Positions 1-33,438 of a DNA stretch of 33,438 bases are shown piece by piece. A program made the position numbers and the translations under genes. Positions within the stretch are counted from its first letter, which is position 1, and each line of letters opens with the position of its first letter. The stretch is from positions 1 to 33,438 of the forward strand of contig PWEJ01000117.1 in assembly GCA_003553485.1 (NCBI GenBank). Direction: 5' to 3'. Under the pieces are notes generated by a model that did no database searches, was not told the DNA's origin, and saw only the letters and a list, made by a program, of their open reading frames with translations. This stretch comes from Halanaerobiaceae bacterium (GTDB lineage Bacteria; Bacillota; Halanaerobiia; Halanaerobiales; Halarsenatibacteraceae).

Positions 1-104
1 CCGCCATAAATAACATTAAATTTATCGGCCTGTATAAATCTTTTGTTTTCGGGGGGAGTTAATCTTAACATTATTTCTCCAAAGGTTACTAGCTTTTTGT
101 CCAT
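1..104 (-). CDS. kdgK: 2-keto-3-deoxygluconate kinase, N-terminal fragment
   Basis: This is the first 34 codons of a gene that runs off the left edge. The translation begins MDKKLVTFGEIMLRL and continues through a TPPENKRFIQA segment to a GG pair at the edge. That is the usual opening of PfkB-family KDG kinases, where the first beta strand is followed by the sugar-binding lid. The family phosphorylates 2-keto-3-deoxygluconate to KDPG in the cytoplasm. The ATG at 102-104 has an AAGGAGG site at 114-120. The KDPG aldolase gene lies 47 bp upstream on the same strand, which fits consecutive steps of one pathway. The ATP-binding C-terminal half is outside the window, so the exact sugar is inferred from the neighbour. 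Confidence 0.85.
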   Translation of the reverse strand, partial: MDKKLVTFGEIMLRLTPPENKRFIQADKFNVIYG

Positions 105-151
105 TTTTAAAAACCTCCTTTAAAATTTGCAATATTTATCGAGGGGTCTCT

Positions 152-796
152 TTATTGGCGGGCCTCTTTGATCAACTCTACAAATCTGGCAGCACTTTTT
201 TTAACCTCATCATAATCGCCTTTTTCAGCTCCTTTTACAATAGCGCTACCAGCTCCTACTGCATAACTGCCAGCCTCAATCCAGCTTTTCACATTATCAT
301 GATTCACTCCACCAGTAGGTAGCAATCTGGCTTGAGGTAGAGGCCCCTTAATTGCTTTTATAATTTTGGGTCCAAATAAGGTTGCCGGAAATATTTTAAC
401 CACATCAGCTCCTGCCTCCATGGCTTTGACCACCTCAGTTGGCGTCATAGCTCCCGGTACAACCGGTTTCTGGTACCTATTAGCAACCTTGACCATCTCT
501 ACATCCAGGGCAGGCCCAACCACAAATTGAGCGCCAGCCAGTATAACATTTCTAGCAGATTCGGAATCAAGAACAGAACCAGCACCAATAATTACATCTT
601 CCTGGCCAACAAATTTTTGAGCCAGTTTCTCAATAACCTTAAGAGCTCCCGGAACCGTCATGGTAATTTCAATTACATTAATTCCTCCCGCTCTAACAGC
701 CTCAGTTATTCTTTCAGCCTGCTCAGCGCTTTCAGCTCTCACCACAGGAACTATTCCAGTTCGATAAATTTGAGATAAAATTTCATTTTTATCCAT
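152..796 (-). CDS. eda: KDPG / KHG aldolase
   Basis: The 214-residue protein is a class I aldolase of the Eda/KdgA family, which cleaves 2-keto-3-deoxy-6-phosphogluconate to pyruvate and glyceraldehyde-3-phosphate. Its length is normal for the family. The catalytic Glu is E43 in VIEITMTVPGAL, and the Schiff-base Lys is K134 in VVKIFPA. The GAGSVLD and PTGGV strand ends of the TIM barrel are present. The ATG has an AGGAGAGG site 9 bases upstream. It lies between the flavoprotein gene and kdgK in a same-strand series, so it is probably the last carbon-splitting step of this catabolic locus. A 4-hydroxy-2-oxoglutarate aldolase activity cannot be excluded because the family is often bifunctional. 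Confidence 0.93.
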   Translation of the reverse strand: MDKNEILSQIYRTGIVPVVRAESAEQAERITEAVRAGGINVIEITMTVPGALKVIEKLAQKFVGQEDVIIGAGSVLDSESARNVILAGAQFVVGPALDVEMVKVANRYQKPVVPGAMTPTEVVKAMEAGADVVKIFPATLFGPKIIKAIKGPLPQARLLPTGGVNHDNVKSWIEAGSYAVGAGSAIVKGAEKGDYDEVKKSAARFVELIKEARQ

Positions 797-846
797 GGTT
801 TCAAACCTCTCCTCTCGGTAGGTGCTAAAACTAGAATATATAGAGC

Positions 847-2841
847 TTAATTATAAATTTCTCCCTCACGAAATTTTTTCCATTCTTTTTCAAACCACAA
901 GTCTTCCTCTTTGAGAGGCCTTCTATCCATCCACTCAATTTTACAGTTTAAAAGATCCCTATTCAATTTAACTGTCTGAATTTCTTCTTTTTCACCCCGG
1001 GAAATTTTAAATTTGAAGAATTCCGGCAGTTCTCCAAGGGGTTTTTTCCCTTCTTTACGCAAAATCAGGTAAGAACCCCTGCTCTGCCCTCCCTGATCGA
1101 TATAATCAGCTATTGCATTTAAGTAAACAAGCTGTGTTAAAAGGCAATCATATAAATGGTAAGCTGTAGATAGTTCTAGACAGTCAGTAATCTTAACCCT
1201 CTCAGGCAAATTATCAAGCATTCTTCTGGTTTCTTCTTCTGCCTCCATAACCTCAGATCTGTCTCTGATAATTGCCGCAGTTTCGGACATTCTCTGCTGC
1301 CTTTCCTGCAGTAATTTTTTTGGGCTCTCACCATTATTGTTGTGAATTATCTGATCTTCAAAACTGATTTTTTTCTTAAGCTGCTCGGTGGCAAGTTCAA
1401 TAAACTTCTCCACCGACCGCATCTCAGAAGGATTCTTATTAGCAATAAATTCAGCTGCCCGCAGGCTTCCTACCTGACCAGAATTTAATGCCGAGCCTCC
1501 AGGACGGTAAACTCCATGGCTGCCATTAGCTTCACCAACCGGGAAAAAGTTTTTCAAGTTGCTCTGCCACCATTTATCACCCAAAAGACCACCATTATTA
1601 TGCTGAGCACAGACTGCAATTTCAAGTTTTTCCCGAGCTAAATCAATATCATTATCTTTATAAAGCTGATAAGCAGGCTCATTCATTTTTCTTAATCTTG
1701 TAATCGGGGTTCCTCCAAGCACCTGAGAATTTTTTAAATAATTATAAGCTTCTTCTGATAGCAGCTCAAATTTAAGTTCTCCATCTTTGTCGCTGGCCCA
1801 AGCAGGATTTTTCCTGTAATCCAGCCAAACTCTGCGATTCTTTTCCACTATTTCCCGATATACCAGCAGATCAATCAAAGAAGACCCCTGATTTTCAATT
1901 TTTCGGGGATCAAAGGGCCATTGATACCCCTTTAAAAAGATAGCATCCATCATTTTTCCTGGAGAGCTAAAATAATCTTGCAAAAATTCTTCTTCCTGGC
2001 TACCATCCTGGGCAGTGGAAACATATCGAGGAATAACCTGCTGATAGGTGCCAGAAAGATTCCAACGAAATTTAGTTGATGCCAGGCCATATTGGGATTC
2101 AGTGAGATTCTGGCCCCTAGCCCCAGCTTCAAAGGCCAATCCACTGGCACCAGTCTGACTTTCAGGATAAACCGAAGTTTTGTAGATCTGGGCCGGGCCT
2201 CCGGTGGCATAAACAATTTCCCGGCAGTTTATAAGGACCAAATGTTCTTCCCCAGAGTTAAGTTTATCTAAGTTTATCGCCAGGAGGCCTAAAACCTGTT
2301 CTCGATTGGGATAAGTTAGGACTCCCGCTAGCTGATGTTGATCTAAAATTGGTATCTTCCGGGATTGAACTTCTCTTTCAAGGTTTTTAGTCATATAATG
2401 AGAAGTTAAAGGTCCAGCTGAAGTAGCTCTTCGAGCCGGGTCATGGTCAGTTTTATAGCCGACATATTCTCCCTGAGCTGTATGAGGAAAAGGAACTCCA
2501 ATTTCCACCAGGTGAAAAAATGAGCGAACCGAAAGAGCTGCTTCAACTTTCGCCAGGTCACCATGCATTGCTCCTCCCTCATAATATGTTCTAGCCATAT
2601 CATATACCGAATCTCGATTATCCCCGGAAAGACTTAATTTATAATAGGTCTGTTTATCAGAACCTGTATTACGGGAAGTTCCTTTTTTCATGCCCTCAGT
2701 CACTATAATGATATCCTGATAATCAAAGTCATACAGCCTCTTAGCAGCATTCAAGCCTGCCGCCCCACTTCCTGCAACCACTGCAGCTGCAGAATAAACC
2801 GGGATTTTTCTGCCAGCAAAATTAACTTTCTGTTTATGCAT
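847..2841 (-). CDS. fumarate reductase-like FAD-dependent oxidoreductase, substrate unknown
   Basis: A 664-residue flavoprotein with an N-terminal Rossmann dinucleotide site (GSGAAG at about residues 24-29). Its overall architecture is that of fumarate reductase/succinate dehydrogenase flavoproteins. An HNNGG segment and a C-terminal GEANGSHGVYRPGGSAL stretch match the FAD-contacting end of that family. A further 200 or so residues with many charged positions follow. I chose the ATG at 2839-2841 because it has a GAGGGG site at normal spacing; the ATG six codons earlier has none. No signal peptide is visible, so it is cytoplasmic. The neighbours are a Zn-dehydrogenase upstream and KDPG aldolase downstream. 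It may oxidise or reduce a C-C or C-O bond of the imported acid, but the reaction is unknown. Confidence 0.75.
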   Translation of the reverse strand: MHKQKVNFAGRKIPVYSAAAVVAGSGAAGLNAAKRLYDFDYQDIIIVTEGMKKGTSRNTGSDKQTYYKLSLSGDNRDSVYDMARTYYEGGAMHGDLAKVEAALSVRSFFHLVEIGVPFPHTAQGEYVGYKTDHDPARRATSAGPLTSHYMTKNLEREVQSRKIPILDQHQLAGVLTYPNREQVLGLLAINLDKLNSGEEHLVLINCREIVYATGGPAQIYKTSVYPESQTGASGLAFEAGARGQNLTESQYGLASTKFRWNLSGTYQQVIPRYVSTAQDGSQEEEFLQDYFSSPGKMMDAIFLKGYQWPFDPRKIENQGSSLIDLLVYREIVEKNRRVWLDYRKNPAWASDKDGELKFELLSEEAYNYLKNSQVLGGTPITRLRKMNEPAYQLYKDNDIDLAREKLEIAVCAQHNNGGLLGDKWWQSNLKNFFPVGEANGSHGVYRPGGSALNSGQVGSLRAAEFIANKNPSEMRSVEKFIELATEQLKKKISFEDQIIHNNNGESPKKLLQERQQRMSETAAIIRDRSEVMEAEEETRRMLDNLPERVKITDCLELSTAYHLYDCLLTQLVYLNAIADYIDQGGQSRGSYLILRKEGKKPLGELPEFFKFKISRGEKEEIQTVKLNRDLLNCKIEWMDRRPLKEEDLWFEKEWKKFREGEIYN

Positions 2842-2975
2842 ATTTATACCCCTCTGCATATTTATATCTCTTTATTTTAAATATAGTTTTCTCTTTAACC
2901 TCACCGATTAGTAGCAGTGAGTTTTTTAAGGTGATTAAATATCAGGTTACTGAAAAAAACACAACAAATGCAAGC

Positions 2976-4070
2976 TTACTCTGGTTTAATAACAGCTTTA
3001 ACTGCTTCCTTTTTGTCCATCTTTTCTAAAGCCTGAGTCGCTTCGCTTAAAGAAAAAACATGGGTTACCATTTCGCGAAAAAGATCCTGATATTTTAAAG
3101 CTATTTTTAAAGCCTGAAAAGTATGGCTGACATCACTGACCCAAACTCCCTGATAACTAATATTGCGATTACCAATATCCTGAAAACAATCCAGTTCCAC
3201 AGTTCCCCGGGGCTCTCCAAAACCGGCAGAAGCATAGGTTCCACCTTTTTTGACATAATGAATCCCTTCAGCTACAGCAGCTGGGCTGCCGGCCATTTCA
3301 AAAACAGCTTCCGCTCCTCTCCCTCTGGTATACTCCAATATCATCTCTTGCCGTTCTTCTTCAGAAGTCTTGTGACGGTTAATCACTCTGGTTGCCCCAA
3401 CTTCCCGGCAAATTTCCAGCCTCTTTTCAGTTCCTCCTATTACTATAATCTCATCTGCTCCAGAATATTTAGCCATAACAACAGCATAAATTCCTAGAGG
3501 CCCCGGACCTTGAATCACAACATTGTCACCAAATTTGACTGGCGCCAGCTCAAAGGCATGGGCAGTAGTAGAGCCGGAACAACTGACTGAAACTAAAGTT
3601 TCAGGAGATACATTTTCAGGCAAATGAAAAATATCTGTATTGGGGCTCAAAATTATATGGCTGGCATATCCACCTAAAAGATAAGGATACTCATCGCAGC
3701 CCCGAGTTATACCGTAAACCCAGCGGTTCGAACATAGGGAAGGTTCCTTATCAATTTTACACGCAAAACACTTACCGCAGCTGACTCCACGATGCCACAA
3801 AATCGGGTCACCTGACTTCAATTCTCTGCCAGCAATAGATTTTTTTGCTCCCTTCACCTCTACCACTTCGCCTACTCCTTCATGGCCTAAAATAATCGGG
3901 AGCGGTGTCCTGGGGTCATGGCCGTGCCACATGTATGCATCAGACCCACAGACACCTGAAGCTGTAATTCTTACCAAAACCTCTCCTTCCTGCTGTAGTT
4001 TTGGAATTTTAATTTCTTTTTCTGTAAGAGGCTGGTCAAACTCTGTCAATACCATTGCTTTACTTTTCAT
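2976..4070 (-). CDS. zinc-binding medium-chain alcohol/polyol dehydrogenase
   Basis: A 364-residue MDR-family dehydrogenase. The catalytic zinc ligands are C41 (GVCGSD) and H63-E64 (GHEGVGEV). The structural zinc site is C98, C101, C104 and C113, with one residue more than usual before the last Cys. A GPGPLG nucleotide-binding turn follows. The family oxidises secondary alcohols or polyols, or reduces keto sugars, with NAD(P). The likely start is the ATG at 4070, because AGGGGTGA sits just upstream; a GTG at 4079 would place that site inside the gene. The start lies 5 bases past the tctA stop, so the two are translationally linked. It probably interconverts the hydroxyl and keto forms of the transported sugar acid. 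Confidence 0.85.
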   Translation of the reverse strand: MKSKAMVLTEFDQPLTEKEIKIPKLQQEGEVLVRITASGVCGSDAYMWHGHDPRTPLPIILGHEGVGEVVEVKGAKKSIAGRELKSGDPILWHRGVSCGKCFACKIDKEPSLCSNRWVYGITRGCDEYPYLLGGYASHIILSPNTDIFHLPENVSPETLVSVSCSGSTTAHAFELAPVKFGDNVVIQGPGPLGIYAVVMAKYSGADEIIVIGGTEKRLEICREVGATRVINRHKTSEEERQEMILEYTRGRGAEAVFEMAGSPAAVAEGIHYVKKGGTYASAGFGEPRGTVELDCFQDIGNRNISYQGVWVSDVSHTFQALKIALKYQDLFREMVTHVFSLSEATQALEKMDKKEAVKAVIKPE

Positions 4071-4075
4071 TTTTT

Positions 4076-5584
4076 TCACCCCTGTTTGCCAGACAAAAAT
4101 ATCTTTTTAATAATTTTCTTTAGAAAAGGCCCAAAAAGAACCAAAAATGTTGCCATCAGAACAGTAAAACTTATCGGTCGGGTAATAAAAGTAGACCAAT
4201 CTCCACCTGATAAAATCATAGCTCTTCTCAAATCACTTTCAAATATAGGCCCCAATATTAATCCCAGACAAAGGCAGGCTGGCGAAAACCCACAGCGTCT
4301 TAGAATAAAACCAATCACACCAAAAATAACTAAAATAAGAACATCAAATAACCAGTTTCTAGTACCATAGGCGCCAATAAGGCAAAGCAGTAAAATTGCT
4401 GGAATTAAATATTCTTCTGGTAGGCTGATTAATCTGGCAAAATACTTCGCCCCCACCAGACCAATTAAAAGCATAAATAGAACCGCTAGAGAAGCACTGA
4501 TGAAAATCGAAGAGACAAAGGGCATCTGCTCTTCAAAGAGCATCGGACCAGGTCTTAGCCCCTGAATTATAAGGGCAGCCATCAAAACTGCCGTCATAGG
4601 ATCGCCTGGAATTCCAAGGGTTAGCAGAGGAATTAATGCCCCTCCTGTGCTGGCATTATTGGCAGCTTCAGGGGCAGCTACTCCCTGTAAGCACCCGGTT
4701 CCCATTTTAGTTCCAGAGGAAGAAAAACGTTTTTCCTGGCCATAAGCAACTATTCCTGCAATTGATCCTCCAGCTCCAGGAATAGCACCTACAAAGACTC
4801 CAATTATTGAGCAACGAATATAAGTTGCCCATAGCCTTAGAATTTCTGAAATATCAGGGACTATATCTGTAACTCTTTGAACAATCCTTTCTTTGACCCC
4901 TTTTTCCATAATTTGAGTGAACATTTCAGCCAGACCGTAAACTCCTATCATAACCGGTATAATATCAATTCCTTCAACAAGCTCAGTCTGGCCAAAAACA
5001 AATCTCTGATGAGCTGAAATCGTATCTACCCCAACCACTCCTATCATCAAACCTAATACACCAGCTATCAGCCCCTTGACCAAATTACCTGGAGAAATAA
5101 AAGCAATAATACTAATACCAAAAAGAGCTATTGTTGCAAATTCCTGAGCGCTAAATCTCAAAGCAAAACTGGCTACTACAGGTGCAAATATTGCCAGGAT
5201 AAAAACACTAAACAATCCCCCTATTGCTGAGGCAATAGTTGCAATTCCGATTGCTTTTCCGGCATTGCCCTGTCTGCACATAGCATAACCGTCTAACCCG
5301 GTGGCAATAGCTGAGGGAGTTCCCGGTATATTAGCAATTATTGCTGCTATTGAGCCCCCATAAACCGCGCCCTTATATAATCCGAGCAGAAAAGCAAAAG
5401 CAATAACCATGTCCATCCCAAAAGAAAAAGGCACAAAAACAGCCAGGGTCATGGTGGCTGTCAAACCCGGAAGAGCTCCAAATACTATACCAATAAAAGT
5501 TCCTGTGAAAAGCGCAAGCCAGACCAGGGGATTGGTGAAAAAATGCAAGCCGGCAGTATATAATTCCAGTGAAAGAAATTCCAT
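4076..5584 (-). CDS. tctA: tripartite tricarboxylate transporter, large permease TctA
   Basis: A 502-residue, very hydrophobic protein with about a dozen membrane segments. It carries TctA-family motifs: GIVFGALPGLTATM near the N terminus, the GSIAAIIANIPGTPSAIAT stretch, and a second GAIPGAGGSIAGIVAYG repeat. TctA forms the ion-coupled channel of TTT importers, which take up carboxylates delivered by TctC. The ATG at 5584 has AAGGGGG eight bases upstream and is preferred to a TTG at 5602. It is the third gene of a tctC-tctB-tctA series and is tightly followed by the dehydrogenase. The substrate is not readable from TctA; the locus suggests a sugar acid. Confidence 0.93.
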   Translation of the reverse strand: MEFLSLELYTAGLHFFTNPLVWLALFTGTFIGIVFGALPGLTATMTLAVFVPFSFGMDMVIAFAFLLGLYKGAVYGGSIAAIIANIPGTPSAIATGLDGYAMCRQGNAGKAIGIATIASAIGGLFSVFILAIFAPVVASFALRFSAQEFATIALFGISIIAFISPGNLVKGLIAGVLGLMIGVVGVDTISAHQRFVFGQTELVEGIDIIPVMIGVYGLAEMFTQIMEKGVKERIVQRVTDIVPDISEILRLWATYIRCSIIGVFVGAIPGAGGSIAGIVAYGQEKRFSSSGTKMGTGCLQGVAAPEAANNASTGGALIPLLTLGIPGDPMTAVLMAALIIQGLRPGPMLFEEQMPFVSSIFISASLAVLFMLLIGLVGAKYFARLISLPEEYLIPAILLLCLIGAYGTRNWLFDVLILVIFGVIGFILRRCGFSPACLCLGLILGPIFESDLRRAMILSGGDWSTFITRPISFTVLMATFLVLFGPFLKKIIKKIFLSGKQG

Positions 5585-5621
5585 ATTGTAGTCCCCCTTC
5601 AAAACTTATAGGTAGCTAATA

Positions 5622-6257
5622 CTAAAATATAATTCCATCTGGAAATCTAACTCCAATAATTAAATCAAATACCACGAAAAATGCTAGTGTAACAAGAACC
5701 GATATAAAAATAAGTCGAGAAGTTTTAAACTTCTCTTTAGAACTTATTGTTCTCGAAATTACAAACATCATGATAAAAGTCGAGGGCAAAAAACCCAACC
5801 AGTTCAACATATGAATATAAAGATAAGTCATAATAACTGTCAGCAGAAGATAAATTTTAGTTAATGGAGTACTTTCTCCCCAAAAGGGCTCTCTTTTCTT
5901 TTGGCCTGGCTGCAAAGAATCATCCTCTTTGATCGCTTTAATCTTAAAGCCCTCATCTTCTTGCTCTTCTTTGCTGTTCTCAGCCTCCATTTTTTCTGCT
6001 GGTTTTGAGGCCTTCTCTGATAAAATATCTTCTGCCTTCCAAATTCTTATAATAGTTTGGGCTAAATAAATAGAATTCAATACAAAAAGCATCACCGCCA
6101 GCAACATGGGATAGAAACCAGGATTCTGAGCCCTGGGGGCTCCCGGTATTACTGGAAATCCGCTGGCCACCTGATAAAAAAAGATTGCTAAAATATACAA
6201 AAATATAATAACATAAAAGTCTGCTGTTTGAAGTAATTTATAAAAAATAGATTTCAT
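5622..6257 (-). CDS. tctB: tripartite tricarboxylate transporter, small permease TctB
   Basis: A 211-residue membrane protein with four hydrophobic stretches, the layout of TctB. An N-terminal helix is followed by the PGAPRAQNPGFYP loop and a second helix. A long acidic/charged cytoplasmic linker (about residues 78-128) and two C-terminal helices complete it. TctB partners TctA in the membrane. The linker is longer and more Glu/Lys-rich than in typical short TctB proteins. The AGGAAGGGGG site is about 10 bases before the ATG. A hairpin lies between tctC and this gene. Sequence conservation in TctB is low, so the call leans partly on its place between tctC and tctA. Confidence 0.9.
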   Translation of the reverse strand: MKSIFYKLLQTADFYVIIFLYILAIFFYQVASGFPVIPGAPRAQNPGFYPMLLAVMLFVLNSIYLAQTIIRIWKAEDILSEKASKPAEKMEAENSKEEQEDEGFKIKAIKEDDSLQPGQKKREPFWGESTPLTKIYLLLTVIMTYLYIHMLNWLGFLPSTFIMMFVISRTISSKEKFKTSRLIFISVLVTLAFFVVFDLIIGVRFPDGIIF

Positions 6258-6295
6258 CAGGTTATTACCCCCTTCCTATGTTCTCATTAAAATAT

Positions 6296-6331
6296 AAGCG
6301 CTGCGCCACCAAACATCAAAGCACAGCGCTT
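6296..6331 (-). terminator. intercistronic stem-loop between tctC and tctB
   Basis: Perfect 8-bp arms AAGCGCTG (6296-6303) and CAGCGCTT (6324-6331) flank a 20-base loop. On the minus strand the stem is followed by the weakly U-rich run TATATTTTAA rather than a clean U-tract. It could stop part of the transcripts after tctC or protect the tctC 3' end. Either would make more binding protein than permease, as is common in binding-protein-dependent importers. Confidence 0.5.
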
Positions 6332-6405
6332 TACTTTTCACTTTACCTAATATTCTATCTTATTCATATTATCAGCAATTATTTATTTTCTTTTGCTACT
6401 CACTT

Positions 6406-7395
6406 TTATTCTTCAGCTTCGATGTCCAGCAGGCCTTCCTCTATCATTTCATCAATACTTTCCACAGTCTGATCTATAGCTTCACTAAATTCTTCTGCAT
6501 TTAAATATTCTGGGACATAGCCAGCATCTTCAAGATGCTTTATAAGCTCTTCATCCTCCATTGCTTTTGCTATCGCTTCTTCCAGTATATCCAGTCTATA
6601 CTCTTCAACACCAGTAGGAATTACAAAACCGGTATAGTTACCCATTGTAAAATCGTAATCTTCTTCTAAGAATGTTGGAACATCTGGAAAGTCATCATGT
6701 CTTTCATGGGTTCCAATTGCCAGCATCCTTAAGTCTCCAGTTCGAACATGGTCTGCTACATCAGGAAGAATATTTAAAGTAGCATCAACATGCCCACCTA
6801 ATACAGCTACTGTAGGCTGTTCGGAACCATCATAAGGAACGTGGACCACATCTATATCAGCTATTTCTTCAAAAGCCAGGGCAAAAATATGAACACTTGC
6901 TCCAACCCCGGTATTAGCTACTGTCACAGTACCAGGATTTTCTCTAGCAAATTCTACAAATTCATCGATTGTTTCCCATTCGCTATCTGCATTTACTGTA
7001 AGAGTAGCAGGACTAGTAAAAATCTGTCCCAGGGCATCAACTTTATCCATATCTGGGGGATCAGGTGCAGTCAACCTGGCTGTTACTGTTGAAATAGATG
7101 TTGTTCCAAAAGTATGCCCATCGGGATCCGCATCTTCGATAGCCTGGGAGCCTATAACTCCTCCTGCCCCCTCTATATTATCAATAACTACATTTTCACC
7201 AAAATAATCTTCAAACCAGTGAGCAAAAGGCCTGACAGCAACATCGGTAAAGCCACCAGAAGGCCAGGGGATAATCATTGTCATATCATCTTCGGGAAAT
7301 TCTTCGGCAGTAACGGCATTATTCATACCAGCAAATAATAGCAGCAGACAGAGCAGCCCTATAGTTGAAACAAGTAAAAGCTTTTTATTTCTCAT
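6406..7395 (-). CDS. tctC: tripartite tricarboxylate transporter substrate-binding protein TctC
   Basis: A 329-residue exported binding protein of the TctC/Bug family. It has a basic-hydrophobic signal segment (about residues 1-30, ending ...AVTAEE). The IIPWPSGGFTDVAVRP signature follows, which in this family forms part of the carboxylate pocket, and then GAGGVIGSQ and the VPYDGSEQPTVAVLGGHVD stretch. No lipobox Cys is evident after the signal, so how it is retained at the membrane is unclear. The mature part is very rich in Asp and Glu, as expected for an extracellular protein of a halophile. AGGAGG lies 7 bases before the ATG. It is the first gene of the TTT set and is followed by a hairpin that may set its excess over the permeases. 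Confidence 0.92.
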   Translation of the reverse strand: MRNKKLLLVSTIGLLCLLLLFAGMNNAVTAEEFPEDDMTMIIPWPSGGFTDVAVRPFAHWFEDYFGENVVIDNIEGAGGVIGSQAIEDADPDGHTFGTTSISTVTARLTAPDPPDMDKVDALGQIFTSPATLTVNADSEWETIDEFVEFARENPGTVTVANTGVGASVHIFALAFEEIADIDVVHVPYDGSEQPTVAVLGGHVDATLNILPDVADHVRTGDLRMLAIGTHERHDDFPDVPTFLEEDYDFTMGNYTGFVIPTGVEEYRLDILEEAIAKAMEDEELIKHLEDAGYVPEYLNAEEFSEAIDQTVESIDEMIEEGLLDIEAEE

Positions 7396-7545
7396 GGCTA
7401 TTCCTCCTAAATTTTTTTGTTAAATCAACCTGAAATCATTCTGGAAAAAACACCTGTCTTGTACTGACAACAAATTTTAGTCGCTCTTATTACCACCTCC
7501 CCTGGTTAATATTTGCTTATGATTCTTGACTTTCAATTTTAACTT

Positions 7546-8877
7546 TCAGTTAACCTTCTCCTTATATAATCGTAGATAGGGGGTTTTTTCTCTTACTACA
7601 CAACCTGTAGGACCTCCAGCTATCATCAGTTCAGAGCACCTGCTGCAAGCCACACAAACTTTATCAGAAGCAAGTTTTTGCCTGGTTAACATATCTTTTG
7701 CAAAATCAGAATAGGCAAAAGCCATTCTCCCAACACCTACCATATCTGCTTTTCTTTCTTCTAAATTTCCAGCTGCTATGAAGGGAAAAAATTCTTTTAG
7801 CCAACTATAACCAGACCCTAAAACAACACTTTCTGGTAATTCTTTTTTGATTTTTGCTGTCAGTTCGAATAATCGGTGACAGCCCTGCAATGGATGTTCT
7901 TGTGGTGGCTCGTTCTTTCCTACTGGATTATTATAAGGTCTAACTATATGGGGGTTAATCCTGGGGTCTGAAGCAGTTATGCTGAAAATTTCTACTCCTC
8001 TATTTTCTAATTCTTCAACAAGCCTTTTTGCTTCACTTAAATCAGGTTTTGCAGCATCTTTATTATTTACTCCCCAGCCATAGGGGTAGGGAATGGCATC
8101 ATAAACATTAAGCCTAACAGCAATTAGTAAATCCGGGCAATTCTGCTTAACCTCTTCTATTATAGTTAGTAATAGTTTAACCCTGTTTTTATAAGAACCA
8201 CCATACTGTCCATCTCTATTATAAGCTGCCAGTTGTTCTGATAGGAGATATCTATGGCAGGCTTTTATATCAACACCATCAAACCCTGCATTTTGAGCTA
8301 TTTTACTGGTCTGCACGTATTTATCTACTAACTCAGATAAATACGTGTCTCCTACTGGCTCCATATCTTTTTTTATTCCAGCTTTATCATCTGAATGAGG
8401 GTCATGAAAAAGGAATATTGGTTCATTTATATTCTGAGGAGCTGAATAACGACCAGAATGATTTAATTGTAGAATATTTACTGGTTTTCTGCCATACTCA
8501 TCAATAGCAGCATTATTAACTTTATTGACCAGGGAGGCAAAAGCAGATTTATTATCTTCTTTTAAGTGCAGTTGATTCTTATTACTTTTCCCTTCAGTAA
8601 CAACTGAGGTAGCTTCCCACCATATAAGCCCAGCTCCTCCCCGGGCAAAATTCAAGTATCTTCTAGTAGTTAATTTGCCTGGTGCTCCTTGGTTATTGGC
8701 ATCTAAACCTTCCATTGGGTGTATTGCCAGCTTATTGGGTATTTCACAAGTATCTAATTTAATATTTTCTTTAAAAATACTCAAATTATTTGACCAGGCA
8801 ATATCCAGTCCTAATTCTCCTATTTTTGCTTGTAAATCCTTTCTATTTTTGAAATTAAATTTAGCAAAATCAGTCAT
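7546..8877 (-). CDS. Old Yellow Enzyme-type NADH:flavin oxidoreductase with Fe-S cysteine cluster
   Basis: A 443-residue FMN-binding TIM-barrel protein of the OYE / 2,4-dienoyl-CoA reductase group. The active-site region KACHRYLLSEQLAAYNRDGQYGG corresponds to the family's HAAHGYLL...YGGS motif. Near the C terminus, C-x2-C-x2-C-x11-C (CVACSRC...GC) matches the [4Fe-4S] site of 2,4-dienoyl-CoA reductases. The separate C-terminal FAD/NADPH domains of that enzyme are absent, so electrons must come from elsewhere. The ATG overlaps the IclR stop (ATGA at 8874-8877), and GAGGTG lies upstream. It presumably reduces or isomerises an activated double bond in the pathway; the substrate is unknown. The N-terminal 30 residues are not typical of the family. 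Confidence 0.82.
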   Translation of the reverse strand: MTDFAKFNFKNRKDLQAKIGELGLDIAWSNNLSIFKENIKLDTCEIPNKLAIHPMEGLDANNQGAPGKLTTRRYLNFARGGAGLIWWEATSVVTEGKSNKNQLHLKEDNKSAFASLVNKVNNAAIDEYGRKPVNILQLNHSGRYSAPQNINEPIFLFHDPHSDDKAGIKKDMEPVGDTYLSELVDKYVQTSKIAQNAGFDGVDIKACHRYLLSEQLAAYNRDGQYGGSYKNRVKLLLTIIEEVKQNCPDLLIAVRLNVYDAIPYPYGWGVNNKDAAKPDLSEAKRLVEELENRGVEIFSITASDPRINPHIVRPYNNPVGKNEPPQEHPLQGCHRLFELTAKIKKELPESVVLGSGYSWLKEFFPFIAAGNLEERKADMVGVGRMAFAYSDFAKDMLTRQKLASDKVCVACSRCSELMIAGGPTGCVVREKTPYLRLYKEKVN

Positions 8878-9665
8878 TGCAACACCTCGTTTATGTTATT
8901 ATATCCCAGTGCTCCAGATATTTTTTTGGTATATTTCTTTACTAATTCTCTAAAATCCAGAATTTTTTCTCTGGTTAAACGCAAAGCTGGTCCAGAAATA
9001 CTGAAAGCAGCCATTATTTCTTCCTCATGATTAAAAATAGGTCCTGCTATGCAACGAATTCCCATCTCGTTCTCTTCATCATCAATGGCATAGCCCTGCT
9101 TTCTAACTTCCTCTAAATGTTTCTGTAGTTCTTCATAATCTGTAATTGTGTTGGAAGTTAACTCCGGCAACCCCTGATGTTGAATTGTTTTTTTGATTTC
9201 CTCCTTGGACAAATGAGCTAAAATAACCTTACCTAAACTAGTGCTATGAGCATATACCCTTTTTCCCACTTTAGAATGCATTCTAATTGTTTTATCGCTT
9301 TCCACTTTATCAATATAAACAATTTCATTATTGTCAAGAATTCCCAAGTGTATAGTCTCACCAGTTATATTCATCAATTCTCGCAAATAAGGAGCAACTG
9401 TTTGGCGTAAATCAAGATCATTGATAGCCTTACTGCCTACCTCAAAAAGTTTTAAGCCAGCATAGTATTTTCCGTTTTCATTTTTGTTAACATAACCTAA
9501 ATGAATTAAAGTATTAAGAATACGATAAACAGTACTTTTATGAAGTTCTGCCTTCTCACTTATATCTGTTACTCCTAAAGGATCATTTTCATCTACAATA
9601 ATCTCAATTAATCTTAGAGCTCTAGTAACAGACTTTATAAGTTGGTTATCATTATTAGTTGTCAT
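8874..9665 (-). CDS. IclR-family transcriptional regulator
   Basis: A 263-residue protein with the IclR layout. The N-terminal winged helix-turn-helix covers about residues 10-75 (SVTRALRLIEII, then VTDISEKAELHKSTVYRILNTL). The C-terminal effector domain includes HSTSLGKVILA, GYAIDDEENEMGIRCIAGPI and AAFSISGP. Family members such as KdgR sense small acids, including KDG, and bind AT-rich palindromes. GGAGG lies 7 bases before the ATG, and the stop overlaps the oxidoreductase start. It is inside the catabolic locus, so it is probably its local regulator. The perfect palindrome at 12960-12978 upstream of the first gene is the best candidate site. No similar palindrome was found directly before its own gene. 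Confidence 0.93.
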   Translation of the reverse strand: MTTNNDNQLIKSVTRALRLIEIIVDENDPLGVTDISEKAELHKSTVYRILNTLIHLGYVNKNENGKYYAGLKLFEVGSKAINDLDLRQTVAPYLRELMNITGETIHLGILDNNEIVYIDKVESDKTIRMHSKVGKRVYAHSTSLGKVILAHLSKEEIKKTIQHQGLPELTSNTITDYEELQKHLEEVRKQGYAIDDEENEMGIRCIAGPIFNHEEEIMAAFSISGPALRLTREKILDFRELVKKYTKKISGALGYNNINEVLQ

Positions 9666-9747
9666 AGCGCATCCTCCACCTGTGTCTTAAAGTATAGATA
9701 TACTAATTGATGATATTTTTTGCTACTCATTGCCTCATTTTTTAAAT

Positions 9748-11436
9748 CTATTTCAGCTTTGCCCCTCTAGTAGCAGAATCTGCATTGGTGGCATATAAGC
9801 TCAAAATACCAGAACCTGAATAAGATTCTTTGTCAGGTTGAGTGGCAACTCTTCTGGAGATCTCCTCTTCTGTTAAATCAACAGATAGCTCTTTTTCTTC
9901 AAGATCAATAGTTATTTGATCTCCATTTTCCACTGCTGCCAGAGGCCCATTCCGGCGGGCTTCTGGAGAAACCTGACATACTCCTAAACCTCTGGCAAAA
10001 CCAGAAAATCTGCCATCGGTAACAACAGCAACTTCTTCTTCCAGTCCCATACCTACTATGGAAGCTAGAACAGCATAAAGATCAGGCATACCTGGAGCTC
10101 CTCTTGGTCCAACATCTTTAATAACTACCACATCACCAGCTTTAATCTTACCCTTTCTGATACTTTCAACTGCAGCAGGTTGATTAGTGAAAACCCGGGC
10201 TGGTCCCTGGTGATAGGTAATAGTATTATCTAGTTGCCTGGAAACTGCACCTTCAGTTGCTAAATTGCCTGATAGTATTTTTAAACCTCCCGCTTGATTA
10301 ATTGGGTTATCTTTGTTGCGAATTATAGGATTATAACTCCGAGAGGCATTACATCTACCTTTTCTTTCAGCTGTAGCTATATAATTATTTAAGTTTCCTC
10401 CAGTAGCTGTTTCAACATCTAAATATAATTCATCGGCAAAAATATTTAATAGGGCAGGGACTCCACCAACCTCGTGAAAGTCAGGAATATAGTACTTGCC
10501 CGTCGGAGCAACATCAACTACACTGGGGGTGTTGTCACTTATTTCATCAATAGTTTTTAAAGTATATTTGTCATTTAGTCCTAGCTCATCAATTAGAGCT
10601 AAGAGATGCACTATTGCATTTGTGGAGCCACCAAAACCAAGCAGTATTTTTATAGCATTATAAATTGCTTTCTCAGATAGTATTGATTTAGCCGTCATTC
10701 CTTTTTCAACTAAATTCATTACTGCATTACCAGCCTTTTTGGCCAGTGTCAGCTGTTCAGAGGAGTTTGCTTTTACGGTACTACTAAAGGGCAATGACAA
10801 CCCCAACACTTCACTCAAGCACTGCATTGTATTGGCAGTTCCAAAAATTGAACAGGCGCCACAGGAAGGACAGGCTCTTTCTTCCATAATTTCAATTTCT
10901 TCAGCTGGAATATCTTCTTTTAGCAGGGTGCCAAATATTTTCTCATCTAAATCAGAAAGTGTAAAGGGTTGACCATCATAGGTGGATACCTCCATTGCTC
11001 CACCTGGCACAATTATTGCCGGTATATCAAGGCGAGCAGCTGCTAGTAATGCACCCGGTATTGTTTTGTCACAAGTTACTAGCACAACCATAGCTTGAAG
11101 CATTTGAGTTTCAATTATAGTTTCAATTTCATAACTTAAAAGATCTCTTGCAGGCAAGTCATATCTCATTTGTGGCAAACCCAGAGCAGGAGTTGCACAT
11201 TGGGAAAGCCCCCCAAATTCCAAAGGAGTTCCCCCTGCTTGCCAGATTCCTGCTTTTACTAACTCGGCTAATTGTCTCAAATGCAAATGACCTGGACAGA
11301 CTTCACTCCATGTATTTACTACTCCTACTAATGGTTTTTCTAAATCTTCTTTTGTTCGCCCGGCCGCCCTATAAACAGCTCGCCTATGGGCACCAGTAAC
11401 TCCTTGAAATAATTCATTCCGTTCTTTACCTTTCAA
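9748..11436 (-). CDS. IlvD/Edd-family dehydratase, probable sugar-acid dehydratase
   Basis: A 562-residue Fe-S dehydratase of the dihydroxy-acid / phosphogluconate dehydratase family. It has TCDKTIPG, CPSCGACSIFGTANTM, GFGGSTNAIVHLL and DGRFSGFARG, which carry the cluster Cys, Mg ligands and substrate loop. The family removes water from 2,3-dihydroxy acids to give 2-keto-3-deoxy acids. KDG kinase and KDPG aldolase in the same locus make an aldonate dehydratase producing KDG more likely than the branched-chain amino acid enzyme IlvD. No other ilv gene is present. The start is TTG at 11436, with GAGAGGTGG six bases upstream. Gluconate, galactonate, arabinonate and xylonate dehydratases share this fold, so the exact acid is open. 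Confidence 0.88.
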   Translation of the reverse strand: MKGKERNELFQGVTGAHRRAVYRAAGRTKEDLEKPLVGVVNTWSEVCPGHLHLRQLAELVKAGIWQAGGTPLEFGGLSQCATPALGLPQMRYDLPARDLLSYEIETIIETQMLQAMVVLVTCDKTIPGALLAAARLDIPAIIVPGGAMEVSTYDGQPFTLSDLDEKIFGTLLKEDIPAEEIEIMEERACPSCGACSIFGTANTMQCLSEVLGLSLPFSSTVKANSSEQLTLAKKAGNAVMNLVEKGMTAKSILSEKAIYNAIKILLGFGGSTNAIVHLLALIDELGLNDKYTLKTIDEISDNTPSVVDVAPTGKYYIPDFHEVGGVPALLNIFADELYLDVETATGGNLNNYIATAERKGRCNASRSYNPIIRNKDNPINQAGGLKILSGNLATEGAVSRQLDNTITYHQGPARVFTNQPAAVESIRKGKIKAGDVVVIKDVGPRGAPGMPDLYAVLASIVGMGLEEEVAVVTDGRFSGFARGLGVCQVSPEARRNGPLAAVENGDQITIDLEEKELSVDLTEEEISRRVATQPDKESYSGSGILSLYATNADSATRGAKLK

Positions 11437-11487
11437 TTTTAGCCACCTCTCAATAATAAAGCTAAATTTTTGCTCTATATTTTTTGA

Positions 11488-12537
11488 TTAACAATTACAT
11501 ATAACTTTAATTGCTTCTTCAGCTGGATCAATTGCAGTTTCCAAAGCTTTATCAATTTCAGCTAATTTAAACTGATTGGTTATTAGAGGGTTAAGTTTAA
11601 TTTTGCCGCTGGCAGCCAAATCAATTGCTTCAGAAAAATTCCAGCAATAGCCCTGTGAACCATATATATTTAGTTCCTTTTGTATAGCTTTATTTAAATC
11701 AACTAATATCTCATTTTTATATAAACCCACTAATACTACCCTGCCATCTGGCTTAGTTATATCTAAGGCCTGATTAAGAGTTTGTTCTAAACCCACTGCT
11801 TCAAAAACCTGGTTATATTTATTATTTAATTTCTCTGCCTTAGATTTATTCTGATTTTTAATAACATTGTCAGCACCCAGTTCATGCGCCAATTCTAATT
11901 TAGAATCACTTATTCCAAAAATAGTCGTCTTTTTTACCCCGCTATTTAAAGCTAATTGCAACAATAACAAACCTATAGTTCCGCTACCTATTATAGCTAC
12001 CTTATCAGAAAATTTAACTTGGTTTCTCTGCCAGGCATGTACGGCTACTGCCAGAGGTTCAATTAAAGCTCCTTCCTGAAAACTTAAACTGTCTGGTAGT
12101 TTATATGCTTTATTTGCTGCAACCTCAATATATTGAGCCATCCCTGCTTTGCCCTGACGATAAAGAAAGGTTAAATCCTGACAAAAATTGTATTTGCCCT
12201 GAAGACAGTTACTGCAATTACCACAATTAACTGCTGGCTCAACTACAACTCGATCGCCTGCGGAAAAATTATTTGCCTTTTTACCTGCAGCTACTATTTC
12301 TCCGGAAAATTCATGCCCTAAAGCAATGGGAAAATCCACAAAGGGGTGTTTGCCTATATAAGCTTTTTTATCACCACCACAAATAGCTGAGCTTTTAATT
12401 TTGACAATGATATTTTCTGGATTTGTTAATGTTATTTCCTCAGTAGTAAACTCTAATTTTTTACAGGCAACGACATTTGCTTTTTGATTTGAAAATTTAA
12501 TTTTATTTTTGTTTTTTTGTCTTTTCTTATTTTTCAT
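11488..12537 (-). CDS. zinc-binding dehydrogenase, sorbitol/threonine dehydrogenase-like
   Basis: A 349-residue MDR dehydrogenase. The catalytic zinc ligands are C53 and H75-E76, and the structural site is C105, C108, C111 and C119 with canonical spacing. The nucleotide turn is GSGTIG. The catalytic Cys context is CGGD instead of the usual CGSD. The N-terminal 20 residues are an unusual Lys/Asn-rich run, and the whole protein is Lys/Asn-rich, unlike the acidic products nearby. GGGGG lies 7 bases before the ATG. It is second in the operon, between the cupin and the dehydratase, so it may oxidise the imported acid or regenerate the dehydratase substrate. It is only distantly similar to the other dehydrogenase at 2976-4070. 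Confidence 0.85.
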   Translation of the reverse strand: MKNKKRQKNKNKIKFSNQKANVVACKKLEFTTEEITLTNPENIIVKIKSSAICGGDKKAYIGKHPFVDFPIALGHEFSGEIVAAGKKANNFSAGDRVVVEPAVNCGNCSNCLQGKYNFCQDLTFLYRQGKAGMAQYIEVAANKAYKLPDSLSFQEGALIEPLAVAVHAWQRNQVKFSDKVAIIGSGTIGLLLLQLALNSGVKKTTIFGISDSKLELAHELGADNVIKNQNKSKAEKLNNKYNQVFEAVGLEQTLNQALDITKPDGRVVLVGLYKNEILVDLNKAIQKELNIYGSQGYCWNFSEAIDLAASGKIKLNPLITNQFKLAEIDKALETAIDPAEEAIKVICNC

Positions 12538-12584
12538 AAATGTACCCCCATAGATGGAAAGGTCAACTTAATCTAATCAACTAA

Positions 12585-12914
12585 TTATTTATAATGACTT
12601 AAAACAAAAATCATTTTCAGACCCTGTTTGCCGCTATCAACAACGGTGTGTTTAACATTTCTGGGGATTTTAATAGCCATATCTTCTTTAACTTGATAAA
12701 CTTCATCACCAATCAGCATTTTCCCTTCACCTTCTAGAATAAAGAAATGTTCATCCCAGTTATCATGACTATGTGGTTCTCCAGAGCTATCTGGTTCCCA
12801 GGTTGACATCCCCATGGTAATTTGACCATCATTTTTATCAGGTGTTAAATAACGTCTAATTTTTTGAGGTTTAGAAATTTCTAATTCAGCTGCTGATTTA
12901 TCAATAATAGCCAC
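12585..12914 (-). CDS. small cupin-domain protein
   Basis: A 109-residue single-domain cupin. Motif 1 is HSH-x4-E-x6-G (H48, H50, E55), and motif 2 contains P84 and H89. This is a complete metal-binding set for Mn, Fe or Zn. Small cupins in sugar-acid operons are often isomerases, epimerases or lyases, or have no known role. It is the first gene of the minus-strand locus and starts at GTG 12914 with AAGGAGG seven bases upstream. Its reaction cannot be read from sequence; the position suggests handling of the incoming sugar acid, perhaps a keto-enol isomerisation. Confidence 0.82.
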   Translation of the reverse strand: MAIIDKSAAELEISKPQKIRRYLTPDKNDGQITMGMSTWEPDSSGEPHSHDNWDEHFFILEGEGKMLIGDEVYQVKEDMAIKIPRNVKHTVVDSGKQGLKMIFVLSHYK

Positions 12915-13218
12915 TTTAGCTCCTCCTTAAGAACTCTTAAAATTTATTTTGTTTCACTATACAAAACAGTGTTTTGTAATTGTCTATTTTATTTCTTATA
13001 TACTAAAATCAAAAATCCTGCAAAATTAAAAAAATTTTTTTCTCAATCAATAATCAACGATTATTTAAGAGTATAGTATAAAATAAACTATTTAATCATA
13101 TTTAAAGTAGATTTATAGCTAATAATGACCGATTATGGCATTTTAAAAGTCATTTTATTTTGTATATTGATTATTTAGCTGCTTTTAACACTTAATAAAT
13201 ATTTTAATTCATATAAAC
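12915..13218 (-). promoter_or_regulatory. promoter/operator region of the sugar-acid locus
   Basis: This AT-rich gene-free stretch lies before the cupin gene. A perfect palindrome at 12960-12978 abuts a minus-strand -10-like TATAGT (12956-12961). A convincing -35 is not seen at standard spacing. Two related 17-base elements lie further upstream: AATAATCAACGATTATT at 13049-13065, a perfect 7-3-7 inverted repeat, and AATAATGACCGATTATG at 13121-13137. Their start points are 72 bp apart. I saw no open reading frame or RNA gene here. Confidence 0.5.
12960..12978. promoter_or_regulatory. KdgR/IclR-type operator palindrome
   Basis: TACAAAACAGTGTTTTGTA has perfect 8-bp arms around a 3-base centre. 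Its core AAACAGTGTTT resembles the KdgR consensus core (AAACA/TGTTT). It overlaps the probable -10 and spacer of the first gene, the position expected of a repressor site. The IclR-family protein at 8874-9665 is the likely binder; this is inferred from family and position. Confidence 0.6.
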
Positions 13219-13260
13219 CAAAAAAGAGCCCTGACAAAACCAATCTGTCAAAGCTCTTTT
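13219..13260 (-). terminator. intrinsic terminator after the small secreted protein
   Basis: On the minus strand AAAAGAGC pairs with GCTCTTTT. The stem continues through two G-U pairs into TGACA/TGTCA, giving about 15 pairs, and a run of U follows. It ends the transcript of the gene at 13338 and insulates the sugar-acid promoter. The A-run on the other side could let it work in both directions. Confidence 0.85.
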
Positions 13261-13337
13261 AATAAACCTTCATATTATTATATTTTTTTGCTACTATAAA
13301 TCTTATGCTTAAAGCCTGCGAAAATTATTCAAAAATA

Positions 13338-13607
13338 TTACTGCCCCTGGATTGCTCTTTGCTTGCTGTTTTGTTGCTGACGGAATTCTCCCCGTTCGCC
13401 ACGGTTTAATTCTCTTCTTTCCAGAGCTCTATTTTCTAAAGCCTGGGGTTCTCCATCGCAGACAGAACAATAAACTCCCGGTCCTCTTTCAGCTCTTTCA
13501 TTTATTTCAGAGTTAAGCACTGGCTCATTAGTTTCAGCCATGACAGTCAAACCCAACCCTAAAATAAAGATTATCACTAGTGCTGAAATCAAATATTTTT
13601 TCTTCAT
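13338..13607 (-). CDS. small secreted protein with CxxC motif, function unknown
   Basis: About 89 residues. A typical signal peptide (KKK, then a long hydrophobic core, then VMAET) is followed by a mature part of about 65 residues. That part has one CSVC motif in GPGVYCSVCDGEPQ and then an Arg/Glu/Gln-rich tail. Unlike most exported proteins here, the tail is not acidic. Two ATGs are adjacent; the second (13607) gives the better distance to GGGGGTGAG. It has its own promoter with an 11-bp direct repeat and its own terminator, so it is monocistronic. I do not recognise the family; a metal- or redox-active CxxC is possible. Confidence 0.65.
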   Translation of the reverse strand: MKKKYLISALVIIFILGLGLTVMAETNEPVLNSEINERAERGPGVYCSVCDGEPQALENRALERRELNRGERGEFRQQQNSKQRAIQGQ

Positions 13608-13639
13608 CATCTCACCCCCAACTTATTTTTGTTAATTTG

Positions 13640-13672
13640 ATTATAGAACAAAAATATGAAGGGAATATGAAG
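13640..13672 (-). promoter_or_regulatory. promoter with 11-bp direct repeats (PhoB/OmpR-like)
   Basis: On the minus strand a TATAAT (plus 13640-13645) lacks a good -35. In its place lie two copies of CTTCATATT (plus AATATGAAG at 13653-13661 and 13664-13672), spaced exactly 11 bp. Tandem 11-bp repeats over the -35 region are the layout used by PhoB/PhoP-type response regulators as activators. The binder is not known. Confidence 0.5.
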
Positions 13673-13701
13673 AGACAAAAATAATTGCTCTTACAAAAAC
13701 A

Positions 13702-13742
13702 AACTCCGGCACCTCACCATTTGCAGGCAAAATGCCGGAGTT
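13702..13742 (-). terminator. intrinsic terminator after the nucleotidase
   Basis: Perfect 10-bp arms AACTCCGGCA (13702-13711) and TGCCGGAGTT (13733-13742) surround a 21-base loop. TGTTTTTG follows on the minus strand. It closes the transcript of the gene at 13772-15664. Confidence 0.88.
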
Positions 13743-13771
13743 ACTTTATTCATAAAAAATTTTTATCTAGA

Positions 13772-15664
13772 TTAATCCCAGCCCAGCACATCAAAGTCTA
13801 ACTCAAAGCGGGCTGTATCGTCATCTACATATTCTACAAATTCAATTCCCTGAATACGGTCCATTTCTTCAATATAGTCACTTGCTGCAGCATGAGTATC
13901 AAACTTAACAGGCCCAGCAAAATCATGAGCTTTTAAATTCCAGTTACCGCTAGGAACAGGATTGATTTCTCCATATTCTTCAATATAGAAGATAATCTGA
14001 TCGCGATTGGCATCGGCGCTGGAAAAGATAACTTCAGCATCATCGCCGGTATGGGGGAATTCTCCTCCACCACCTGCTCGATAATCATTGGTGATCACAG
14101 CAAATGTCATCTCATCATCCAGCGGTTCTCCTTCATAGGTGGCATTGACGATCCGTTCGCCTTCCGGCTGGGTAATATCTATTTCATATTCTATACCTTC
14201 TATAACATCATAGTTAAAGGAAGGTCCAAGAATATCTATTACCTGCGCTTCGTCAGCATCGGGATCTAACTGGGAGAAATGTTCAGCTGTTCTTTCCAGG
14301 AACTCAATGACCTGTTCTCCATCCATTTCTAAAATATAGACAGTATTATCATAGAGATAGATATCAGTTACATCCCCGATAGTGATATCTTCTCTTACCG
14401 CTGTAGAGGTCTGGAAAGGAGCAGCAACAGAGAGAATTGGATAATCTTCGTAATCACTATCAGCCAGTTGTTCTTCTGCATACCAGAGTTGAGCATCATT
14501 AACAATCTGGGTTACAGCGGTATCTTTAATTTCAGAAAAATAGCCTTTTATAGGGATCTCAGTGGAACCAATTGGAGTTCTGACATAATCTACTGTAGCA
14601 TAATGCACTTCTGCAGCTATTTCAATTATATCTACATGCTCTTCAGTGTCGGGCTCAACCTCTCTTACCTCGACATTATGGCCGACAACTTCCCATTCAC
14701 CATCATTATAAGCCAGGTCAAGGTCAATCACACTTAAGGCCTCGCCCCAGCGGCCAGGTTTAGAAGCAGGGGTGCCAGCAATAGTTCCTTCATCTATATC
14801 AACTTCATCAAGATATTCATAGTCTTCAGAGGGGAAAATGGAGTGGGAGTGACCGCCAAGAAAGGCGTCTACTTCATCCATCTGAGCCAGCTTATATCCA
14901 GCTTCATATGAACTTGCTCCTGGTTCATAACCCTCACCAATACCTGTATGGGAAGCTACAACTAGCAGATCAGTTTTGTCTGCCAATTCAGGAATATATT
15001 GCTCTGCCGATTCCATAATTCCTTCAACATAGACTTCATTTAGTAGATGAGTCCTGCCCCACTGCATAATCTCAGGAGGCACAAAAGCTATAACGCCAAT
15101 TTCCAGAGTTTCTCCTCCTAAATCTTTTTCAATTATTTCATAGGGTTGAGTGTAATAATCATCGGTCTCAGAGTCAAATAAATTAGCAGCAATCCAGGGG
15201 AATTCAGAGCCTTCTATTGCCAGGTCAAAGAAATCCAGGCCAAAGTCCTGCACCTCATGATTTCCAACTCCGGCAGCCACATAACCGGCATGATTCATAG
15301 CTTCAATTATGGCCTGGGTTTCCCCTTCTTCCAGAGGATCAACCAGAGCTTCATAATTTCCTATCATACTGCCCTGTATAGCATCTCCCGCATCAAAAAG
15401 CAATGTATTTTCTCGTTCTTCTCGCACCTCTTCTATCAAGGTGTATGTCTTAGAAAATCCATATGTCTCGTAAGGCTCATCATTCATGTAATCATAAGAG
15501 AGAATATACTGGTGAAGGTCAGCTGTAGCCATAAGTGTGAGAGAATGTTCTGATTCGGCGTTTACATCAAGCGACTGCACCCCGATTAATACGGCAATAA
15601 TCAAAAGTGCCAGGCCCAGCTTTTTCAGGCCACCAAAGTTCTTATTTCTGTTAGCTAAAAGCAA
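13772..15664 (-). CDS. secreted 5'-nucleotidase / 2',3'-cyclic phosphodiesterase family protein
   Basis: A 630-residue exported metallophosphoesterase with the UshA/CpdB layout. A signal peptide ends near residue 36. The calcineurin-like domain has ATADLHQ (D49, H51), DAGDAIQG, GNHE and GGHSHS, which are the dinuclear metal ligands. A C-terminal 5'-nucleotidase domain contains NDYRAGGGGEF. Residues after GNHE read VQDFG where most relatives have FDYG or FDW. The mature protein is strongly acidic. Such enzymes release phosphate and nucleoside from extracellular nucleotides. The start is TTG 15664 with AAAGGGGG seven bases upstream. It is flanked by its own promoter and terminator. The C terminus contains no sorting signal or membrane anchor. 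The precise substrate (5', 3' or cyclic) is not decidable. Confidence 0.85.
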   Translation of the reverse strand: MLLANRNKNFGGLKKLGLALLIIAVLIGVQSLDVNAESEHSLTLMATADLHQYILSYDYMNDEPYETYGFSKTYTLIEEVREERENTLLFDAGDAIQGSMIGNYEALVDPLEEGETQAIIEAMNHAGYVAAGVGNHEVQDFGLDFFDLAIEGSEFPWIAANLFDSETDDYYTQPYEIIEKDLGGETLEIGVIAFVPPEIMQWGRTHLLNEVYVEGIMESAEQYIPELADKTDLLVVASHTGIGEGYEPGASSYEAGYKLAQMDEVDAFLGGHSHSIFPSEDYEYLDEVDIDEGTIAGTPASKPGRWGEALSVIDLDLAYNDGEWEVVGHNVEVREVEPDTEEHVDIIEIAAEVHYATVDYVRTPIGSTEIPIKGYFSEIKDTAVTQIVNDAQLWYAEEQLADSDYEDYPILSVAAPFQTSTAVREDITIGDVTDIYLYDNTVYILEMDGEQVIEFLERTAEHFSQLDPDADEAQVIDILGPSFNYDVIEGIEYEIDITQPEGERIVNATYEGEPLDDEMTFAVITNDYRAGGGGEFPHTGDDAEVIFSSADANRDQIIFYIEEYGEINPVPSGNWNLKAHDFAGPVKFDTHAAASDYIEEMDRIQGIEFVEYVDDDTARFELDFDVLGWD

Positions 15665-15710
15665 AATTTTACCCCCTTTTAATTTTGGATATTAATTATA
15701 TTGCTCTTTT

Positions 15711-15739
15711 ATTATATCACTATTTCAAATCGGCTTCAA
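15711..15739 (-). promoter_or_regulatory. sigma-70-type promoter of the nucleotidase gene
   Basis: On the minus strand TTGAAG (plus 15734-15739) and TATAAT (plus 15711-15716) are separated by 17 bases. The predicted transcript starts about 40 bases before the TTG start codon. Confidence 0.7.
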
Positions 15740-15770
15740 TATTTTCGGACAGAGGGGCAATGTCAAGCAA

Positions 15771-15810
15771 ATGTGGGTTGAGCCGCTTTCATCTGAAAGG
15801 CTGTCCACAT
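15771..15810. other. extended hairpin in the 15665-15900 gap
   Basis: ATGTGG (15771-15776) pairs with CCACAT (15805-15810). Inside this, AGCC and TTTC can pair with GAAA and GGCT, giving a nested stem of about 14 pairs with a small bulge. GGACAG (from 15748) and CTGTCC (15801-15806) offer a competing pairing. No U-tract follows on either strand, so it is not a clear terminator. It may be the 3' end structure of the His/Cys-rich gene transcript. Confidence 0.35.
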
Positions 15811-15900
15811 ATTTCAAGCTGTTATCGATATCAATCTTGTTTCATACATAATCAATCAGAGTTAAATACTGCAGCATTATATTTTGCGGTTTCGAATTTT

Positions 15901-16275
15901 TTACTCTTTTAAACTTTCCAGGTGTTCCTCCACTTTATCAATTTTGTCTCTGAGTTCCAGCAAATAATCTTCCAGTCTGCCTACAGCTTCTTCCCTATCT
16001 AGCTCTTCCCAGTCTTCATGTTCATCACATTCACAAATTTCATCTTCACACTCACATTCGCAGCAACAACAACAGCATGAGCAGCAGCAACAGCTGCCAT
16101 GATGACTATGTCTTTGATAGGAGTGATGTCCATGAGTTCCGTGCCCTGGATGATGCCCGGCATGAGGATGAGCATGATGTCCGGAAGAGCCACAGCAGCA
16201 GCTATGACCTGCACCGTAAGAATGAGGACCGACATGATAGCCATGAGCGGGTTGGGCATGTCCGCCGCAGCACAT
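15901..16275 (-). CDS. His/Cys-rich metal-binding protein with C-terminal coiled coil
   Basis: A 124-residue cytoplasmic protein without a signal peptide. Residues 1-60 are Gly/His repeats with 18 His. Residues 61-84 hold runs of four and six Cys, then alternating Cys/Glu. In all there are 20 His and 19 Cys. Residues 87-124 are an acidic heptad segment (LEDYLLELRDKIDKVEEHLE) that should form a coiled coil and oligomerise. The ATG at 16275 has AAGGAGGTGA and normal spacing; the longer frame to 16320 has no ribosome site. It lies 119 bp after the DUF364 gene and near the corrinoid importer. The layout suggests storage or buffering of a soft or transition metal such as Ni, Co, Zn or Fe. I know no named family for it. 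Low-complexity proteins of this type diverge fast. Confidence 0.75.
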   Translation of the reverse strand: MCCGGHAQPAHGYHVGPHSYGAGHSCCCGSSGHHAHPHAGHHPGHGTHGHHSYQRHSHHGSCCCCSCCCCCCECECEDEICECDEHEDWEELDREEAVGRLEDYLLELRDKIDKVEEHLESLKE

Positions 16276-16394
16276 AATTTTCACCTCCTTCCCTGAAAAA
16301 TTTGTAATAAATTTTAACACTAACTTAGTGATATTCCCATGATTGATACTTCAAGTTTCTGCAAAAGTTTGTGCTCGTTTATTTCTCGAGTATG

Positions 16395-17153
16395 TCAGCC
16401 ACTGCGCCCATGAAAACATAGCTGAGGAAGATCAAGCAGAAAAGCCAGCCCGGTAATGGTATTGCCGTAAAAGGCAAAGCTGGTATCATATTCATCAAAT
16501 AGCTTCAAAAGCTCTGAAGCAGTGTCATTGACCATGGTTGAGCCTGTGGACAGTACAAAATCGCTTTCAGAGATTAAAAATTCGTTCTCCTTTTCTCCGT
16601 CCAAAACTTTAATCCCATATTCCTTCTGACCAATTCGATCTCTATTGAGATCTGTTACAATGATATTCTCTGCGCTAAATCTGGCCGCTGCAGCCTCCAG
16701 CAAAGCCGGCTGAAAACCGACTATACCCAGAGTAACTGTCTCCGGATATTTTTCTTTGACCCAGTCAACCATTTCTTCTACACAGTCTTCCATCTCATTA
16801 TCACGGCAGTGAACTGTCTTTTCCACCAGATTAAGACTGCGCAGCACTGCATTGACTGAAGCCACAAATAAAGCGCGATGATAGTTATTTTCCAGATCCA
16901 GCTGGAGAATTTCCTCAAGAGTTCCAGAAAATTCACCGGGATGATCAGTAAAAGCCTGTCCTCGATATCCGTTAAAACAGGCCTCTATCATAACCTCTTC
17001 TCCCTGCAGCAGAGGAAAATCCTGGCGATCCGGATCTCCTATAGCTTCTTCGGGGCTCAAACCTGCGGCGGTTATTTCTATATTTTCAAGCTTTAGATCA
17101 TTTTCTTCTATTATATTCTCGAACTTTTTCTTAGCTTTATGCAATGCTGACAA
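16395..17153 (-). CDS. DUF4213/DUF364 putative heavy-metal chelation protein
   Basis: A 252-residue protein with two recognisable parts. The N-terminal DUF4213 domain contains ACFNGYRGQAFTDHPGEFSG and ASVNAVLRSL. The C-terminal Rossmann-like DUF364 domain contains LGIVGFQPALLEA, VTDLNRD, STGSTMVNDT and FYGNTITGLAFLL. Proteins of this kind are found next to metal and corrinoid or siderophore-type ABC importers and are thought to bind or handle metal; no reaction is established. The start is TTG 17153 after AAGGGGG. A consensus promoter lies 134 bp upstream, so it is not simply the end of the btu operon. The His/Cys-rich gene follows on the same strand. Confidence 0.85.
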   Translation of the reverse strand: MSALHKAKKKFENIIEENDLKLENIEITAAGLSPEEAIGDPDRQDFPLLQGEEVMIEACFNGYRGQAFTDHPGEFSGTLEEILQLDLENNYHRALFVASVNAVLRSLNLVEKTVHCRDNEMEDCVEEMVDWVKEKYPETVTLGIVGFQPALLEAAAARFSAENIIVTDLNRDRIGQKEYGIKVLDGEKENEFLISESDFVLSTGSTMVNDTASELLKLFDEYDTSFAFYGNTITGLAFLLDLPQLCFHGRSG

Positions 17154-17286
17154 TTTAATTTGCCCCCTTATATTTTGGAATTATATTATTGGTTGCATTT
17201 AGAAAAGTTATTTTGCCAACAACTTTACCGGATTGTAAATTTTATTTTAAATTCAGGTAAATATAATTTATATATAACTTAATTAG

Positions 17287-17315
17287 ATTATATTACACTT
17301 AAATGATTTTGTCAA
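17287..17315 (-). promoter_or_regulatory. consensus sigma-70 promoter of the DUF364 / His-Cys unit
   Basis: On the minus strand this reads TTGACA - 17 bases - TATAAT, an exact match to the consensus. Just past the expected start point lies the palindrome ATATAATTTATAT (17261-17273; 6-1-6 arms), a plausible repressor site. The remaining leader, about 125 bases to the TTG start, shows no strong hairpin. Confidence 0.8.
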
Positions 17316-17367
17316 AAAGGGCAGGTATCAGGAAGTTATTATACAAATCAAATCAAGAAAAAGCTAA

Positions 17368-18132
17368 CTAGGCTGAGGTAGTCTGGGGAACCACCACTGT
17401 CTGGCCTTGATGGTTGATAATACTAACTTTCACTCCGTAAACGTCCTCAATATTTGCAGGTGTCAAGATTTCCGGGCCACCTGCTGCATATACCCGGCCT
17501 TCTTTTAACATAACAAACTTATCACTAAAACGAGCAGCCAGGCTTAGATCATGTATGGCTTTAACTGCCGAAATACCACGGCTGGTTTCTGTCTTGATAA
17601 GCTCTAATACTTCCAATTGATGTTTTAAATCGAGACTGCTGGTAGGTTCATCCAAAAGAATTATCTCTGGATCTTGAGCTAAGGCCCTGCCGATAATAAC
17701 TTTTTGCAACTGACCGCCACTGAGTTTATTTACATCTCGCATAGCCAGAGGTTCTAGATCTAGTCTGGATATAATATCAGATACCATCTTTAGGTCTTCC
17801 TCTTTAGGTTTCCAGTCAATATATGGTTTCCGGCCCAGTAAGACTACATCAAAAACAGTAGCAGGAAACTTGCGATCTTCATGCTGGGGGACATAGCCCA
17901 AATAACAGGCTAACTCCCGGGGAGTGAAATTTTTGATATTTTGCTGTTGGAGTATCAGCTTTCCAGTCTGAGGTTGTAAAATTCTATTGATGCATTTTAT
18001 CAGGGTACTTTTGCCTGAACCATTAGGGCCAATAATACTTAGAATCTCTCCCTGTTCAACAGTGAGACCAACATCCTTTAAAACCAGCTTATCTTCATAA
18101 CTAAAGGCTAAATCACTTATTTTTAACTCCAT
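17368..18132 (-). CDS. btuD: ABC transporter ATPase, corrinoid/iron-chelate type (BtuD-like)
   Basis: A 254-residue ATPase of the FecE/BtuD/FhuC group. It has Walker A GPNGSGKS (35-42), a Q-loop near GYVPQ, the signature LSGGQLQKV (about 137-145), Walker B IILLDEPTSSLD and an H-loop His in AIHDLSLA. It powers import through the permease encoded immediately before it; the reading frames overlap by 10 bp. The cobalamin riboswitch ahead of the operon points to B12, cobinamide or a related cobalt compound. The ATPase itself cannot distinguish that from siderophore import. It is the last gene of the three. Confidence 0.85.
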   Translation of the reverse strand: MELKISDLAFSYEDKLVLKDVGLTVEQGEILSIIGPNGSGKSTLIKCINRILQPQTGKLILQQQNIKNFTPRELACYLGYVPQHEDRKFPATVFDVVLLGRKPYIDWKPKEEDLKMVSDIISRLDLEPLAMRDVNKLSGGQLQKVIIGRALAQDPEIILLDEPTSSLDLKHQLEVLELIKTETSRGISAVKAIHDLSLAARFSDKFVMLKEGRVYAAGGPEILTPANIEDVYGVKVSIINHQGQTVVVPQTTSA

Positions 18133-19208
18133 ATATAATTTTTCCCCCTTAAAACAAGATAGATAAAGAGCGGCGCCCCCAAAAAGGAGGTCAAAATCCC
18201 GACAGGTAAAACAACAGGCGATATAATAGTCCTGGCTACTGTATCGGAAGCCAGCAATAATATTGCCCCAACCAGACAGGAGAAGGGGATTAAGTATCTT
18301 TCCTCTGTACCGATTAATTTACGGACTATATGGGGAGCAACTAAACCTACAAAGCCTATGATACCAACAAAGGACACTATTATAGCTGTTAACATCGAGG
18401 AGAGCAGCATCCCTTTAGTTCTTAGCTTTTCCACTTCAACTCCTAGAGATTTAGCGGTTTCATCACCGGAGCTGATAGCGTTATAATTCCAGCTGTTCTT
18501 GATAAAATAAAATACAGAGGGTAGCAAAATTACTGTGATAATCAATAAATCTCTCCAGGTTGCTCTCCCAACATCCCCAAAAGTCCAGAAAACTATGGAA
18601 GCAATCTCCACATCATCAGCAAAATACTGGATAGCAGTAGTTCCTGCTTGAAATAATGAACCTAAAGCCACCCCGGTTAAAATCATAGTTTCTGCAGCTG
18701 CATTTTTAAACTTTACCAGCATTAATATTACCAAAGTGGAAACAACCGCCCAGCCAAAGGCAGAAATAGTGGTGAGATAGGGGTTATTGACCACTATTTC
18801 TCCATCAGTACCACTATGGACTGAGCCTACTCCCAAAACCACAATAGAAAAAGCTGCTCCAAAGCCGGCGGCCTGGGAAATCCCCAGAGTAAAGGGAGAG
18901 CCTAGGGGGTTTTTTAGGATAATCTGCATAATAGCACCTGATACTGCCAGTCCTGCCCCAGAGGCAATGGCACTCAAAACCTGGGGCAGTCGAATATTCC
19001 AAATAATAGTATTGGCCATTCCCAGATCTCGGCCGAGCAAGACCAGAAAAACATCCCCAATGGGCAGATCAAAGGAACCCACTGCTATTGAATAAATTGC
19101 TAAGAAAAATAGTAATATGCTGGCGATAATACCAAAGACAACTTTTTTGTTTAAATACTCCTGATATTGCAGCAGAACACTATCAGTTTTTTCACTAGAA
19201 TTCCCCAC
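18123..19208 (-). CDS. btuC: FecCD-type ABC permease (BtuC-like)
   Basis: A 361-residue membrane protein with about ten membrane helices. FecCD-family landmarks are present: RLPQVLSAIASGAGLAVSGAIMQ, NPLGSPFTLGISQAAGFGA, and the cytoplasmic coupling segment SLGVEVEKLRTKG. GFVGLVAPHIVRKLIG and the C-terminal LPVGILTSFLGAPLFIYLV follow. It forms the translocation pore for a metal-chelate. The start is GTG 19208 with AAAGGTGGG upstream. Its 3' end overlaps btuD by 10 bp. A spacer of 45 bp separates it from the binding-protein gene. Specificity for corrinoid is inferred from the riboswitch. Confidence 0.88.
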   Translation of the reverse strand: MGNSSEKTDSVLLQYQEYLNKKVVFGIIASILLFFLAIYSIAVGSFDLPIGDVFLVLLGRDLGMANTIIWNIRLPQVLSAIASGAGLAVSGAIMQIILKNPLGSPFTLGISQAAGFGAAFSIVVLGVGSVHSGTDGEIVVNNPYLTTISAFGWAVVSTLVILMLVKFKNAAAETMILTGVALGSLFQAGTTAIQYFADDVEIASIVFWTFGDVGRATWRDLLIITVILLPSVFYFIKNSWNYNAISSGDETAKSLGVEVEKLRTKGMLLSSMLTAIIVSFVGIIGFVGLVAPHIVRKLIGTEERYLIPFSCLVGAILLLASDTVARTIISPVVLPVGILTSFLGAPLFIYLVLRGKNYIWS

Positions 19209-19253
19209 TTTAACCCACCTTTTTCAGTGCTTATATATTATTTCCTTTATTTT

Positions 19254-20348
19254 TTAATCTAAGAGTTCCTTGCTCTCATATATAGGAAAGTGCTCTTTTT
19301 GTTCCGTTAATACAGGCTCCCCTAGAAACATCTCCATTATTTCTTCTGTTTTCTCTTCAGGCTCGAGATCAGCAAACTTTTCAGGATAAATGATATTCCC
19401 AATATAGTAGGCGTTGGCTAAAATATTACTAAACTGACGGTGATAAGAAGAATAGGGTAATAGTGTATATGTCTCTCCTTCCTGGATAGCTGATAAGGCA
19501 GAAAATTCTGGCCGGGTCGCCAGATCTTCCTGGATCAAATGTAAATTGCTGGCATCTAAAAAGATTATCTCGGGATCCCATTGCAGTAGCTGTTCTCTAT
19601 CAATATTAGCCTGGGTAACTGTATCATAATCAAGGGCATCTCTGGCAGGATAATCGGCATTGATAAATTCAAAGGGAGGAAAGGGCACCCTTACTGAAGT
19701 AAGGCCATGTTCACCACGATGGGACATTCCTCCAACATAAACCTCCGGAATATCCTCTTCAGCTAAATCAGAAGTGCGTTGTTCTAAATCTGCAATAATC
19801 TCCTCCACATAACTAATAAGTTCCTCGCCTCGCTCTTCTTCCTGGAAAATTTTTGCCAGTAACTCCCAATCTTCAAAGAGCACCTCGCGATAAGCATATA
19901 GATCGCCAAAATCCAGGTAGACTACTGGAACTCCCGTCTTATCCTGCAGATCAGCAGCTTCTCCAGCATCACCAGAGTGAATGATCAGATCCGGCTCTTG
20001 CGCTGCTATCAACTCTGCATCGCCACCATGATTAGGTCCCACCTGGGGGAGTTCACGTAGTTCTGGAAATCTCAACTGGTAATCACGATAAAGTTCATCA
20101 TCATCTCCAACTTCTCCTTCTTCCACTCCAACAATTTTGTCGGTATCAACAAAATAAAGAACATTCCTTAAAGCACCAGAACCAATACCAATAACCTTCT
20201 GGGGCTCAGCAGGGACTTCCACCTCTCGCCCTGCTCTATCAGTTACCTGTCTGATGTCTTCTGCTGCCAGCAGACCACTGCCTGAAATTAAGACCAGAGC
20301 TAAAATCAGAAAAGCCAGAGACAGATTCTTAATTTTACTTTTAATCAT
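19254..20348 (-). CDS. btuF: ABC substrate-binding protein (BtuF-like), exported
   Basis: A 364-residue periplasmic-binding-protein-like protein of the helical-backbone metal receptor group. An N-terminal hydrophobic signal (about residues 1-26) precedes IRQVTDRAGREVEVPAEPQK, the family's first strand region. EPDLIIHSGDAGEAADLQ and LLQWDPEIIFLD follow. No lipobox Cys is present at the signal end, unlike many Gram-positive relatives. I chose the ATG at 20348 with GGTGGAG; the frame is open to 20462, but that extension would run into the terminator and has no ribosome site. The mature part is acidic. The riboswitch upstream suggests that the ligand is cobalamin, cobinamide or another cobalt compound. 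Confidence 0.82.
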   Translation of the reverse strand: MIKSKIKNLSLAFLILALVLISGSGLLAAEDIRQVTDRAGREVEVPAEPQKVIGIGSGALRNVLYFVDTDKIVGVEEGEVGDDDELYRDYQLRFPELRELPQVGPNHGGDAELIAAQEPDLIIHSGDAGEAADLQDKTGVPVVYLDFGDLYAYREVLFEDWELLAKIFQEEERGEELISYVEEIIADLEQRTSDLAEEDIPEVYVGGMSHRGEHGLTSVRVPFPPFEFINADYPARDALDYDTVTQANIDREQLLQWDPEIIFLDASNLHLIQEDLATRPEFSALSAIQEGETYTLLPYSSYHRQFSNILANAYYIGNIIYPEKFADLEPEEKTEEIMEMFLGEPVLTEQKEHFPIYESKELLD

Positions 20349-20463
20349 TTTACTCCACCTTTCTTTGTTTGAATTATAAAATTGAATTATAAATAAGTAA
20401 TGGGGCTTTATTAATATAACTAAAGTTAAAGCCACCCTTAAAACCCTTAAAAACTTTCCCAAA

Positions 20464-20488
20464 TAAAAAAACCTGCCTGAAGGCAGGT
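20464..20488 (-). terminator. second intrinsic terminator of the cobalamin riboswitch leader
   Basis: On the minus strand ACCTGCC TTCA GGCAGGT (plus 20471-20488) is followed by seven U (plus 20464-20470) and then ATTT. It lies between the aptamer and btuF, so it must be read through for expression. Its 3' arm is complementary to ACCTGCC in the aptamer's B12 box. Confidence 0.85.
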
Positions 20489-20527
20489 AAATAGTTAGGC
20501 CTAATTGTCAAAACAATCGGTCTTTAC

Positions 20528-20557
20528 AAAAATAAAAACTCAACCGATAGGTTGAGT
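20528..20557 (-). terminator. first intrinsic terminator of the cobalamin riboswitch leader
   Basis: On the minus strand ACTCAACC TATC GGTTGAGT (plus 20538-20557) is followed by TTTTATTTTT (plus 20528-20537). Its 5' arm is an exact complement of GGTTGAGT inside the aptamer (plus 20648-20655), which gives a ready antiterminator. Confidence 0.85.
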
Positions 20558-20610
20558 AAGGTTAGGCTTATTACCTACTACCCTTGCCATCGAGAATATG
20601 GTAGGCAACA

Positions 20611-20808
20611 CAATTAGGCAGGTCTCCTGACTTCCGGCACTCTAACAACTCAACCTTCCCTGCTTTAATAGCAAGTGGCCTGTTATAAATGCTTTTAAAG
20701 ACATTTATAACTGTTTGAGCTGCTTACACCGGTTACAGTGGCGGGCCCGTTCAGGATTTTCACCTGATTCCCTATTCTCCCCTGGCCGTAGCTAAGGGCA
20801 CCTAACTG
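20611..20808 (-). ncRNA. cobalamin (AdoCbl) riboswitch aptamer
   Basis: On the minus strand the conserved core is present in order. It shows GGGAATCAGGTGAAAATCC, then CGGGCCCGCCACTGTAA, then GGGAAGG, then the B12 box AGTCAGGAGACCTGCC. P1 is formed by CAGTTAGG (plus 20801-20808) and CCTAATTG (plus 20611-20618) with one G-U pair. A long variable arm around 20683-20711 forms a strong A/U hairpin. The element precedes the btuFCD-like operon and should switch it off when cobalamin is plentiful. Downstream are two intrinsic terminators, so control is by transcription attenuation. Confidence 0.95.
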
Positions 20809-20857
20809 CATCACTATATAATTTTTTTGTTTTTTTATCCAAATGTTACCTGGGTTA

Positions 20858-20886
20858 ATTATATAGCACTATTATTATTTTTGCAA
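20858..20886 (-). promoter_or_regulatory. promoter of the riboswitch-btuFCD transcript
   Basis: On the minus strand TTGCAA (plus 20881-20886), 17 bases and TATAAT (plus 20858-20863) lie just upstream of the aptamer. The predicted start point is about 45 bases before P1. Confidence 0.7.
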
Positions 20887-20928
20887 GCCTAGATTTTAAT
20901 AATTTAGTTGTATTTTTCCTGGCAATAA

Positions 20929-22662
20929 TTAAGCTCCCGGAACACCTCGGACAGTATAATCAGTGTGTAATAATTTATGGGCTTTGGCACTGCCAGGTTC
21001 TTCTAAATATTCTTCATATAACTTTTTAATTTTGGGATTTAAATGGGAACGTCGCATCTCTTTATTCTCATCTATTTCATAAAGAGAAGCAATTCTTCGC
21101 TCTCGAACTTCCTGCCAGGTCAGCTCAGTATTTATGGGTTGACCTCCTCCACTGATACAACCTCCAGGGCAGGCCATAAATTCCACAAAATGAAACTCTT
21201 CTCCTGCTTTTATCTTCTCCATCATTTTTTTGGCATTATTCAGACCGTGAGCTATGCCGACTCGCAATGTCAAATCTTCAGTAACGGGAATACTGGCAGT
21301 CTTCAAACCCTGCAGTCCTCTTACTGGAGTTATTTCTATTTCCTCTAACTCTTCACCGGTGATAAGATTATAGGCCGTTCTGATGGCAGCTTCCATTACT
21401 CCGCCGCTAGCTCCAAAAATATCGCCTGCTCCCGAGGAGACACCTAGCATTTCATCATAATCTTCTGGTTCTAAATCACAGGCGTTAACCCCAACGGATT
21501 TCAACATCCTGGCCGCTTCTCGTGTTGTCAAAACATAATCTACATCATCACTCATTTCTGGACGCCGGGCTTCAAACTTTTTAGCAGTACAGGGCATGAT
21601 GGAAACCACCACTAAATCGTCAGGAGAAATGCCTATTTTTTCGGCATAATAATTTTTAGCAACGGCTCCAAACATCTGCTGCGGTGATTTGGCAGAAGAG
21701 AGGTTTTCTAAATGTTCAGGATAAAAATGCTCAATAAATTTAATCCAGCCCGGACTGCAGGAGGTTAAGACAGGTAAGCGATCATTATTTACAACTCTAT
21801 CCACTACTTCTGTTCCCTCTTCCATAATGGTCAAATCGGCTGTAAAATTAGTATCAAATACCCGATCAAAACCCAGCCTTCTTAAAGCTGCCACCATCTG
21901 GCCGGTGGCTATAGTTCCAGGCTCTTCACCAAAGGCTTCAGCAATAGCTACTCGGACCGAGGGAGCGGTTTGCACAATGACATGTTTATCTTCATCATAG
22001 AGGGCATCCCAGACTTTTTCCATATGGTAAACTTCATGCAGAGCACCGGTAGGGCAGGAAACTACACATTGACCGCAGTTGGTGCACTCAACATTACCCA
22101 TTCCCTTGTCTTTGAAAGTTGTAACTCTAGTTTCAGGTCCTCTACTTGCCTTAGCAAAAACCCCCACTCCCTGAATCTCCTCACATTTTCTGATACAACG
22201 GGCGCAGGTTATACACTTATTTGGCTCTCTAACGATGGAATGACTGGAACGGTCATATTCTTCCTCTTCATCTCCTGGCTCCAGCCGCATCCGGCTAACA
22301 TCAATATCTTCAGCCACATCCTTCAACTGACAGCTGCTCTTGCGGCTACAGGTTAAACAGTTTAGCTCACAACTGATATCATGAGAAGCAATGATCAGCT
22401 CAAATAAGGTCTCTCTCACTTCTCTCACCCGAGGAGAGTGTGTTTTGACCACCATTCCCTGGCGAGCCCTGGTATTACAGGCTGGTCTCAGTCTGTTTTC
22501 TCCTTCAACTTCCACCACACAAAGCCGACAACCACCATAAACTGTAAGATCATCGGCAAAACAAAGGGTGGGAATATTAACATTTATTTCATTAGCAGCC
22601 TCTAACAGGGTGGTATTTGGTTCAACAGCAACTTTTTTATTATCAATTGTAAGTTCTATCAT
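20929..22662 (-). CDS. hydA: [FeFe]-hydrogenase catalytic subunit HydA
   Basis: A 577-residue cytoplasmic hydrogenase. Domains in order are: a [2Fe-2S] ferredoxin domain (C34, C45, C48, C62); a NuoG-like distal cluster (H94, C98, C102, C105, C111, with unusual spacing); two [4Fe-4S] clusters (C150/153/156/160 and C193/196/199/203); and the H-cluster domain. The three H-cluster signatures are TSCSPGW (about 297), MPCTAKKFE (about 354) and ACPGGCISGGGQP (about 495). All catalytic motifs are intact. It makes or consumes H2 using electrons relayed from HydB and HydC. The ATG overlaps the hydB stop (TAATG), so translation is coupled. The partner set marks a trimeric NADH-linked hydrogenase. Confidence 0.97.
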   Translation of the reverse strand: MIELTIDNKKVAVEPNTTLLEAANEINVNIPTLCFADDLTVYGGCRLCVVEVEGENRLRPACNTRARQGMVVKTHSPRVREVRETLFELIIASHDISCELNCLTCSRKSSCQLKDVAEDIDVSRMRLEPGDEEEEYDRSSHSIVREPNKCITCARCIRKCEEIQGVGVFAKASRGPETRVTTFKDKGMGNVECTNCGQCVVSCPTGALHEVYHMEKVWDALYDEDKHVIVQTAPSVRVAIAEAFGEEPGTIATGQMVAALRRLGFDRVFDTNFTADLTIMEEGTEVVDRVVNNDRLPVLTSCSPGWIKFIEHFYPEHLENLSSAKSPQQMFGAVAKNYYAEKIGISPDDLVVVSIMPCTAKKFEARRPEMSDDVDYVLTTREAARMLKSVGVNACDLEPEDYDEMLGVSSGAGDIFGASGGVMEAAIRTAYNLITGEELEEIEITPVRGLQGLKTASIPVTEDLTLRVGIAHGLNNAKKMMEKIKAGEEFHFVEFMACPGGCISGGGQPINTELTWQEVRERRIASLYEIDENKEMRRSHLNPKIKKLYEEYLEEPGSAKAHKLLHTDYTVRGVPGA

Positions 22663-23891
22663 TAATAGACAGCCCCCTCAACTAACTCCTCTTTGAATTC
22701 TGCTAAAATTGTACCAGTGGGATATTGAGCGCTCTGACCCAAACCACAGCGGGCAGCTTCTGCCATAGCATTGCCAAGGTCTTCTATAATTTCTAGTTGA
22801 TTGACAGTAAATTTGCCTTTCCCCACCCTAGAGATTATTTTATAAATCTGCTGATTACCTTCGCGACAGGGAAAGCAGGTGCCACAGGACTCATCCATGT
22901 AAAACCTGGCTATCCTGGTTAGAATAGCAGTTAAATCCTGTTCAGAGCCTACCACCATTACTCCGCCTGAACCCAGGCTGGAACCGGCCTCTTCTAATCC
23001 CTCATAGGAATATTTATAATCCAATTTGTCCCTGGTTAAAATTCGAGTAGACAACCCGCCGGGGATAACAAATTTGATATCATGGCTTTTTCTAGGTCCT
23101 CCCCCTAAATCGGTAATTATCTCCTGCAGGGTTGAACTGCCAAACTCTACTTCGTAGACCCCGGGATAATTCACATCTCCACTGAGACAGACCAATTTGG
23201 TGCCTTTGCTGTCTTCAGTCCCCATAGTTGCAAACTCACTAGCACCTTGATGTAAAATTTCTGCCACACAGGCTAAAGATTCAACATTATTAACCAGAGT
23301 TGGACAACCGCAGAGTCCTTTACTTATGGGATAAGGGGGTTTAGTCCGCGATTGACCTCTCATTCCTTCCAGTGAATTTAAAAGGGAAGTTTCATCACCA
23401 CAGACATAACAGCCAGCCCCTCTAACCAATTTTATATCAAAGCTAAAATCAGACCCCAAGATATTTTCACCTAAAATACCAGCTTCCCGAGCTTCTTCTA
23501 AAGCCTCCTGTAAAATCTTTATCGATTTAAAATACTCTCCTCTAATATAAATATAGCCATAATCAGCATCGATAACATAGGCTCCAATCAGCATTCCTTC
23601 TAAAACTTTTAAAGTCCTTTCATCTAATAGATAGCGATCTTTGAATGTTCCTGGTTCTCCTTCGTCGGCATTACAGATTATATACTTAAATTCCCCTTCT
23701 TCTTTAAAAGCCATGTCCCACTTAGTTCCTGTTGGAAATCCTGCTCCCCCGCGACCTAATAATTTAGACTCGCTTATCTCCTGAATCACTTCCTCCGGCT
23801 CCATCTTTAAGGCTCGCTGGAGACCAGGAAAATCATAATCGGCAGGATTGCGCAGACGAGGTCCCTTTAGAAATTTTCGCTCCTGTACCAT
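22662..23891 (-). CDS. hydB: hydrogenase NADH-binding subunit HydB (NuoF-like, short form)
   Basis: A 409-residue NuoF-family flavoprotein. The FMN/NADH site is shown by LLGRGGAGFPTGTKW (about 45-58) and NADEGEPGTFKDR. The [4Fe-4S] site is SCGTCFPCREG near 333, with a later Cys in RCGLGQSA. It oxidises or reduces NAD(H) and passes electrons to HydA. It lacks two parts that well-studied electron-bifurcating HydB proteins have: the N-terminal thioredoxin-like [2Fe-2S] domain and the C-terminal two-cluster ferredoxin domain. The frame begins close to its ribosome site and ends normally, so this is a compact form, not a truncation. It lies between hydC (13 bp upstream) and hydA (1-base overlap). 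Confidence 0.94.
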   Translation of the reverse strand: MVQERKFLKGPRLRNPADYDFPGLQRALKMEPEEVIQEISESKLLGRGGAGFPTGTKWDMAFKEEGEFKYIICNADEGEPGTFKDRYLLDERTLKVLEGMLIGAYVIDADYGYIYIRGEYFKSIKILQEALEEAREAGILGENILGSDFSFDIKLVRGAGCYVCGDETSLLNSLEGMRGQSRTKPPYPISKGLCGCPTLVNNVESLACVAEILHQGASEFATMGTEDSKGTKLVCLSGDVNYPGVYEVEFGSSTLQEIITDLGGGPRKSHDIKFVIPGGLSTRILTRDKLDYKYSYEGLEEAGSSLGSGGVMVVGSEQDLTAILTRIARFYMDESCGTCFPCREGNQQIYKIISRVGKGKFTVNQLEIIEDLGNAMAEAARCGLGQSAQYPTGTILAEFKEELVEGAVY

Positions 23892-23904
23892 TTGCTTAAT
23901 CCTC

Positions 23905-24324
23905 CTATTGACATTCGGATAATATTTCTATAGCTCTACCGGAAGTTAATTCTGTATACATCCTGTCATTTACCATCATCACTGGTCCTTCACCACAATG
24001 ACCCAGGCACTCAACTACTTCTAAAGTAAACAACTTATCATCGGAAGTCTCTCCACTTTCTAGCTCTAAATAATCCTGCACTGCCTCTAAGACCTCATCA
24101 GAATCATGCAAAAAACAGGAGATGCTATCACAAATTCTCACAATGTACTTGCCGGTTGGTTCTGTATAGAGCATGGAATAAAATTCAAGAGCTCCATAAA
24201 TCTTAGCCCGGGGCTCAGAAAATTTTTCCGCCAGTTGGGTAATCTCTCTTTCAGGAATATAACCATAAGTATCTTGAATATCATGGGCCATTTCCAGTAA
24301 GATATCATTATCTTGCTGCAGCAT
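23905..24324 (-). CDS. hydC: hydrogenase [2Fe-2S] subunit HydC (NuoE-like)
   Basis: A 139-residue thioredoxin-like [2Fe-2S] protein of the NuoE family. The helical N terminus (ILLEMAHDIQDTYGYIPEREI) is followed by the cluster Cys in CDSISC and CLGHC. Its length is slightly short for the family but complete. It sits next to the flavin of HydB in the HydABC trimer. GGGGAGGTGA lies before the ATG. It is the first gene of the minus-strand operon. The promoter with an overlapping palindrome is at 24406-24435, about 80 bp upstream. Confidence 0.93.
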   Translation of the reverse strand: MLQQDNDILLEMAHDIQDTYGYIPEREITQLAEKFSEPRAKIYGALEFYSMLYTEPTGKYIVRICDSISCFLHDSDEVLEAVQDYLELESGETSDDKLFTLEVVECLGHCGEGPVMMVNDRMYTELTSGRAIEILSECQ

Positions 24325-24405
24325 TTTCTCACCTCCCCTGTTGCAGAAAATTTCATATTGTGATTTAATCAGCAGTTAATAATTTATAAGATAGTGACAA
24401 TTTAA

Positions 24406-24435
24406 ATTTTAAGGCAGTAATTTACAATTGTAAAT
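24406..24435 (-). promoter_or_regulatory. hydCBA promoter with overlapping 16-bp palindrome
   Basis: On the minus strand TTTACA (plus 24429-24434), 17 bases and TAAAAT (plus 24406-24411) form a fair sigma-70 promoter. ATTTACAATTGTAAAT (24420-24435) is a perfect 16-bp palindrome over the -35 and spacer, as expected for a repressor site. Its core TACAATTGTA fits the TACAnnTGTA half-sites of BlaI/MecI/CopY regulators, but no such gene lies in the window. Confidence 0.6.
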
Positions 24436-24450
24436 AGGATCTGCTTTAAT

Positions 24451-24468
24451 ATACGTGTATACAAGTAT
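24451..24468. promoter_or_regulatory. near-palindrome between the divergent hyd promoters
   Basis: ATACGTGTATACAAGTAT has the symmetric form ATACnnGTATACnnGTAT. It lies between the two promoters and could be bound by a regulator acting on both. Only the symmetry is seen; no binder is known. Confidence 0.35.
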
Positions 24469-24504
24469 TTTTTTACATTTATAATCAATTTATTTCAAAT
24501 TTAT

Positions 24505-24533
24505 TTGACTATTAGAAACTCTTAAGATAAAAT
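24505..24533 (+). promoter_or_regulatory. promoter of the regulator-hydGEF-aspA operon
   Basis: TTGACT (24505-24510), 17 bases and TAAAAT (24528-24533) give a good sigma-70 promoter. The expected start point is near 24540, exactly where the structured leader begins, about 210 bases before the first start codon. Confidence 0.75.
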
Positions 24534-24539
24534 AAGAAC

Positions 24540-24682
24540 AAATATCATAAAGATATTTTCTCCTGACCTCAGGGCCATAAGCCTAAAGCCAGGGAGAACC
24601 TTCTATCAGATATTTTGGTGGCCTCTTAATCACAAATGGTTATATTATTTTATTTATTATCTGATAGTATTACTAAACTAAG
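24540..24682 (+). ncRNA. structured 5' leader, candidate riboswitch or attenuator of the hydrogenase-maturation operon
   Basis: Several pairings can be read directly. AATATC/GATATT (24541-24546, 24552-24557) forms a 5' hairpin. TTCTCC/GGAGAA (24558-24563, 24593-24598) closes a second domain. CTATCAGATA/TATCTGATAG (24603-24612, 24658-24667) is a perfect 10-bp stem. GGCCAT (24573-24578) can reach GTGGCC (24618-24623) across domains. GCCAGGG (24588-24594) is an exact complement of CCCTGGC (24684-24690), the 5' side of the following terminator, so it is a natural antiterminator. The antiterminator shares two G residues with the TTCTCC/GGAGAA stem, so the two states exclude each other. I do not recognise TPP, SAM, FMN, glycine, T-box, Moco or c-di-GMP consensus blocks. 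Confidence 0.6.
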
Positions 24683-24684
24683 AC

Positions 24685-24715
24685 CCTGGCAATTTATAGC
24701 CAGGTTTTTTTATTT
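24685..24715 (+). terminator. intrinsic terminator in the leader, ahead of the TM1266-type gene
   Basis: CCTGGC (24685-24690) and GCCAGG (24699-24704) close an 8-base loop, followed by seven T and then ATTTT. No plus-strand gene lies upstream in the gap. The terminator therefore acts on the operon's own leader, 35 bases before its first start codon. Confidence 0.85.
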
Positions 24716-24749
24716 TACTAAATATACTTTAATGGGAGGTAAATTTAAC

Positions 24750-25004
24750 ATGGGAGCAAGGATTGGTGTAGTTGCTATCATAATTGAAAACAGAAAAGAG
24801 GCAGCTGATAAGGTTAATGATGTACTGTCAGACTACGGCGAATTGATCATCGGCAGAATGGGAATACCTCGAGATGACAATAATATGGGTGTTATTTCTT
24901 TAATTATTGAAGGAAACAGTGATGAAGTGGGGGCTTTGACAGGAAAGTTGGGAAATCTAAAAAATGTTAGTGTTAAATCTGCTTTAACTTCCTGTGAAAT
25001 ATAA
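24750..25004 (+). CDS. TM1266-type putative hydrogenase-system regulator
   Basis: An 84-residue protein with the ferredoxin-like (ACT/NikR C-terminal-like) fold sequence of the TM1266 family. It opens MGARIGVVAIIIENR and continues with VNDVLSDYGELIIGRMGIP and GVISLIIEGNSDEVGALTGKLG. The family is found beside [FeFe]-hydrogenase maturation genes and is annotated as a putative regulator; ligand and mechanism are unknown. No DNA-binding domain is visible, so it may act as a small-molecule sensor or a partner of a maturase. The ATG at 24750 has GGGAGG nine bases upstream. The frame is open further back, but that part is the terminator and leader. hydG follows 18 bp later. Confidence 0.85.
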   Translation: MGARIGVVAIIIENRKEAADKVNDVLSDYGELIIGRMGIPRDDNNMGVISLIIEGNSDEVGALTGKLGNLKNVSVKSALTSCEI

Positions 25005-25022
25005 CAAAATGGAGGGTAGCTA

Positions 25023-26459
25023 GTGATTAATAATAAGAGCTTAGCAGTTAAAGATAAGAGCCTATCAGATTTATTCCAGGAAGACTTCATTGGTGAAATA
25101 CTGACAGCCGGGAAAAAATCCAGTACAGACTCAAAACAAGTAACTGAAATCATCAGTAAAGCAAGAGAGTTAGAAGGGCTGACACCAGAGGAAGTGGCTG
25201 TTTTATTGCAGGTCGATGATGATAAGATGCTAGAAAAAATGCTGACTGTCGCTCGCGAAGTCAAAGAAGAGATTTATGGTAAAAGATTGGTGCTCTTTGC
25301 TCCTCTATATTTTGACAATCTCTGTGATAACAACTGTCTATATTGTGGTTTTAGAGAAGATAACGAAGAGGTTGAACGGAAAAAATTAACTCAGGTAGAA
25401 ATAAAAAAAGAAGTAAGGGCTCTGATATCTAAAGGCCATAAAAGACTGCTGGTTTTAACAGGGGAAAAAGTAGATGAAGATATTTCCTACCTGTTGGAAG
25501 GCATTAAAACAGCCTATGAAACTCAGACAGAACTGGGTGAGATCCGGCGCATAAATGTAGAAGTAGCGCCTTTATCAATAGCTGATTTTCGTCGCTTAAA
25601 AGAGGCTGACATTGGTACCTATACCTGTTTTCAAGAAACTTACCATGAGCCAACTTACGAGCGACTTCATCCTTCCGGGCCTAAATCTGATTATTTCTGG
25701 CGACTTGAAGTTATGGACAGGGCTTTAAAGGCCGGTATTGATGATTATGGTTTAGGAGCACTTTTTGGTCTCTATGACTACAAATTCGAAGTGGTCTCTT
25801 TACTACTCCATGCTAAATATTTAGAGGAAACTTACGGGGTTGGCCCCCATACCATTTCAGTTCCCCGCTTAAATTCAGCTAAAGGGGCTCCTCTATCTGA
25901 ACCTCCCTCTCCTGTCTCAGATTTTAAATTCAAGAAAATAGTTGCTATTTTAAGGCTGGCTGTTCCCTATACCGGGATTATCTTAAGCACCAGAGAGGAG
26001 GCCAGTTTGCGAGATCAATTATTTCAACATGGGATCTCTCAAATTAGCGCTGGCTCCCGGACATCTCCAGGAGGATATGAAGAAGCAAGGAAGCGAAACT
26101 CTGGCGAAGAACAATTTTCCCTCCATGACACCCGGCCCATGGCTGAGATTATAGCTAAACTGGCAGAAAGAGATTATCTGCCTAGTTTCTGTACCGCCTG
26201 TTATCGATTGGGCAGAACTGGGGAAGATTTCATGGATTTGGCTAAACCAGGACAAATTCAAAAGTATTGCCAGCCCAATGCTATGTTTACTTTTCAGGAG
26301 TATCTAGAGGATTTCGCCGGTGATAAACTCAAAGAGCAGGGGGAAAACTGTCTCGACCACCATCTCAAGGAAATCAAAGAGGATCATCCGGCTCTAGCCG
26401 ATAGAGTGGAGAATAGATTAAATAAAATTAGTCAGGGAGAAAGGGATCTTTATCTATGA
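25023..26459 (+). CDS. hydG: [FeFe]-hydrogenase maturase HydG (tyrosine lyase)
   Basis: A 478-residue radical SAM enzyme that splits tyrosine to make the CO and CN ligands of the H-cluster. The SAM [4Fe-4S] motif is C-x3-C-x2-C in CDNNCLYC (about 100-108). The C-terminal auxiliary cluster motif is CTAC...C (about 390-416, C-x2-C-x22-C), required for assembling the Fe(CO)2(CN) unit. The length is typical. The start is GTG 25023 with GGAGGG six bases upstream. It overlaps hydE by the ATGA junction at 26456-26459. All key Cys are present, so it should be active. Confidence 0.97.
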   Translation: MINNKSLAVKDKSLSDLFQEDFIGEILTAGKKSSTDSKQVTEIISKARELEGLTPEEVAVLLQVDDDKMLEKMLTVAREVKEEIYGKRLVLFAPLYFDNLCDNNCLYCGFREDNEEVERKKLTQVEIKKEVRALISKGHKRLLVLTGEKVDEDISYLLEGIKTAYETQTELGEIRRINVEVAPLSIADFRRLKEADIGTYTCFQETYHEPTYERLHPSGPKSDYFWRLEVMDRALKAGIDDYGLGALFGLYDYKFEVVSLLLHAKYLEETYGVGPHTISVPRLNSAKGAPLSEPPSPVSDFKFKKIVAILRLAVPYTGIILSTREEASLRDQLFQHGISQISAGSRTSPGGYEEARKRNSGEEQFSLHDTRPMAEIIAKLAERDYLPSFCTACYRLGRTGEDFMDLAKPGQIQKYCQPNAMFTFQEYLEDFAGDKLKEQGENCLDHHLKEIKEDHPALADRVENRLNKISQGERDLYL

Positions 26460-27586
26460 TTTCAAACAATCTCAAGGATTTGACTGAAGAGGATCTCACC
26501 AGTCTGCTGCAGCTAGAGGATGAGAAAAAGATTGAAAGTCTATACCGCCAGGCCTATGAGAAAAAAGTAGAGCAGGTCGGCAAAAAAGTTTATTTCCGGG
26601 GGATAATTGAGTTCAGCAATCACTGTCAGAAAAACTGCCTTTACTGTGGCATCAGACGCGACAACAATGAACTAACTCGCTTTGAAATGGATAGAGAGGA
26701 GATAATCAAGTCAGCCCGCTGGGTGCATAATAGCGGTTATGGATCGCTTGTGCTCCAGTCCGGTGAGATACAGGGAGAGGAGTTTACTGAATATATAGAA
26801 GGAATTATCAGGGATATCAAAGAGATAAGTAAAGGTGAGCTAGGAATTACGCTCTCTCTGGGCGAGCAGAAAAAAGAGACCTATCGGCGCTGGTTTGAAG
26901 CAGGAGCTCACCGCTATCTTCTGCGCATTGAGACCACAAACCCTGACCTTTACGCTGAACTGCATCCGGAAGATCATCAGTTTCAGGAGAGACTGAACTG
27001 TCTTAAAACCCTTCAGGATATTGGTTACCAGACTGGCACCGGGGTAATGATTGGTCTTCCCGGTCAAACACCGGCAGATCTGGCTGCTGATTTAAAGTTT
27101 TTTCAGCGTCAGAAAATAGACATGATAGGCATGGGGCCCTATGTCCCTCATTCTAGCACTCCCCTGGCTTCTGGAACTACTGGAGATAAAATACCTGCTA
27201 AACTAAAGGAAAAAAACCTGGATTTAAGCCTTAAAATGGTTAGCTTATTGAGGATTCTAGTTCCCGATGTAAATATCGCCGCCACTACTGCCCTGCAGGC
27301 TCTCCATCCGCTGGGCCGGGAGAAGGCTTTACAGGCAGGGGCGAATATTTTGATGCCAGTGGTAACTCCGCAAAAATACCGCGAGGATTATAAGCTTTAT
27401 GAGAATAAACCCTGTATAGATGAGAAAGCCGAGGACTGTCGGGGATGTATCAGTAATAGAGTAAAAAGTATCGGCGAGGAGATAGCTTATGATGAGTGGG
27501 GAGATTCCCGGCGATATTTCCGTCGTTTAGGAAACAGGAGTGCTGAGCTGAGGGGTGAGATAGATGCAGAAAACGCCGCAGGCTAA
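26456..27586 (+). CDS. hydE: [FeFe]-hydrogenase maturase HydE
   Basis: A 376-residue radical SAM enzyme of the HydE/PylB/BioB group, with C-x3-C-x2-C in CQKNCLYC (about 57-64). SGYGSLVLQSGE, the SLGEQKKETYRRWFEAG strand and VMIGLPGQTP are typical of HydE. A C-terminal Cys group (CIDEKAEDCRGC) may hold a second cluster, which is variable in this family. HydE acts on the HydG product to help build the di-iron subcluster. The ATG overlaps the hydG stop, and its own 3' end overlaps hydF by 23 bp, so the three maturases are translated together. Confidence 0.96.
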   Translation: MISNNLKDLTEEDLTSLLQLEDEKKIESLYRQAYEKKVEQVGKKVYFRGIIEFSNHCQKNCLYCGIRRDNNELTRFEMDREEIIKSARWVHNSGYGSLVLQSGEIQGEEFTEYIEGIIRDIKEISKGELGITLSLGEQKKETYRRWFEAGAHRYLLRIETTNPDLYAELHPEDHQFQERLNCLKTLQDIGYQTGTGVMIGLPGQTPADLAADLKFFQRQKIDMIGMGPYVPHSSTPLASGTTGDKIPAKLKEKNLDLSLKMVSLLRILVPDVNIAATTALQALHPLGREKALQAGANILMPVVTPQKYREDYKLYENKPCIDEKAEDCRGCISNRVKSIGEEIAYDEWGDSRRYFRRLGNRSAELRGEIDAENAAG

Positions 27587-28781
27587 TCGATTGCATATTG
27601 CGATTTTAGGTCGGAGAAATGCAGGTAAATCAAGCCTGATAAATGCTCTGACAAACCAGGATTTAACGGTAGTCTCCGAGGTGGCTGGAACCACCACCGA
27701 TCCGGTTTATAAATCAATGGAACTTCTGCCTTTAGGTCCCGTCACCATGATTGACACAGCCGGTATCGATGATAGGGGCGAGCTGGGTAAATTGAGAGTT
27801 AAAAAAACAAAAGAAGTTTTGGGGCGGACAGATTTAGCAATTATCGTCATCGATCCTCAACAGGGAATAGAAAAAGCCGAAAGAGAGCTCTTAGAGGAGC
27901 TTAGAGAAAGAGATATTCCTGTAGTGGGAGCAGTAAATAAAATTGATCAGACAGAAGAAGATAAAATCGAACTTCTCAGTGAAGAATTGGGAATCCAACT
28001 GCAGCCAGTAAGTGCCACCAAAAGGATAAATATCGAGGATTTAAAGAAAGAAATAGTATTTAATGCTCCCTCGGAATTTGAAGAGCCCCATATTATTGGT
28101 GATTTAATCAAACCTCAGCAGACAGTAGTCCTGGTGGTGCCCGTTGATATGGCCGCTCCCAAGGGCAGGCTAATTTTGCCACAGGTTCAGACCCTTCGGG
28201 ATGTACTCGATAATGACGCTCAGGCTCTAATTGTAAAGGAGCGGGAGCTAAAGGGTGCTTTAGAGGAATTGAAGTCAGATCCAGAGATTGTAGTTACTGA
28301 TTCTCAAGCCTTTATGGATGTTGATGCTGATGTTCCTGCCAGAATCCCCTTAACTGGTTTTTCGGTCCTATTTGCCCGCTACAAAGGAGATCTCGAGATT
28401 TATACCCGGGGGATCAAAGGTATTGATAACTTAAATCCAGGGGATAAAATTTTGATTGCTGAAGCCTGCACTCATCATCGGACCCCTGATGATATCGGGA
28501 AGGTCAAAATACCTCGCTGGTTAAGGCAGTTAGTAGGGGGTAAATTAAATTTTGAACATGTCTCTGGCCGGGAATTTCCTGACCAATTAGATAGTTATGA
28601 TTTGATCGTTCATTGTGGTGGCTGTATGGCCAATCGCAAGGAAATTTTATACCGATTGAAAAAAGCCGATAGTTTGAATATTCCCATCGTCAATTACGGA
28701 ATGTTGATCGCTCACGTCCATGGCATTTTAGATCGGGCTTTAGAACCCTTTCCTCTGGCTCAAATGATCTGGGAGGAATAA
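27564..28781 (+). CDS. hydF: [FeFe]-hydrogenase maturation GTPase HydF
   Basis: A 405-residue scaffold protein. The N-terminal GTPase domain has GRRNAGKSS (16-24), a TTTDP switch, DTAG (about 63) and NKID. A middle dimerisation domain follows. The C-terminal [4Fe-4S] domain has C (CTHH, about 302) and HCGGC (about 350), the CxH...HCxxC pattern of HydF. It assembles the di-iron subcluster and delivers it to apo-HydA. The ATG lies inside the hydE end, with GAGGGGTGAG upstream. aspA begins 2 bases after its stop. Confidence 0.96.
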   Translation: MQKTPQANRLHIAILGRRNAGKSSLINALTNQDLTVVSEVAGTTTDPVYKSMELLPLGPVTMIDTAGIDDRGELGKLRVKKTKEVLGRTDLAIIVIDPQQGIEKAERELLEELRERDIPVVGAVNKIDQTEEDKIELLSEELGIQLQPVSATKRINIEDLKKEIVFNAPSEFEEPHIIGDLIKPQQTVVLVVPVDMAAPKGRLILPQVQTLRDVLDNDAQALIVKERELKGALEELKSDPEIVVTDSQAFMDVDADVPARIPLTGFSVLFARYKGDLEIYTRGIKGIDNLNPGDKILIAEACTHHRTPDDIGKVKIPRWLRQLVGGKLNFEHVSGREFPDQLDSYDLIVHCGGCMANRKEILYRLKKADSLNIPIVNYGMLIAHVHGILDRALEPFPLAQMIWEE

Positions 28782-28783
28782 TA

Positions 28784-30202
28784 ATGCGACAGGAAAAAGA
28801 TCTGCTGGGCACAAAAGAAATTGAAGAAGAGGCTTATTATGGAATTCATACGGCAAGAGCTGCCGAAAATTTCCCTCTTAGCCAGCGCCAGGTTAACCCC
28901 CTGCTGATAAAAGCAGTGGCTGCTATTAAAGAAGCAGCAGCTACTGTCAACCATGACCTGGGTAGTTTAGCCCGGGAAAAAAAAGAGGCCATTGTGCAGG
29001 CCTGTGAGGATATTCGTAATGACAGGCTGGAAGAGCAGTTTATTTTAGATGCTCTGCAGGGAGGAGCAGGAACTTCTACGAATATGATGGTCAATGAAGT
29101 AATAGCCAATAGAGCTATTGAAATCCTGGGAGGAGAGAAGGGAGACTATAGTTTAATCCATCCCAATAATGATGTCAATAAAGCTCAGTCCACCAATGAT
29201 GTCTACCCAACTGCCCTTAGGATTGCCGGGCTCTGGCTATTACCCTGGTTAACAGAGGAGGTCTCCAGGCTGCAGGAGAGTCTTCAGGAAAAGGAGCGTG
29301 ATTTTGCTGATATACTCAAGCTGGGGCGGACGCAGCTGCAGGATGCGGTGCCAATAACTTTAGGTCAGGAGTTTTCTGCCTATGCTGAAGCCATCAGTCG
29401 TGATAGATGGCGGCTCTATAAGGTGAAAGAAAGGTTGAAAAAGGTTAACCTGGGCGGAACTGCTGTGGGCACTGGTTTGAATGCTCCTCGAAAATATATC
29501 TTTTATGTGATTCGAGAGCTGCGAGATATTACAGGTCTTGGTTTGGCTCATGCTGAAAATATGATTGACAACACGCAAAATTTAGATGTCTTTGTTGAAA
29601 TTTCCGGTTTGCTCAAAACTTTAGCCGTTAACTTAAACAAATTGGCCAGTGATCTGCGCCTTTTATCCTCTGGGCCTCAGGGCGGTCTAGGAGAGATAGA
29701 GCTGCCCCGGGTCCAGGCTGGCTCTTCCATAATGCCTGGCAAGGTCAATCCTGTAATTCCAGAAGCTGTCAACCAGGCTGCCTTTACGGTGATAAGCAAT
29801 GATCAGGCCATTACTCTGGCCGCCCAATCAGGTCAACTGGAGCTAAATGCTATGATTCCACTTTTAGCTGATAAACTGCTGAGCAATATAGAATTATTGC
29901 AAAGAACTGCCAAAATGTTTCGGAAAAAGTGCATCAGGGGCATAAAGGCCAACCAGGATCGTTGTGAGCAGTTGCTGGAAGAGAGCCTGGGATTGCTGAC
30001 TGCTTTAAACCCCTATATAGGTTATGAAAAGGCCACAGAAATTGCCCGGGAAGTAAACTCCACTGATAAAACAGTTCGAGAAGTGGTTTTACAGCAAGAT
30101 ATCTTTACTGCTGATGAATTAGATCAGATTTTATCCCCGGCCAGAATGACTCAACCGGGTTTTGCCGGCCAGAATTTCACTGTTAAACAGCAAGATAATT
30201 AA
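28784..30202 (+). CDS. aspA: aspartate ammonia-lyase
   Basis: A 472-residue member of the fumarase/aspartase superfamily. GAGTSTNMMVNEVIANRA, HPNNDVNKAQSTNDVYPTA and the signature loop GSSIMPGKVNP (about 315-325) are all present. The aspartase-type residues of the TNMMVNE and STNDV blocks favour aspartase over class II fumarase. The reaction is aspartate to fumarate plus ammonia. It follows hydF by 2 bases with GGGAGG upstream, so it belongs to the maturation operon. Ammonia from aspartate could feed the amine bridge of the H-cluster; this is inference. The last 20 bp overlap the convergent ATPase gene. Confidence 0.9.
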   Translation: MRQEKDLLGTKEIEEEAYYGIHTARAAENFPLSQRQVNPLLIKAVAAIKEAAATVNHDLGSLAREKKEAIVQACEDIRNDRLEEQFILDALQGGAGTSTNMMVNEVIANRAIEILGGEKGDYSLIHPNNDVNKAQSTNDVYPTALRIAGLWLLPWLTEEVSRLQESLQEKERDFADILKLGRTQLQDAVPITLGQEFSAYAEAISRDRWRLYKVKERLKKVNLGGTAVGTGLNAPRKYIFYVIRELRDITGLGLAHAENMIDNTQNLDVFVEISGLLKTLAVNLNKLASDLRLLSSGPQGGLGEIELPRVQAGSSIMPGKVNPVIPEAVNQAAFTVISNDQAITLAAQSGQLELNAMIPLLADKLLSNIELLQRTAKMFRKKCIRGIKANQDRCEQLLEESLGLLTALNPYIGYEKATEIAREVNSTDKTVREVVLQQDIFTADELDQILSPARMTQPGFAGQNFTVKQQDN

Positions 30203-33158
30203 TCAGTTCAGAAGCTGAGCTCTGAGAAAAGTTTCCTTTTTTGAGCTGCCAGTACTGCAGTTTATCAGCAGGCAGATTTGCTTTTTGGGCTAAATAGTCA
30301 ACAACATAGGGATGACAGGTCAGGAAGAATACCTGCCAATCAGCTGCCAGCTCTGTAATGACCTCTGCTGCCCGGTAGAGATGAGGATGGTCAAAATTAG
30401 TGAGTGAATCATCAATAATCACCGGCAGGGGGGGCTTAATGCTCCTTATTCTGTTAATGCGCACTGCCCAAAAAAGCTGTTCTCTAGTGCCGCGACTTAA
30501 TAAAGCTGTGCTGGACTGTCTTTGGCCGTCAGCCAGCGAAGTAGCAAAATCTGGATCAGTAAAATCCCGGGCTGGTTCTATTTCCTGATATTCTCCAGCT
30601 GTTATCCGGGATAAAAGTTCACTGGCAGGCTCCAGCAGTTCTTCTTTGGCCCTTTTTATCGTCCTCTCTCTTACCTTTTCTAAGATAAAGGCCACTGTTC
30701 TATTAAGGGCATAATCTTCGGCCAGCTGGCGCAATTCTGCTCTGGCCTGGTCTATTTCTTCATGGGCAGCCATTATTTTATCAGAAGAGGCTAAAGTCTC
30801 CTTTTGCTGCTGCTTTTTTTGGATAGCTGCCGTTATATCCTGGCTTTTTTGCTGAAGCTCTTCCAACTTCTGCTGATGTCTCTTCTTAGTAGCTTCTATC
30901 TCCTGTTGAGAGCCAAATTTATCATAATAGTTCTTTAATAGACTGACAGTTTCAGCAGGACTTTCAGATTCTTCCCCTGATTTATCAAGAGCAAATGATT
31001 TATCAAGGGCAGTAAAAGCCTGTCTGATTCTATCTGTAGAATTAAGGGTCTCTTTAAATTCCCTGGTAAGCTGTTTAAGTTCCTTCTGCAGGGACTTAAA
31101 CTCTAAAACCTGCTTGGCCTCTTGTTGATATTGCTGCAAAAATTCAGCCACTTCGCTATCTAAAAAGTCATCGTCCAAACCATTATTAGAGAAGGTAGCT
31201 CTAATATCAGACAGCAGAGACTCTTTCTCTTCAACTGCCTGCCCAATCCTTTGAGCCCGGGTCAAATATTGCTGAAGCTCAGACCAGGCGGAAAATAGTT
31301 TTTCCTGCTCTGATAACAAAGCTTCTTTTTCGGGCAGGGGAAAAAGTTTTTCTGGTGCTTTTTTATTTAAGCGGTGCAGGATTTCTCTGACATTACTCAG
31401 GTCAGATAGCACCTCTTGTTCCCTGGCTTGCAGGCGAGCAGAAGTAGCCTTTAATTTTTGATAACGCCTTTTTAGCTCCTGCAGAGAGGTAAAATAACTG
31501 GCTATTAAATCAGGGGCTGCTGCTTCCTCTATACCTAAAAGCTGGCGATAGTTATCCAGCTTCTCTTCCAATGGCATCAATGCTTCATTAAGCTCACTAA
31601 GGCTTTTGTTCTGCTGGTCTATTTGCTCCTCTAAAAGTTTCTTTTCAGTATTAAGCTCTTCTTTATCTTTTTCCCGCTCTCGGGCCAGTTGATACTGGTG
31701 AAAATAATAGGGCAGTGAGATAACCAGCCCCCCTGCAGCCAGAAAAATCCCCCAGAGAAAATCAAAGTAGCCGGCCAGAGCTGCCAGCCCAATTAGGCCA
31801 GCAGTGCTGACTAAAGACTTCTGCCAGGTTGACTTCAAGGTTGCAGGTTTTTGCGCCAGCAACTCTTCTTTTTGATTAAGCTGCTGTTGTTGTTCCTTAA
31901 GAGCTGCTATCTTTGAATTAATTTCCTGCTGCTCCTTTATTAGCTTTTTATACTCTTCAATAGTCTGTAAAAGTTCTTGCCTTGCAATGCTATCAGCCCT
32001 GATCTCAGCCAGGCTTTCCAGGTCAGCAGCAAAATCGGCTCTCAATTCTGCTGCATCAACTTTAAGTTCTTCTTTTTCCTCCTGGTGGCGTTTTTTAGCT
32101 TCTATAAGATTTTTAAGCCTCTCCTCAACCCCCGAGATCCCGGCTGAAATAGCCAGAATATTTTCCTCTTCAGCCAGCAAAAGAGTGCTAACTCTATCCA
32201 CTGCTGCCAGCCTGCTTAAGGGTAATTGCTCATTTAGTTTCTTTTTTTCTTCAGTTATTCTGGTGGTGATTTTCTGGTATTGGCTGGCAAAGTGCTCCCC
32301 TTGATTGAGCAGTTTAGGAGAATAATTTTCCTGCTTTAGCTCCTGGCCTGGATGATTAATTATTTTTTGCTTTAACTGCCGGTATTCCAGATACTTAAAA
32401 TGATTATTGGCCAATATATCCAACCTGGTTAACTTCTTCTGCAGTTCTGCGATTTCCTCCCTATTTTTTTCCTGGTCAGCTTCTAAATCCTCTAATTCTT
32501 CTAAAAGCTGCTGATATTTGTCTATTTGCTGCAAAGCTTTATCTTTCTCTTCCTCTGCTTTTTTTATTCTTTGATCATAACTTTTGAATTGGCTTACGTT
32601 AGACCGGCCTAGCTTACCGCCGATATTTTTGGCCTTCCGGTTGTAGCTTTCTGCTATTGCAGGAAGATTGACTATTTGATTTAATCCCCCACCTAATAAT
32701 AGCGACTGCAAACGGCTTTCTTCCTCTCCTGATACTCCAGGCGGGGTTTTTTGTAGCTCTGCTAAACTTATGGTAAAAAGTTGCTGATATGTAAAGAAGT
32801 CCAGCTGATTGTAAAGATCTTTAACTGTCAGATCTTTATCTATCCCCTCTCTGTTATTTTTTATATTAAGAACAGGGTTGGCATAGCCTCTGAGTTTTAA
32901 ATTAGCTTTTACAGAGCTCTCTGTTCCTGCCTGTTCTGGAGGCAAAAGCAAATCAGCTGTTAGATGATATTTATCGGTAGCCGGAGGAAAGTCTTTTTTT
33001 TGCGGGAAGCCATATCCCAGGTATTTTAAAGCCTCCCTGAAAGTGCTCTTGCCCGCTCTATTTCTACCGCCAATTATAACCAATCCCTCACTGAGATCAC
33101 TTAATGAGGAATTTTGAAAAATACCAAAATCACCTAAGAAAATGTCTGTAATTTTCAT
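30183..33158 (-). CDS. YhaN/SbcC-like AAA ATPase with central membrane hairpin
   Basis: A 991-residue ABC-type ATPase of the Rad50/SbcC/RecN class. Walker A is GGRNRAGKST (about 30-39). The C-terminal signature LLSRGTREQLFWAVR and Walker B LPVIIDDSLTNFD (about 905-918) complete the site. Between them are long Glu/Lys/Gln/Leu coiled coils, interrupted at about 447-483 by two hydrophobic segments that look like a membrane hairpin. That arrangement is known from YhaN-type proteins rather than SbcC. A Zn-hook CxxC is absent. The gene follows the tail of a probable SbcD/YhaO-like nuclease by 5 bases, so the pair should form a nuclease complex for DNA ends or repair. Confidence 0.85.
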   Translation of the reverse strand: MKITDIFLGDFGIFQNSSLSDLSEGLVIIGGRNRAGKSTFREALKYLGYGFPQKKDFPPATDKYHLTADLLLPPEQAGTESSVKANLKLRGYANPVLNIKNNREGIDKDLTVKDLYNQLDFFTYQQLFTISLAELQKTPPGVSGEEESRLQSLLLGGGLNQIVNLPAIAESYNRKAKNIGGKLGRSNVSQFKSYDQRIKKAEEEKDKALQQIDKYQQLLEELEDLEADQEKNREEIAELQKKLTRLDILANNHFKYLEYRQLKQKIINHPGQELKQENYSPKLLNQGEHFASQYQKITTRITEEKKKLNEQLPLSRLAAVDRVSTLLLAEEENILAISAGISGVEERLKNLIEAKKRHQEEKEELKVDAAELRADFAADLESLAEIRADSIARQELLQTIEEYKKLIKEQQEINSKIAALKEQQQQLNQKEELLAQKPATLKSTWQKSLVSTAGLIGLAALAGYFDFLWGIFLAAGGLVISLPYYFHQYQLAREREKDKEELNTEKKLLEEQIDQQNKSLSELNEALMPLEEKLDNYRQLLGIEEAAAPDLIASYFTSLQELKRRYQKLKATSARLQAREQEVLSDLSNVREILHRLNKKAPEKLFPLPEKEALLSEQEKLFSAWSELQQYLTRAQRIGQAVEEKESLLSDIRATFSNNGLDDDFLDSEVAEFLQQYQQEAKQVLEFKSLQKELKQLTREFKETLNSTDRIRQAFTALDKSFALDKSGEESESPAETVSLLKNYYDKFGSQQEIEATKKRHQQKLEELQQKSQDITAAIQKKQQQKETLASSDKIMAAHEEIDQARAELRQLAEDYALNRTVAFILEKVRERTIKRAKEELLEPASELLSRITAGEYQEIEPARDFTDPDFATSLADGQRQSSTALLSRGTREQLFWAVRINRIRSIKPPLPVIIDDSLTNFDHPHLYRAAEVITELAADWQVFFLTCHPYVVDYLAQKANLPADKLQYWQLKKGNFSQSSASELINYLAV

Positions 33159-33163
33159 AAACC

Positions 33164-33438
33164 TTAATCACCCCTGAAGAGCTGAGACAGGATTTCACGA
33201 CGAGCAGCTGCCAGGATTTCCTCTTTCACAGCTTGATCAGCATAGAATTTATTGAAATCCCTTTCTTCTGGTTCTTCAGCCCCCTGCCAGATCTCACCCC
33301 ATTGATCTAAAAGTTCTTTTGTCAGTTCTGTATCCTCTTCCAACTCCTGAAAAATTTCCTGGACTCTAGCAAAAAGAGGGTTATTATCTCCTAAATCTGA
33401 CAGCTCTGGTAGTTCAGCAATGGTATTAAACTTAATAG
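33164..33438 (-). CDS. C-terminal fragment of a probable SbcD/YhaO-like DNA repair exonuclease
   Basis: An open frame enters from the right edge and stops at 33164. About 90 residues are visible, ending ...AARREILSQLFRGD. The visible part is acidic and helical (NPLFARVQEIFQELEED, ELLDQWGEIWQGAEE) and carries no catalytic motif. Metallophosphoesterase nucleases paired with YhaN-like ATPases have such a helical C-terminal tail that contacts the coiled-coil base. The call rests on that position, 5 bases before the ATPase start. The AGGGGTGATTAAGG around its stop serves as the ribosome site of the ATPase gene. Confidence 0.6.
   Translation of the reverse strand, partial: IKFNTIAELPELSDLGDNNPLFARVQEIFQELEEDTELTKELLDQWGEIWQGAEEPEERDFNKFYADQAVKEEILAAARREILSQLFRGD

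Follow-up and report, generated by a model that had tools for sequence, protein, structure and literature searches.

A conserved leader RNA of [FeFe]-hydrogenase maturation operons, a putative attenuator with two candidate effectors

Described systems nearest to the maturation-operon leader

Much about the control of H-cluster assembly is still to be learned, and where some H-cluster parts come from has been worked out only recently. PyrR and HutP are RNA-binding autoregulators, modulated by a small molecule in their own systems. A Moco/Wco riboswitch has been reported upstream of a ferredoxin hydrogenase (PMC9481103), and in Caldicellulosiruptor bescii the hydG operon is controlled by Rex (PMC6391272).

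The window analyzed here, a stretch of 33,438 nucleotides from a Halanaerobiaceae bacterium (contig PWEJ01000117.1), carries a maturation operon preceded by a structured leader (Table 1). Like the metabolite riboswitches that act by transcription attenuation, the RNA motif of this leader has a 5' location, a conserved core and mutually exclusive terminator and antiterminator structures; some of its variants overlap the Shine-Dalgarno sequence, and its regulon joins biosynthesis and transport genes. It differs from them in matching no Rfam class and in its core, an almost symmetric hairpin that is interrupted by a pair of 2x2 purine loops. The Moco/Wco riboswitch is similar in that a metal-cofactor regulon is linked to hydrogenase genes, but its architecture is different, and no Rfam match to Moco/Wco was found in any leader searched. 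A system of the PyrR/HutP type would fit a regulator encoded by the first gene, an RNA target in its own leader and in other operons, and strict co-occurrence of the two; the TM1266 protein encoded here, however, is NikR_C-like and acidic, and is a candidate RNA binder only. Rex in C. bescii likewise acts on an operon of a CopG-type regulator and hydG, but it does so by repression at the DNA level, which explains neither the RNA motif nor the terminator.

Leader elements in the window and the RNA family

The first gene of the operon encodes a TM1266-family protein with a relative in PDB 2nzc; domain profile searches found its NikR_C-like domain only and no DNA-binding domain, and its pI is 4.8. 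A nuoE/nuoF/hydA-type [FeFe]-hydrogenase operon lies divergently, upstream of the leader. The last gene listed is an aspartate ammonia-lyase; enzymes of this kind have been reported to accompany hyd operons and can donate nitrogen to the bridging ligand (PMC11736057).

Table 1. Leader elements and operon genes in the window, with the basis of each assignment
Feature	Position	Strand	Details and basis
Sigma-70-like promoter, TTGACT-17-TAAAAT	24505..24533	+	10/12 consensus match
5' hairpin, AAAUAUC-AUAAA-GAUAUUU	24540..24558	+	Arms 24540-24546/24552-24558; minimum-energy fold
Domain B, conserved core	24559..24597	+	P1 24559-24564/24592-24597; P2 24568-24569/24587-24588; P3 24572-24575/24581-24584
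Antiterminator 5' strand, GCCAGGG, 3' side of domain B	24588..24594	+	Exact complement of 24684-24690; matched-versus-swapped test
Long-range hairpin, perfect 10-bp stem	24603..24667	+	Stem 24603-24612/24658-24667; sequence, fold, prefix folding
Antiterminator 3' strand, CCCTGGC, overlapping terminator 5' arm	24684..24690	+	Sequence, arm-swap test, prefix folding
Intrinsic terminator, CCTGGC-8-GCCAGG and U-tract	24685..24711	+	Stem 24685-24690/24699-24704; U-tract 24705-24711
Shine-Dalgarno-like GGGAGG	24734..24739	+	Sequence
TM1266-family protein, NikR_C-like, candidate effector	24750..25004	+	TIGR03959 109 bits; PF21699
hydG	25023..26459	+	TIGR03955 542 bits
hydE	26456..27586	+	TIGR03956 360 bits
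hydF	27564..28781	+	TIGR03918 581 bits
Aspartate ammonia-lyase (aspA)	28784..30202	+	NF008909 697 bits

A sequence-only reading of this DNA had described a 5' hairpin, a TTCTCC/GGAGAA hairpin, a perfect 10-bp long-range stem and a terminator, and all of these are present. The promoter that it placed ahead of them also exists as a sequence, but five such sites occur against 3.2 expected in DNA this rich in AT, so that it is plausible rather than proven; taken alone, a match in such a region is weak. Two terminator-like sites were found (one hairpin, counted on both strands) against 0.1 expected. The terminator does stand before the first gene, although 38 nt, not 35, separate its U-tract from the ATG at 24750. 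The leader, 178 nt long, has a folding energy of -45.0 kcal/mol (z -3.5), and 0 of 200 shuffled sequences were as stable. The proposal that terminator and antiterminator exclude each other, made from the exact complementarity of GCCAGGG and CCCTGGC, agrees with prefix folding, in which one structure appears and then the other: transcripts that stop at 24690-24700 have the antiterminator as their minimum-energy fold, and by 24712 the terminator is ahead. The 10-bp stem sits inside the antiterminator and juxtaposes its two strands in the window fold. The sequence-only reading had counted this stem as part of the device; it fits both states and was seen in none of the relatives' leaders read.

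Leader-peptide attenuation was set aside on the evidence of ORFs of at least 60 aa, none of which is a candidate ahead of the terminator; the only upstream ORF of that size (24636) reads across the terminator into TM1266 without a change of frame and is no leader peptide. Elsewhere in the window, a cobalamin riboswitch (RF00174, 111 bits, 20600-20820, minus strand) lies upstream of an ORF (19254-20462) whose translation resembles a transporter substrate-binding protein.

Two sets of leaders were read, those preceding TM1266-hydG in a further 21 genomes from the same order and those preceding TM1266 at 36 loci from other groups, and leaders in both sets have a motif in common. Its core, domain B, has the consensus CCUG-P2-AAGG-P3 hairpin-CUGA-P2'-AGGG, in which each strand of the near-symmetric hairpin reads 5'-CCUGA-N3/4-AAGGG-3' and the pairing is interrupted by two purine 2x2 loops. 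Against CUGA-N-AAGG, the mean matches (of 4) are 3.6 and 3.7 on strand one and 3.8 and 3.3 on strand two, and the loop nucleotides are near-invariant in the sequence-only alignment. A second, 5' element, domain A (UCUGA-stem-AAGGA; CUGA-stem-AAGG), is present in 21 of 54 leaders versus 0.12 in shuffles. The CCUGA/AAGGG unit recurs in other topologies, as domain A and as tandem copies. In the window, the 5' hairpin occupies the place that domain A has in many relatives, without the A consensus (comparison with L034-L046).

The internal CCUGA/AAGG repeat caused the first MAFFT alignments of all leaders to be wrong, and seeds of equal geometry were used instead. Covariation was counted over pairs, with shuffle and slide controls, in 20 sequences aligned by sequence only. 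P2, the 3-4 bp between the purine loops, is paired in 97.8% of cells, and its four pairs include A-U, U-A, G-C, C-G and G-U. Changes on both sides were counted in 39 cells versus 13.0+-2.7 in shuffled alignments (0 of 500 shuffles reach 39), the covariation score is 0.543 versus 0.121 shuffled, and sliding the partner by one column lowers pairing to about 70%. The 71 copies aligned by a model, an alignment fitted to the structure, give the same P2 outcome. The switch reading had been made to depend in part on conservation and covariation in relatives, and both are found for domain B.

The leader had been matched to no known riboswitch class, and an Rfam search found no family at the gathering threshold on either the window leader or the relatives' leaders; known Rfam riboswitches were dropped as candidates on this ground. 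Rfam matches elsewhere are separate elements. A plain DNA similarity search with the window leader returned chance-level matches only and no relatives, as the leaders diverge in sequence, and no description of the motif was found in the papers searched; the structured-RNA surveys examined do not mention hydrogenase. Judged from sequence comparison, the motif almost certainly defines a conserved cis-regulatory RNA family, outside Rfam, that occurs in several bacterial phyla.

Several features relate the window copy to this family. It lies on the sense strand before TM1266-hydG-hydE-hydF, and the 5' arm of its terminator competes for the domain B 3' strand. In the unconstrained fold of the window, the helices P1, P2 and P3 keep the register of the family consensus, as does the 2x2 loop (CA/AA in the minimum-energy fold) next to P2 and P3. 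The outer CCUG...AGGG pairing is found at 24562-24564 with 24592-24594 (C-G, C-G, U.G), lengthened by UCU/AGA. P2 has only two standard pairs versus 3-4 bp in the family, and the inner loop is CAGG...CUAA versus AAGG...CUGA, two changes that together lower the score. Each of these deviations occurs singly in other members: CAGG is seen in L074, L116 and L149, and CUAA in L045, L047, L079 and L158.

Attenuation and the genes that carry the motif

An intrinsic terminator between domain B and the first gene is found in 55 of 75 leaders versus 3.2+-1.8 in shuffled ones, and at 6 of 36 unlinked TM1266 loci. In an arm-swap test, the domain B strands of 44 non-redundant leaders were paired with their own terminator arm or with those of other loci. 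Matched partners pair better than swapped ones, both for the domain B 3' strand and the terminator 5' arm (-10.64 against -9.42, p<2e-4) and for the 5' strand and the terminator 3' arm (p=0.0004), and two control pairings were not significant. The window value for the 3' strand and terminator 5' arm, -16.0, is the best in its column and among the best three by rank. A generic test, in which the P1 strands were compared with all of the downstream region, gave a modest enrichment (p3<0.05 in 12 of 74; window p=0.11), and it was the restriction to terminator arms and the swapping between loci that was decisive where this test was weak.

These data argue that most family members very probably act by transcription attenuation, and the terminator enrichment and own-arm match support an attenuator of the OFF type. 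Stabilization of domain B would favor the terminator, and OFF is probably the polarity. Under this model, domain B would fold as the RNA emerges; an effector would stabilize it and hold the 3' strand in P1 and P2, the downstream terminator could then form, and TM1266-hydG-hydE-hydF-aspA would not be made. When the effector is absent, the domain B 3' strand would pair with the terminator 5' arm and transcription would continue. In some relatives (L069, L077, L322, L335) the Shine-Dalgarno sequence coincides with the 3' strand of the motif or lies directly beside it, and here the same element, through its 3' AAGG, would act on translation.

The occurrence of the motif was surveyed with three covariance models: R1, built on copies of Desulfobacterota and Omnitrophota; R2, built on 20 copies, most of them of Bacillota; and R3, built on 71 hits. 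In 61 relatives, all R2 matches below E 0.011 precede a maturation gene, including hydF alone (L226, L235), hydG with TM1266 on the opposite strand (L227) and hydG without TM1266 (L231). A genome-wide search of 299 Bacillota genomes with R3 gave 48 matches at E<=0.01, and 47 of these adjoin TM1266, hydG, hydE, hydF or hydA, or precede an ECF-S or SsuABC-like transporter; the other one (G329) is within a coding sequence. Matches at E<=0.02 occur in 22 of 26 genomes of one class. Because the motif precedes hydF, hydG or hydE in operons without TM1266 (L226, L231, L235, L270, L276, L277), its link to hyd genes is no artefact of sampling TM1266 loci. When 122 Bacillota TM1266 loci were searched, a model match was found at 45 of 83 hyd- or aspA-linked loci, at 3 of 3 ECF-S-linked loci and at 1 of 36 others, where a transposase-like gene separates TM1266 from a linked hydG-hydF. 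The training set of R3 included 35 of the 122 loci, and only 13 of 51 untrained hyd-linked loci score, so its sensitivity is limited; in many leaders without a score the motif can be recognized by eye.

The transporter genes of the regulon are of two types. One is a NitT/TauT-type ABC transporter (SsuA family): three lineages have the motif before SsuC-type ABC operons (L280, L281, L302), and in L346 and L347 the transporter genes belong to a single operon, SsuCBA-TM1266-hydE-hydF. The motif is also found before, or in an operon with, an ECF-S gene (L322, L335, L342-L344, L350). This gene, for an ECF-type substrate-binding component (PF12822), either follows TM1266 directly or stands by itself, and in the latter case the motif overlaps or adjoins the ribosome-binding site of the gene. 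Pfam, NCBIfam and PDB, searched for the transporter substrate, gave matches only at the level of ECF_trnsprt, NMT1 and the SsuA family.

The loci vary in several further ways. ABC transporter genes share an operon with TM1266 in L346, L347, L348 and L349. In L351 (1825-3144; G183 C22), a transposase-like gene lies between TM1266 and hydG-hydF, and the motif before TM1266 is kept. Two motif copies stand between the hydrogenase structural genes and TM1266 in the Desulfovibrionaceae loci L063, L065 and L072, one about 20 nt past the stop of the upstream gene and the other about 215 nt further on. A second domain B between TM1266 and hydG, 385 to 555 nt after the first (L102, L103, L143, L166, L185, L192, L209), may give separate control of TM1266 and hydG. 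TM1266-family genes followed by a nucleosidase-like gene (translation MIGIIGAMDVEIELL...), with the motif absent (L108, L110, L131, L132, L141, L153, L177, L179, L182), are a second genomic context of the TM1266 family. Palindromes like TTTGTGAATACTTGCACAA, resembling Rex operators, lie upstream of the leader in L034, L035 and L048, and in L037-L042 a palindrome such as GGTACCAGGTACAAAAAGGCCTTTTTGTACCTGGTACC, resembling a small repeat insertion, is found just before TM1266 in the place of the terminator. Separate known elements include a TwoAYGGAY RNA (RF01731, 46 bits) between TM1266 and aspA in L111 (1841-1906, plus strand) and, close to the TM1266 locus in L113 (980-1084, minus strand), a TPP riboswitch (RF00059, 78 bits).

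Candidate effectors and the meaning of the switch

Two alternatives would deprive the window leader, or the family, of a regulatory role as a specific switch. The window leader might be an ordinary set of terminator hairpins with a chance likeness to the family, as could be argued from its scores: neither R1 nor R2 found it (R2 without a significant match), and R3, not trained on this copy, places it at 24558-24601 with 10.2 bits and E 1.7, rank 6 in the 33-kb contig and not significant there. The match is, however, in the right place and on the right strand, with its fold in the consensus register; a clearer copy occupies the same place in a sister genome (L033, 16.6 bits, E 0.045 in 25 kb); and the antiterminator complementarity of the window is among the strongest of the set. 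We therefore consider chance likeness very unlikely and infer from position, sister copy and identical fold, the copy's own score being weak, that the window in all likelihood holds a divergent family member. For the family as a whole, the leader could set a fixed level of read-through, or mark a point between hydA and the maturation genes where transcripts are terminated and processed, with no specific effector. The motif does lie just after hydrogenase structural genes in Desulfovibrionaceae and several other lineages, where it could set stoichiometry, but a fixed terminator needs neither near-invariant loop nucleotides, nor strand competition, nor sites at transporter genes, and this reading is improbable.

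If an OFF attenuator is accepted, what does it respond to? The presence of two transporter types in the regulon argues for an imported small molecule whichever component senses it. Sequence analysis shows the RNA with its covariation, the regulon, the terminator and the competing strands, whereas OFF polarity, an effector, its identity and its direct binding are inferred. The likeliest reading, to which we give nearly even chances, is that an H-cluster-linked small molecule, imported by the ECF-S and SsuABC-like transporters, is bound directly by the RNA of this new H-cluster-assembly family. The same attenuator might instead respond to TM1266, which would bind the CCUGA/AAGGG duplex and repress its own operon, other hyd genes and the transporters, perhaps under small-molecule modulation, so that the transported compound could be sensed via TM1266; this is a substantial possibility, somewhat below the first reading. 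In the Bacillota sample, all 37 motif genomes encode TM1266, some of them elsewhere on the chromosome, and the motif is found in 0 of 30 HydG-positive, TM1266-negative genomes (Fisher p=0.0005, conservative count), as a protein effector would predict. Such strict co-occurrence makes TM1266 a serious rival to a metabolite riboswitch, even if 86% of HydG-positive genomes carry TM1266 in any case and the groups cluster by phylogeny, which makes this moderate evidence. One class has lost the hyd-linked TM1266 and keeps another in the genome, and the motif stays at hydG and ECF-S. The protein is called a putative regulator, yet only its NikR_C-like domain and no DNA-binding domain was found. Domain B is a simple hairpin, which speaks against direct ligand binding; its dyad symmetry, with CCUGA-N-AAGGG on both strands, would suit a protein dimer, and the recurrence of the unit in domain A and tandem copies also favors a protein. 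Against TM1266 stands the acidity of the window protein, and we know of no TM1266 homologue that binds RNA. The sequence-only reading had spoken of a ligand- or protein-controlled switch and had listed TM1266 as a possible effector: TM1266 is now one of two leading candidates, and the conserved, covarying attenuator stands, whereas a riboswitch in the strict sense, with direct ligand binding, is still a hypothesis.

We tentatively propose that this is the first RNA-level control dedicated to H-cluster biosynthesis, in which the RNA, alone or via TM1266 acting as an RNA-binding ligand sensor, may monitor an importable H-cluster precursor or intermediate. An RNA that ties hydE, hydF, hydG and aspA to two transporter families constitutes a testable regulon, and it suggests a diffusible compound in the H-cluster pathway that is so far unaccounted for; if the RNA-level reading is true, an unrecognized, transported H-cluster precursor exists. 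A function is also proposed for TM1266, which is conserved but has no annotation beyond that of putative regulator, and a working switch would offer a means of controlling how H2-producing bacteria mature their hydrogenases.
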